DNA of 64,000 nt, taken from NCBI GenBank assembly GCA_037974965.1, contig JBBPFI010000018.1, positions 186,001 through 250,000 of the forward strand, read 5' to 3'. A program made the translations under genes and the position numbers. This document shows, in pieces, positions 1-64,000 of the stretch (position 1 is its first letter; each line of letters begins with the position of its first letter). Source of the stretch: Dacryopinax spathularia. Taxonomy: Eukaryota; Basidiomycota; Dacrymycetes; Dacrymycetales; Dacrymycetaceae. The notes under the pieces are model-generated. The model did not search any database. It was not told the origin of the DNA and saw only the letters and a program-made list of their open reading frames with translations.

Positions 1-1763
1 GCGATCATCAAAGGGACAGAAGCACGAGTCAAGAGAATCAGGCTGAAAAGCCTCGTACCCGTAGAAGGCAGGATCGAATGCCTCGTCCAAGGCGTCCGCG
101 CTCTGTACAGGTGCAACTCTGGTGTCGCCTAAGAGTACCTCAGCATTGTGAGCAGAGAGGGAAGTGGTCGCCGTGCGCGGGCAACAAGCGCCAGAAGTTG
201 CTGGATTGCAGACGACATCGGCAGGCACGAGAGCACTCTCCACAGCCGTTGGGATAGAACACGCGGCGATCAGGATGTCAAGGATGTCAGAATGCGGAGA
301 CGACGCTCTCGGCGAGTTAACGGCGGGGGTTTGCAAGAGATCCTCAGCAGGAGCTGGTTCGGGTTCCAACGTCGGTACAGCACTCTGTTCGGGCTTGACT
401 TCGGCCTTTGCGAGCTCCTTGACATGTTCCAAAGGCGAAGAAGCTCTTGGTGCTACGCTCTGTTCTTTCTGTTCTGGCCTCGATACCGTCCCGGCAGGTT
501 CGACGGGCTCCGCGGATTCGACGAGCTTGATCTCGGGCACCTCGGTCTCTGGCGCGGGATGTGCCTCGACGACACGGTGTTCCGAACCGGGATCGTCCTT
601 CACTGCTCGAGGCTTGCGCTGAGGTGAAACAGGCCAAGATATTGCAGACGAAGGTTGCTTCTTCGCGGTTTTGCTTGCAGGTAGGGTCAAGGCAGACTGA
701 TTCTCCTTGCCAGGCCGAGCGAAGTAGTTTGAGACGTGTATGGTGGGGGAATGACCTGGTTCGGAGGAAGTGCTGGAAAGATCAGGAGACAAGCGTTTAC
801 TGTTCAAGAATTTCGACTCTGAGAACACGATATCGCGACGACCTACGAAGGGCTGTCAGTGCCCTACGAACAGGCATAGGGCTCTCCTTACGCGTCTTGT
901 CCTTCGTGTGGGTCTTTACTGCAATCTTCGCAGACGCTTTCCCCTTGTTGAACACGCCAAGCGTAGATGCAGGCTGCAACTGTAGATGGATGAGATGAGC
1001 AAGAAGAAGCGAAGAAGCGACATGCGTACGGTGATACGGTCTCTGCCGATATTGGTCGGCTTCAAAGCGTTCAACAATCCTACTCCTCCACGAGTGATCT
1101 TCTGCTTCTTCTTTCTGCTATCGTCCTTCGGCAGATGCTCTTCGTCCGTATCATCACCGGGTTCATCGCTTGCAGCACCGACGAGAGAAGGAGACTCGTC
1201 TTTCTTCCGTTTGCGACCATGTTTCTCGCACGATCCTTTCGGGACGGCTTTCTCGGCAATGTCTCCTGCTCGACCCTTCTGCATAATGGCTGCCTTCGCT
1301 CGTCGACGTTCCCGTCGCTCCCGTAGACCTGTACTTTCGGTTGAGTATGGCTCCACTTGGAAGAGTTATAGGACGTACGTTGCTCGTGTGCCTCGTCAGG
1401 CGTGTAATGCCGCTTGTATTTCTCCCTCTTCGTAGTTGCCTCAGGCGTTGGGGGATAACGCGACTCGTCGGAGTCCTCCCGACCAGCTCCCTCTGCCTTG
1501 ACACTCCCTCTGAGGGCTTCCTCATGCTTTTGTATGTCCATGCTGGCGGCAAGTGACGGAGCACACGACGATGTGAGCAGAGGAGGAGGGTTGTCGGCTC
1601 CAGGTTTGGTCCATGTCGCGAACTCCGCAGCACCCTCTGCTGCATATATCTGCGCATATTGTCGCTGACCCTCCGCGTAACGCTGTACGGCATCCCCTCG
1701 GCCCCGGCCTCCGGTTTCAAGGGCGAACAGGACATTTCTGTTCAAATCAAGCTGAACAGCCAT
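1..1763 (-). CDS. Hypothetical nuclear-type low-complexity protein, 3' end cut by window edge
   Basis: I do not recognise this gene. Four exons read in one continuous frame from an ATG at 1763: 1763-1379, 1328-1030, 979-892 and 842 to the left edge, separated by 49-50 nt GT-AG introns. About 538 residues are visible and no stop is reached. The N-terminal ~60 residues are the least repetitive part. Next comes an Arg/Lys-rich stretch (residues ~130-190, with basic runs such as GRKRKKDESPS) followed by an acidic patch, then a long Glu/Pro/Ala-rich tail. This composition suggests a nuclear or chromatin protein, but no domain is recognised. A decayed second copy of its 5' end lies at ~7095-7480, so the N-terminal part has been duplicated. 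The next gene (2037-3375) is transcribed in the same direction. Confidence 0.72.
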
Positions 1764-2036
1764 GGTAGAGGATCATGGTCAGGGAGGAAGGTATGAACGA
1801 GGTAGACCCCTTATGGAAAGGCCGACAGGTGAAGGGTGCTTCCGGAGCATTATCACTTCCAACATCTCGACACACCTTTCTGGCAACAGCCACAAGCACA
1901 GGCAGCAGGATGCCAGCTACTAGCTCGAAACAATAGCATGGTTACATTCGTACATACAGCTCACAATATGCGGGACTACATCAAACAGAAGCCTAGCCGT
2001 TCAGAACCGTACGTCGGCGTGTCGCGCGACGAGGAA

Positions 2037-3375
2037 CTACTGCGGATCGGGATCCTTGTAAGTGACAAGGAAGGCTTGGGGATCCTCACCGAGCCTCTTA
2101 AGGCGCTCCTCATCCCATGTGGTAGGTTCTTTGCCGTACTGCTTGATGTATTGCTTGACGCTCATGGGGCGCTCTCCGACAGGTGTCGCTCTCAGAGCGT
2201 GCCGCTTGTACGGGTAGATGTCATACGTGGCAGTGTGCCAAAGGACACGGTTGTCCCACATGACGACGGTGTCCTTCTCCCACTTGACGCGAACCTTGAA
2301 CTCTTCACATAGGGAGATTTGACTGAAGATGAAGTTCAAGATCATATCGGACTCGGCTTTGGGGACTCCGACGATGCGGCGCGTGTAGCTGGGGTTGATG
2401 AACAGAGCCTTCATGCCGGTAACCGGGTGAACGCGCACAACAGGATGGATGCAGTCGGTCTGGGGGCGACGAATATAGATCCCTTGGTCGAGCGCCTGCT
2501 TCTTCTGACGGTCGCTGCTGTGCAGGGCGGAGAGCTTGGAAAGGTATTCCTGGAATTCTGGCGAGAACGAAGACAGCAGGGCAGCCCTTCATTGTCAAGT
2601 CAGGATGTGATCTTGCAAGAGTGATGCCGAACTTACGAGCTGCTCCAGATAGTATCGCCGCCTTCGGGAGGATTGGTGATGACCTTGAGAGCAGTCAGAC
2701 CCGGTGTGTTGATTTCGAAGGTCTGGTCAGAGTGCCATGCCATCCTCCTGTCGTGGTTGATACGGTCGATGTCCTTGGTCCCATCGTTCCACACGACTTT
2801 GGAGGAGTTAGAATGGTGGTAGGGCTCGAATTATGCCTTACTTACGGACAACGGCGTCCAAGGACATATCGCCCGGACCTTGGCTTGGATGGCCAGTGAC
2901 GGAATGGATGTGCAGAGGACCCCAGTATGCCGCATTTTCCAACAATTTTTCGATTGACACTTCCTGGTTACGGAACACGAGCACACCACGTTGAGCAGCG
3001 AGGAGTGCCCTGGGCAATGTCAGGGTGATAGTTGCAGACTACGCGCATAGAACTTACAGCTCATCCTTCTGCTGGTCAGAGAGCTGGCGAAGGTCAATGC
3101 CCTCCAGCTCAGTGCCGATGCATGCCGTTAGGTTGGTGACCTTCGTGGCAGCGCCAAGTAAAGCTTTCATCTCGGGGTCTGCCTTATGACCGCGATCCTC
3201 GACCTTGAGTTCCACATGAGGTGCAAGGTCGCGAACCGGATAAGACGGCTAGAACAGATTAGACTTTGGTATCAACAGGATGTGCCACCACGATGGAACT
3301 CACCAAGTAGTGCTTGTACTCGTAGTTCTCCGGGTCGAAAGCGGGCGCATGAGGCATCTTGACGAAGGCCGACAT
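2037..3375 (-). CDS. TauD/TfdA-family 2-oxoglutarate/Fe(II) dioxygenase, sulfonate-dioxygenase-like
   Basis: Five exons (3375-3304, 3248-3058, 3009-2846, 2796-2637, 2586-2037) with 48-55 nt introns give 378 residues, a normal length for fungal TauD/JLP1-type enzymes. These oxidise a substrate such as taurine or another sulfonate using 2-oxoglutarate and O2, releasing succinate, CO2 and, for sulfonates, sulfite. The iron-binding facial triad is present: His-X-Asp in WHSDQTFE (His ~164, Asp ~166) and the distal His in LWHTATYD (~313). The 2-oxoglutarate-binding Arg lies in RHALRATP (~324-328). No signal peptide is seen, so it is probably cytosolic. It is divergent from an MFS anion transporter at 4688, which suggests a transporter/oxygenase pair. 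The substrate is inferred; alkyl sulfates or chlorophenoxy-type acids are alternatives. Confidence 0.88.
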
Positions 3376-4687
3376 CTTGACTATTGGTAGTAGTTGCAAG
3401 GATAGGGAGCAACGACGGATTCAACCCACAAAGGGTCGAGTCCTCCCCTTGCCCGCCTTTGATATATGTACGCTATGGCGTCGGATCGATCGCCCGACAT
3501 CCTATTCCATGAATAGCATGGAGAGAAGCATCCACTCTTCTGTAACTTGCCGAACACTAGTCGAGCCCCGCGGGGTGCGCCGAGTTCTGGACTTCATGCC
3601 GACTTGAAACGTTGGAGCCTCCGACAGTCGGCAATGTTATCCCAGACGACGTACGTCAATGTTCAAGGCAAGTTTCGCGAGCGAGAGCATCGTAATCGGA
3701 CCGTCGAATGCCGGGAGGCGGGTACCCCGACGCACTAAACACGGCTGTGGCAGGGCGGGCCGCCCCCTCCACCTCGTGTCACGATACTTCTTGTTGCCAT
3801 GAAAGGCAGATGGCTCCGTTTTGCTTCCCTATGAGGGATTTTCGCCCCTGAGGCCTCCATGTCCGTATTGAGTAGGGCTTTGGTGGCGTGGGGTCATGTG
3901 GGGCAGCGGCGGGGTGGAGGGGCGGCGGGTTCACGTGTGCCGTTGAGCATGGAATCGGCTACCAGCCCGCCTATTAGAGTTTGGACCGGTTCCGAGTGGT
4001 TCTCGGTAGAATCCAGGCTTGACTTTCTGTGTGGTGTGGTACCTGTCCTGAGACCTTGCTTACACCACGCCATGGTCGCCTGTCATACGGTCCGTGTTAG
4101 CAATTGTCACGCGGGGCCCCGCGTGCCTCATTAGATGCACGATCGTGATCCTGAACAGCCGGAAAAGCAGACCTTACGTGGTCGTGCTTCGTTGTGAAAG
4201 GTTTCGCACCTCCACACCTGGGCGCGACAGTTGGCGCAAAGAAAGACCGAATAGGGCGATGCAAGGCCAACCGCGATGATCCGGATTCTGTCTTTCGAAA
4301 TGTGGGGAGGACAATCGATGAGGAAGCATGTGCTCATGACATACACCGATCCTGGGGTAAAGTTGGCAACCAATTGAGTCCTTGACCAGTCGCAGTGAGG
4401 GGATGTGGCGGGTGATAATTTGGCCCTCCACTAAAGTCTTAAAGAAGCGCGTTTGGCGCGGGGGCGGAAGCTTATCCATCAGGGGTTCACACGGCACGGC
4501 TTCTCCGCACCGAATTCATTCAGCTTGGCGTTCGTCTTCTCTCGACGTGCCGACGACTCTAACCAATTGACGGAAGCCACAGAGTACAAAGACCACGTTA
4601 AAATGCACGTAGGACCAGGTTCCCTGGGTCGCCCCGAGGTTGCCACTTCCTACTTCCCCCTGTCTTCCCAGTCCTCCTCACCCAGCC
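3376..4687. promoter_or_regulatory. Divergent intergenic region between TauD-type dioxygenase and MFS transporter
   Basis: About 1.3 kb with no convincing reading frame, lying between two divergent gene starts, so it should hold both promoters. It contains one CACGTG hexamer (3932-3937), a perfect 10-bp palindrome CCCCGCGGGG (3566-3575) and a perfect 18-bp palindrome at 4108-4125. CACGTG is the core recognised by Cbf1-type factors in yeast sulfur metabolism. Linking it to sulfur control here is inference. Confidence 0.5.
4108..4125. repeat. Perfect 18-bp palindrome in divergent promoter
   Basis: CACGCGGGGCCCCGCGTG reads identically on both strands. It lies ~560 bp upstream of the MFS start and ~730 bp upstream of the dioxygenase start. 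It could bind a dimeric regulator or be a chance GC-rich palindrome. Confidence 0.6.
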
Positions 4688-6457
4688 ATGAGTTCCACCC
4701 CCTCCGAGAAGGACATACCCGTGCACACGGAAGAAGCCGGTCAGAACAGACTTCACCATAACGAAAATGCGTTGCACTATGAGGTCATTCTCGAGGATGT
4801 TCAGGTTGAGCAACTCGTGGGTGAAGTCCAGGCCGTCGATGAGCAGAGGGCCCGGGAGCTTCAGGAAGAGCTCGCGACCAGCCGACAGGAGGGCTATCAC
4901 CCCATTACCCCAGAGGAGAAGATTGCACATGCTCGGCTGAACAGAAAGTTCGACCTGATGGTCAGTTGAGATCCTTGGTTGGCGTCGCATCCACTGACGG
5001 CAATACAGGTAGTCCCATTCGTGGCCCTCATCTACCTCTTCAATGGCCTGGATCGAAGCAACGTCGGCAACGCGGTCACTAACGGTTTCATCACTGACTT
5101 GAATCTCCCGGCAAACGCTGTGAATACGGCTACCACGTTGTTCTTTGCCACCTACGTCCCCTTCATGCCTGTATGCAACTGGTCCTCCTAAAGGTTGCAG
5201 ATAACTAAATTATTTTTCAGATTTCCGCCTCCATCGGCAAGAGGGTCGGTCAATCGTACTGGCTCGGCGCGATCTCCTTGTGCTGGGGCATCCTTACCTT
5301 GGGCCACGCTTTCGTGAGGACCAATGGAGAGCTGATTGCCATCCGACTCTTGATCGGCGTGGCAGAATCCGGATTCTTCGCCACCGCTACTTCGTTCATT
5401 GCACTGTTCTATCCGCGCCATAACCTTGCGTTCCGGCTCGCGCTGTTCTACTTCGCATTCGCCATTGCCGGAGGATTTGGTGGCCTTATTGCCTACGGAT
5501 GTTTCAGCATCAACGGCAAACTCTGGGGCTGGCAGTACCTGTTCATCATTGAAGGCTGTATCTCTATCACCATCGCCGTCATCACGCCTTTCTGGTTGCC
5601 TCCGAGCCCGGGTCGTGCATGGTTCCTAACCAAGGAGGAGCGTCATTACGCCGAGAAGCGCATGGTTATCGATGCCGCCTCAAATACCGACTCGACCTTC
5701 CGTCTTTCCCGGCGCGACGTCGTCGAAGCGTTCAAGGACTGGAAGATGTGGATCATGTTGCCAAGCAACATCTTCGCGACTCTGGGCCCAGCTGGCTTCT
5801 CCATCTTCTTCCCTGTTGTCGTCAAGGTAAAGAGACCCCTCCATCGCATCAGTGGTAGATGCTGACGTTATACTATAGGGCCTCGGCTACTCTGGCGCGC
5901 TCGCCAACCTTATGACCGTCCCGCCATACGTGATCGGCGCCATCACTGTCCTGGCTATGTCTTGGTCCTCCGATTACTTCAAGGAGCGTACCATCCATAC
6001 CCTCATCGGCGTATCCGTCGTCATCATTGGCCTTGGTCTCGCTATCGGCATTCCCCTGGAGAACGTCCACGGTCGCTACGGAGCGCTCATCGTCCTCCTT
6101 ATGGGTACTTTCGTCTCTACGCCCATCACCACAGCATGGATCGCCGGCAACACCCCGGAACCTGGAAAGCGTACCGTCGTGCTCGCTATCAACGGGTGGG
6201 GTAACCTGGGTGGTATCATCGGCAGTGAAATCTACGTTCCGCAGTACGGCCCCGACTACCACTACCCGCTTAAGGTCTCCCTCATCATGTTGTGCTGCTG
6301 CTGGCTTGGCTACGTGGGCGTCCACATGTACCTTCGCCTTGTCAACCGTCGCCGTGCGAAGATTGTTGCCCAGATGACGCCAGAAGAGCTCGAGCGCGAG
6401 AACAAGGACGACACTCGGTATGCCGACAAGAAGCTGACCTTCGTCTACGGTCTTTGA
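4688..6457 (+). CDS. MFS transporter, anion:cation symporter (allantoate permease/Dal5-like) family
   Basis: Four exons (4688-4960, 5009-5170, 5221-5826, 5879-6457) with 48-52 nt introns give 539 residues. An N-terminal cytosolic stretch of ~95 residues precedes the first membrane segment, which carries the family signature YLFNGLDRSNVGNA. Further hydrophobic helices follow, with the central loop around residues 290-330 and a charged C-terminal tail. Fungal members carry allantoate, nicotinate, pantothenate, biotin or other small organic anions across the plasma membrane. Divergence from the TauD-type dioxygenase suggests this one imports that enzyme's anionic substrate, for example a sulfonate (inference). 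The first intron has a weak GTCAGT donor, but the frame joins cleanly across it. Confidence 0.9.
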
Positions 6458-7094
6458 GCGCACGGCTACCAACGGCAGGCCGACATCGCAGGTATGCGTG
6501 TTGCTGTGCAATTTATTATTTCTTCTTTCCATCATCGGGTACGGCACGCTGGAAGTTGTGCGCTTTCCTTCCTAGTCTGAGTATCGACTGTATTGTCAGT
6601 TTGTTTTTCCCTGAACTGTCGGCTTGTACGTTACATAGCAAATAAATGACGCTCGTTCCAAAAAGGTCATGGGCACCAATCTCGTCAACGCAATACGCCA
6701 GAGTGTCGGCGAGAATGCGCCTGTTAACTGGCCGCGGACGACGATCGTCCAAATGGAGGTGTAGTTGCAACTGTTCGCAATGATCAATGTTTGAAATAAA
6801 TCGGGTCTGACGGAAAGGATTTGCACTAGGCATCCAGGCACACTCTGCAGGTTACACCACACAAAGCACGTGCCACCAGGGTTATAGGTACATCAAACAA
6901 CCTCTCATAGTATGGGAAAGCTTCTTGGGCCATTTGCGCGTACTAGTTATCCTGCCTATCCGGAGGATGCGCACCTCTCTTGGATTGCTTTCCGGGTCGA
7001 TGGTAAAGTAAGGATAGGGGCAAGAGCAACTGACTTGAACGAGGGAGAGCCAGTAGCATAGCTCATGACCATAAACAACGCGAAGGTGGCTTCT
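6458..7094. other. Intergenic region after MFS transporter
   Basis: About 640 bp holding the 3' untranslated region of the MFS gene and unassigned sequence. I see no supported gene. Confidence 0.4.
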
Positions 7095-7480
7095 GCGTGC
7101 TCCTCATCAGGGCGTATTAGTGGTGCTTGTGTTTTTCCCTCTTCGCAATGTACATTAGGGGTTGGAGGACAGCGGGATACGTCACAAGTCTCCGTACCAA
7201 CTCCTCTCCCCTTGGGATCCCATTTGGTGATTTCTTCTGGTTTTGCTCGTCCTTGCGAGCAGCATTGATGAGATGCCCAAGGCGATATAAGGGGAGGAGG
7301 GGGACAGTTGGCTCCAGGCTGCAGTGGCGCGGACGAGCTTGGGCAATGATACACTCCGCTGCAAATAGCGGTCGTCGATATTCTGAGTAGCGCTCTACGG
7401 CATCATCCCGCGCTGGGTCTCCGGCTTCGAGGGCGAGCAGGACGGGGTACATCTATTGCAACTCGAGTTGAACAGCTATT
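7095..7480 (-). pseudogene. Decayed second copy of the 5' end of the left-edge hypothetical gene
   Basis: The minus strand here aligns along most of its length with the first exon of the gene at 1763. The shared pattern on the plus strand includes 'gcttgt.tttctccctcttcg', 'gtctccggcttcgagggcgagcaggac' against its counterpart near 1710-1735, and 'gttgaacagc' at the start. In protein terms, blocks such as DAVxRY near the start and PPTP...PDEEH further on are shared but fall in different frames, so the copy is frameshifted. The initiating ATG of the intact gene corresponds to ATA here (7477-7479). Only the first-exon region is duplicated. It lies about 200 bp upstream of, and divergent to, the short Spt16 gene. 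Confidence 0.65.
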
Positions 7481-7680
7481 AGCGCGGACGGGTATGACCA
7501 TAAACAGGACAGGAATCCTACGCGGCGACGTCGATCGGGGGCAATCGTTTTGCTTCCATCTCCGCTCGCCTCTGATTGGTCCGCTGAGGTCGCAGTGCGA
7601 CGCGTCCGGAAGTTGTGACTTCACAAAAGACCATCACCACCGACGTCGACACGATCTACAGCACTATCAGATCCCACACG

Positions 7681-10342
7681 ATGTCGACCCGTTTCGAGAA
7701 CCTGGTGCGCGCTGGGGAGAGTAGCTCACAATGGAAGGAGCAGTGGAAAGATGAGGAGACTACCAAGGTATGCACAAAGCCATATAGGTGGCAAGGGGAA
7801 AAGGCTAACGTGGTAAAAGCGCGTAATCAACGAGGCTCTGGATCGTGACATCACTCTTTTCAGACGGCTTACGGACCGTATGAAGGATTCGATGGGAGTT
7901 GAATGGGAGAAGAAAAGATTGAGGGAGTTGAAGGCACACAAAGCCGCTTTGAGCGCGCAGGAGGTACGTCAGTCGTGTCGCATCGAGAGCAGAGAAAGTG
8001 ATTCTATGCTCTCGGCAGGGCAACTCGCGGACAGACGTTGGCAAGCAGTCGTCAGATCGCCGTGGTGCCGACAAGGTAATAATTTGTGGTCGTATCGCGT
8101 CTCTGAGCTCACATTTTCGAAGGACGAGGACGAAGACGTCAAACCGACCAAGAAGCAGCTTGCGTCAGCTTCCAATGGCAAAGGACAATCCAGTGGCAAG
8201 TCACGGGGAGCAGCATCCCCAGTGAAGGGCGTTGCCGTCGGCTCCAAAGTCTTGCGAGGCAAAACTCGCGGCGAGGGACGAGACGCCGATGAAAGCGTTG
8301 CTAAGAAGATAGAAGCACACCAGCGCGAACTTTTCGAGCAGCTGCAGGAGAGAGGTCTGGAGAAGTACCAGGCTGGAGGTGATAGGGACGGGAAGGACGG
8401 AAAACAAACTTTCAAGCGGTATGCGAGCTATAAGGGAGAGCTCGCTTTGCCGAAAGAAGTGGAAGATCTGCGGGTGAGTAATAGGCTCTCTCTCCATCCC
8501 GATAGCACACTGACTGCTGTCGCAGATACATGTGGATCGCCGGAACCGCACAGTCCTTCTACCCGTCTATGGCTACGCTGTGCCGTTTCACATTAACGCA
8601 ATCAAGAATGCCAGCAAGTCCGATGAGGGCGACTTTACATATCTCCGTATCAACTTTCAGACGCCGGGGCAAGTTGCCGGAAAGAAGGAGGATACTGTGC
8701 GCCATTCACCTTCTGTCGCCTGTTCTGTGTCTGATACACCGGGATAGCCATTTGAAGACCCTGACAAGACTTTTATCCGCTCCGTAACATATCGGAGCGC
8801 CGATGGAGCACGCTTTGACAACCTATTCCGGCAGATCACCGATCTGAAGAAGGAGGTGTCGAAGCTCGAGGCTGAGAAGCGAGATAAGATGGACGTTGTG
8901 GATCAGGAGTTGATTGAGATAAAGGGTGCGCCTGGCTTTTTGCACGAACGCACACGTTCACTAATGTCGCTTTAGGCAAGCGTGCTCCGAAACTGCCGGA
9001 CGTATTCGCTCGTCCCCAGCCAGAAGGCAAGCGTATGCCTGGGGAGCTCGAAATCCACCAGAACGGTCTGCGGTTCCATACGCCCATCGGCCAGAGGATT
9101 CGTAAGTCCATTGCCTGATGGAAACACCGCATATCTGAAGTTTCTGCATAGAAATACTGTTCAACAACATCCGATATCTTTTCTTCCAGCCGTGTGACCA
9201 CGAGTTGATTGTCCTCATCCACGTGCACCTTAAGAATCCAATCATGATCGGCAAGAGGAAGACAAAGGTGAGACTAGTTGGTTCATTCCCATATATGCGC
9301 CCTGTTTACATGTTTGCAGGACGTGCAATTCTATCGCGAGGCATCTGACGTACAATTCGACGAGACTGGGAATCGCAGACGCAAGTATCGCTACGGTGAT
9401 GAAGACGAAATCGAACTCGAGCAGGAAGAGCGGAAGAGGAAGCAGCAGCTGAACAAGGAGTTCCACCAGTTTGCCGATCGCATTGCGCAGGCTGTACGTC
9501 CGGACTCTTCGGCATTCCGTGCTTTTCCTGATTTCTTTGTAGAGCGATGAACCTTTGGAGGTAGATATTCCGTTCCGCGAGCTCGGTTTCGAGGGTGTGC
9601 CAGCCCGCACGAACGTTCGACTGCAACCCACGACCAATTGCTTGGTGCATCTTTCAGACACACCATTCGTCGTTGTCACGCTGGATGATGTAGAGCTCGT
9701 TCATCTTGAGCGCGTCCAATTCGGTTTGAAACACTTTGACATGGTCATCGTGTTCCAAGACTTCACCAAACCGCCTATGCACATTAACTCCATTCCAATG
9801 TCGGAGCTTGATTCCGTTAAGGAATGGTTGAAGTACGTGCTCAATTGTCCCCGAACCGCTGAATTACTAATGTTCTGTTCCAGCTCCATGGACGTGCCCA
9901 TTTCTGAGGGACCAGTCAATTTGCAATGGGGTCCCATCATGAAGCATATTAACGAAGACCCCTACGAGTTCTTCAACGAAGGTGGATGGGCGTTCTTGCG
10001 CGGAGATGAAGAGGTAATGTGCCCGATGCAAGAATATGGGCTAGTTGCTCACCCATTGAACAGGAGGAATCAGATGAATCTGACTCTGCGTCTGAATTCC
10101 AAATGTCCTCCGAAGCATACCAGGAGGATTCGTCGAGCGATGACGATGAAAGCGAGTACGACGAAGATGCCAGCGCTGATGAAGGCAGTGAAGTGTCTGA
10201 TGAGGATTCGGGAGAGGACTGGGATGAGATGGAGAAGAAGGCGGAGAAGTCCGACCGAAAGAAATTCGGGAACGGGCGAGCAGACGAATCGGATGACGAC
10301 AGGGGCAAGAAGAAGAAGGCACCTGCTAAGGCCCGGCGTTAA
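7681..10342 (+). CDS. spt16: FACT histone chaperone subunit Spt16, lacking the N-terminal aminopeptidase-like domain
   Basis: Twelve exons (7681-7767, 7820-7963, 8019-8075, 8123-8473, 8526-8696, 8748-8925, 8976-9101, 9152-9267, 9320-9493, 9543-9832, 9884-10013, 10064-10342) give 700 residues, against about 1,030 for usual Spt16. Residues ~97-700 match Spt16 throughout: the linker with KVLRGKTR and HQREL, the dimerisation region (~210-330), the tandem-PH middle domain (~345-580, with YLFFQPCD and [17 protein letters not shown]) and an acidic C-terminal tail (~605-700). FACT reorganises nucleosomes during transcription and replication. The first ~96 residues are an unrelated charged, helix-prone segment in place of the pita-bread peptidase-like domain. 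That domain does not occur in the ~1.2 kb upstream. This could be a truncated sole copy or a paralogue of a full-length gene elsewhere. Confidence 0.9.
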
Positions 10343-10624
10343 GAGCTGTAGCTTTCAGCATTTGCTAATTGCCTTTATGTCGTTGTATGCCTAGTTAGTA
10401 GTGATTCCTTGTATCTCCTATACAGAGCGGATGCTTTTTTGGCGCCTACCTTTTTGATTCCGCAGATGTTGGAAATCGTCAACGCCAGCGCCACCAACTT
10501 TTCAGCTCGTGTCGCGGTCCCCACAAAACAAACGCGAGCGGGGGACTCCCGTCATCAACGCTCAGCATACCCTTGGCTGGTGATCTTGTCTTGACGTCTT
10601 TCTCATCATCGAGGAGGTCTTGTC

Positions 10625-13600
10625 ATGCCGAAGGAGCAGTCGGCACATGGTTCCCTGCGTAGCAGGAAACCATATGACAGGCCGCCACCAAAAGCACCAC
10701 CGACTCATCTCTCAAAACGACCGCATGCACCGTCTCCCCTTCGCGGTGGTGGCATAGGACGAAGCACGAGTCTACTTGGTAGCCTCGCGCGACTGGTCAG
10801 CAATCCGCTGGGATGGCTACGAGGGACCGACGATGTTGCCGAGGAGGGAGCGGACGAAGGGGACATGGAGCTTGAGGCAGAGGAAGGGGGATTCGCCGAC
10901 TCTTCGAAGGGGTATGATACTCAGTCGGGACCACCTAAAGCGCAACCCAAGCGTCGACCAAGCGATGGGGCAACGCTTCCGGAAGATAACCGTCGAAAAC
11001 GACTGCGACTTTACAGTCCACCCCGAGCAGGGCCGTCACACGGGGGTTATGGGGACGTCCCTGATTTGGCCACTTCGTTGGCGAAGAAGAGAGATCCGGC
11101 TAGGAAGAAGCAGCCAAGTGGCGAGCTGATGCCTCCTCCACCGGCGCCCACCGCTTCATTGCATGATCGCTATGATCCTCGACACGGACGTGCCGACTCA
11201 AGATCTCACTCCGTAGACATGGATCAGACGGACGTAGGTCCTACCCCAAGTCGCGTACATCGCCACGATTACCATAGCTCTCTCATGGAGAGTATCACAC
11301 CACGGAGTCCTGATGCTGTAAGTCCCATTTAGACGCATATATGCACGAAGCTCAACGAATTTCAGCGTTTTGGTCGCACCCCGCGCACTCCTTTTGGACG
11401 CGCCGGTTCCGTTCAGCCTTCGAGTTCTGTACTTCGTCCTGACGCTGCGAGTGGATCTGTTTTCCGCCGAGAAGGGAGCATGCTGAGTGATAGGATGAGT
11501 GATGTGATGAGCGTCGATACTATTCGGACATCTCAGATGGAAGATGGTCATCGACGGCTTACCGCGTCTGCACACCACGAACCACATGGTAAGCAGCTCC
11601 TGCCTCTATCGACGACCATATTTGGTGACGCTTTCTCTAGCCCCTCGTCAACCTGCCAGCCTTGGGCCGGACAGTGCGGAAGCCATCCTACGTGCCCTAG
11701 AGTCTTTCCGCACTCCACTTTCCAGCAGTCGTGCGCCTGTCCTGCCAGCTTCGCGGATCAATGTTCCTATCCCGGACAAACACAAGCTAGGGGCACCCAG
11801 CCCTTATGCCCGTCCATTCAGGCGCCGGGTGGGGGATACCACCTCTCCGTCGAAATCAAAGGATGCAGCACCCCGCGAGAATGACTTACCGAAACCTAGC
11901 AAGGGAAAAGAGAGAGCAGACGAAGGAGGATCAGAAAAGGACACTGCGATGGTGACCGATGAGCCTTCTGAAGAGAAATGTGAGTATCGCCTGTGGGTGC
12001 GTTATTGAACGTGTCTAACCGAGATTTTGTGAAGCACGCGATGCCCAGAAAACTGAGCCAGAGCCATCTACCGCAAAACCGGACAAGACGAAGGATGCAG
12101 ATACCAATAAGATCGCCATTGACAAGGCTCGGTCCCCCGCTCAACCCGCCACAACGCTTGCGCCCTTGCCCATACCATCTGGACCGATGATACCGATACC
12201 CAAAGTCGCCTTACCTGCCGTACCTGCTCCCGCTGGGACGAGCGATGACACGGGATTCAAGGTCGTTGACTCATACGATACCAAGGGCAAGTCTAGCCTG
12301 CGCGTCGCGAAGCAGGCTATTACCCGGCGCCACGAATCCGCGGCAGGGAGCGAGCGGAAGAAAGCCGAAGGACAAGGGCAAGACGCTGCACGTCCTGCGA
12401 AGCGTGGCACCAATGTCTTCAAACTGCCGGATGACGACGACGACGAGGATATTGCTGAGAAACCAGAGGCCCCGGCTACTTCTGCTAATCTACCTGATCC
12501 AAAAACTGTGGCTGAGTGGTTCAAACCGCCTTCCACGGCGACGGCTAGCTCGGACGTCGCCGTAAAGCCTGTCGTTGAGCCGAAGGACTTTTTCAAAGAG
12601 TCGTTAGCTCGTCTTGAAAACAAGGTGAGTTTCCATGCCTGCTTGTCATGATGCTTGACCAACATTACGGCAGGCCTCGCCATTGCCTCCTGTACCTGCT
12701 CTGTTCGGTGCTATGTCCGGAACTTCCGCGCCAACTTCTCTCGTCTTCAATGCTAATATTTCTGGCTCACAACCTACGATACAATTTGGCGCTCCGAAAA
12801 CAGATGCGGTCACATCGAAGGCTCCTACTGCCCCGACATTTGGCAGCGGCCCGTCTCCATTCCAACTCGCTCCGCCGAAGCCTGCAGATGCGCAGCCGTC
12901 AGCCCCAGCAGCTACTGGGTCATCGCCGTTCCAGCCACCAGCTCAATTTGGCTCCTCTAAGCCTGCTGATACGACGCCGAAGCCCTCACTTGGCGCCGGC
13001 CCTTCCCACCTTGACTCCATCCTTAAGGCGTCCTCAGCGCCTTCCACTCCTCCTGCAGCAACCACCAAACCTTCCGAGCCTCCCAAGTTTACCTTCACGA
13101 AGCCAGCAGATACAACAGCCGCCGAGACGACGACGCCTGCAAAACCCATTTTTGGCACCAGCCCGTCCCCCTTTGGTAGTGCAACGTCTTTCGGTGCGTT
13201 TAGTGCGCCCCAGCCAAGCGAAGGGGCGACCTCCACCTCAGGGGCGCCGACTCCTATCACTTTCGGCAAGCCCTCCGGTGCCCCAGCCTCCGCAGGCACG
13301 AGTACCTTCTCGTTCGGAGCGCCAGCTGCAGCAAATACAGGTGGCAATTCCAATGCGTTGCAACCCGCGGCAGAATCGAAACAGCCTTCCGCCACGCTTG
13401 GTTCCGGCCCCAGTCCATTTGGAGTTCCCTCTAACCCCACAACACCTAGCCCTGTGAACGGGGTGGAGGCGCCAAAACCCAGTACAAGTAGTACTCCCGC
13501 CTTTGGGAGTGGTTTTGGTGCTGGATCTTCCGCCTTCACATTCAAGCAACCCGCCAGCAACGATAGCAAGCCGGCCGCATTTGGCACGGCTCCGCCCTCC

Positions 13601-14635
13601 TGGAACGCCTTCGGCCAAGTCAACGAGGCGAAGAAGACTGGCGGGGAAGAGAAAACTGAAGTAAAGCAGGCTAACGGATTCGGCGGATTCGGATCAAGCT
13701 TCGGCGCTGCGACGAACACTGCGAATTCGTCACTGACGTCCGGCACCAATACACTGGGGCTTACCACTGCTTCGGATGCCTCGACATCGAAACCAGCGTT
13801 CTCCTTGTTTGGGGCAGGGGAGTCCAAGCCTGCACCTACTTTCGGAAGCGCAGCCTTCGGGGCGCCTGCCCCTGCCAACGCTGCGGCTCCGGTCTCCACT
13901 GACGCCGAGAAGCCAAAGACGCCACCACCCACTAATGCTCCGTCGCCAGATAAGATGGAGACCAGCCCAGTACGTGAGCCAAAAGTTGATCCTATGGGTT
14001 CTGCTGCTGCCACCACGACCCCGAGTGGCGCGCCTGCAGCCAAGCCCATCTTCCCTACTTTCGGCCTCAATCCCCCGACGACGAACCTGTTCGGCAGCCA
14101 GCCGACTGCAACTCTTACGCCCGCTCCCAACAAGGAAACCGGTGCGCCGGCAAATCCATTCGGAGCAGCGACATCTGGTTCGACCTTCTCATTCAATTTT
14201 GGCGGTAGCAATCCAGCACCAAATCCGTTCGCCGGGGCCTCCGCAGGAGGCTCGATTTTTGGCAACCCTTTCGCGAAGTCCGCCACCGAAACTGCTGGCG
14301 CAAGTGCCCCAGCGGTTCCGACTTTTGGGGCGCACCCGTCGGTTGGCACACCTGAACGACCGCAGTCTTCAGGGTTTACGTTCGGCGCACCCGCCACAAC
14401 TGGATTCACGTTCGGTGCCCCGGCAGCTCAGCCATCTCCATTCGGTGGCAGCTCGACCGGACTTCCGAGCGGAACGCCCCCGCTGACGTTTGGCGTCCCC
14501 GGTCCAAGCGCAGACGGGACAGGCACCCCTGGCCTGCCCTCCCCCGCAGTGAGCGGGAGCTTCAACCTGGGCGCTGCGGACCCCGGCACCGGAAGGAAGG
14601 TAAAAGCACTCCCTAATCGTCGGAAGAGGATGTAA
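10625..14635 (+). CDS. FG-repeat nucleoporin, Nup1/Nup153-like
   Basis: Five exons (10625-11317, 11366-11588, 11641-11979, 12035-12624, 12674-14635) give 1,268 residues. The N-terminus (residues ~38-60) holds an amphipathic stretch, SLLGSLARLVSNPLGWL, resembling the membrane-binding helix of Nup1/Nup60-type basket nucleoporins. A basic middle region with bipartite-like RRKRLRLY follows. The final exon is a ~600-residue disordered domain rich in FG, FxFG and PxFG motifs (for example FSFGAP, FGSGPSPF), which form the permeability barrier and bind karyopherins. The protein ends in a basic tail, LPNRRKRM. Assignment to the nuclear basket is inference from the amphipathic helix; FG nucleoporin status is firm. 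A long minus-strand open frame opposite the last exon is a compositional shadow. Confidence 0.85.
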
Positions 14636-14881
14636 CCGTTGCTCCCTATATGCTCCTTATGCCCCATGCTTCCCTTGCTCATGCGTAGTCTTCCTTCCAC
14701 ACTTCCCGGCCACTTCCCATCTTTCACATGACTAGTCCTAGTCCGTTCTTCATCTTGGTGTAAACCTCCCAACATAGTTCTTACATACTCTCACACGAAA
14801 TGCTACATTAGTCCCAACCATCTATGTCCCCGCGCCCTCCGTTCCAGAGTCTTACAGCACCCTCTGAATAAATTGCGGAGG

Positions 14882-16501
14882 CTACGGCTCCGGCGACGGC
14901 CTAAACTCCCCCCTCTCAAGCCTCTCCCTCCCCTCCCTCATCCCCCTCTCCACAAGCTCACAATACCTACCAGGCCACTGCTGATGCAGCGCATGCCCCG
15001 TCCCACTCCACACGACCAGCTCAGCATCCGGCATCATCTCCTTCAAGTAATACGAGTTCCGGGGCGAGACGAGGTTGTCTTCGTCCCCCGTTAGGATTAT
15101 TATCTTGGGGATTTGGCGGGAGATGTGGTGCAGGCGGGAGGGGGAGACGTAGTGCGTTAGGGCGGCGGCCATTTGGGAGAGGGAGCCGGTGAGCGTTTGT
15201 TTGCGCGTTAGGCGGGCGCGGGAGATTATTTCCTGGGGGGGAGGGGGGGTGTTAGTATCGTCGTACTTCTTATGCATCTCTGATCCACCGCAAGATAAAC
15301 CAGAAAGTATGGTCTGCCCCCTGCCTCCCATGAGGAGGAGCAGGAGGAGCAAGGAGAGGGAGGAGAGGGAAATGAAGCAGGTGAAGCAGGTGAAGCAGGT
15401 GTAGCAGGACCAGGGGCAAGAGGCCGAGAAAAGGCGAGCAAACGCACCTGCTTCATAACATCCCGATTCGTCCTCCCTCCCTCAGCAGGCTCACCCTCCG
15501 CAGGTTTATCCAGCCAGGAAGAAGGAAAGATCATGTCGACCGCCATGGAGCTGAGCGCGTCGGGGTCTTTTGTGAGTGTCATCCGGGCTAGGGTGGAGGT
15601 GCCTTTCCACTGTGGTTTGGGGGGTTAGATGGCTTCCTCAGGACAGGAGGAGCGAAGGGCAGGGGAGGAGGAAGGACAAGACAGGGAGGAGGGCAAGGGA
15701 GGGCAGGAAAGGGGGTTGGGAGGAAAGGTGGGGAGAGGCGACGACGGGATGAGGAAGGGCCGCCCGGGAGAGGTGGGGATGACGAAGGAGCAGCGAGCAT
15801 GAGGGAAACAGGGAGCGGACAGTGGAGAAGAAAACGAGGCAGAGAGAGGGAGGGAAAGGGACGCACAGGAGCCATATTATACCACGGGTTCCTAGCGCCC
15901 GCAGTCGTCACCGACAAAAGGAGGGAGATGACTCTCTCCGGTATCATATCCACCAGCTCTACACCCACCCATCAGTACCTGCTCAACCCTTCGCAAAGAA
16001 GCAGCCAAATCCAACGCACCAAGAGCGATCATCCCCCCCAAAGAAATCCCCACGACATGCAAACTCCTCTCCTCCCTCCACCCAAGATAGTCCAACAACG
16101 CCCTCGCGTCCTCCGCCATCCCCCTAGTAGTATACGGGCCCCTAGGCGCCTCCGAGTGCCCCACACCGCGGTTGTCGAACACCAGCACTGAGTACCTCGG
16201 GTCCCGGGAGAAATGGTTTACTTGAGGCGCCCAGGAGAAGGAGGTCGAGTTGAGGCCCATTATTAGGACGAGCTTTTCGGGCCCGGTGCCGTGCTGTTCT
16301 GCACCATGGCATCGTATTAGCACGCATTCTCCTGAGGCCCGAGCGGATAGAGTGGCGATGGGATGGAGGGGACGCACCGAAATAGAGCGCATGAGACTCG
16401 GTTATCCCGTCCTGTAGCGTTACAGGGCAGAGTCCCCTCTTTACGCGGGTAGAAGGGTCGAAGTAGGTCGACCAGTCTTCAGAGAACTCGCGTTTTGCCA
16501 T
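14882..16501 (-). CDS. Alpha/beta hydrolase fold protein
   Basis: Five exons (16501-16378, 16298-16020, 15958-15867, 15609-15448, 15232-14882) give 335 residues. The fold signatures are in order: oxyanion/HGxx-type strand LVLIMGLN, DNRGVGHSEAP, nucleophile elbow GISLGGM (Ser), acid region TGDEDN and catalytic His in GTGHAL near the C-terminus. This is a complete Ser-Asp-His set. The sequence resembles fungal hydrolases annotated as epoxide hydrolase/esterase-like. The substrate cannot be read from the sequence, and no signal peptide is evident. Two introns are unusually long for this region (257 nt at 15610-15866 and 215 nt at 15233-15447). Their mRNA strand is strongly pyrimidine-rich, and the second contains repeated GAAGCAGGT units on the plus strand. 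Confidence 0.85.
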
Positions 16502-16933
16502 CTTCGTCTCGTTCTCGCTCTTATAGTGCGGAGTCTACTGTGGGTGCCTCTTGAACTTGAACTGTGAGTGGTTTGTGGATCGATCGAGGGAGTCTTGTTC
16601 CTGGGCCAGATGTCTAGGTGTTGCGTAGTCCAATAGATGAGGTATGGATGTTGGTCGTCCAAGACAACACCCCTTGTCTGATCGTCGCACACGCTGATCA
16701 GAGTCGTCTGATCGAGCGTCTGCGACTGCACGCTATGGTACGATACGTAACGACCAACGTGTGTGCGTCACCCCGGCCAGCGAGCGTATCTCCGTGCCGA
16801 TCAGTTAGGGGGATCGGCATGGGGTCCCTATTCGTGAGCGCTAACCTTAGACGCCCGTCCCTTACACTCTCTCCCTCACTTTACCTGCTCACCTTGCACT
16901 GCTAGAAGGTTACCAAGAGCGAGCCACAAGAAG
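16502..16933. other. Divergent promoter region, hydrolase / Bmt2
   Basis: About 430 bp between two divergent starts. No open frame is supported, and it presumably contains both core promoters. Confidence 0.4.
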
Positions 16934-18239
16934 ATGCCGCCTAACAAACGCGTACGAAAACGACCTATCACCGCCCCTTCCCCCTCCCACTCCACTCGTC
17001 CAACTCTATCCAAAGAAGTATCAGTCTCAGCCTCCCTGACCCGCAGCACAATCCGGCGCTTCCACCTCCTCCTGAAAGAAAAATCCCGGCTTCTCTCCCC
17101 GCGCTCCTCCTCTTCCTCCTCTTCCTCCTCGACTTCCCATGCTGTGACTAAAGGTAGTGGGGCTGCAAGCACCTCCACGAGGCTGGAAGAGATAGAGGCT
17201 GAGATCGAGGCGATGGGGGGGTTGGAGGCGTATCAGGCTATGTCGGCTTTGGGGCAGTCGAAAGAAAGGGGAGGGGGGAGCGAGAAAGTCTTAATTGGGT
17301 GGCTCAAAGAACTCGGTCTCGGTCCCTCTTCCTCTGCCTCTTCCTCATCCTCCTCAAACCAACGCAAAGCACCACTCGAGTGAGTCCCTCTTCCCCTTCT
17401 CTCCTCGGCTCGCGTTTCCCCTCGCGAACCTGGCTGATGAGACGAATTATGGAGGCTATTGGAAGTCGGCGCCCTCCGCCCAGACAACTACGCCCCCCAC
17501 CACCACTGGATCCACTGCCACCCCATAGACCTCCACTCCCGTCACCCCGACATAAAAGAACAAGATTTCCTCACTATGAGCATTGGCGAGAACGGGGAGA
17601 GGTGGGATGTAGTCAGTTTGAGTTTGGTGTTGAATTTCGTGCCTGATGCGAGGGACCGAGGTGCGCCTGTTTTCCTTCATTCTTCCCTTCTTGCTTCCTT
17701 CCTTCTGCGAAACCCGTCCATCCCCGTTCCCTTACGTGCTTCCCTCCACTTCTGTCCAATTATGGAAGACGAAGGAGCGAGGCATCCTGCGATAATTATT
17801 GGATGTTGGTATTAATACGTCCTCCCCAGGCCGGATGCTCTCCCTCGTCCATTCCTTCCTTCGCCCCCAGCGCGCAAGCTACCTATTCCTCGTCCTCCCC
17901 CTTCCCTGCGTCCTCAACTCGCGTTTCCTCACCCCGGAGCACCTAGAGCGGTTGATGGAAGCGGTGGGGTTCAAGTTGGTGAAACGGAGGTGGAGGGAGA
18001 GGGGGGGAAAGGTGGCGTATTGGTTGTGGGAGAAGGTTGGGAGGGAGCGAGCCGAGGTAGGCGAGCGAGCTGTGGGCGAGGGGCAGGATCGAGGCCAGGG
18101 GGAGGATCAGGACCGGGGGGAGGAGCGGAAGAGGGGTGCTGGAGGGGGAGGAGCTGGGGGAGGAGAGTTTGCGAGGAAGAAAGTGCTGAGGGAGGGGAAG
18201 GGGCGGAATAATTTTGCGATTCTTTGGGATGGGAGTTGA
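16934..18239 (+). CDS. bmt2: 25S rRNA (adenine-N1) methyltransferase Bmt2-like
   Basis: Three exons (16934-17379, 17455-17660, 17830-18239) give 353 residues. Family features are GGLEAYQAMSALGQS followed by a glycine run and the segment WLKELGLG. Then come the SAM-binding strand LLEVGAL, IDLHSRHPDIKEQDFL and DVVSLSLVLNFVPDARDRGRML. This order is characteristic of Bmt2, which methylates N1 of a conserved adenine in helix 65 of the large-subunit rRNA in the nucleolus. The N-terminus is basic with a poly-Ser linker. The C-terminal ~70 residues carry a Glu/Gly/Arg-rich insertion before the conserved KGRNNFAILW ending. The second intron (169 nt) is long for this window. Confidence 0.88.
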
Positions 18240-18979
18240 TGGGCATTGGGCATTGATGGGCGCTGACGGGCCAACGGCCGAGGAACGATCGAGGCACAGT
18301 ATGTCTCTCGTGTGCACTGGTGAGCTCTCGGTCGCTCTGTTGTGCACTGTACTGTATGGTGCTGCACGCTACTGCTAGGAAGGGCGGTGTTACGTTCGCG
18401 GTATAGGACCTGCAGCCCGCTTATCCCTCGTATCCCTCCGGGCTATCGCGTACTCCCAAAGTACGGTAGACGGTGCAGCGCTGCAACTTCCAATCTACAC
18501 TACCTAGACTGGGGATACGCACGCACTGCGCATACACGGCGTCTCTCATCCTTCGCAGGACCAAGACCTCCCTCTAGAATCCAGATCTAGTTCGAAATGC
18601 GGCAGAAATAGCCCAACGTCCAGAATACTGTAATGTCCCACAAGCTGGTGGGGGTGCTGAGACCTAATCAACCCTAATCCAGCCGGCGGAAGCTGCGAAC
18701 CCGCCTAACAGTACTAGTGGACACTGGAATGTTGGCCCGACGTGATCTTGATGTCTCTGACAGATTATGACGCGTTCTGCAAAATGTTGTCTGGCCCGAT
18801 ACGGCGATCGCTGTTTCGCTCCGCCATTGGCACGTGTTTAGCGATCTGGACGAGCCTTCGTCCTCTTCGCTGCTGCATCTTGCTGCCCAACCCCTACCGT
18901 AGCTCCGACTCCTCCTCGCGGTATGACTCATACATCAACTCTACCCCGAACCACCATTACCACCACCACCTGCCCAACC
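18240..18979. other. Intergenic region between Bmt2 and the RPA1-N-like gene
   Basis: About 740 bp with no supported gene. It should contain the terminator of bmt2 and the promoter of the downstream small gene. An in-frame upstream ATG at 18923 could extend that gene by 19 Thr-rich residues. Confidence 0.4.
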
Positions 18980-19608
18980 ATGGCCAACCCACAAATCAAC
19001 CCCAACACCTGTCATACACTCCTCCAAGGCACGCACGACGCCTGGTACGGCATAGTCCAAATCATCAGCATTGAACACTTGAAGCGGTACAGTCCGTACG
19101 AGCCTGATCAGTACTGGTGCGCTACCATCCCTCTTCGGCCTCCAACCCAACCCTATGACCACTAATACCACCAAATGTCGTGCGTTTCGTTGCGCCGTTA
19201 GTGTGGAGATTAGTGATGGGAGGCACTATCTCCCCGCTGCTCTGGCCCCTAGCCTCAACCGCCTGATCCGGTCTGGAGAGCTCCGGGCGCTTATGGGAGT
19301 AAGAGTGGAGGGTTATACGAGGATGCTGCTCAAATCCGGCAAAGTGTATGCGCCCCTATTTCTTCTATTACTCTCAACTGCTCTGATGAGTAAAACGTCT
19401 GGGCAGGACGATCATCCTCAACAAGCTTACACCGCTGGAAGAATGGGATGAAGTGATGGGGAACCCGGAGTTGCTGGAGATGATGGTGCATGGGGATGCT
19501 TCGCTTGGCGAGAGGGACCCGGCTGAAGTGGCTATCGGACTCCCTTGGGCAGACGTCGAGCCGTTCGATCCGGTGTCGTACCGTACCATCTATGCTGCTA
19601 CTGCATGA
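18980..19608 (+). CDS. Small stand-alone protein resembling the RPA1 (Rfa1) N-terminal OB domain
   Basis: Three exons (18980-19116, 19202-19345, 19407-19608) give 160 residues. The pattern fits the Rfa1 N-terminal OB fold (DBD-F): an opening GIVQIISIEHL, then ISDGRHYLPAALAPSLNRLI, GVRVEGYT and TIILNKLTPLEEW. This corresponds to the family's SDG...L..LI..G.I......YT......iIILnle pattern. In RPA70 this domain mediates protein interactions at replication and damage sites. Here it is encoded alone, with no DNA-binding OB folds downstream. The ATG at 18980 has a strong context (ACCATGG). The second intron join requires the GTATGC donor at 19346, which restores the frame exactly. It could instead be a distant OB-fold protein of other function. 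Confidence 0.58.
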
Positions 19609-20257
19609 GCGAACGCCTGGCCATGTATAGTTGTTACCAAGCAAGTCGAGCTGTAAATTAGTCGGGACGCGAATCGGGCAAGGAGGGGTTTTGCTGTATA
19701 ACCAGTAGCCAACTACTGAGAGGAGTAGACGGTTTTGTACGTGTGTATGATTTTTGCGCATGATGAGGGTATGATACTAGTACATGCAAACAAGAGAAAA
19801 CGCGACCGAGAGAGCCCAAACCAAACCGTATCGAACCAAAGCGAACCGAGACAAGTTAGTAAGATCAACCAGGCCAATATCCGCCCACATCCAAAAACGA
19901 AAATTAACAAGATCAACCTCCATACGACACGTTCCGCGTTCTCCATATCGTGGGTAGACAAGAAAGGGATATGAAATAGAGTAGGATAGCATACTAAAGG
20001 ATATAGGGGAGATCGATAGTCGGTAATCGTGCTCAGCCTGTGAGCGTCGTATCGTGCATCGGAGAGGAGGGTGGAGGAGAAAGCGAGTCAAGCTGTCTTC
20101 TCTTCCCGAGGGTCCAGTGGGTGGTAATGATACATTTTGGTGCGATCAATCCACTTGCTCTTGCGGTCTTCCATTCTGGATTCGTATGCGAGTCCTCGAA
20201 CTTCCGTCGTTGTTGTTCGGTGAAACATGTCGAGCCAGACGGTAAGGGCAGGGTCGA
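19609..20257. other. Convergent intergenic region
   Basis: About 650 bp between the ends of two convergent genes. It is noticeably A/T-richer than its neighbours, with repeated 'aaccaaacc/aaccaaagcgaacc' runs at 19815-19850. No gene is supported. Confidence 0.4.
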
Positions 20258-22756
20258 TCAGTCCGAAGCAGGGGGGCCCGGTCCTTCCCCCGTCCTCCCC
20301 GCACCAACCTTCCCTTCCCCTGTCTTCTCCCTCTTCTCCTCTACGTTCCCCCGTACCTTCTCCTGCACCTTCTCCTCATCAGCCTTCTCCCCAACACTCT
20401 TCAGAGTCGAACCAAGTCCGATCACCCTCGGCGCTCCCAACCCCTCCACACTCCCCCTCCATCCTTGCTGCCCCAAATGGCTCTCCACCGCTCTCTCGCA
20501 GAACAGAACACTTTCTGCGCGGTATTTCGCCAGGGCGCGCTGCGTTTCACTGGGCGAGGGGAGTTTCTCTCCGGTGTGGGAGTGGGAGCTGTGCTTGACT
20601 GTGGATTGGGATTGGGAGTGGGAGTGGGAGTGAGAGTGGGAGTGAGAGGAAGAGTGGGAATGGGAATGGGAGTGGGAGTGAGAGTGGGAGGTGTGAGAGC
20701 CGGAAATGGAGTCGGAGTGCGAGCGGATGAGGTTGTTCGTCGTCGTCGGTTGCTGCACGGCTGGACCTGGGGCTGGGGTTGGGGTCGGACTGGGGCTGGG
20801 GCTCCACGTACCAGGGGCGAAATGGACGTGCGCATTCGCATGTGCGTGCGGGTGGCCATCGTGAGACCTGACAAGCGCCGGCTGATGCTGGTGTGCTGCA
20901 CTCGAAGGTGCCTGCGAGCCCTCCGGCTGTGTTTGTCCCTCGCTCGCTCTGGAGGGTTGCTGCTCGCCAGGAGCAGGAGCAGGAGCAGAAGTAGAAGCAG
21001 TCGAACCGGAAGGCTCATCCTGCCCCGCTGCTGCTGCCCTTTCCGCCCTCTCGGCCTTTTCAGCCAATCTGCGCTCCCTCCTCTCCCGCCTCCTCAGCCT
21101 CCTCCCCTCCCTCTCCCTCCTCACCCCCTCCTCCCTCTCCTCCTCCCTCCTAATTCCGTCTTCGCTCCACACGGGCAACGGTCCCCAAACACTCTCAAAG
21201 TCCGCACTGATTGGGCCGAAGAGGGTTAGGGTGGTGGAGAGGGAGGAGAGGGGCTCGGGGGTGGGGGGGTAGGGGAGCGTGAGGGGGAGGAGACGCCGCG
21301 GGAGGGGTGGGGGTGGGAGGTGCAGGCCGTGCGGGGCTGGTGGATGGAGGGCAGAGGCGGAGTTGGGGGAAGAGGGGCGGGAGAGGGAACGGGTTGGGGA
21401 GAGCGGGAGGGCGTCGACCGAGAGAAGGGAGAGCTTCTCGGTTTCCGGATCCTCTAACCGCCGCTTCTCTCGTTCGTCCTGCTTCCTCAGCTCTTCGGCC
21501 GCCTCTTCCTCTCGCCTGACTCGCTCAACCCTCTCCTTCTCCTCCCTCTCCTGCCGTTCCTCCCGCTCAACCCTCTCCTTCAACTCCTTCCTCTCCCTCC
21601 TCTCCCTCTCTTTTCGCTCCTTCCTCTCCTTCCTCTCCCTCTCCTTGCGCTCCTTCTGCCCTTCTTTGCCCTCCCATTCCCATTCCCACCGTCCCCGTAC
21701 CATTACGCGTCCTACGACCTCCGCGAGCACAGGATCACTCACGAACGGACTTTTGGGCGTTACGCCCTCGCCCTCTTTGTCGTCCTCGGTCTCAATGGCC
21801 ACACCAGCAGATCCGCCCGCCCGGGAGGAAGTAAGGACACCCGTCGTTGACAGTGCTCGTGCTACAGCTTCTGATGTCGAAGTTGAGGTCATGGTCGTAC
21901 TTCCTCCCGCGATCGAAGTAGGCAGCAGCGGTTTCCCATCCAAAGCTGCGCCCGGGGCAGGGGCAAGTGTGGTGTTGTACCCTGGGGTCAACAGCCCCCC
22001 AGCAACACTACTCGCATACCCGCTCACCGACGCGCTCGAACTAGCCGACGTCAATCCGGGCGTGCGCGCACTACTCCCGTCACTCCCCCCTCCAGCGCCC
22101 ACAACAGTCCCCGCCTTACTGCCACTGCCTCCATCGAGAGAAGCAGAAGACGAGGAGGAAGGAAGGGGGTCAAGAACGATCCTCTGGCTCGGAAGCCCGG
22201 GTACGAGGCCGGGGCCTTCTTCCTCCACTATCCGGGGTACGCCCCCCATCGAGCCGGTAGAAGTTGGAGACCTCAACTTCCCCTGCCCTTCGCGCACTTC
22301 AGGAGGGGAAGGGAGGGCGAAATAGCTCCCCTTTTGGACTCGGGCGTTTGATGCTGGGCTGAGAAGGGGGCCAAAGGCGTGCGTGTGCAGGAGGTGGACG
22401 GGGAGGGTGGGGCGGATGGGAGGGGTGAGGCGCATCCCTTCTCCTCGCGATTTTCGGCTCGATGAATGGGAGTGCTGCGAGTGCGAGTGAGGGGTTGTGG
22501 GGGATTTGGGATGAGATGAATGGGAGGCGGAGGGAGATTTTGGATGGCTTGAGGAGGGAGACTTGGGCTGAGATGTAGAGTGCGTATGATGGGAGTGAGA
22601 TGAACCAGCAGCCCGAGAATCCGAGTTCACTCTCCTCGGCGTGCTTGCATGTTCCCCAGTCGATATCTTCGACAGCGTCGTCGCGCTGCCCGAGCCCACC
22701 GCAGCAGCAGCCGATGTACTAACAGCGGCAGCGGCGGCAGCGGCAGCAGCAGCCAT
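20258..22756 (-). CDS. Large low-complexity protein with His-Ser repeats and charged coiled coil
   Basis: A single open exon of 832 residues from an ATG at 22756. Function is not recognised. It opens with a poly-Ala tract, followed by Ser/His/Pro-rich SHPKSP-type repeats (residues ~50-105). A less biased segment around residues 105-150 (TPPIRPTLPVHLLHTHAFGP) may be its conserved core. A long Lys/Glu/Arg coiled-coil-like stretch covers ~355-440, and a second basic/acidic block lies near 560-600. Alternating HSHSHS repeats span ~690-740. A compact C-terminal segment, ALAKYRAESVLFCERAVE, looks folded and matches the kind of conserved motif found near the end of otherwise disordered fungal proteins. 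His-Ser tracts can bind metal ions (general knowledge), but that role is not shown here. Long plus-strand frames opposite it are shadows. Confidence 0.72.
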   Translation of the reverse strand: MAAAAAAAAAAVSTSAAAAVGSGSATTLSKISTGEHASTPRRVNSDSRAAGSSHSHHTHSTSQPKSPSSSHPKSPSASHSSHPKSPTTPHSHSQHSHSSSRKSRGEGMRLTPPIRPTLPVHLLHTHAFGPLLSPASNARVQKGSYFALPSPPEVREGQGKLRSPTSTGSMGGVPRIVEEEGPGLVPGLPSQRIVLDPLPSSSSSASLDGGSGSKAGTVVGAGGGSDGSSARTPGLTSASSSASVSGYASSVAGGLLTPGYNTTLAPAPGAALDGKPLLPTSIAGGSTTMTSTSTSEAVARALSTTGVLTSSRAGGSAGVAIETEDDKEGEGVTPKSPFVSDPVLAEVVGRVMVRGRWEWEWEGKEGQKERKERERKERKERKERERRERKELKERVEREERQEREEKERVERVRREEEAAEELRKQDEREKRRLEDPETEKLSLLSVDALPLSPTRSLSRPSSPNSASALHPPAPHGLHLPPPPLPRRLLPLTLPYPPTPEPLSSLSTTLTLFGPISADFESVWGPLPVWSEDGIRREEEREEGVRREREGRRLRRRERRERRLAEKAERAERAAAAGQDEPSGSTASTSAPAPAPGEQQPSRASEGQTQPEGSQAPSSAAHQHQPALVRSHDGHPHAHANAHVHFAPGTWSPSPSPTPTPAPGPAVQQPTTTNNLIRSHSDSISGSHTSHSHSHSHSHSHSSSHSHSHSHSHSQSQSTVKHSSHSHTGEKLPSPSETQRALAKYRAESVLFCERAVESHLGQQGWRGSVEGLGAPRVIGLGSTLKSVGEKADEEKVQEKVRGNVEEKREKTGEGKVGAGRTGEGPGPPASD
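20575..20700. repeat. Hexamer minisatellite encoding His-Ser repeats
   Basis: Tandem GTGGGA/GTGAGA-type hexamers on the plus strand encode alternating Ser-His on the minus strand inside the gene at 20258-22756. Such arrays change length readily by slippage. Confidence 0.75.
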
Positions 22757-24159
22757 CCTTTAGTTCGACGACACCGGGGGTCTAGGTTGATGGGTGGTGA
22801 GAGTGCAGAAAGAGGCGCACAGCTGGATGTATGCGCCTGTCCTTGTCCTTGTAGTTGGTGTACGCCCGCAAACAGCGAGGGACGATATCAGATTTGCTCG
22901 ACTAGTGTATACGTGTGCGTGTGCGGGGAGGCGAGCATTGCCGGTTCCTGGTTGGCTGCCTTATGAGGATGTCGATCCGCTTGTTGTGTGTGTGTGTGTG
23001 TTGTGTGTGCTGTATGCCTCGGGCTGCACTGCAAGGGTTTTCAACCAACTCGGGCTTGTTGCTGTCGGTGTGCTGTCGTGTCGTGGTCGTCCTTCCCAAT
23101 CCCTCCAGTTAAATCCAGTTAAGACAGGAGCGAATACCGCAGGACAGGAGGTGAGGAGGAGGGAGGAGTCGACGTCCACGCCGGATAAATGACAGGCGGA
23201 AGGAGGGTGAGGAGGGAGAAGGAGAAGGCTCGAAAGTGCTCGCAATCCATCCACCCACATCCGCAAACGCCTCATGTCCATCCATCCACCTGCGCCCAGA
23301 ATCCAGCGCGTGCTTCTGTCGGTGGGCGTGCTTCTGTGCTTCCGCCGGCATCATCCCTGTCACTTCTTTTTCCTGCCGAGCGCGGCAGAAGGTCAAACAC
23401 CCACGCGGAGGTATTTGGAAGCGTTGGTTGCCCCTTTTTTGGAGGTGATATGCCTTGATGTTTGATGGTTTGGCTGCCAGTGAGGGGGATGGGAGATCGA
23501 CGAGCTGGGGATCTGGAACACCCACCAGGAGTGGAAGAAGGGGACGCGTTTTGTGGGAGTGCGTTCGAGACTACTTTGGTGAGTTGCGAGGGGAGCAGGG
23601 ACGTGGGCTGTCGCCGCAACCGCCATCCTGCTTCTGCTGACTTTCACCTCAGCCGATCAGGCTGTAACAAACCTGCTAGAGAGGAGAGCCATAGGAAACT
23701 CCATATGTACGGAAGACAAGGGCACGGGAACAATATTGTCCGGATCTCGTTGCCGCATAGGGTAACGGTTACCACCTCAACCTACACCCTACACCTTGAG
23801 CCCGGCTATGAACAGGAGTTCGACTCGGCTAGTTCGTAAAAGTAAAACATCCCTTTCCTCTCTCTTTTCCTCTCTTGGGCTTTGCTCCGAGTCCGTACTC
23901 CGTTTCAAGTCATACAACGACCATGCTTGTTAGATCGTAGAGTTATTCCTCTTTCGTACGGACTAGCGAGATGAACACTTTAATCATGATATTATATGCG
24001 CGGTATAAGCGAAAACCAGGTATCGATGCACACTCAGGAATCCAGGTCCAGGTCCAAGTCCATCCCCCCCCCCCCCCCCCCCCCCCCCGCCCCCCGGCCC
24101 CCCCGCCCCAATCCAAATCCTCATCAACACCACCGCAACCCCCCAAACCCGCAAGAAAC
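22757..24159. other. Intergenic region with TG microsatellite and poly-C tract
   Basis: About 1.4 kb with no supported gene. A short (TG)n run with interruptions lies near 22984-23010. A very long C homopolymer with C-rich flanks lies at ~24063-24110, just past the stop of the minus-strand gene ending at 24160. The rest should hold the promoter of the His-Ser gene. Confidence 0.45.
24063..24110. repeat. Poly-C tract (poly-G on the transcribed strand)
   Basis: More than twenty consecutive C residues are followed by C6-C7 runs separated by G or GG. On the minus strand this gives several G-runs of at least four, which meets the usual pattern for G-quadruplex formation. It lies in the predicted 3' untranslated region, or a terminal intron, of the gene ending at 24160. 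Confidence 0.8.
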
Positions 24160-27100
24160 TTACTCCACATCATCCCCACTCAACACCACAACCGGCGCGC
24201 TCTCCCTCCTCCCGCCCCCGTCGGCATGTCCCTTCCTCCCCGGTGGGACAGCCCTAACCCCCCCAAACCCAGCCAGATAACTCCCCGTCCTCTGCCTCCC
24301 CCCCTGCATCCCCACTCCCAGCCCCACCCCCAATCCAAGCGCAAGAGAAGACGCCGACCCAGGGGGCGAAAGACTCCCATACGGCCCCTGCGCGCCCAGT
24401 GTGGGGGACGGAAAACCGGAGGAGGAAGGTGTCGGGGAGGGTGAGGGTGAGGGCATGCTGTGTCTCAGCCCTAGGTAGGCGAGCGGGTGAGGCTCGTTTG
24501 GCGATGGCGGGGCTAGTGTGGGGAAGCGGAGCGTGGAGGCTGATGCTGAGGAGCTTGAGCGGGGTTTCCCACCGCCTCCTGCAGGGGCGGGGAGAGTGCC
24601 GGACATGACTGCCCCGAATGTTGGGGATGGGCTCGTCGGCCTGGAGGGGAGGAACGTAGAGGCCCATCCCCATGGTGAGGGCGGCTGCCGGACGGCATCA
24701 GGTGCGGGAGGAGGCTCGGAGGACAGACCGGCAGTGAGGGCTTCCCCGGTCATCCATTCGTGCACTGCGCGCTTGATGATCGATATGTCGTGCTCCAGAT
24801 CATCCAGTTTCTGGGTGAAAGACTCCTGCCCGCCGCCGAGGAAAGCATCGATCTCTTCGTGTAGTTTTCGCATGCTCGCTGCTCCGGAGCCGGAGGTGTT
24901 CATCAGGAGCAGCGTTTCGTACCCTTTTGCAATTCGGGCATCGTCGATCGCCCGGATCTCGAGGCTCACCCGTGTGTCCTCCGTAATGTCGTCCAGCCTC
25001 CCTACGGCGCTCTGTAGGAGCTGAGCTTGTTCCGCCACCGGCCCGGGAGAAGCAGGGGAGAGAAGTTCGGCTTTGAGCTCGAGTAGGGTGTTGTGGCATG
25101 CTTTGAAGGACTGTTGGAGGGTTTCGTACCGCGCTGCCGCGCTGGAGAGGCGTTGAACGAGGGAATCGGTGTGCGCTTCGGAGCGGGATTTGGAGGGTTT
25201 GAAGGGCGTGGGTTGGACGAAGTGGATCTTCGGTGGGACGGGGTTGGGGACGTCCAGGCTGGATGAGGGCGCCTCCTCCTCCGCCGGTGGATCAGTTGGA
25301 AGAGTGACCCTGGCCTCTTCTGGCTTTTCCTTCCCGGGCGTATGAACAACGTTTTTCTCAGCCAGCTCATCGAGCGCTCCACTGGAGACGGCAGTCGTGA
25401 CCTCCGAGACGAGCGAGTCGTCCGACAGCACCGGCACAGATATCGAAGACCTAACATCTCCCGAGTCGGACGCGGAGGGCAGCGTCTCTGTAGAGTTTGC
25501 GCCCGGTAGAGTATGAGTATGTTGCTGCGTCTTCATCTGCGCCTGTGCACCGGTTTCTGTAGATTCGGACGGGTGCGGCTCCGGCTCCGGATTTTCCGCT
25601 GCAGTAGCGGTCGAGTTCGAGTTCGTCTCGGCTGGAGGTTCGACTAAGCGGGGTCCGGCATGAGCTCTTGACGATAGACTGTTCGCCTTTGAAGGCTCGG
25701 TTGATGCGGCTCCCGAGGCTGACGGCTCATCTGACGGAGGTCCGATCGCTGGAGCCTCGGTCGCTCGGGGCTCGGGTGCTGGAGGTTCGCACGTTGGAGG
25801 TTCGATTGCCGGGGGCTCGGTCGCTGGGTCCTCTGTCGTCGGGGGCGCTGTTGCAGGAGGTTCGGCAGCCGCAGGTTCGGTTGCCGAAGGTTCCACTGCA
25901 GGAGGTTCGACTTGAGCGGGTTGGTCAGCCGGTACTGCAGGGGGCTCCGCATGCCCATTCTCCGGGGATGCTGGATCCTTAACTCGAGGCGGCGCAACAG
26001 CAGCCGACGTCCTCTCCCCCTCCCCCAGCAACGCAGTCCTCTCATCCGCCCCCTCCACCCCCTCCTCCTCCTCACCCTCCGCACGCTCCGCCACAGCACC
26101 CCCTCCCCCCTCCCTACCCACCATAACGCCCCCAACTCCCTTCCCCGCCGCCGTATTCGCACCCCCCTCCTCTTCCCCCCCGTCGCCTGCCGGCCGCCCC
26201 TGCTCCGCCAACCGCCCCAGCTCGAGCTCCAAATCCACAACCCGTCTTTCCAGTGCCATCCTTCGTTCTGTCTCCTTTCCCAGTTCCTCAACGAGGGCGT
26301 TGACGGCCTGTTCGGCCGCGACGATCCGGCCTAGGGAGCCGGGGGTGACGTCTACTGCTCGGGCGGCGTGTTTGTACGGCTTGCCGTTCGTTTTGCCGGG
26401 GGTGTCGGCCGTACTTGGGTGACCGTTCGGCGGATGGGAGGAGGAGGATGGTTGAGCGGAGGATGAGGAAGACGAGCCTGAGGGAGAGTTGGAGGGCGAG
26501 GGAGATGAGGGCGAGGGGCCGTCGATCTCCCATAGTAAATCTCGCAGATCTCCCATCAGTTTGTCCAGTATCTTCCGCTCAACCCCTCCCGGCCCCTCAG
26601 ATCCCGCTTTCCCCTCCTCCCTCCCGCCATCCCCTGCCGTAAGATGGTGGAGAGCAGTAGTCCCCGGTGCCGCACGGCCCAACTCCCTCCTAGCCCCCGC
26701 CAGCACCCTCCTCAACCCCCCAACCCACCTCTCCTCCCTGCCCACCAACCCCAGCCTCACCCCCACCTCCCTCCTCCTTCCCTCCGCATGCAGAACCACA
26801 TCCCTCGTCACTTCATCCAACGCCTTCCTGAGTGAAGCGGACAGTTGTTGGGAGCGGCTGAGGGCGCGCTGGGATTCGCTGAGTTGGGTTTGGAGCGTGC
26901 TGAGGGTGGCGGTGTGCCGGGTTTGGAGGGTGCGGAGGGTTTGGTGCAGGGAGTTGGTGGTGGATTGGGAGAATCGCCTGTTTCGTTTTGTTAGCTTTGT
27001 CCATAAACATACCAGTTCGCCCCGCGCCATCAGTTCACCCTCGGCCCGATCAGCCCAAGGGAGAAGGGGTGAAGGGGGAGAGAGCCCAAGACGGGAAAAC

Positions 27101-28186
27101 GCAGAGCCGCAGAGGAAGAGAAAGGACGAAAAGATGAGAGAAAGAACACAAACGCAAAACGCACATATACCGCTCCACCAACCCAGCAGCAGCCCTATCG
27201 TCCGCCCTAGCCCTCTCCAACTCCCATTCCGCCCTCACTGCCCTCTCCCTCGCCCGCTCAGCCTCCTCCCTCACCCTTGCAATCTCCGTTTCTCGGGCCT
27301 CTAATTGGGAGAGAGCGTGGGAGAGTTGGGATTCGAGGTGGGTCGTGTGGGCGGAGGACTCGGAGAGGAGTTTGAGGAGGGGGGTGCGGAGGGGTTGGGG
27401 TGCTGAGGGGAGGGTTGGGGTGGGGAGGAGGGAGGGGGAGGGGGAGGTGATATCGGCTGGTGGAGGTGTTGGTGCGGGGGTGAGCGCTTCATCGGAGGCG
27501 GTAGAACCGGAACGGTCGACGACCTCCTGCGCGAGCCGCTCGAGCGCCTCCCTCTCAAGCTCCAACCTCCTCTCCCTCTCCCTCAATTCCCTCTCCCTCT
27601 CCTCCACCTCCCTCCTACTCTTCCCCTCGCCCTTCCCACCGCCCCCCTCTATTGCGCGCTGCAGCTCCCCCCTAAGCTTATGTATCTCCTCCTCCCCCTC
27701 CACCCCCGCCCTAACCCTCCCCTCTAACGCCCGTTCCGTCTCCTCCAGCCTCGCAGACAGCCTACGCATAGCAAGCACCATCTCCCTCTCCCTCTCTTTT
27801 GCGCTCTTCTCTTCCCCTTCTACTCCCCCATGCGTAGAGCCGGTACCGGGGAGAGGTTGGTCACGTAGTGTTGCTAGCTCCTCTTGTAGTCGGAGGTTTA
27901 TTAGCTCGAGGGAACGCACTTGCTGTTGAGAGGTGGAGGCGGTAAGGGAAGCGTGTTGTAGTTGGATGGAGGATGTGTGGGCTGCTTCCTACTCCGCATA
28001 TCAGTACTCCTACCCCTACCCCTTACTAGGTAGTAGGGAGAGACGTACCTGATATCGAACCAAAGCGGACCTCAAGCTCTGCAGCTCCAAAGCGAGCGGA
28101 TGATCACCCGGTAACGGCGATGGCGGCTCCGCTTGCCCAACGTTACTCGCGCGGGGGGACTTGAGGGTACTATATGGCGATGGCAT
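24160..28186 (-). CDS. Long coiled-coil protein with Glu-Pro-Ala repeats, function unknown
   Basis: Three exons (28186-28049, 27988-27171, 26977-24160) give 1,257 residues; all joins keep frame. Residues ~40-330 and ~330-420 are heptad-rich coiled coil (for example REVEERERELRERERRLELE). The middle is disordered, with about a dozen EPPA/EPSAT-type repeats encoded near 25750-25930. Another helical region (residues ~920-1050, with SAAARYETLQQSFKACHNT and KLHEEIDAFL) precedes a Ser/Pro-rich tail. The layout is like a cytoskeletal, polarity or septation coiled-coil protein, but I cannot name it. The stop codon overlaps a GTAAGT sequence (GA|GTAAGT), so splicing there to an undetected short last exon is possible. 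The 193-nt second intron is long for the region. Confidence 0.68.
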
Positions 28187-28800
28187 CTTTCTGTCTTCCT
28201 GCTTCCTTCTCCTACTCCGGCTCCAGGCAAGAGGGGAAGAGGACAGTTAAGGATGAAGTTGGGGGTGGGTATAAATGCGCCGTACACGAGGTGCAGGAAG
28301 CGGAGAGCGGAGAGCGGAGAGAAGCACGGGAGAAGCACGGGGAGGGAACCCTGACACGTCGCGTCTCCCGCTCTGTCCGGCTTGGCGCGTGCTTCTGGGG
28401 ACAAAGAACGCGAGTACAAAGAAGTGCATTTCCGGGGCGCGGGATCGCCGCCGGGTTGATTTTTTGTGGCGATGGCCATTGGGGTTCTGAAGGGAGGCGG
28501 GGCGGGCGGGGGAGTGGGCCGTGATGATGGGATGGGATTGATGGGTTTGCGATGAATTGTCTGATGAGATCAGTGTGATGAATGATCAGAGCGATTGAAC
28601 CGTGTGTCGATCTTCTGATATTCCCACTTCCACACATCTACCAATCCCACCTCCCAAAAGTGGGCACAAGACGCATCACCAACCCCAAATCCCCGCTCAG
28701 ACAACGTGTGCATCCCAAAGGAGTAAGGACCATATTATCTTCATGCCCCAAACCACTGACAATACATCTCCCTCCTACTCATACATGCAGAGACTACAGC
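28187..28800. other. Intergenic region upstream of coiled-coil gene
   Basis: About 610 bp between the end of one minus-strand gene and the start of the next. It contains a short GGAGAGC(GGAGA) tandem near 28300-28325. No gene is supported. Confidence 0.4.
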
Positions 28801-30493
28801 TCAATACCGCCTAACGACCCCATCATCCCCCGCCATCCACACGCTCCCCCCCTCCACTCTCAAGCAGCGGACAGCATCACACTCCCACCCCGCCCATTCC
28901 TCCGCCACCCCAACCGCTGCTCCTCCTGCATCTCCCGAGCCTCCGGAGAGTAAACCACCCCGAAGCAAAAACGGCAACCCATCCTCCCCCCCCACCCCCA
29001 CCGCCCCCCCCTCAAGCAACACGATCTCCTCCACCGAACTCCCGTTCCTCAATACCTCCCAAACGGGCTCCCTCAGCTTTCGGAGGTCGAAGGCGGATAT
29101 TAGGCCGCGGGTGGAGCCGGTATAGAGTGAAGAGGGGGATAGGACGAGGGATTGGAGTGCTCCTTGTGTTGTGGGGGTGGAGGAGAGGTTGGAGGTCGGG
29201 TTGCTGGAGGGGTCGGACGTGGGGGGAGAGGAGGTTTGGGAGGAGGATTGGGGGGAGGAGGAGGGTTGGGAGGGTTGGGATGTCGAGGGGCGCGGGGAAG
29301 TATAGATCGTCTCCGTCCGCGGCGTCCTCAGGTCTAAGAGCGTAAAGCTCCCCGAAGACAGCGCGACCGCCAAGATCGGCCTCTCCTCGCTCATCCCACT
29401 CTCAGTGCTCCCATTCACACCATTCACATTCGCATCCCCCCCGTTCATCGTCGTCGTCCCCTCCCCACCCTCCGCCCGCAAATAGCTGAAATCCAGCTCT
29501 TTACGCGGGGACATCCCCGAAAGTTTGTTCGCGGCCGCATAGCTCGGCAAGCCAACAGCCCGCCCGATGCCAGTAGGGACATCCCACACCCTCACCGTGC
29601 CGTCCTTCGCGCAGCTCACCACTTCCCTTCCTCTCCCCAGCACGTAGGTGTCCGTTACACCGCGCTTATGACCCTTTAGAGTCCGGGCGGGCGTGAGCGG
29701 GGGTGAGGTGGGCGAGATTTGGAGGAGGGTGTCTGAGCCGCCGGAGAGGAGGACGCGGGAGGAAGGGAGGACTCGGAGGGTGAGGAGGGTTGAGAGGTGG
29801 GGTTGGAATGTTCTTTGCCCCGTGGTTGCTGATGCTCCTGTGCTTCCTACTCCTGTGCCTGCTCCTGTGCCCGCTGCTCCTGGGCCTGCTGCTCCGCCAG
29901 AGCCAGATCCAGAACCCGCCAGAGGAGTAATAGTGATACTCCCACTCGCCGACCCCGTTGCGAGCAACGAAAGATCAGGCGCAGGTGCGAAAGAGGTGAT
30001 TTGTTCCCCTGGGTGGATGGGGATCGTTTGCCTTGGGAACCGGACTGGTGTGGGGGGGATTTGGAGTGCCGGGCAGGAGATTTTGAGGGTTGACTGTCTT
30101 GGGGTCAGCACCTTCCCTTCCCGCCAGTGTCACCGCAACAACAAGCGCCAGCAGCTCAGAATAGTAAGCGACCCGAACCGGTTAGAGAGCTGAGAGAAGA
30201 GAAGGGAGGAGGAAAGAAGCAGAAGCAGAGATGGGTAGAAGAAGAGAAGGAGGACGCACGCTATTAACCCACTCCACCCCCACCCCACCCCCCTCCCTTT
30301 CCCTCAGCCTCACCCCCCCCGGCAGGTCCCTCTCCCTCTCCACCCTGACCTTGGAATGCACGCTCTCCCTGCCCTGTAGGTAGCACGAGATCCAGATGTC
30401 TTCGGAGGGGACGAGCCCTGATTGGACGTCGGCGAGGACGAGCGGGTAGGTCGGTTGGATCGTTATTTGCGGCAGGAGGAGGAGGGGGGGCAT
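28801..30493 (-). CDS. WD40 protein, proteasomal ATPase-associated factor (PAAF1/Rpn14)-like
   Basis: Two exons (30493-30260, 30093-28801) give 508 residues. The N-terminal QITIQPTYPLVLADVQSG...IWISCYLQGRESVHSKV segment matches the N-terminal portion of PAAF1-type proteins. It is followed by WD repeats: FAPAPDLSLLATGSASGSI, VLPSSRVLLSGGSDTLLQI, TLKGHKRGVTDTYVLGRGREVVSCAKDGTVRVWDVPTG, and weaker C-terminal repeats. PAAF1/Rpn14 is a chaperone that binds proteasomal ATPase subunits during assembly of the 19S base. It is longer than typical (~400) because of Gly/Ala-, Ser/Pro- and Asn/Gly-rich insertions in loops. No earlier in-frame ATG exists upstream of 30493, which fixes the start. Confidence 0.78.
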
Positions 30494-31497
30494 GGTGGAT
30501 CTCAGGACTTCTAGTATGTTACGTGCTATAGCGGGCGCTGGGAAGTATAGGCGAGTGCTTGTGCTGGTGCTGAGAACAGGCGAGGAGGCGAGGTGATGAC
30601 GACGACCACCTCCCTCCTGGACAGCCAGCTCTCCCAGCTTACCTAATCCATACCCTCTTCGGAGCCGTAACCCCGCCCGAAGCACTTCACGCTCGGCAAT
30701 ACCCGACAAACCACGCGTCGTCCACGAGGCGCTCTGACGCGTCCGTTTCAGGCGCGTCCGTCATTACATACTTACGCGTTCCCGCTTCTGTGGGAAGCGG
30801 GTCTTCCCCCGGGTTCTTGGTATTGAGGAGAAGTGGTATTGTCTGGGTGACATGGATAATGGACAATAAGCTGCTGGGTTGAATAAGTTGACAATAACGA
30901 TCCCCATCCTCTTCCCCCCTGCCAGTCGACTTCGGGTCTCTCTGGCAAGAGCCCTCGATCAACGCCAGCACCATTAATTCTCACCCGAACCCACCTAACT
31001 CAGACAGCTCCCGCCAGACCCTTCCCGTACAAACCTTACATTAGCCTCGGCATCAGACGACTGAAGCGCATACAATTCCGACCGAGACCGACGCGGATCA
31101 CTCAAAGCCGTAAGACATTAACTCACTACTGGTGCGGGCGTGAGAGCGCGACGCGTGATTGTCTTAGGTTTGCGAATGGCGCTCTGAGTTTGTGCCGTTG
31201 AGGGAGGCTAAGGGGAGGGGAGGGGGGGCGACTGTTGTCCTCTCTCTTCTTCCTTCTTGGTGTTGTCAGTTGTCCTCATCCTCCTCCTCCTTCGAACCTC
31301 TTCCTGCTAGGACGACAACGAGGGCGGCAACAAGTGGGGGAGTGTACATAGCATTGCACGATTCACCCGCTGGGCTGTCTTTATCCACTCCACGCTCTCG
31401 CACTCCCTTGCTACTTACATTTACTCGCTCTCGCCTTTGAACTCGAGCTGGGGACGGTCATCCAACGCCTTGGCCGTCCTCCTGACTATAGCCTGGC
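30494..31497. other. Divergent promoter region
   Basis: About 1 kb between two divergent starts. A 95-codon minus-strand open frame at 30687-30974 has no recognisable content and was not accepted. No other gene is seen. Confidence 0.4.
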
Positions 31498-34400
31498 ATG
31501 GCAGAGCCCACTCTAATACTGGACAACCTCACCCTCCTATCGCTTCAATCATTCCCATCCCCACTCCCATCACCCTCTCCCTCACCAACAACCCACCGCG
31601 TCCCTTCTTATCCTCACCCACCACCCGCGAATCCGAATACGACTGACTCCTCCGACCCAGCCAGCACCGCCAGCAACCACAACAATAACGACTCAGACGA
31701 CTCCCTCCCCTCCCTAGACGTCAACTCCACATCCCTCTACAACTTCCTCGGCCTCCCACCTCCTTCCCCATCTCCCATCCATCCCTCTGCGCTCGACACC
31801 TCCATCTCCTTCGCCCAGCCAGGGGAGCACACTCAGCTAGAAGGCGTAGAAGAGGAGGACAAGGAGAACACCCGGCCCCATTCCCCCTCACCCACCCCCT
31901 CTCCTTCGCCAAGAAAGCCCATCGTACGGTACTCCCAAGTCCCGCTCTCGCCCGTCCGGCCAACTTCGCCCAGCCTCAACCTAGGGTTAGGGCTAGCGAG
32001 TCTCGTCGTTCCCGACAACAGCGGCATCGCAGTTGGAGTAGGCGGGAATGGGGCCAAAGCCAGCAGCACCCCTAAGAGGATTAGAGTGGCCGAGAGGGGG
32101 GAGACGCCGCCGAGCAGTTTTTCGCTCCGAGGACGGGGGAAGGTTCGGAGGAGTGGGTCTGGTTCTGGAGGGAAGCGGGGAGGGAAATCAGCCGGTGGAG
32201 GGAATACGAAGATGGCAGCTTCTACACCCCGATCTGCTCGCTCACGGACCACTACCTCTCCTGCTGCCCTGCCAGCCCCAGTTGCATCACCAAGTCTCTC
32301 AGCCCGCCCAGCCCGTCCGTCAGCTCCGTCCCGCAATTCCATTGGCCCGAACGGCGCTTGGCCGGCCGATGCGAGCTTCCTCTCCTCGTCCTACTCCTCC
32401 CGCCCCTCCCTCGGCTCAGGCAGGCGCAGAAGCTCAGCCGAGCTCTCCGCATGGGCCGCCACGGCGGAGTTCGGCGAGCTGCTCGCCCTGCCCTCCCCGC
32501 TGGGGTCAACAGCCGACTCGGGTGAGCGCTCGTATACCTCTTCAGGGGGTCAAGGACGTAGTGGGAGAGCGAGTGTAGGGAGCGTTGCAACTGCTGGAGG
32601 GGGCGAAGGCCGGGGCGGAGGAGTGAGCGTGAGCGTTGGATGGCAGAGAGAAGTAGCGGAGGAGATCGTTAGGCTCTCGCTCAGTCGGTCGTTCGCGGCT
32701 GGTCCTGCTGCTTCTCAGACCCAAGCCCACGGCGCGGCAGGTCGAGCAGCACGCCGCTCCACCTCGCCTGCGCAGGCTGCTCGTCCACCTCCAACCAAGC
32801 GCAAAGGCATCACCTCCAACCCCTCCAGCCCAACCGCAAGCCCCAGCCCAACGCCAACAACCCCTTCCCACCCCTCCCTGCCCTCTCCAGCCCCAGCGCC
32901 AAGGGCAGCGGCACCGGCACCAGCAAGCGCATGCGCACCGGCCCAAGTCCGCCCAGCGCCCAACACGCCCTCCAGACCCAGATGGGCCGATTTCCTCTTC
33001 CCTAGCACGGCCCCGCTACCGCCGGGGTCGCCTTTCCCTACTACCCCCAGTCCAAGCAGTAGCTCTCGGAGCTCGGGCTCTCCGCCTTTTGCTTCTCCTG
33101 CTTCTCCGGGCTCTCCTGCTGGTGCTACTTCGCCTACTTCACCCACGCCTCCAGGGGCTCCCAGTGCAAGGAGAGGTCGCTGGTCTCTAGGTCGGAAACC
33201 CAAAACCCGCTCAGCCCCCCAACCCCCTCCGCACGCCCCACCCACGCGAACTGAAAGCACAAAACAGCAAGAGAAAGAGAAAGAAAAGGAAAGAGAAGCC
33301 AGAGCGCAGGCCGACGCACTAAAAAGGGGAAAATACGTGCATCGCGCTGTTTCGGGTCCGGCGGTGTTCGGGGGTAGGCCGACAGTGAGGCTTGTTAGTG
33401 GCTCTGGGCCTGGGGCTTGGTCGGGCGGAGGGGTTGGCGGGCTGGTGGGTGTTGCTGGGCAAGGCAGAAGTGTCAGTGCTCCCCTTGCCCTTCCTCTCCG
33501 CTCAGCCTCCGCCTCTTCCCGCTCTACTCCCCCTCACGAGGGAGAAAAGAAGGCTAAGCAGGCTCAACAACAGGGGAGCGCGAGTCAGCCGAACCCTCTT
33601 TCCCTTCTCTCGCCCCCTCCTCCCCTCCTTCCTTCGGGCGGCGAGCTAGCCCCTCCCGCTAGGCCGGAAGGGGCGAGGAGTCGGAATAGCTGGTCCTCCT
33701 CCGGTAGTTCGGGGGTTACGTGGGGCCTGGGTTCTTCTTCTTCTCTACCAAGGGCGCACACCTATCTCCCTTCGCATGGGCAGGGCTCGCAGCGCTCGGA
33801 GGGGCACGGACAGCAGCCCGGGCTGGAAGTGGAGCAGGAGCAGAGTGCATCTGAGGTGTTGGAAAGGCCTTCCCGGGAATTAAGTTATCCCAGTGGGTGG
33901 TTATCCCCCCTCAGCGCAGGGGCCTTGCTTGCCGTTCCTCGGCCCGCGATAACCGCTCCGCCCGCTGGCGAAGGAGCGAGCTCAGGAGATGGAGAAGGAG
34001 GTGCAGCGGGGAAGGAAGGGGAACGGAGACCGAGGAGGGCAAGCGTACGGGACGTCCTCCTCCCCCGGCCTGTCCTCCTCCTTTCCCCTGCTGAGCCTGC
34101 CATTCCCGAGCGGGCTATGCTCGCCAGTCCCGGCTCCAGCGAGCAGGGCACGAGAGGTCGGCCAGTCAGCTTAAGTGGGTTAAGCACGGGCGAACGATCG
34201 ATTAGCCACGGCTCGCGGCTCTCGCTCCCGCCTCCCGTCAGGCCAGGCTCGCAAGTGTCCTTCGCCGGCCAAAGCACCGGCCGACCAGCCAGCCGCGCAA
34301 GCCGAGTCTCCTGCGCGTCCCTTCCCCCTACTCGCCCGACGAGCCGCCTGAGCCTAGCGAGTCTCTCGGAGCTGGTGGTGGCAAGGCAGAGCCTAGACCG

Positions 34401-34890
34401 GAGGAGCGGGATGCTTAACCGGCCTTTCCGCGATACCGCGACCGGAGGGCTGGAGACGGTGGAGGATAGTCGGCTGTACGCTCCTGGCGCTGAAGCTGCC
34501 TCTAGCGGGGGAGTGCGGTCAGACTTGCGGGGAGAGCAGGAAGAGGGGGAGGAGGAGAGCTGGGAGGTCAGGGAGGCGAAGAGGCGGAAAAGGCTGTTTT
34601 GGCTGGGGGTGCTCGTGTTTCCAGCTTGGTGGCTGGGCTCTCTGCCCGCTCGTCCCCCCTCCAACGGTTTGTTCGACGAGGAGAAGACCGTCCACGCGAA
34701 CCTGGAGGGTGGATATGCTGGCACCGCCAGCGGCCTGGCAGTTCAGAACACTGCTGCTGGCGGACGGCCAGCGGGAAAGGAGCAGTTGGAATGGAGAGTC
34801 TGGCAAGGGAGGTGTCGGGCGGCTGCGGCGATTAGCGTGTTCGTTGCTGTGGGGGTGTTGGTGCTCGTTCTGGTATTTGTGCTACACTGA
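31498..34890 (+). CDS. Ser/Pro-rich disordered protein with hydrophobic C-terminal membrane tail
   Basis: A single exon of 1,130 residues from the ATG at 31498. About 1,000 residues are Ser/Pro/Ala-rich and probably disordered, with many SP/TP sites and basic patches. They include a stretch near residues 570-600 that is charged and helical (KQQEKEKEKEREARAQADALK). The C-terminal ~100 residues are different: KRRKRLFWLGVLVFPAWWLGSLP (aromatic-rich, hydrophobic), then WRVWQGRCR leading into a final 20-residue hydrophobic helix ending at the C-terminus. This RxFWLGxLxxPxWWxG...WRxRCRxA arrangement recurs at the ends of many otherwise disordered fungal proteins (recalled from family patterns). It implies a double or tail membrane anchor with the long N-terminal part facing the cytosol. 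Function unknown. Confidence 0.72.
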   Translation: MAEPTLILDNLTLLSLQSFPSPLPSPSPSPTTHRVPSYPHPPPANPNTTDSSDPASTASNHNNNDSDDSLPSLDVNSTSLYNFLGLPPPSPSPIHPSALDTSISFAQPGEHTQLEGVEEEDKENTRPHSPSPTPSPSPRKPIVRYSQVPLSPVRPTSPSLNLGLGLASLVVPDNSGIAVGVGGNGAKASSTPKRIRVAERGETPPSSFSLRGRGKVRRSGSGSGGKRGGKSAGGGNTKMAASTPRSARSRTTTSPAALPAPVASPSLSARPARPSAPSRNSIGPNGAWPADASFLSSSYSSRPSLGSGRRRSSAELSAWAATAEFGELLALPSPLGSTADSGERSYTSSGGQGRSGRASVGSVATAGGGEGRGGGVSVSVGWQREVAEEIVRLSLSRSFAAGPAASQTQAHGAAGRAARRSTSPAQAARPPPTKRKGITSNPSSPTASPSPTPTTPSHPSLPSPAPAPRAAAPAPASACAPAQVRPAPNTPSRPRWADFLFPSTAPLPPGSPFPTTPSPSSSSRSSGSPPFASPASPGSPAGATSPTSPTPPGAPSARRGRWSLGRKPKTRSAPQPPPHAPPTRTESTKQQEKEKEKEREARAQADALKRGKYVHRAVSGPAVFGGRPTVRLVSGSGPGAWSGGGVGGLVGVAGQGRSVSAPLALPLRSASASSRSTPPHEGEKKAKQAQQQGSASQPNPLSLLSPPPPLLPSGGELAPPARPEGARSRNSWSSSGSSGVTWGLGSSSSLPRAHTYLPSHGQGSQRSEGHGQQPGLEVEQEQSASEVLERPSRELSYPSGWLSPLSAGALLAVPRPAITAPPAGEGASSGDGEGGAAGKEGERRPRRASVRDVLLPRPVLLLSPAEPAIPERAMLASPGSSEQGTRGRPVSLSGLSTGERSISHGSRLSLPPPVRPGSQVSFAGQSTGRPASRASRVSCASLPPTRPTSRLSLASLSELVVARQSLDRRSGMLNRPFRDTATGGLETVEDSRLYAPGAEAASSGGVRSDLRGEQEEGEEESWEVREAKRRKRLFWLGVLVFPAWWLGSLPARPPSNGLFDEEKTVHANLEGGYAGTASGLAVQNTAAGGRPAGKEQLEWRVWQGRCRAAAAISVFVAVGVLVLVLVFVLH

Positions 34891-35774
34891 TCACGGCCGC
34901 CCCCTTTGCATTCCTTCCTTTGAAGTGCGACCCCAACCGTTGCTGCAGGATTGTTGGCTTTCTTTCTTGTACCCGAGGACTTTGGTGTTTGTTGTTTTGG
35001 ACTTTGTGACATTCTTACTCTACTACATTGACTAAAACCGACAACGCGTACATACTGTATGTGCATATTGTAGACTTGCACTACTTACAGTAGGTTTTGT
35101 TGTAGATTCGGACAATGCAATCTACTTGATCATAGAAAAGCTTGCGTACATCGCGATCCAGCATGATCCAGGCGCTCGAGGCACTCGCGGAGAGGACATG
35201 TTCGCTTGCTTCGTACTGGGCAACAGCCTACAACCCACAGGAAGGAACGCAACGACGTGGGGGACGGCCAGCCCAGGACGTTCATCCGGGCCACGGACAG
35301 TCAAAATGCGCACGATGGCACCCTTCGCCGAAGCCTCCAAAGCTACTCAGTCGGTAAGCGTCATTCCAGCGAGTGGCATAGCAACCAGCGACCGAGTCGT
35401 CGTCATTTTTTCACCACCAGACCGTCGTCAACCTCCAGCCCATCCCTCCTCACCCCTCCCCCGTCGTCACCCCAGCCCCCATCGTCACCGACCAACGACC
35501 AGCCACCCTACATGAATCCCAAACCCAGGAATGCCCGGAATGACCAGCGAGACATCCACACTCCGGCGCTCCGGTGGTCCGTGTCTTACCGGTTGCCTGC
35601 AAGTGGGATGGATGGCTGGTAGCTGGTGGCTGGTGGCTGGTTGGGCAACGGTGTGAATGGGAGGAATGTTTTTGAGACTGGGTTGGACGGTGCGGTTGGG
35701 GGGCTGTGAGGGGAGGGAATGGGGATGTTTGCGCTGAGGGTGGGGATGCGTAGCAGGTTGGCGAAGGTGTAGAA
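34891..35774. other. Intergenic region
   Basis: About 880 bp. A plus-strand frame near 35126-35360 is open and moderately biased, but I found no domain or convincing splice partner, so no gene is called. Confidence 0.35.
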
Positions 35775-36670
35775 CTAGTGTGCGTAGTTAGGATTCCCAA
35801 AAGCGGGCGAGTCCGCGACTAGGCTGCAATCCGGCCCCATCGAGCTGAGGACAGCGGTATCCATTTCGCCGCGTATACGTTGCAAGCGGAGCTCTAGACC
35901 TACGAACCGATGGCCAGCGCCGTACGCACCGTCGTTCGAAAGAGGAAAGCATGGTGCGAGAGGTCTGCAGTCGATCCCAGATCGCCGTACAGCATATCCA
36001 GCGATGAGCTTCCAGTGCATTGGGCTGACAATGCCGGTACAGCAGCAGGCCCGAGCCTTGGGAGACCATTGACAGCTATCGACAAGTAAAAGTCTTTCAT
36101 GCAGTCCAGCCCGTATACGACAATCATCTTCTTGTCCTCGGCACATATGCCGTTTCGGTATTGGGAGCGGTCCAGGACTTGCAAGACCCATATCTCCCAT
36201 TCCGCACATCCATACGTTCCGGTCCTCCATTTCCGCAGTTCCATAGCTGTGCGTCCCAAGTCGATGTACAAGAAGAGATTTGCCGTATTACATTTCTCAT
36301 GATTTAAAGGCCAGGTCGTGACAAGTCTTCAACCGCAGACAATGAGAGAGTTAAGCGATCAGCAATGTCTTTTTAGGACTGACGGGCCTGACACATTAGC
36401 GGGTCGATGTCCATAAGGACAATCACGAGCATTCCCGGCCAGCGGTATCTGTCGGCGGCCATTGATAGTGACCTTCAGCGGGATCTGACAGGTCAGACCA
36501 TATTTCGCCGTGCTGTTGCTGGGGAGGGAGAGGGGAAGAGGTGATTGAAGTGCGGCGACTGATGCCGCTCGGCGCCGGGCGCGTGCCTGACCACGCGAGA
36601 CAAAGAACCCGTCATCATCGGTGGGATCGATGGGATCGGTGGCTGTGGGCGCCTCTTTTTGCCCCCACAT
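35775..36670 (-). CDS. Probable three-exon gene, unknown function
   Basis: Exons 36670-36393, 36326-36030 and 35964-35775 join in frame to give 254 residues from an ATG at 36670, with 65-66 nt introns. The donors are weak (GTCAGG, GTCAGC) but both joins restore frame exactly. The last two exons have protein-like composition, such as LFLYIDLGRTAMELRKWRTG and GAGHRFVGLELRLQRIRGEM. No domain, signal peptide or membrane helix is recognised. It is isolated, with nearly 1 kb of empty sequence on each side. It could be a lineage-specific gene or a decayed one. Confidence 0.42.
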
Positions 36671-37678
36671 CCGTCACCTTCCGCCCAGCCTCGACTTTCT
36701 ACCAGCTCGCACCGCCTCTTTCCAACTCAGGTTCTCTGGCCATATCCGAGGATGATATTCTCGAATGGTGCCATTGTCGGATAATGCTGGACTTCTATGC
36801 GGATGACGGGTGAGCGAGGGGGATAGAGATCCTCACCGCAATGCATTCCCTCGGCTGGCTGTCATGAAGCACGAGCAAGCCACGAGCCCAAAGGCACGGA
36901 AGGAATTGTCTCTCCCTGTCTCTCAAAGCCAAGGAATGTCTATCCCCTTGCGACAACCCTTCAATCCCTCAGCAGCTCGAGGCGGCTGGCCGTTGCCCAT
37001 CCTCATCCAAGTCTGCGACAGCTTGACTCTCACTAGGCTCAGGCATGCCCGGCACGCAAAGCTAAGGAATTTTACGGGCGGCTTTCATGTCTGACGCAGT
37101 GAGGGATCTCAGATCCGTCTCACCTCTCTTGCTTTCACCACTGGGAGCGCTCACACGATCCGGTACAATGGGAGGGCGGGTGCAGATCTTACCCGCCTGC
37201 CCCACTATCGTCCTCTCTCATACTGCATGCAGTGTGACTGCATACCCGTGCAGTGCACTGCATACAGCAGGACAAACTGGAACATCAAGATTTTCGCCCG
37301 TCTCCGGCCATAGCGACTCCCGCCCCGGATCCGGGTTGCGGCTGGATCTGAGGTGCGAGACTCAGGGATCCATGGATGGATGATACGACCGCGCCCCGAT
37401 GATATCCGTGATCCTCCTTTGGCGTGTCTGAGGATGGGGGGACTGGGTGTCTTGCGTTGCTTGGGCGCGCTCTGCGTCAGTGGGCGGAGGGTATAATAGC
37501 TTGTTGTGTGACACCCCTGCGTACGCTCACATCCGCTGCGCTTTCTCCCCTCAAGACCGCCTCACGTTCCCAACGCACGACATCCATAACCACATCGACA
37601 TCAACAGCAACATCGACATCACAGCAACATCAACAGTAACAGCAACATACTAAAACCCCCCTGTTGAGATCACGTACG
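36671..37678. promoter_or_regulatory. Upstream region of CPL1-like gene with TGCA palindromes
   Basis: About 1 kb with no supported gene. At 37222-37262 it carries two perfect palindromes: the 12-mer ACTGCATGCAGT (37222-37233) and the 14-mer TGCAGTGCACTGCA (37249-37262). A TGACTGCA copy lies between them. This cluster is about 420 bp before the start of the secreted cysteine-rich gene. Confidence 0.45.
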
Positions 37679-38566
37679 ATGGTCCGCCTCTCCACCGTCG
37701 TCATCGCCCTCCTCTCCCTCACCGCCTCCACCTCCGCCCTCACCTGCCCCGCCGGCACATGGAAACAAGGCGACCACTGCCAGGCCTGCCAATCCGGCTA
37801 CCAATGCCCAGACGGCATCAACCAGTCTCCGTGTCCCGCCGGCACCTACGCAAACAGCGGCAACACGGGCTGTGTTACCTGTCCCGCCGGGTCAAGGTGC
37901 CCCAACTCGGGCTTGTCACAATCTACACCATGCGACGCCGGGACGTATCAGGACCAAGTGGGCCAGACGGACTGCAAAGCCTGCCCGGCGGGGACGTACA
38001 CGGGTGCGACTGGCCAAACGGGCTGCTGTGCCTGCTGTCCCGGGTCGTTTAACTCCCAAACCCATCAGACGCACTGTCAAGCATGCGCGAACTCGAAGCT
38101 TTCACCAGCAGGGTCGACGTCGCAGAGTCAGTGTACGGGCGCGGCGTGGGCTTCTCCACCTACGTGTACCACACCGAGTACGGCGACGACTTGCCCGGCT
38201 TATTCGCAGAGGCGAGCGAGAGCGTTTGGGCAGAAGAGGAGCTCATGCCCGAAGCACGGTCAGCGGCTCTGCCCGATCCTGCATGGCAGGGGTCTGGAAG
38301 AGTGCGTTGATGTGGAGAACGACCTGGAGAGCTGTGGTGGGTGCATGGGTCCCGACCCGGAGCTGGGCGGCGGCGTGGACTGCACACAAATCACTGGCGC
38401 CAGGGACGTTGCCTGCCGCCGAGGGAAGTGCGTCGTCACCCGCTGCGCTCCGGGGTACACGGTCGCACAGGACAGGAAGGAGTGCGTGCCGATGATGAAG
38501 CTGCAGCCTAATATCGCGAGGAGCCAGGCGAAGGCACATGCGGCTTTCGCTAGGTCGCACTTCTAG
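37679..38566 (+). CDS. Secreted cysteine-rich CPL1-like protein
   Basis: A single exon of 295 residues from the ATG at 37679. An N-terminal signal peptide (hydrophobic VVIALLSLTASTSA, residues ~6-20) is followed by four or five cysteine-rich repeats of the form CPAGTY....G...C..C (residues ~22-155). These resemble GCC2/GCC3 or TNFR-type repeats. After a variable linker comes the C-terminal CPL1-type domain: GLEECVDVENDLESCGGC, then GVDCTQITGA, ACRRGKCVVTRCAPGY. CPL1 of Cryptococcus was found in screens for capsule and virulence defects and is a secreted protein that acts on host macrophages. In non-pathogens, relatives are common surface or secreted proteins of unknown role. Function here is not established. 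Confidence 0.8.
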   Translation: MVRLSTVVIALLSLTASTSALTCPAGTWKQGDHCQACQSGYQCPDGINQSPCPAGTYANSGNTGCVTCPAGSRCPNSGLSQSTPCDAGTYQDQVGQTDCKACPAGTYTGATGQTGCCACCPGSFNSQTHQTHCQACANSKLSPAGSTSQSQCTGAAWASPPTCTTPSTATTCPAYSQRRARAFGQKRSSCPKHGQRLCPILHGRGLEECVDVENDLESCGGCMGPDPELGGGVDCTQITGARDVACRRGKCVVTRCAPGYTVAQDRKECVPMMKLQPNIARSQAKAHAAFARSHF

Positions 38567-39055
38567 CCACTTTCCCCGTCCATGACTCTCTCCTCCTCTT
38601 CTCTCCTTTTTTGGACTCTTGGGCATTAGGTGTACGATATCCCCTTTCATGGTGGGAAGACATAACATAGACATCGAACAATAATATCATCCCCTCCACA
38701 TCACGTAACTGTCCATCATCATCATCAATTCGTAACGTAAATCCCAACAACCAATGAAGGTGAAAGTAGCTCCCCCCACTTCACACTGTCAGCTCAGGGT
38801 AGGCACGTCGGTAGCCGCCAGCCTTCCTATGGTGTGGCTTGCGAGGAATGTAAGGTGAAAGTGCAAGCCACTACATTACGCCTCCTACCAGTGGTCAGCC
38901 ACGCCTCGGGGGCGTCACGTGATAGGAAAGGGTAATGACGCGCCTCCTACTTGCCACCAAGTACCCCTCCGGTATTCAGCCAGCAATGCGCATATATCTC
39001 CCTCTTTTCTCACCAACACCTTCAGCAGCCCTGTATTCTACGTGAAGTATTCAGG
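38567..39055. other. Intergenic region with CACGTG site
   Basis: About 490 bp between two plus-strand genes. It contains the 8-bp palindrome TCACGTGA at 38915-38922, about 135 bp upstream of the next start. No gene is seen. Confidence 0.4.
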
Positions 39056-40624
39056 ATGGCTCTCCCACCACCCCCAACAATCCCAATAGCGCTCCAATCA
39101 GCGCTCGAAGACCACTTAGGACCGTTCACGGCCCATCCAGTCCAAGGAGGCTCAAGCGCGTACAACTCGCTCGCTTTCGTCCTTACTCCTCTTGCTCAAT
39201 CTACGTCGACCGGGTCGGCGAGTCAGGCTGGGGAAAGGGCGGCCAGTACGAACCCTTTCCGGGCTGGTGGAACGGGTACGAGTTGGACGAACCCATTCTT
39301 GCCCTCTCCGAGCGCCGCACCTGCATACCGGCCGCCAGAAGGGCAGCAAGAGGCCGGGCAGCAGGAAGGGCAAGAGGAAGGGCAAGCAAGTTACATCCTC
39401 AAGATTCCGCAAAATCCCTATTCCCGCTTGGCAGTCCAACGCGAATCCGAAAACCTGCCCAAACTGCACGCCTACATCTCTCGCTCCTTCTCACCGTCCG
39501 AGGCTCTACAAGTGCCCTTCCCAGCTGCGATACCCCCACTCCCGCTCGGCGCCCTCCTCACCCATCGGATACCAGGGATAGACGGTGCAAGAGCCTGGTA
39601 TGCCTCGACATCGAGGAAAGAGCGAGAGAGCCTCTGTCGCGCATTTGGGAAAGCCGCACGATGGGTGCATTCGTTCGCCCTTCCGCCTGCTTCTGGCTTG
39701 CCCGGCCCCTTGCGCACAACCTTGCCAAAAGGAGTCGCAGAGGACGTCCGCACTCCCTCCATCGACGAAGACCCGCAAACAACACGCGACTGGCTCCGCC
39801 TTTACCTGCGCGCCGAGTCTGCTCGCTTAGCACCGCGGTTCACTGCCTTGGTGCCGGAGCCCGAGCCGCCTATAACGAGCGGGAGGGAGGAGGTCCTGGA
39901 GGGCCCGGAGCTGAAGAGGAAGGAGAGGGAACTGGAGAGAGCGGTTTGGTGCGTTACTACTATTGAGCGGGCTGTGGCGGACCCCGACCCGAAGCTGTGG
40001 GGCGAGGGGAGGGAGAGGTTGGTGGTCGTGCATGGGGATTGGACGTTGCCCAATATTCTGGTTCGGCGAGTGCGGACCGATACTACCGATGCGGGGCGGG
40101 CAGAAGCTGCAGAAGGAGTCATTGGAGAGGATGCGGATGGAGATGGGGAAGGCGAATGGGAACCAGTCGGGATTGTAGACTGGGGCGACTGTGGTGTCGC
40201 TGACAGGCGGTACGACCTCCGGATGGGCATCTGGAGTATCCTCTACAACTACGCGCTTTCCCATGCGGACCCCTCAACATCCGCCACCACCTCTGCGCCG
40301 TCCGCGAGGGAGGCAGCCACATCCGGCTCGTCCACTTCCGAAAGGGAAGCAGAAGAACAAGAATCCTACATTCGCGCCTTCCTCTCTTCCTACATCTCTT
40401 CCGGTTCAGGTCCAGAGGGAGTTGAATGGGTGCTAGAGGACTGGGAACGCTGGTTGGCTGCGAAGAAGGGTGAGACTGGTGGTGCGCAAGGTGGGACTCT
40501 GGCGGGAGGAGCGGGTGAGGTGAGGGAGGGGTATTGGGAGCCTTGGGCGGCGGCTTATGAGGTTTGGGACTTGCTGGTGGAGGATGGGGAGGTGTTTGGG
40601 CCGCCGGGGTTGGCTGTGGAATGA
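39056..40624 (+). CDS. Aminoglycoside phosphotransferase (APH)-fold kinase-like protein
   Basis: A single exon of 522 residues from the ATG at 39056. The protein-kinase-like APH core is visible. The N-lobe has YILKIPQNPYSRLAVQRESENL (ATP-binding Lys and helix-C Glu). The catalytic loop is VVHGDWTLPNIL (His-Gly-Asp...Asn), with IVDWGDCG as the metal-binding DFG equivalent and then a helical C-lobe. Fungal members of this superfamily phosphorylate small molecules or are uncharacterised; the substrate is unknown. Low-complexity insertions (Gln/Glu at ~90-110 and Ser/Thr/Ala at ~410-440) lengthen it over the usual 300-400 residues. The first 40 residues include a Pro-rich start. Confidence 0.8.
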   Translation: MALPPPPTIPIALQSALEDHLGPFTAHPVQGGSSAYNSLAFVLTPLAQSTSTGSASQAGERAASTNPFRAGGTGTSWTNPFLPSPSAAPAYRPPEGQQEAGQQEGQEEGQASYILKIPQNPYSRLAVQRESENLPKLHAYISRSFSPSEALQVPFPAAIPPLPLGALLTHRIPGIDGARAWYASTSRKERESLCRAFGKAARWVHSFALPPASGLPGPLRTTLPKGVAEDVRTPSIDEDPQTTRDWLRLYLRAESARLAPRFTALVPEPEPPITSGREEVLEGPELKRKERELERAVWCVTTIERAVADPDPKLWGEGRERLVVVHGDWTLPNILVRRVRTDTTDAGRAEAAEGVIGEDADGDGEGEWEPVGIVDWGDCGVADRRYDLRMGIWSILYNYALSHADPSTSATTSAPSAREAATSGSSTSEREAEEQESYIRAFLSSYISSGSGPEGVEWVLEDWERWLAAKKGETGGAQGGTLAGGAGEVREGYWEPWAAAYEVWDLLVEDGEVFGPPGLAVE

Positions 40625-40953
40625 GTTTGTCCAGTGGTGAAGTGTATCGCTATCGTATTTCTGTAGCACCTGTAGACTTGTCGCAGGTAATGACCTTGCT
40701 TGTTCCAACCTGTTCTGCTATGCACCAACACCCGGCCGGCGTCACCGCCGACGATGATCTGTGACATCACGTGCAATTTCCCCGGATAGTTTGTTGGCGG
40801 AGGTGACGGGGCGGCCTCCACCCCGCACTTCCCATTCATTCACTGTCTTTGACAATGACCATATATACCATGACTCTCCACCTGTCAACCCGTCCCGCTC
40901 GCTTTCACTTCCAATTGTCTAAGTTAAAGTCGGAACCGCCCGTTTAGCCCAGT
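40625..40953. other. Intergenic region with CACGTG site
   Basis: About 330 bp. A CACGTG hexamer lies at 40768-40773, ~180 bp upstream of the next gene. A TATA-like 'tatatatacca' sits near 40861. Confidence 0.4.
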
Positions 40954-42175
40954 ATGCCCGTCCCAGCATTCACCAACCTCCCTCCCTTCCCCTCCGACCT
41001 CCCCACCGCCCCGCTCGTCACGCTCTCCCTTCCCAAGCTCCTCTCCGACGACCCCAGCGAAATCGCCTCCCTCTACCAGATCGCCCAGAACCTCGGCTTC
41101 TTCTACCTCTCCCTTCCCGGCTGTGAGGATGGCGAGCAGCTGTATGCTGATGCCCAAGAGTTGTTGGAGTTGCAGAAGGAGTTCTTTGACTTGCCGGAGG
41201 AGGAGAAGGCGATTGCCGATCGGGAGAGGGTGAAGGAGAGCGATGGGTTTTATGGGTATAAGAGGATGGGGACGCTTGTTATGGATACGAAGGGGACGAG
41301 GGATAGGCATGAGGCGTTTAACGTGCGTTCATTCTTCTCTCTTCCCTCCACCCCAACCTCTCCCCGTTTCTGCTTTTCTCTATGCTCAGAACGTTGTGAA
41401 TGAGTACTGACACATGCGCTGCAGCTCAAGAAAGACGACATTGTCGGCAACACCCCTCCCCTCCCCGTCCCGTCTCTCATAACCCAGAACATGCCCCTCT
41501 TCTCGCGTTACGCCCGTACCGCCCACAGCATAATCCTCACCCTCCTCTCCCACCTAAACGACTCCCTCCGTCTCCCACCCGGCACACTCGCCTCCCTCCA
41601 CCGGCTGGACCACAAATCCGGCGACCACGTTCGGTTCATCCGTGCTCCTCCTGGTCCTGGCCAGTCCGGAGCGCCGCATACCGATTTCGGGAGCTTGACC
41701 ATCCTGTTCAACTGGCTTGGCGGGCTGCAGGTCCAGCTCCCCGGGTCGAAGGAATGGGTGTACGTCAAGCCTGTGCCGGGGTGCGCGATTGTGAACTTGG
41801 GCGATGCGATGGTCCTCTTCACCGCTGGGCTCTTCCGGTCCAATATCCACAGAGTGGTCAACCCACCTGGAGAACAGGGGAATAGCGTGAGGTACAGCCT
41901 GGTGTATTTTTCCAGGCCGGAGGACGAGGTCGTCATGGGTCGGCTGAAGGGCGGGGTGGTGGATGAGCAGCCGCATAAGGAAGGGGAGAATACGGGGCTG
42001 ACGAGCAGGGAGTGGATCTTGAAGAGGGGGTTGGCTAATGTAAGTCCGCTTCGCTTGGGCCGGCCTTGGGATATACAATGCTGATGTGCGAGCGCAGAGG
42101 GCGACGCCTGACTGGACGCCGGAGAAGTGGAATGAGGGGAGGGGGACGGAGGGGGATAGGATCGAGGTTGCTTGA
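40954..42175 (+). CDS. 2-oxoglutarate/Fe(II) oxygenase, isopenicillin-N-synthase family
   Basis: Three exons (40954-41322, 41425-42039, 42098-42175) give 353 residues. The N-terminal DIOX_N part has GFFYLSLPG and LPEEEK. The 2OG-Fe(II) core carries His-X-Asp in PHTDFGSLTILFN, the distal His in NIHRVVNPP and the 2-oxoglutarate-binding RYS (Arg-X-Ser), so all cofactor ligands are present. Members catalyse hydroxylation, desaturation or ring closure of many small molecules; the substrate here is unknown. It belongs to the same broad family as the tandem pair at 51.9-54.9 kb but is clearly diverged from them. Its exon structure also differs. Confidence 0.87.
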
Positions 42176-42644
42176 GCGTGTTATACAGTGTCGCAGCCAT
42201 CTCGGCACTGGCCTCAGCCTCTCCGTGAGGAGCATACTACACGACGGCAGCCCGCACTCTAACCGTAGTACCGCAGCATCCCACTGAGTATAACAACGCT
42301 GTTTTTCATAATCTGGCTGCTGCTCGACTATATGCCGTTCCGTCTCCTATGCGAACGTCCTGTCGTGGTTCAGCTCTCATATATAACAGCCAAGTAATAC
42401 AGACCGGGTGCAATCCATTTATCATACAAGAATACAAGAAGGGCATAACAAGGGCCGTTACAATCAAGCTTTTTTCAGTCGTCAAGAGCATACAGTGATG
42501 TCGTATGGTATGGGGATTCAAAGCAATGCAGTCATGTCAATGATGTGGTAGCGGATACAAGCAGTGTCGTCGTGTAAGGCAAGTAGTGTCCCATGTATGT
42601 GAGGTATCGTCATAGGTGGTTTGCGCCTTGAATGGTGTAATCTG
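42176..42644. other. Convergent intergenic region
   Basis: About 470 bp between the ends of convergent genes. No gene is supported. Confidence 0.4.
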
Positions 42645-44083
42645 TCATCTTTTCACGGCCGGCAATCGGACCTTGGGAGAGTGGAAGCGATGCGAGTTAC
42701 ACGGCGATGTCATAGGAGGCAAGATGTCGATGACATCGGGCGGTCCTGACCAAAAAGAGAGTATCCTTTTCTCCTTGGGACCATAGTAGCTCGCCGCCCA
42801 CGATGATGCCTTGGAGAATGCACATTCCTCGTCGTCACTGGACAAGGTAGTCGATATGCGGAAGATTGGTAAACGCACAACAATCTCGCGATCGTTTTCC
42901 TTGTTCCAGGTTGGAAGGTAGAATGCTTTCAGGTCATTGGCGATGCGCGAGAATGCGGCGAAGGCCGAATGAGATCGGACATCGTAGGACGGCGTGTCAG
43001 CAGAGAGCCTGTGTGCAGATCCGTTCCGAGCGATCCCAGACTTCGTTTCCGCAGCTCGTGCGGCCCCATCGACATCAGTCATCCCCAGAGCACTCCACTC
43101 GGGGCCAAACGTGGTGAGCAAGTAGGTGTAAGGAGAATGCGAGTGCGCGGCGACCCACACGAGAGCTGATATATGGGTGTTACGCGTCTTTGGAGTGTCG
43201 TCATGCATGAAGGATAGCAGCAGGAGTGGATGGTTGTGGAGTTCATGATGGATCGCAAAGCAATCGGGTATACCAGGAGCTTCGTGGGTATGGATATGGA
43301 ATGACTGGTATGGCGGAAAGTGATATGTCAGGATACTGGCGTAGAGGGTCGTGATGTCGTCAATCGTGTTCGTAGGAAGTGCTCGTATGTAGTCTGGGTA
43401 TTGAGTTGCGGGAGGAAGCGGTGGAATTGGAGGGATATCGGCGTAGGGAAGTCGATCCCACACCTTGGATAGCGGTTCTGAAGCAAGGGAACAGTACAGC
43501 GTACAGCCTGGAGAGATACCAGACTCAGAGATAGTCCCTCCATCCTGGACGAGCAGATTCTTGGGCCAGCTATGCAAGAACAGCTTTCGAGCTGGATATA
43601 TGCTATTCGTGGTATCGTAAGCCCCAGGGACACCCTCTAGCTGGCTAGTCATACGCACCGCTCACGCTTTGCGATCCGCTCCCTCAACCTCGTTACACCT
43701 TCCCAGTCCGCAGTCCACACTTTAGTAGTCTTCCCCCTCAGATCGATCACGTTGATGTGCCATTCCAGTGCTGGTGGCTCATACTCCTTAGGCATCTCAG
43801 CGGCATGACCATCCCGGAGGATCGCCAAACCCTCTTCCTCCAACCATGGCGCTGTCTTCTTCGGCAATCGAAAGCGTTTGCTCGGATCGGGATGGGCAGT
43901 AGTCGCTGGGGTTGGGTACAAGGACGGTGGAGGCGAGCAGGTCGTCGTAGGACACACGAGCAGATCGCGTTGGGAAAGTGATGTAGAGAGCTCGGTTCGG
44001 GGATTGGAGCCTGATGCACCTCTTCGATGGGACGACACCTTCCACAGGACAGAAGCATCCAGGTCAACCATACTGGCAACCAT
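42645..44083 (-). CDS. Hypothetical protein with a ubiquitin-like beta-grasp domain
   Basis: Two exons (44083-43666, 43591-42645) give 454 residues; the GTGAGC donor at 43665 gives the only in-frame join. Residues ~105-175 follow the ubiquitin pattern: INVIDLRGKTTKVWTADWE (first hairpin), VTRLRERIA (helix), KLFLHSWPKNLLVQDGGTI (strand and loop with the 'L.D..T' step), then SGISPGCTLYCSLA. The upstream ~90 residues are Ser/Pro-rich with a basic RFRLPKK patch. The remaining ~270 residues look globular (FATFSRIANDLKAFYLPTW-like content) but no family is recognised. Ubiquitin-like domains usually mediate protein contacts; no C-terminal Gly-Gly is present, so conjugation is unlikely. The start is the first ATG of the open exon, and an upstream exon cannot be excluded. 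Confidence 0.62.
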
Positions 44084-44430
44084 CCCAATAGACAGAGAGA
44101 ACAGTGGATACTGGGCGAAGAAGGCAAACGTTGTAAGGCATTATAGCTGTTACTGATTTGGGAGTCAACACGATGAGTCGCCGCGTTGTTCAGGGTTCTT
44201 CGCTTCTTTTCCCGTGTGAGTCGAGCGAACGTGGACGCTACTGTGGCGACTGGGGCGAGTCATCCCATTCTGTCATAGTACAATATGTAAATTACAAGGA
44301 GCGATCTCTGGAAACTTCTGGTATACAGGTCGTAAGTAGGCGTTAAGTACATGTCACTCAGAGTCCACGAGCTCATCCAAACCAGATAAACCAAACGAAA
44401 CAATAATAATACAAGCTGTTCCGAAACCCA
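44084..44430. other. Intergenic region
   Basis: About 350 bp between two minus-strand genes; no gene seen. Confidence 0.35.
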
Positions 44431-44834
44431 TCAGAAGAGAGTGTCCGAGGAAGAGGTGCAGTTGGCCGGCTCTATATCTGGGATTTGCGTGCCATTGCTG
44501 CAAAGCGTCGAAGGGCAATATGAACAGCCTCGGCCGTCATTGAGTTGATCATCCTATCAATGTGTCAAATATGGTTCTGGCCCGCCGCGGACGACGCTCG
44601 ACTCACCATATAGTCACATATGCTAATCTCCCCATCCATGCCGATGTACTCGCAGGCGGTCATACCGGATGAGAAGAGCGCGCCAGCGTTGTACGTGCCA
44701 CAAGCGGAATAGGATGGGCAGCCGTTCGATTGACATGCGGGAGGGAGGGTGCCGATCCTTCTGATCAGCGGCCATCCATGTATGACTTGTGTAGCAAAAA
44801 TGGAGAGTGTGACAAAGAGAGTTGCCAAGCGCAT
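44431..44834 (-). CDS. Small secreted cysteine-rich protein
   Basis: Two exons (44834-44607, 44553-44431) with a 53-nt intron give 116 residues. A clear signal peptide (MRLATLFVTLSIFATQVIHG) is followed by a ~96-residue mature chain with nine cysteines. The pattern runs from PPACQSNGCPSYSACGTY through CEYIG, ISICDY, GCSYCPSTLCSNG to NCTSSS. One N-glycosylation sequon (NGT) and one NCT are present. No known family is recognised. Length, signal peptide and cysteine density fit a fungal small secreted protein or effector-like protein, but no role is shown. It ends an unusual same-strand pair: the membrane protein gene upstream stops only 55 bp before this start. Confidence 0.72.
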
Positions 44835-44889
44835 GTTCCCGGAGTTAGGGGCTGCCTACTGTAACCGCATCGCTAGTCTTAGCCCCATC

Positions 44890-45941
44890 TTATACGCGTA
44901 GATCCACGACTGGTTGTGTAGGCCTGATAGCGGATTTGTAGTAAACAGTGTACAGCGCTGGAAGCTGGGAGTATTGCACGTCTCGTACAAGGATGGCTGG
45001 TTGCCATTGTTCACCATAAAGGCAACGAGAAAGAGGCGTTGTGTCCTTCACAAAACCTCGTAAGGCGAGGATTGAAGATCGGACCGACTGTTTAGTACCC
45101 TGCACATAGATTAGTCTGGTGTACTCAGCCAGGTTGCGCCATCACGTACCATGTTCGCGGCGCGCCTGCCTGAGGTACGCGTCGGACGTCACGTAACACG
45201 ACCAAGGGGCAGGGAGCCCTTACGTGACGTAAACAGGACGAACTTCGCGGTGGTCCGTACACTATCGGCATTCCGCTGATAGACCGATTTGGTAGGTCGA
45301 TTGGCTTGGTCTCTTCCTCAAGCATGCAAGACAGGCAGATCTCGTGAATGATGGAATGTGGCCCAAGTATACTGGAAGATCCACTGAAGTGCGCCAATGA
45401 CCAGACGGCGATAGGGCATCTGACCGTGAAGTGGTCTGAAGAGCAGGCCCAAGACAGAGAAGACGGCAATCTTCCGTAGAGTAACTTCTAGCCCTTCGTG
45501 GACGACATTTAGAGCAATCTAGCCGCGCAGATGTCCTAGACAGGCACCCAAATTACAGCGTCGCGGGTGTCAGGTTCAGGGCACGTGCCTACTGACCCTC
45601 GAAGTGCCGCCCGGGAAAAGAGAACCCATGTGCCCATCCTCAATCACATTGCCTTCCACATTCCGGTTTTCTTGGTCAATCTGCCAGGGAGATGATAGTA
45701 ATCCGGCAGGGCGCCAGTACGCAGGCGAGCGGTAAAGAGCAGTTCCGAAGGCAAAGCCGAAGGATCGGACGAATAATCCGTTGATTAGGGCCGGGTTACG
45801 GAGGCGAATTTCGGGTCCCTCAGGTTTCGGGAACGTGACTGACTGAACGCATTCGCTCAGCGAACAGTAGAACGACATCAAAGCGCAAACGACGACGACG
45901 ACGACAAGCGCTGTGACGATCTCGAGTCCAAAAAGTGGCAT
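44890..45941 (-). CDS. Hypothetical single-pass membrane or secreted-type protein
   Basis: Three exons (45941-45597, 45487-45224, 45099-44890) keep one frame and give 272 residues. Function is not recognised. Residues ~7-24 (LEIVTALVVVVVVCALMSF) form a strong hydrophobic helix, either a signal anchor or an uncleaved signal peptide. The rest has no repeats. Readable blocks include RNPALINGLFVRSFGFAFG, IIHEICLSCMLEEETKP and QYSQLPALYTVYYKS. The first intron uses a GTCAGT donor, as does the first intron of the MFS gene at 4961. The second intron contains TACGTGACGTAA and an inverted GACGTCACGTAA on the plus strand. The gene is head-to-head with the deubiquitinase gene, whose start is only ~100 bp away. 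Confidence 0.6.
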
Positions 45942-46041
45942 TCAAGCAATAGCGATATCAAGGTGGCCAAGAGAAAGAAAAAGCGACGCTCTCTATCATT
46001 TCTTGCCTCTTGACCGACCTGAACAACGCACAAGACTCGCA

Positions 46042-48901
46042 ATGCATCCAGCGGGACCGTCATCGTCACCGCCCGGGCCTTACGCAATGCCGCCCTATCC
46101 ACCCCAACATCCTGGACAGTATCCAGACTATGCATACCAACAACAACCACCGCAACAGATGCCAATGTATGCCCCGCAGTTCATACCCCCTTACCCCATG
46201 ATGTGGCCGCATCCGCCTCCACCCCCGCATTATCAACCCTACCCTCCCCAGTATCCCCAGCTCTCGCCACAACCACCTCATATGCGACCATACCAACCTC
46301 GAGGGCAGGGAGGCTATAGAGGCGGTGGTAGAGGTCGGAGAGGCAGCAGCGGAGGGCATATGGGTGGACCGTCTTACCCACAACGCGGGATGCTTCCAAC
46401 ATCTCCCGGCGGTCCGTCTCCTGCTCAACCGCCGATGCCTCTGTCCGCTCTTCCATCAGCTGTGCCGCCTATGGTCCCGCCCATCGCACCAGGATCTGTT
46501 GGTGCCTTCTACCAACCTATCCCAACACCACCCTCCCCACCGGAGTCTCTCTTGCCGCCAACTCCGCAGCCCGCCTCTTCGTCTTCTCCTTCTCCCGAAT
46601 CCCGCTCGACCTCGCATACACCTACGCCTACTTCCCCTATTACGGCCCCGGAATCTGCCCCATCTCCGAACCGCACTCCAAAAGCCACACCACCGACGAT
46701 ATCCAGTGTTCTTGAAGCTCTCCCATCTGAGAGTATACGCATACATCTTGCTCGTTATCGGCCAAGTACCAATGCTGCCGGTGGTATCACTATCGCACAG
46801 CATCTCAGTGATCGCTCTACCTTCCCGAGCGCTCTTCGGGACGCAGCGGTAACTATTCCCGTCACCCGGCCTCGCCCTATTGCGACCCGCCAGCGACGCC
46901 CAGCACCGGCTAGTACCGTGGTCACGCCGGCGCCTACCACTCCCTCCTCCGCACAAGCGTCGCTTACCTCGGCCGCAGTGTCCTCCATTCCCACCACACC
47001 GTCTACAACAAATGTCAAGACACCTTCCGTTGCTTCGGCTTCTTCCGCGCAAGTCACACCATCCCGTCCACAGGAAAAAGCTCTCCCTGCGGAGGAGCGA
47101 GCCGAACCACCAAAACCCGCTCCGGCACCAAAACCAAAACCGAATTCCTGGGCTGGTCTCTTTAGGCCCGCTGGCGCATCTGCCCCTCCTGCCGCGGCCG
47201 TACCAGCTGCCGCTTCAAGTCATACACGCGAAGTCTCGAACGCTTCCACCTTTATGACTGCGCCCACCTCGCCTGTCGCGTCCGCCCAACCTGGGTCGAC
47301 TGTAACGTCACCCAGGCAGGAGGCACCTGTTAGGCGTAGGCCTGCCGCGAAAGTCGATCTCGAGAGATTGGTCGCCGATGGGAGCGGCATTCTAGATGAG
47401 GTGCTCAAACAGGGTGAGCAGTGGAGAGCGGCGCTCACCGTTCCGACCGGGTTGTGGAATACAGGAAATTTGTGTTTCGCGAACTGCGTAAGTCGTATAG
47501 CTGCTGTCTTGCACTGTTGTCTGACCGTCCTCCCGCAGATCTTGCAAACCCTTGTATACTGCGGACCCTTCTATGAGCTGATCATGGAGATTGGTCAGCG
47601 TATCGGCGGTGCAGTTGGGGGACGGACGCCGTTCTTGGACGCTATGTACGTTGACATCTTACTCGGTCTAACTTGTCATTAATCCCTTCAAAGCGTTCTA
47701 TTCCTACGACAGATTCCGGTCACAACCAGCCCTGACCCGTGGAAGGCTCGTCTCGATGAGGTTGAATTCCCCGGTCTTGGAGGAGCAACGGGCGAAGCCG
47801 CCGAAACGGAAGTTCTCAAGCGGAAAGAGCCTCAGGGCATGGTCCCGGACTTTGTCTACAGCGGCATGTCAGATTACCCAAAATCGAAACAGATCTTGGT
47901 TAGCGGTTCTCTTATCTCACCAATAAATGTGCTGATCGTCAAACAGAGAGGAGGTCAAGAAGACGCGGACGAATTCTTCTGCTTCCTTCTCGACGTGCTC
48001 GAGGAAGAGCTCCTAACAGTGCTCAAGATCTTCAGTGCCAATCCTACACCCGCTTCGGCATCCTCTGCTAGGACAACATTCGGCAAGCAGCTTGCGCCAG
48101 TCAAACCCGAAGACGAACTAGAGGTCAAACGACCCGTTAGCCCCGCCTTCGCCGCCAGAGGCGGTGAGGATGGCGATTGGACCGAAGTCGGGAAACGAAA
48201 TAAGAAAGTCGTGTCTCGCTCCATCCAGGCTGCCGAAACTGCCATCACCAAAATGTTCTGCCTGAAAACCCGAACGGTCGACCGACGTCCCGGTGCAAAA
48301 GATACCGTGCTGATTGAGCCTCAGCAACGGTTGTCTCTCAGCGTTATCGTAAGCTGTTATCAATCTGCCTTCCACGACATAGCTGACCTTTTTACTCAGG
48401 ATGAGAAAATTACCAACATCGAACAGGCTCTGCTTGCTTTCTCGACCGTGGAAACCGTCGAGCAATCTGGTCTCACTCGCCAAGTCATGCTGGACACCCT
48501 GCCGCCAGTGCTTGTCATACATCTACAGCGATGGGGACGTGCTGGCAATGGCAGATGGGAAAAGACGGAGAAGGAGATCTCGATTGGTCAAACGCTCGAG
48601 ATCCCCAACGAGGTGCTCAGCCCGGCAAGACGGAGTGCTACTCTCCCCAAGTACAGGTTGTTCGCAGGTGCGTGTGACTCAGCGTGATATTTGTCAATAT
48701 ACTGATTCATCTCAACCAGTCCTATACCACGACGGTCTTTCTGCACAACATGGTCATTACACGTTGGACGTCTTGCGCCAAGATTGCTCCGAATGGATTC
48801 ATTACGATAACGAACAGATATCGCTAGCCTCCCGGCCCGGAGAGGAAAAACTACGGGATGGCAGGGTCGCTTACATGCTTTACTATCTTCGCATTGCGTG
48901 A
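46042..48901 (+). CDS. ubp3: Ubiquitin carboxyl-terminal hydrolase Ubp3/USP10
   Basis: Six exons (46042-47487, 47539-47645, 47694-47898, 47947-48348, 48400-48667, 48720-48901) give 869 residues. The N-terminal ~440 residues are Pro/Gln-rich and include an Arg-Gly patch (QGGYRGGGRGRRG). The peptidase C19 domain begins at ~470: Cys box GLWNTGNLCFAN (Cys ~478), GGQEDADEFF, the USP10/Ubp3 hallmark DWTEVGKRNKKVVSRS, and the His box AQHGHYTLDV (His ~823). Ubp3 with its partner Bre5 removes ubiquitin from COPII and other clients and acts in ribophagy and stress granules (yeast knowledge). The 48 nt at 47899-47946 have intron signals (GTTAGC...TGCTGAT...CAG) but are in frame and stop-free, so retention would add 16 residues. 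Confidence 0.9.
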
Positions 48902-49119
48902 TTGATCCCCTTTTCACAATTTCACGGACTTTGGCTTGATAGTGTTGTACGCGTATCGTCATCTCAATAATTGGCTCATTGCGAGTCGCGCATGTACAAA
49001 AGCTTGCAATAGTGAAGGGCATATTAGCCAATAGATTATGACTCAATCCTGATTGTCGTTACATCTCGTACGGTGCCAGTCCTCCCGGGCATATGTGCCC
49101 TTTTCTAACCCATAGACCT

Positions 49120-51003
49120 CTAAATATTGGAGCCAGTACCGGCCGCTTCGGAACCCAGTACTTCCTCCTTACCCAATGGAACAATCTCCCGCACGTCGAT
49201 CCCGTGAGCCTTCTCTGATGGCAGCAGATGGGACGCTGTGACCGGTTCCTTTGTAATGGAGTCGGCTTCGGACGAGGCAGTCTCTTCATCGTGAATGATG
49301 AGGTTGGAGGTACCATCGTGGCGTTTGCTGGAAAGGGAGACGGGTCAGCAAACGCTACAACGTGGATATGGAAATGCACATACTTGCGGTACATCCAGAT
49401 ACCAAGCATCGTGAATGCCCAAAGGCCGACCGTGAAGCCAATAGTGGCAGGATAACCGTGCTTGAAAGTCGGCGCCTCAACAGTCGGGAAGGTGAATAGC
49501 GGCACCCAGATGTAGGTGCAGTAGCCGAAGGTCATCATCGATCCCATGATCAATGCCCGGCCTTCGGGATCGCCCCGAGCAGTGACGTTGACCCAGGAGT
49601 AGAGGATGGGGGAGATCATGCCCGCTCCAACACCGCCCCCGACGTAGAAGGCGAAGAACTTGAGCCCGTCGGGTACGCGCCAGATTGTCAGGACGATCGC
49701 GGCGAAGAGGACGAGTGCGTCGGCTCCGGTCATCATGATCCATGTCGGTACTACGGCAGCGAAAGTTGTGCCAAGCCATGACGATGCAGCAGACAGGAGG
49801 TTGACGAAGGTCGGCAGGATGTTTATCATCTGTACGGTGTAGCGGGGGGCTTCTGCCTTCAGCCAGAGTGCCATGTAGCCAGTCCAGTAGGATGACTGGA
49901 TGAGACCACTGTGAAGATATGTAAGCGCGTGAGGCGCTTGAACAGGAAGATCAACACCTACACATAGATGGCGACGCAAATCCACCAGAGCGGCTTGCTG
50001 AGTGTCCGCTTGACGACGTCGAAGTTCAGTGCACCGGCTTGTTTGTGATCCTTGGGCAACCGGTCCTTCGCGAGCTGATGCTCCTCCTCGGTCATGTACC
50101 ACGGCCGCTTGGAGGCAGGAAGACCCGGGAAGAACAGGAAGCCGATCGCAGCGATAGGGAGAGTGATGACACCTAGGAAGCCAATATCAGCAAGGGAGCC
50201 TCTTCCGATCTTGGAAACTTACCATCGATGATGAAGAGCCACCGCCAGCCAGACATGCCATGTACACCGTTCAGGTTGGTATACGCAGCCGCCTGCAGGT
50301 AGCCGCTGAACATGCTTCCGAGCGAGTTGCCCATGAACCAGACGCCAGCACGCTTGTACAGTTCCTCTTTGCGGTACCACGATCCCAGAATGAAGTGTGT
50401 TCCCGCGAATGACGGAGCTTCGAAGAATCCGACGAGTGCGCGAATCACGTATAGGTGAGTTGACGTTTGTACCCGGCTTTCGCAAAATGTCAAGACGGCC
50501 CAGATGATCTCGAGACTTGGCAGCCAGTACGGTGCACTGATGAAGAGTTAAGAGGAATTCAATAGTTGGAAGCTTCGGACCTACATCCCAGGTCTTGATT
50601 GAATCAGAAGCATAGGAATTTGTCCCACGACATAGGCGGTATAGTCTGCGGCGAGAATGTTAGCCTGACACGCAAGCTCACAAAGCCAGTCAACTTACAG
50701 GCAACATTGTAGTAGTTCAGGTCATTGGGTTGAGCGTGAATCTCCTCTTCCATTCCGCTGACCCAGGCATTTGTGATGTTGCTTTGGTCGAGGAACTTGC
50801 AGAAGACTGAAAAACGGTCAGGTCGGCTTGTTAAGTTCCTTATCGGTGAACTCACAGCTCAAGCAGGCGAAGATCAGAATACTGCGGTCAAGCTTGCGCA
50901 GCAGCTTGCGTTCTGCCTTTGGAAGATGACCGGGATACCAGTCGAATACCTCCAGAAGTACTCGGCCAGCCAAAGACCGGCTCAGGAAGCTCTCGATACC
51001 CAT
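49120..51003 (-). CDS. MFS transporter, FEN2/Liz1 (pantothenate)-type anion:cation symporter
   Basis: Seven exons (51003-50856, 50806-50699, 50645-50585, 50536-50223, 50172-49962, 49908-49384, 49327-49120) give 524 residues. Family marks are [19 protein letters not shown] before the first helix and [19 protein letters not shown] in it, then [27 protein letters not shown] and [11 protein letters not shown]. These are typical of Fen2/Liz1/Vht1-like permeases for pantothenate, biotin and related carboxylates. About twelve membrane helices and a charged cytosolic C-terminus are seen. It is divergent to the tandem oxygenases at 51903 across a 900-bp intergenic region. That suggests it may import a substrate for that block (inference). 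The stop position may be off by one base. Confidence 0.88.
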
Positions 51004-51902
51004 TTTGAAGCTGCGACGATCAAGAAAATCGCAGAATAGTCAAGCAGCAGGGAACCGAGACTGGGAGGTGGTAATTTCCTCGTACCTTTTCTGTCCAGTT
51101 CTTGTACCTGGGTTGATTTCATCTGGCACGCCCGTTGCGATTGCAAATTAGCCGGAGGTGTCCCTGGTTTGAGGAACGCGAGAGTCCATCGGGATTGCGC
51201 AACAACGGACCGTTCCCAAATGAAGGCTACTCCACATTCTGACAGAGACGTTGTATACATCGGCCTAAGAAGAGCCGTAGAGAAGGCAAAGAGGGATTGC
51301 GTATTCCAGGAGCCAAAGCACGAAGTGAGCCATAATAGGTATCGATTGCGCCATCCCCGGCCAACAGTGCGACATGCCGTCAGAAGCCAAAATCGCAGCT
51401 ACAAACTCAACCGCGCCAAGATTGCGCCAGAATGTGTCTACTCTTGATCAAGTCGCTCTTTCCTTGCTGTTTGCCTATTGAGAAGCTGCCTAGAACAAAT
51501 CATGAAGTAGACCAACGAGATTGAGATAAACATACAAACGCACGCGTCGCGAAAGAGAAACAGAGTTGATTCCGAGACTTCCGTATAGCCACTACCCCGC
51601 ACGAACGAAAAAGGCAATTCCGCGGTTCAACGCGCTTTTGTTCCCGCGATGTCGCGATTCCGTTCTTTGCGCACGACAACCATCCTATGGGCGCCTTTGC
51701 CGATGCTTCGGCATACCTCTCGGCGCATTATGGCTGACACACCGATGTCGAAATCTTGATGTTGAATTCCCGGACAAATGAGGGCCGAATCCGACGGAAG
51801 CCGCTCTGATAAGAGGGGTTATCAACCCCAAAGCGCCCTGATCTACCAAGAGCAGAAAGCCCTCTCTCTAGTTTTCTCCGTCGTTCTCTCCTTACTGCCA
51901 TC
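51004..51902. promoter_or_regulatory. Divergent promoter region, transporter / oxygenase 1
   Basis: About 900 bp with no supported gene. It carries the palindrome CGCGATGTCGCG at 51645-51656 (within CCCGCGATGTCGCGAT), about 246 bp before the oxygenase start. A weaker GATGTCGAAAT lies further down near 51740. Confidence 0.5.
51645..51656. promoter_or_regulatory. Palindromic motif CGCGATGTCGCG, promoter of oxygenase 1
   Basis: An inverted repeat CGCGA-TG-TCGCG. The same motif with matching flanks occurs at 53430-53441 in front of the duplicate gene, so it may be a shared activator or repressor site. It may also be residual identity from the duplication. Confidence 0.5.
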
Positions 51903-53167
51903 ATGCCTGTCGCTGTTCCTCCCAAGCTCGAGTCTTTGAGGTACGACTACGTGCCGGAAACCAAAGAGAACCTTGAGTGGGCTGAGCTCGTCACCGTTGA
52001 TCTCGGCGACATCAACACCCCAGAGGGCAAGCAAAGGCAGGCAAAGGTCTTGATTGATGCGCTCAGGAACAAGGGCTTCTTCTACGTTAAGGTACGTCTT
52101 ATGTGTCTCTCGCGAAATCAATCGGCTGATCTCCTTCCAGAACTTCAACATCTCGCAAGAGCGCGTCAACAGGCAGTTCGCCATCGGCAACGCGTTCTAC
52201 AACCTTCCTCTTGAGGAGAAGTTGAAGTATGTCCCCGATCTCGAGAACGGCAAGTACAACGGCTACAGGCCCGCCGGCCGTGTCGTGTAAGCATCTTCTC
52301 TATATCCATCGCTGCCGGATGCTGACCGCTGGCGTGCAGCCTGGATGAGGCATCTGGCTTGACGGACCGCGTCGAGGTGTTCAACATGCCGAAATTCAAC
52401 GGACACTTCCAGCAGGAATACCCTCAGCTGATCCACGACCATATGGATGAGATCCAGGACTTCGCTAAGGTGCGTTTCCGGCAAACGAGCAATATTTGCG
52501 GCGCGTGCTGATCCCATGTTAGTCCCTTCACTCGGAGGTGCTGGACCATCTCTTCCGCCTCCTCGCCATCGCCCTTGAGCTTCCCGAAGAGTACTTTGTC
52601 GACCTCCACAAGTACGAGCAGAAGAGCGAGGACCACCTCCGGTACATGAAGTACAGCAAGTACACTCCCGACGAGAACAAGAAGATCGGGAACATGTGGG
52701 CTCGCGGCCATACCGACCTCGGCTCGTTCACGCTTCTGTTCCGCCAGCCTGTCGCTGCCCTGCAGATCAAGGACCACTCGGACGGCAAGTGGCGCTGGGT
52801 GAAGCCCCAGGACGCTACGCTCACCGTGAACGCCTGCGATGCCCTTACCTTCCTCACCGGCGGCTACGTCAAGAGCACCATCCACCGCGTTGTTGCCCCT
52901 CCCAAGGATCAGCAGCATGTCGACCGTCTCGGTCTGCTCTACTTCGCTCGCCCGAAGAACGACCTCGAGCTGGCCACCATCAAGGAGTCCCCCGTCCTCC
53001 AGCGGGAAGGTTTTACCCAAAATGACTTTGAGGCTCAGGGCTACAAGGTCCCGACCATGTATGAGTGGACCTACGCGAAGCAGAAGTGGCAGCAGAGCAA
53101 GGGCTCTTACAAGGATAAGGAGAATGCGATCATCCTTCCTGGCTTCGCGGGCAAGTACTTCGAGTAG
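51903..53167 (+). CDS. 2-oxoglutarate/Fe(II) oxygenase, isopenicillin-N-synthase family (tandem copy 1)
   Basis: Four exons (51903-52091, 52141-52286, 52340-52469, 52523-53167) give 369 residues. The N-terminal DIOX_N part (VTVDLGDI, LRNKGFFYVKNFNI) is followed by the 2OG-Fe(II) core with His-X-Asp in RGHTDLGS (His ~218, Asp ~220) and distal His in STIHRVVA (~276). The 2-oxoglutarate Arg lies in DRLGLLYFARP (~290), where the usual Arg-X-Ser is Arg-X-Gly. The family hydroxylates or oxidises small molecules; the substrate is unknown. The copy at 53657-54924 has the same four exon lengths. The gene sits between a FEN2-type transporter and two CPS1-type peptidases, which suggests a catabolic module. 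Confidence 0.9.
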
Positions 53168-53656
53168 ACGGATAAAAACAATTCCTGTTTCCGTTGGGAC
53201 TGTAGAATAGAGAGCTTGGCATGTACGTGATGGGTAGTATCTCGGAAATAAATTATGCGAATGACCGCTCCATTCAATCTGCCTTGGGCGAGTGATACTG
53301 TGGCAGATACGGCCTCAAGTTTGGTGGACGCGCCGCTCGGAATGTTAGCGAATCAAGCAGAGTCACCAGGAACCGAAGCTGGGGTCCATTTCGGCCCGCC
53401 GCGTCGGCATCTCTGTCGTGTTCTGACCCCGCGATGTCGCGATACTTTCTATTAGGCAGCATAACTCCATCCTCACATAACGCTTTCGGATGCCCTCCAA
53501 GATGTCGCGATTATCGGACTTGCAGAAGGCCGAGCCCCGGCGTATGAGAAAGATAAGAGGTTTATAGCATCTGGCAGTCATGAGACGATACGGAGATCTA
53601 TCCTCTGCACCCTCTGTCGTTTGAGCCCTTCGTGACCATTCGTTGACGCAACCAAA
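53168..53656. promoter_or_regulatory. Promoter region of oxygenase copy 2
   Basis: About 490 bp between the tandem oxygenases. It has CGCGATGTCGCG at 53430-53441 and a related GATGTCGCGAT at 53501-53511, so two copies against one strong copy upstream of gene 1. Confidence 0.5.
53430..53441. promoter_or_regulatory. Palindromic motif CGCGATGTCGCG, promoter of oxygenase 2
   Basis: Identical to the motif at 51645-51656, ~216 bp before the start of the second oxygenase. A partial third copy follows at 53501-53511. Confidence 0.5.
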
Positions 53657-54924
53657 ATGCCTGTCGCTGTTCCACCTAGGCTTGAGGCGCTGAAGTACGA
53701 CTATGTACCGGAGACGAAGGAGAATCTTGAGTGGGCGGAGCTGGTAACTGTCGATCTCGGCGACATCGGCACGCCGGAGGGCAAGCAGCGTCAGGCCAAG
53801 GTCCTCATCGACGCGCTGAGGATCAAGGGCTTCTTCTATGTCAAGGTATGTGATCTGAAATGTCCCACCTTGTGAACCAGTCTTTGACGGGTGAATAGAA
53901 CTTCAACATCTCCCAAGACCGTGTGAACAGGCAGTTCGCTATTGGCAATGCCTTCTACAACCTGCCTCTCGAGGAGAAGTTGAAGTACGTCCCGGATCTC
54001 GAGAATGGAGAGTACAACGGGTATCGACCTGCAGGCCGTCGGATGTAAGTACATCGCGTTATCTTGATATGTGTCTTGCTGATCATCGTGGCAGTCTGGA
54101 TAAGGCTTCGGGCTTGACCGATCGCACTGAAGTCTACAATATCCCGAAGTTCAACGGCTACTTCCCGCGTGATCACCCGCAGCTGATCAAGGACCACATT
54201 GTCGAGATCGAAGACTTCGCTAGGGTTCGTCCTTTCTTGTTCTCCACTATGATAGTCCATGGCTCACCCACCTCGTCAGTCGCTCCACTCGGAGGTCCTG
54301 GACCCATTGTTCACCCTCCTGGCAATCGCCCTGGAGCTGCCCGAGGACTACTTTGTCAACCTGCACAAGTACGAGCAAAAGAGCGAGGACCACCTCCGGT
54401 ACATGAAGTACAGCAAGTACACCCCAGACGAGAACAAGAAGCTCGGCAACATGTGGGGTCGGGGACACACCGATCTCGGCTCATTTACCCTTCTGTTCCG
54501 CCAGCCTGTCGCCGCTCTGCAGATCAAGGATCACTCGGATGGGAAATGGCGCTGGGTGAAGCCGCAGGATGCGACGCTTACGGTTAATGCTTGCGACGCG
54601 TTGTCCCTGCTTACCGGGGGTTATGTCAAGAGCACAATTCATCGCGTTGCTAGCCCTCCGCGTGATCAGCAGCATGTTGACCGCCTTGGTCTCCTCTACT
54701 TCGCTCGCCCGCAGAATGATCTCACGCTCGCTACGATCAAGGAGTCGCCTGTTCTGCAGCGTGAAGGTTTCACGCAGAACGAGTTCGAGCGGGGTGGGCA
54801 CCATGTGCCGACTATGGAGGAGTGGACGTATGCCAAGCAGAAATGGCAGCAGAGCAAGGGGTCATACGAGGACAAGGCTAACGCCGTCATCCTTCCCGGC
54901 TTCACTGGCAAGTTCTTCGAGTAG
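53657..54924 (+). CDS. 2-oxoglutarate/Fe(II) oxygenase, isopenicillin-N-synthase family (tandem copy 2)
   Basis: Exons 53657-53845, 53899-54044, 54095-54224 and 54280-54924 have lengths 189, 146, 130 and 645 nt, identical to copy 1, and give 369 residues. Most residues match copy 1; differences cluster in the variable loop near residues 115-150 and in the last ~60 residues. Iron ligands are kept (RGHTDLGS, STIHRVAS), as is the Arg-X-Gly in DRLGLLYFARP. Intron lengths and sequences differ, so the duplication is not extremely recent, or the introns have diverged faster than the exons. It ends 135 bp before the end of the convergent metallopeptidase gene. Confidence 0.9.
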
Positions 54925-55059
54925 GGGCTCGTATATGCGCGTGCAATAAATTGTTTTCCTTGTCCTTCTGTGACACGGCCGCGCTACTGTGCAAATATTA
55001 TTGATATTGCATTTTCCTCAACAACCCCAGAGTTACAATCATTTTGATGATCCAAACGA

Positions 55060-57057
55060 TCACAGATCTGCCTCATCGGCGTTCATCACCAGCGTAGTGA
55101 AAAACTCGATAGCAGCCAAGAAGTTCTCGATCCCCATCGCCTCATTGACCGTATGGAAACCATTACCGATCCCCTCCGGCCTGTTATGCGCATACCGGAA
55201 TATATGCTTCGTCAGGCCCCAGTAATGCTTCGTATCCGTGTTGCCGCTCATGATCCCAGGAGCGAGGTTGATCTCGCTCGAGATCTCTTCACCGGCTTCG
55301 AGCTTCGCACGGCGGACGGAAGCGGGCAGGCCGTCGTTGTGCGCGTAGACGGTCTTGATCGTTCCGCCGAGGACTTCCCAGACGGCACCCTCGACAGGCG
55401 TAACCGGTGCGGGCTGGAGAGCAGTGCCGAAAGCGTCGGTGAGAACGAGTGAGCCGGCCTTGGGGTCCTCCTCCGAGTCAGCGTACATGACGGAGCCGAA
55501 GGCGTCGAGAGAGAGGTTCCACTTAGCTGCCTCAGGAGCGAGGAGTTCAGTCAGATGAGCCTGGACGATCTCGGGCGAGTCGTCGACGCTGATCCGGTGG
55601 TTCACGACAGCCCAGGACAGCTCGGGCAGAGCGTTGACCTTGACGCCTCCTTGGATGAGGTCGACCGCCTGGGTGGTGGACATCAAACTCGGCCCGATTG
55701 GTAGGACAGCAACGCCAGCAGCGAGGTTCGCCATCGCCCACTCGCCGAGCTTCTTCAGCGCCTTATCGCTCTTCTGGCTGGACTTGATCAACCGGCGAGC
55801 TTTCTTGTCGAGATCAGGCGAGTACTCCGCCACGCATTGAAGGGTGGAGTAGAAGGGGTTGGTGCGGGTCATCTTGGGCGGGATGGGGTTGTTCTCGACG
55901 GTCGTAACCAGGCTCGAAAGGATACCGATACCGGTATGCGGCGGCGGAGTGGAGGAATGGCCGCCCTTCGTGTTGACCGTCAAGCGGGCATCGAACATCC
56001 CCTTCTCGCCCACGCCAGGAGCAGCATACATAGCGCCCATGATCTCGCTGTACCCAGCGCCTTCGTCAACGAGCAGGGCCATGCTGTCCTTGCCATAGCG
56101 GTCGAGCAGGAACTTGCCGATGTGAGCGGCGCCGCGCGGGCCGGACACTTCCTCGTCGAACCCGAAGGCGAGGATGATGGTACGGGTTGGCTTGAAGCCT
56201 TGCTTGACGAGAGATTCCATAGCGATCATGATCGAGACTGCGGGTTTTGTTCGTTAAGGTAGGATCTTAAGAGCATATATCGAGCTACTCACCCAAGCCA
56301 CCCTTATCATCGCAGCTGCCCCGTCCCCAAATCCATTCCCCATCGAAGTAGCCCGAGAAAGGAGGATGCGTCCACTGGTTAAACGTCCTAGGTTCAACAG
56401 GCACCACATCTAGTTCAGACATGTAAGACAAGGTTGAACCTGCGCGGTGCGAGTTAACGCACCCTGATGGCCAGTGAGCATGATCGGCTTAAGACTGCTG
56501 TCGCTGCCTTCCCAGGTATAGACAAGACCCCAGGTATTCACGGTCTCCTTCTTGAACGTGCCATGTCTGATCGAAGTGGGTCAGACAGAGAGCCGAGATC
56601 GAGACTTCAGGACTCACACAGCAGGGAAGGCACCTTCCAGCCATTGGTGGAATGGCCCGAACTTGTCCCACCGATCATCCTCGCCCACCTCCCCAAGCCC
56701 GTCATACGTCTCAGTCGGGATCTGCACACTCGCGCCGAGCAGCTCTGCACTCTTGTTCACGAACACCGGGTCCGCGAACTGCTCGTACAGCGCGCTCAGG
56801 AGGGTGGTGTTGCTCGGCTTGAGAGCGCCAGTCTGGGGGCAGACCTGCGCCTGGGAAGCCGAAGCCGCAGCGAGCTCTGTACGACCGCCAAGCAGCGCAT
56901 CAACGGGGTTGACGTTACCCGTCAACAGGTATCCAGCTGCGACGCAGACCATGGCAAGCTTGGCATATCGCCAGAAGAGTGCCCTTCTGGACGCGGGGGC
57001 TGGAACGGGCGCAGCGACAGAGGGCAGCAGACCGCCCTTCTCGTTCACCTTCTCCAT
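55060..57057 (-). CDS. CPS1-type M20 carboxypeptidase, membrane-anchored (tandem copy A)
   Basis: Four exons (57057-56618, 56566-56463, 56409-56293, 56237-55060) give 612 residues. A cytosolic ~30 residues and one membrane helix (YAKLAMVCVAAGYLLTG) form a type II anchor, as in yeast carboxypeptidase S. The di-zinc M20 core shows LTGHQDVVPV (His, Asp), GRGSCDDKGG (bridging Asp), GFDEEVSG (Glu-Glu) and the C-terminal metal His in NTDTKHYWG. Carboxypeptidase S removes C-terminal residues from peptides in the vacuole, so peptide or N-acyl amino acid hydrolysis in the vacuole is likely. A second copy lies immediately upstream on the same strand. The family's dimerisation (lid) domain is present around residues 300-420. 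Confidence 0.9.
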
Positions 57058-57407
57058 ATCTGTTTTGGGTAAGATGGTGGACGACGAGAGAGAAGGAGGT
57101 GGTCGGCTTCAGGATCCGACCCCATGTTTTCCACCATAAGCTGGCTGGTTGTGGTGTTGGTTGCGTGACGCGGCTTATCGGATTCCTGGCGGGCATGTGG
57201 GGGAGGCGAACGCGATTGGAGGAGGGAGCGAGCGCGTATTCGACATCTCCGCTAGATTATCCGGGCCTATAGCGAGTCGTTTCTACTGCATAAGCGCCCG
57301 GTGAACGGCGGCAAGATCCGCCGAAATAAAGATGGTGTCAGTGGGGGATACCAACATGTCACATCTTCACCCTTGTATGGAACGCACAAGATATAGATTA
57401 GTTACTA
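57058..57407. other. Intergenic region between tandem peptidases
   Basis: About 350 bp that should contain the promoter of copy A and the 3' end of copy B. No copy of the oxygenase palindrome was seen here. Confidence 0.4.
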
Positions 57408-59401
57408 TTACAACTCGGCCTCGTCCACATTCATGATCAACGTAGTAAAGAACTCAATATAGCCCATAAAATTCTCAACACCCATCGCCTCATTGACCGT
57501 ATGATACCCATTATATACGCCTTCCGGCCTCACATGTGCATAGCGGAAAATATGTTTCGTCAGCGACCAGTAATGGTGCGTGTCTGTGTTACCACCCATT
57601 ACACCGGGGGTCATGTTGATTTCCCGCGCTGCGTCCTGATGAGGAGGCGTCTGGTTCTGCTGACGACGTGCGGAGGCGGGAAGGCCGTCGGTATGCTGGT
57701 AGACCGTCTTGATCGTTCCACCCAGGATGTCCCATACCGCACCTTCGGTAGGTGTGATGGGCGCAGGCTCGAGCGCAGTCCCGCCAAAGGCATCAGCGAG
57801 GACAACCGAACCAGCTTTGGCGGCGGAGGACTCGCCGTTGACTACGTGACCGAATGCGTCCAAAGAGAGGTTCCACTTAGCAGCTTCAGGCGTGATCAGC
57901 TCCGTCCAGCGAGCTTGGACAGCAGCGGGCGAATCGTCAACGCTGATCCGGTGGTTGACGATGGCCCATGCTTGCTCAGGAAGCGCGTTGACCTTGACGC
58001 CGCCTTGGATCATGTCGACCGCTTGGGTGGTCACGATCAGGCTGGCGCCGAAGGACATGACTGGGTCGTCTCCCAGTTGTCCTTGGGTAAGCCAGTCCGT
58101 GAGCTGCTGAAGCGCTTTGTCGCTCTTCCGACTCCGCTTGATCAGGTTGCGTGTATCTTCCTCCAGCTTAGGCGAGTATTCGGCCAGGCATTGCAGAGTG
58201 GAGTAGAACGGATTCGTTCGAGTTAGCTTTGGTGGACTGGGGTTGGCCTCGATCACTGTAATAAGAGACGAGAGAATGCCGATCCCCGTGTGCGGCGGAG
58301 GGACGGACGAATGTCCCCCCTGCGTATTGACAGTCATCCGCACATCAATGTATCCCTTCTCGCCCACAGCGGGCATAGCAAACATCGACCCCATCATCTC
58401 CGTGTAGCCAGCACCTTCATCGACGATCATAGCGATCCCGTCCTCCCCACATCGATCCAGGAGGAACTTGCCGATCTGCCCTGCACCTTGTAGGCTGGAC
58501 GATTCCTCGTCGAAGCCGAATGCGAGTATGATCGTGCGGGTTGGGGTGAAGCCTTCTTTTATGAGGAGCTCGATGGCGATCATGATGGCAACTGTGGTGC
58601 ATATATGCGTTAGCTACACCTGCATATCTCCTTGAGAAGAGCATACGCACCCAAGCCAGCCTTATCATCACAGCTCCCCCTGCCCCAGATCCATTCACCA
58701 TCAAAGTAGCCGGAGAACGGCGGATGTATCCACTGATCGTACGTCTGTTCCTCGACCGGGACAACATCTGGGAACCGTCGTTAGCTGCTCAGCCTGCCGG
58801 CTCGAGAGACGCCTACCTTGATGCGCAGTGAGCATCAACGGCTTCAGCTCCCCATCACTGCCTTCCCAAGTATACACCAACCCCCAAGTATTCACCCTCT
58901 CCTTCCTCAACGTCCCATGCCTGTATGTACTCCCATCAGCCGCCCACTTCAAGCCGACGAACGACACACGTACACACTCGGAAAAGCGCCCTCAAGCCAC
59001 TCATGAAACGCACCAAACTTGTCCCACCTCTCATCGCCGCCGACGTTGCCCCATCCGTCGTATGTCTCTGTGGGGATGCGCACGCTCGCACCGAGCAGCT
59101 CGGCGCTTTGGCTGATAAAGTGTTGGTTGGCGTAGTGCGTGTAGAGGGCGTGGAGGAGGGTCGTGTTGCTGGGTGCGATCGCTGAGGTCTGAGGACAGAC
59201 GGGGGCTAGATGATCAACATTCCAGGTCGGTCTCGATCGGGCGCCGGCCAGTAGGGAGTCGTGACTGTGGTAGAGCAGGCCGGCCCCGAGGAGGCCAGCG
59301 AGGAGAATGGGCCTTAACCAGCCTCGTGATGCCTTGGGTCCCAGATCCGGTTGGGTCGTAGCTGAAGGCAGAACGCCATCGCGACTGCTGAGCTTCCCCA
59401 T
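57408..59401 (-). CDS. CPS1-type M20 carboxypeptidase, membrane-anchored (tandem copy B)
   Basis: Four exons (59401-58974, 58920-58817, 58767-58651, 58591-57408) give 610 residues. The middle two exons have exactly the lengths of copy A (104 and 117 nt), showing a tandem duplication. An N-terminal helix (ILLAGLLGAGLLY) anchors it in a membrane. Metal-site motifs are kept: LTAHQDVVPV, GRGSCDDKAG, GFDEESSS and NTDTHHYW. The glutamate motif loses the glycine of copy A's DEEVSG, and the N-terminal 60 residues are strongly diverged. Copy B also has a Gln/Pro-rich insertion near residue 525. It is probably a vacuolar or endomembrane exopeptidase with shifted specificity (inference). Confidence 0.9.
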
Positions 59402-59643
59402 CACGGAAGAGACGCGCCCAGTCACGATGTAGGAGGAAGGGAAAGTGAACGCACGCTTATTCTACACCTCATACATGGTCAACCTCCGCATCGATCACCG
59501 CGTCATGTCGGAGAAGACAACTGAACATTCCAGTGCTCTGAAACACCACAGTTCGCGGCATATGTCTTGTTCACGCATCTACATTACATACAATAACTCT
59601 CTCTCTTTCTTTATATCGTCATTTCAAACCCAGGAAAACATTT

Positions 59644-61280
59644 CTACCAAACAGTAGCCGCCTTCTCCCTCAACAGCCGAGCAGCATGCATAGGCTCCAA
59701 GATCCTCGCTTCTTTCCCACAGACCGCGCCATACGAAAGCCATTCATCTTCGACCACTTCTTCAGCGCGGATGCGCTTGACGGGGTCGAAGACCAGTAAG
59801 CGCTGGAGGAGGTTGAAGATCGGTTCGACGTCCGTTTCGGGCACGCGGTGGAGAGGGTCGGCGAGGATGTCTTCGCGGAGACGGTCCCAGGTGTTTTCTT
59901 CCATCAGGCATTTGACGGCTGTCCACCTGTTAGCTCGAAGGGGGATGAGCAAAGATGGGAATGGACGAACTGGTCGCGTCGAGGTGGACATGCCGCCCGC
60001 GCCAGCGCTCTGGCATGTCTCCATTCGCTAGGCCACACATCATGCACCAGACCTCATCCTTGTCTCGGCCCGGGAAAGGGCGGAAACACAGAAGTAATTC
60101 GAAGAGCTACAAACTCCTCACTCAGTTCTATTCTTGCACGAGACACAGAAGCAATAACGTACCGTCGCACCGAGAGCCCACGCATCCGCGCGAGCACCAA
60201 AGACGAAGTCCACCTCGCCCGAAATATAGTCGCCCAGAAGAATCTCAGGCGAAAGCGCAACCAGTGCTCGGGACTTGGGATCCGGCACCGGGTCTCCTTC
60301 TCGATACGCTGGTTTACCCGATCAGCATCGTCTACTCAACCCCATAAAAGAAAACGGATACATTCTCCCAAATCCATAATCTGCAAGTCCAGGGCCTCCA
60401 TCCCGCCCTCTTCGATCATCGGTATCAGTTGATGTGCCATTGCTGGGTCGCACGCGAAGGGCGGGTCGACCGTGTACTTTGGCAGGTTGTCAAGAGGGTA
60501 TTTGACGTGGTCGCGCGGGACGACGGGCGTTAACCGAAGCATGAAATGCGCTAGGACGCGTTCTGCTGGCATTGTGTCCAGGGCACGTATGTGGATGCCG
60601 AGGTTGGCGCGATGCAGGTCTGCATGACAAACCGGCTCAGACTAGAGAATGAGGTGAAGGGCCGAGAAACTCACCTCCATGGACGATCCCATGCGCATGT
60701 AGATACGCCAACCCCTGTGCGAGCTGATACCCAAACCTGCGCCTCGTCTCCATACTCCAACGCAAATCCACGTCCTTCATAGCGAAACACAGATTGAAAA
60801 CAAGCACATCATGCTCCCCATTCGGGCCGATAATCTTGAAGCTATCGAGCAACCTGACGACATTGAGCGACCCTGGGTGCGCGCTGTCCCGGTGTCGTTT
60901 AGCGAGCGACACCATAATGGGAATCTCGTTATCGAGCTCGGAGCCGCTGCATGCCGCAGCGAGGATCTTGATGGCCACACCGCGCTTGCTGTGCAAGGAT
61001 CGTTGGCACTATGATTGTGAACTGGCGCCGGAGGGTAAATTTACTTCTCGGTGGCCAAGTCCTCCCCTAACCAGACCGTTGCCTGACCACCAAACCCCAG
61101 CTTATGCAGGATCCGGTATCGTGGTCCATAGCCGCCGGGGAGTATGCCGACCAGGTCGCCCAGATGAACAGGATGAAACCCGCCTGGGCCGTATCGACTG
61201 ATATCCTCAGCGAACTCAGATGGGAGGCAGTAGAAGTCTTCTAGCGGGGCATAGGCGGGTGGGGGGACGTTGAGGCCCAT
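59644..61280 (-). CDS. SRPK-like protein kinase
   Basis: Six exons (61280-61045, 60988-60675, 60619-60362, 60308-60163, 60106-59967, 59926-59644) give 458 residues. Kinase motifs are in order: P-loop LGFGGQATVWL, VAIK (Lys), catalytic loop IVHGDLHRANLGI (HGD replaces HRD), DLGE in place of DFG, SPEILLGD (APE equivalent), RADAWALGATLFELL (helix F) and a C-lobe ending FDPVKRIRAEEVVEDEW. The HGDLHxxN form and the opening YGPGGFHPVHLGD are typical of the fungal SRPK-like family, which phosphorylates Ser/Arg-type substrates. It lacks the long insert of canonical SRPKs. The fifth intron is only 40 nt with a weak GTCCAT donor but is needed to restore frame. Confidence 0.83.
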
Positions 61281-61584
61281 GACGACGCTCTGCGTCTTAG
61301 GTGTAGGTGAAGGGTATAGAAGTGAAGGTATAGGTCAACTCGGTTCAGCAGCACGTTCCCGCCTGGCAGCCATGGCTATCTTTATAGATCATTGTGCCAC
61401 ATGATGGTGATGGCGCTGGGGAACAATAAAGGGACGACACGAGGCTCCCGTAATGCTGCTGTCCCTGACGCGTCGGAGGACGAGGCCGGCATCAGCCGGT
61501 GACGGCGACGTCGACAACGACTCAACATTGGCTATCTGACCAGGCGATCTATTCTCTTTCACATAATAGTAGAATAACGAGGCC

Positions 61585-62975
61585 ATGTCGGTAAGTACGC
61601 AGTTTATGCAGGTGTCTTGTTAGTTCACTGAGTCCGACAGCACGGAGTAAGACGAACGAGAGAGACAGCCGATGTGCTCGCCGCCCGCCGCGACCGCGAG
61701 CGCTCCAAGCTAAAAGCATACCTCGAACTAACAGAAGACGTCCTTGCACGAGTACGTCCACTGCCCCCACTCCAACTGTCATACCCACTCACAATTCAAT
61801 AGAAACGCGCCCGAGCCTTCACGCAAGAGTCCTTCGACCTGACCACCAAGCTCCTCGGGCTCAACCCAGAGCTGTACACTGTGTGGAACTACCGCCGGCT
61901 CATCCTCCTGCACTTCACTTTCCCCCAACTCTCGCCCGAGGAGACGTTCAACCTCATCCAGTCCGAGCTGAAATTTACGACCGACGCCCTGAAGCTCCAT
62001 CCGAAAGTGTACTGGATCTGGAATCATAGGAGGTGGTGTCTTGCCAACGTTCCCCCAGGCCCTGAGGGCGCGCCGGAGGAGAAGAGCTGGAAGAGACAGG
62101 TATGGGCGAGGGAGCTGTTTATCGATGAGAAGATGCTCGAGGCTGATGCTCGGAACTGTACGCTGCCTTCCACTCCTCTCTCCTCCTTGCTTCATCCCTC
62201 CTTTCTTCCTTCCTCCGCCGATGAGGCATAGTGCTGCTGACGCTGACACTGGGGCTAGTCCACGCCTGGAACTACCGCCGCTACATCCTCTCCTCCGACC
62301 CCACCCTCCGCACCCCCTCCGACGAGCTAGCCTACACGCGCAAAAAGATCGAAGCCAGTTTCAGCAACTTCAGCGCCTGGCACCAGCGGTGCAAAGTGTA
62401 CACTTCCCTCTGGTCCGATCAAGGCTCCTCGGAGGAAGAGATCAGGCGGGTGAAGGATGAGGGTGCGTCTGCCTGTCTTCCTTCCTTCCTTCCTTTCTGC
62501 TGCGCAGGAGGACGGGTCGAAGGGTGAGGGTGAGGGTGAAGATGGGTGACTGATAGAAGGGCAGAGTTCGCATTTGTTCAGCAGGCGCTGTATACCGATC
62601 CGGCAGACCAAAGTGCCTGGCTGTATCACCGCTGGCTCATCGGCAACGGTACGTCCTCCCCCCCTCTCTCTGCCTTCCCCCTTCCTTCACCCTATCCTTC
62701 TAACCCACCTGACTAATGCCAAATGCGTAGGCTCCGACCTCCCCGTCCTCCAACGCGAGATCAAAAATATCCAAGACCTCCTCACGCTCGAGCCGGAGAG
62801 TAAATGGTGTCTCGAGACGCTTGTGCACTATAAGCGTTTGCTCGCTGCTAGGCCCACGTCCCAGATGGGGGAGAAAGAGATGGGGGAGCTGAGGAGGGAG
62901 ACGAACAGCATGTTGGAGAAGTTGGGGAGGATCGACCCGATGAGGAGGGTGAGGTATGAGGAGTTGGCGCTCTGA
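61585..62975 (+). CDS. bet4: Rab geranylgeranyltransferase alpha subunit Bet4
   Basis: Six exons (61585-61590, 61641-61751, 61803-62157, 62259-62462, 62565-62648, 62731-62975) give 334 residues, the expected size. The start is MSHGVRRTRETADVLAARR, matching the HGxxR opening of the family. The protein-prenyltransferase alpha repeats follow: YTVWNYRR, YWIWNHRRW, HAWNYRRYIL, SAWHQR and SAWLYHRWL. With the beta subunit and Rab escort protein it attaches geranylgeranyl groups to the C-terminal cysteines of Rab GTPases in the cytosol. The first coding exon is only six bases (ATG TCG), a pattern easily missed by gene finders. Confidence 0.92.
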
Positions 62976-63701
62976 GTGCTCTGAGTGTGAGTGTTCTGTA
63001 TCTGTAACTATCTGGATGTGGATGTGGTTTGGGGGGTTGGGGGTGGAATGTATGCGCGTATTTTTAGTTCTCTTGACGATTTATGACCCGCATGCGCTGT
63101 TTTAGGCTGTTTTGGGCTGTTTAGGAGTGTGAAGCACAAGGGACAGAGTTCGCTTGAACCACATATCTATTGGACGAAAACGGACAACATGGCACAAACG
63201 ACGCATGAGTAACGTTAGTTGGAAAAAGCTTAAGATCAGACATGTACGCTCGCCAGTGACGAACGCAAGAAGAAGAGAAGAAGAAGAAGAAGGGGAAGAA
63301 GAAGGGGACTGCACAGAACATGAAGCAGGCTGAAGAAAGAGACACAGGAAAGGGAAGGGGAAGGGGAAGGGGAGGGGGAAGATAGTCGTCAACATCGTCG
63401 GCGTCGCGGGCGTCGGATCGTCGTCTTTCATTGCTCGGGAGGGGGGTTGCGTCAAGTTTTCACCGGGGTTTGAGAGAGGTTACGGGTTGTTGCGGGGGTC
63501 GGTAGATCAGATATATCGAGCGAGGGAGTTGCCGTCGGGTTGAGCGGAGAAGACGGGATACGGGGAGGCGAGCGAGCGAGTTGATTGCGCGTTGGTGGGA
63601 GTCGATTAACACAGACGGACAGACAGACAGACGGGAATCGGTACGATCGTGTGAGGTTTTTTGAGTGCGAGTGCGGAGAGTACACGGAGTGTTTTGAGTG
63701 T
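62976..63701. other. Convergent intergenic region with purine-rich tracts
   Basis: About 725 bp between the ends of bet4 and eIF4A. It contains (GAA)n-type runs near 63265-63305 and tandem GGAAGG units near 63350-63382. No gene is supported; a minus-strand open frame here is low-complexity. Confidence 0.45.
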
Positions 63702-64000
63702 TTAGATGAGGTCGGCGACGTTCAGGGGCATCTCGTCGATCTGTGTGTTGTAGAACTGCTCGATCTCGCGCAGCATGCGCACGTCCTCCGTCGTGACAAA
63801 GTTGATCGCGACGCCCTTGCGGCCGAACCGGCCTCCACGGCCGATCCGGTGGATGTAGTTCTCGCGGTTGGTGGGCAGGTCGTAGTTGATGACGAGCGAG
63901 ACTTGCTGGACGTCGATACCCCGGGCGAGGAGATCGGTCGTGATGAGGACCCGGGACGAGCCGGACCGGAACTCCTTCATGAGCACCTCGCGCTGCTTCT
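63702..64000 (-). CDS. tif1: Eukaryotic initiation factor 4A (DEAD-box RNA helicase), 5' part beyond window
   Basis: The C-terminal ~99 residues are visible, read in one open frame to the right edge. They contain helicase motifs IVb-[22 protein letters not shown] (motif V), [20 protein letters not shown] (motif VI, with the arginine finger) and [10 protein letters not shown]. The terminal [20 protein letters not shown] is diagnostic of eIF4A rather than other DEAD-box proteins. eIF4A unwinds mRNA 5' leaders within eIF4F. No intron is seen in this part. Confidence 0.95.

Follow-up and report, generated by a model that had tools for sequence, protein, structure and literature searches.

The only Spt16 that we found in the genome of Dacryopinax spathularia lacks the N-terminal pseudo-aminopeptidase domain (NTD), and its first two exons are homologous to those of genes that form a dispersed family in that genome. 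We consider it likely that the NTD was deleted and that the 5′ end of the gene was replaced by exon capture from a member of that family. The gene lies in a 64,000-nucleotide stretch of contig JBBPFI010000018.1 (positions 186,001 to 250,000, forward strand), which we call the window; positions below are those of the window unless a contig (C1, C2 and so on) is named.

The D. spathularia Spt16 lacks the NTD

The predicted spt16 gene (7681–10342, forward strand; Table 1) consists of 12 exons separated by 11 GT-AG introns of 47–55 nt; when spliced, it reads as one uninterrupted frame of 700 codons followed by a stop. Introns 2 and 3 measure 55 and 47 nt and the remaining nine 49–52 nt. Each of exons 1 to 6 begins in phase 0. 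Upstream of the start ATG, the last in-frame stop ends at 7587, with no earlier in-frame ATG. Splicing of exons 1–3 to the remainder is part of this gene model. A 111-aa open frame on the reverse strand (7120–7452), between an MFS gene and spt16, gave no Pfam match; it is perhaps what the original prediction called a decayed gene fragment.

Table 1. Predicted features of the D. spathularia spt16 gene in the window
Feature	Position	Strand	Description
Exon 1 (aa 1-29)	7681..7767	+	Start ATG; first half of the putative captured module
Intron 1, phase 0	7768..7819	+	Position as in family genes L023/L024, L043, L047 and L025 (sequence reading)
Exon 2 (aa 30-77)	7820..7963	+	Core of the putative captured module; predicted helical hairpin
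Intron 2, phase 0	7964..8018	+	Probable joint of the donor 5′ end with Spt16
Exon 3 (aa 78-96)	8019..8075	+	Probable relic of the final NTD residues
Exon 4	8123..8473	+	Acidic/basic post-NTD linker up to the D domain; no in-frame Met
Exons 5-6 incl. intron 5	8526..8925	+	Dimerization domain PF08644
Exons 7-11 incl. introns	8976..10013	+	Middle domain PF24824, PF08512
Exon 12	10064..10342	+	Acidic C-terminal domain PF21091 and stop

A Pfam scan placed SPT16, PH_SPT16, Rttp106-like_middle and SPT16_C above cut-off, covering the dimerization (D) domain (PF08644, 144 bits, cut-off 25), the middle (M) domain with its tandem PH fold (PF24824, 174.2 bits; PF08512, 87.9 bits) and the acidic C-terminal (C) domain (PF21091, 34.3 bits, cut-off 27.1). 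The same scan found neither FACT-Spt16_Nlob (PF14826) nor Peptidase_M24 (PF00557) in the window protein; all six families were present in the Spt16 of Calocera viscosa (P0001). The original prediction, that the protein is Spt16 from the post-NTD linker to the acidic tail and is missing the peptidase-like domain, is thereby borne out. The D. spathularia protein is an NTD-less variant and not a canonical Spt16, the lobe and M24 region of about 430 residues being absent. The linker in exon 4 is 78% identical to C. viscosa residues 446–570.

After residue 54 the next frame-keeping Met of the spliced sequence is residue 318, within the D domain, and exons 3, 4 and 5 hold no Met in the spliced frame. 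Translation of an intact dimerization domain therefore cannot start inside exon 4. The exception is an ATG at 8006, usable only when introns 2 and 3 stay in the transcript.

No second Spt16 or surviving NTD was found in the assembly

PF08644 matched once in the single assembly searched (29.2 Mb, 24 contigs), at the window spt16, and the whole-genome check proposed earlier for a second, NTD-bearing copy thus found none. With the best candidates scored, Spt16 queries from C. viscosa (P0001, E ≤ 0.001) and Gloeophyllum (P0010, E ≤ 1) each recovered only the window locus, in seven pieces, from residue 446 and residue 463 onwards, respectively, and neither found an NTD piece in the 24 contigs. No Spt16-type NTD exon was found in the window or in the 9.5 kb upstream of it, stretches that contain zero gap letters (N). 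These results agree with the natural loss that the original prediction had thought conceivable.

A dacrymycete NTD should be visible to such searches, since the C. viscosa NTD is recognizable in Gloeophyllum (raw scores of 100–151 for all seven 60-aa slices and 40 for the eighth, of 20 aa) and D. spathularia is related much more closely to C. viscosa. When the window and loci were searched by tblastn with the C. viscosa NTD, allowing E values up to 50, the best match had only E 1.1. A PF14826 search of the genome gave no match, but its control was silent in all 14 genomes, so this search proves nothing.

M24 genes gave 13 matches at eight loci. When a profile of 114 NTDs was run against the open reading frames of the window and 18 loci, including all eight M24 loci, the maximum score was 14.9 bits (E 0.0017), for an M24 gene on C18, some 14 kb upstream, that reads GHGIGLEVH and EPGVY. 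The motif GHGIG/GHSLG..H occurs at L001, L002 and L003, and EPG.Y at L002, L003, L004 and L050; we take these to be the motifs of active M24 peptidases. By the patterns used, L008 and L052 have no catalytic motif and L051 a doubtful one, and with the NTD profile all three stayed below 3 bits or gave no score. A 448-aa NTD query returned 49 hits, all at most 49% identical, so that none looks like a dacrymycete NTD.

The NTD is also absent from an annotated Spt16 of a close relative

Identity to the window Spt16 over 561 residues is 90.4% for P0001, 89.3% for the annotated D. primogenitus Spt16 (P0002), 88.9% for P0003 and 64.0% for Gloeophyllum. With the deposited gene models of C. viscosa and D. 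primogenitus taken as they stand, P0002 (607 aa, on an 818-kb contig) has four of the families and neither NTD family. In the suggested comparison with relatives, C. viscosa keeps the NTD, and the absence of this domain is not confined to the window locus. The window protein shares the linker and the D, M and C domains with the Spt16 of C. viscosa and other Basidiomycota, but lacks the N-terminal lobe and M24 and has a new 77-residue N-terminus. P0002 resembles it in lacking the NTD; unlike the window model with its exons 1–3, the deposited model begins at the linker.

Among the best 120 of 1,708 homologues, PF14826 was present in 114 and PF00557 in 116. Neither was found in P0002 and in the fragments P0003, P0011 and P0069 (contigs of 1.9–2.7 kb), which leaves P0002 as the sole protein on a long contig without both in this set; P0038 and P0060 lacked the lobe only. 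A public protein of 596 aa on a 599-kb contig, P0121, has an Spt16 NTD but stops shortly past the linker, and a search of it for D, M and C domains found none; it is either a cut gene model or a mirror case of the window Spt16.

In a tree of 14 rows, the window protein, P0001, P0002 and P0003 formed a group separate from the ten other fungi, with support 100/100. The tree does not order these four dacrymycete sequences and so fits one loss or two; the simplest reading is that the NTD was lost after the split from other Agaricomycotina. We rejected a special relaxation of the NTD in C. viscosa: its NTD has a mean identity of 43.0% to the 113 other full-length proteins listed, against 65.6% among 40 of these, and the D (64.8 versus 86.1%) and M (72.5 versus 89.5%) identities fall in step with it.

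Exons 1 and 2 form a module common to another gene family

A genome-wide search with residues 1–97 returned, besides the gene itself, C2:2756131-2756268 (E 1.3e-6, 48% identity), C1:1878373-1878513 (E 1.4e-6, 49%) and a weak third match, C3:1599682-1599801 (E 0.047). The C1 and C2 loci begin MAIALSDTERFQALLLKSKDAVAWRSHVQEFGDVAK, followed by a phase-0 intron and then DVINRVVDRDITMFRSLTQPMKDLMGSEW; the window has the same layout, with a phase-0 intron between the two parts. Within exon 2, a 28-residue core is identical to both loci at 19 of 28 positions (68%). A profile built from the C1 and C2 loci also found L025 (29.4 bits), L043 (27.6 bits) and L047 (20.0 bits) on C3, and below threshold (7.9–9.8 bits) two frames of L044 and a further one of L043, which corresponds to L043 exon 1. 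Five aligned module sequences have W18, T47, M54, G55 and W58 in common, and exon 2 of L023 (the C2 locus) and of L043 also ends at a phase-0 donor.

Shuffled versions of the window module reached the real score in 0 of 5,000 trials against each of four family members, counts that exclude the cost of having chosen those members after the profile search. For exon 1 alone, the score was reached in 1 of 20,000 shuffles against L043 and in 1,224 of 20,000 against L023, the latter not significant. Between the window and L023, codon positions 1, 2 and 3 of the exon-2 core match in 20, 22 and 10 of 28 codons, indicating that the module has been held as protein. At the DNA level, blastn of window positions 6401–8600 against L023 gave a best E of 0.67, which points to an old capture or to a different member as donor. 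No relative of residues 1–96 was found at E ≤ 10 among 188 public candidates of 385–1,225 aa; within that length range, the family is seen in this assembly only.

AlphaFold2, run on exon 2 alone with no alignment, returned two helices (mean pLDDT 77.0–91.5 across five models, 91.5 in the best). Exon 2 is thus a predicted helical hairpin, and the hairpin of the putatively captured module of about 77 residues could be a small protein-protein docking element. We also considered exons 1 and 2 as a decayed NTD and rejected this, as shuffles equalled the score against three NTDs in 2,679, 1,475 and 1,855 of 3,000 trials. The description of the N-terminal residues as unrelated in the original prediction holds for exons 1 and 2 relative to the NTD; it does not hold in general, since relatives of these exons occur elsewhere in this genome and exon 3 looks like the end of the NTD.

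Family genes consist of the module, a variable stretch and a CxxC...C...CxxC...C motif. This Cys pattern was found in L023, L024 (the C1 locus), L045, L046 and L047, and a like motif was read in L043 and L025. The window gene agrees with the family in its first two exons, intron phase, exon ends and helical core, but family genes continue to the Cys-rich motif, whereas the window protein, in which the motif was not found, runs into Spt16 instead. It carries the two-exon module and is not a family member. The L023 protein listed 20 family pieces (E ≤ 0.1) and the L043 protein 19 (E ≤ 1), many of them weak and exon-wise, on C1, C2, C3, C10, C11 and C14, with the window found by the L023 query as well. 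The module was located on C1, C2 and C3, and Cys-motif pieces also on C10, C11 and C14. Pfam scans of a family protein and of the module found nothing.

Some members lie in a recent duplication. Positions 621–8148 of L023 (C2:2752000-2760500) are 99.0% identical over 7.5 kb, in opposite orientation, to L024 (C1:1874500-1883000). This block reaches the end of the fetched L024 and holds a family gene and a frame that by eye reads like actin; family pieces farther out (C1:1864674 and C2:2769815) suggest that it is longer. Pairs of equal-scoring family pieces about 13 kb apart at C11:494850-507979 and C14:843124-856216 hint at a second recent duplication.

Exon 3 and the probable seam at intron 2

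Exon 3 aligns with the end of the C. viscosa NTD, GICLTEAGKQSSDLFFDLGAEK (TDVGKQSSD in the window gene, TEAGKQSSD in Calocera); five other proteins displayed at this place differ. Its score of 37 was reached by 14 of 20,000 shuffles (highest, 43) and by 6 of 79,829 other stop-free 19-codon stretches of the window, and tblastn gave E 17, which is weak alone. Exon 3 is probably a relic of the final NTD residues, on evidence that is supportive and not decisive, and intron 2 is the probable joint between the donor 5′ end and Spt16. As exons 1 to 6 all begin in phase 0, a foreign exon pair can join without frame trouble; exons 1 and 2 are in frame with exons 3 and 4, and stop-free.

Origin of the 5′ end

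In the reading that we favour, the NTD of the only Spt16 found would have been deleted, and a family member would have supplied its start codon and first two exons, presumably together with its promoter, upstream of the last NTD exon. Joining in phase 0 at intron 2 would then have replaced the original start codon and the NTD. By analogy with known FACT biology, the product would be an ordinary FACT core subunit, its D domain binding Pob3, its M domain H3-H4 and DNA, and its acidic tail H2A-H2B. The role of the NTD in yeast, notably Tof1 docking at the replication fork, would be dispensed with or performed by another contact. Both partner genes appear to be present, with an SSrecog match (Pob3/SSRP1) on C12 and a TIMELESS match (Tof1) on C10. 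A more speculative extension, which we offer as a tentative possibility, is that FACT was rewired, trading its fork-docking pseudo-aminopeptidase for the hairpin of the Cys-rich family and so coming under a foreign promoter and being recruited through a partner of that family.

The NTD may have been lost with exons 1 and 2 belonging to a small neighbouring gene or truncated family copy, and Spt16 starting at the ATG at 8006, with neither intron 3 nor the remainder of intron 2 removed, which would give a short plain linker. The frame 7817–8593 is open across introns 2 and 3 together, and the D. primogenitus model begins close to the same junction. We nevertheless judge this unlikely, because it disregards two GT-AG introns whose lengths are close to those of the other nine, the exon-3 frame bearing the apparent NTD-end relic, and the in-frame, stop-free join of exons 1 and 2 to exons 3 and 4. 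That the NTD exists and is missing from the assembly, or that a gene model misleads, seems very unlikely to us: one assembly was searched and annotations of relatives were taken as deposited, but the window and the 9.5 kb before it are free of N, none of the 24 contigs gave an NTD piece, and the long-contig D. primogenitus Spt16 lacks the domain too.

Short helix-rich segments can match through composition, and with no homologue of residues 1–96 found among public proteins of 385–1,225 aa, one might suppose a plain deletion whose new N-terminus arose from formerly non-coding DNA and converged on the helical pattern of the family. Convergence is highly improbable given the 68% identity of the core, the shared intron place and phase, the composition-preserving shuffles against each of the four members and the signs of protein-level constraint across codon positions. 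The least probable account in our estimation is gene fission, with the NTD surviving as a separate protein diverged past detection. The M24-like gene nearby on C18 has a weak NTD-profile score, and L008, L051 and L052 show no clear catalytic motif; however, L001–L004 and L050 read like active peptidases, the three motif-poor loci scored negligibly with the NTD profile, and the hits of the 448-aa query do not look like a dacrymycete NTD.

Significance

The Spt16 NTD is described as highly conserved, non-essential in yeast and poorly understood (2020 review, PMC7708052), and as deletable in yeast without severe effects (PMC7708052). Nucleosome reorganization proceeds without the N-terminal part of Spt16, which binds Tof1 (PMC8860610). 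Removal of this part lowers chromatin replication in vitro (PMC8860610), and cells without it are hydroxyurea-sensitive (cited in PMC8860610). Truncation of the human NTD leaves the remaining FACT layout intact (PMC12154125). M24 is given for each Arabidopsis and rice SPT16 listed in PMC4357127, the N domain for four of four Paramecium Spt16s (PMC7402521), and ten other factors are surveyed in PMC13289920. We found no report of a natural NTD-less Spt16 in the part of the literature searched. Laboratory yeast Spt16 with the NTD removed has the same domain content as the window Spt16, but that removal was engineered, whereas the one in D. spathularia is natural, is in the only copy found and comes with an apparently foreign 5′ end.

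A lineage without the NTD in its only Spt16 found, beside a close relative that keeps it, is a natural test of what the NTD is for. It can be asked whether the Spt16-binding part of Tof1 decays in such fungi, and whether they are sensitive to replication stress. For the shuffling of N-terminal exons into a gene that yeast needs for viability, the putatively captured 5′ end is a clean candidate. Were the tentative rewiring true, a histone chaperone essential in yeast would now be under a foreign promoter.
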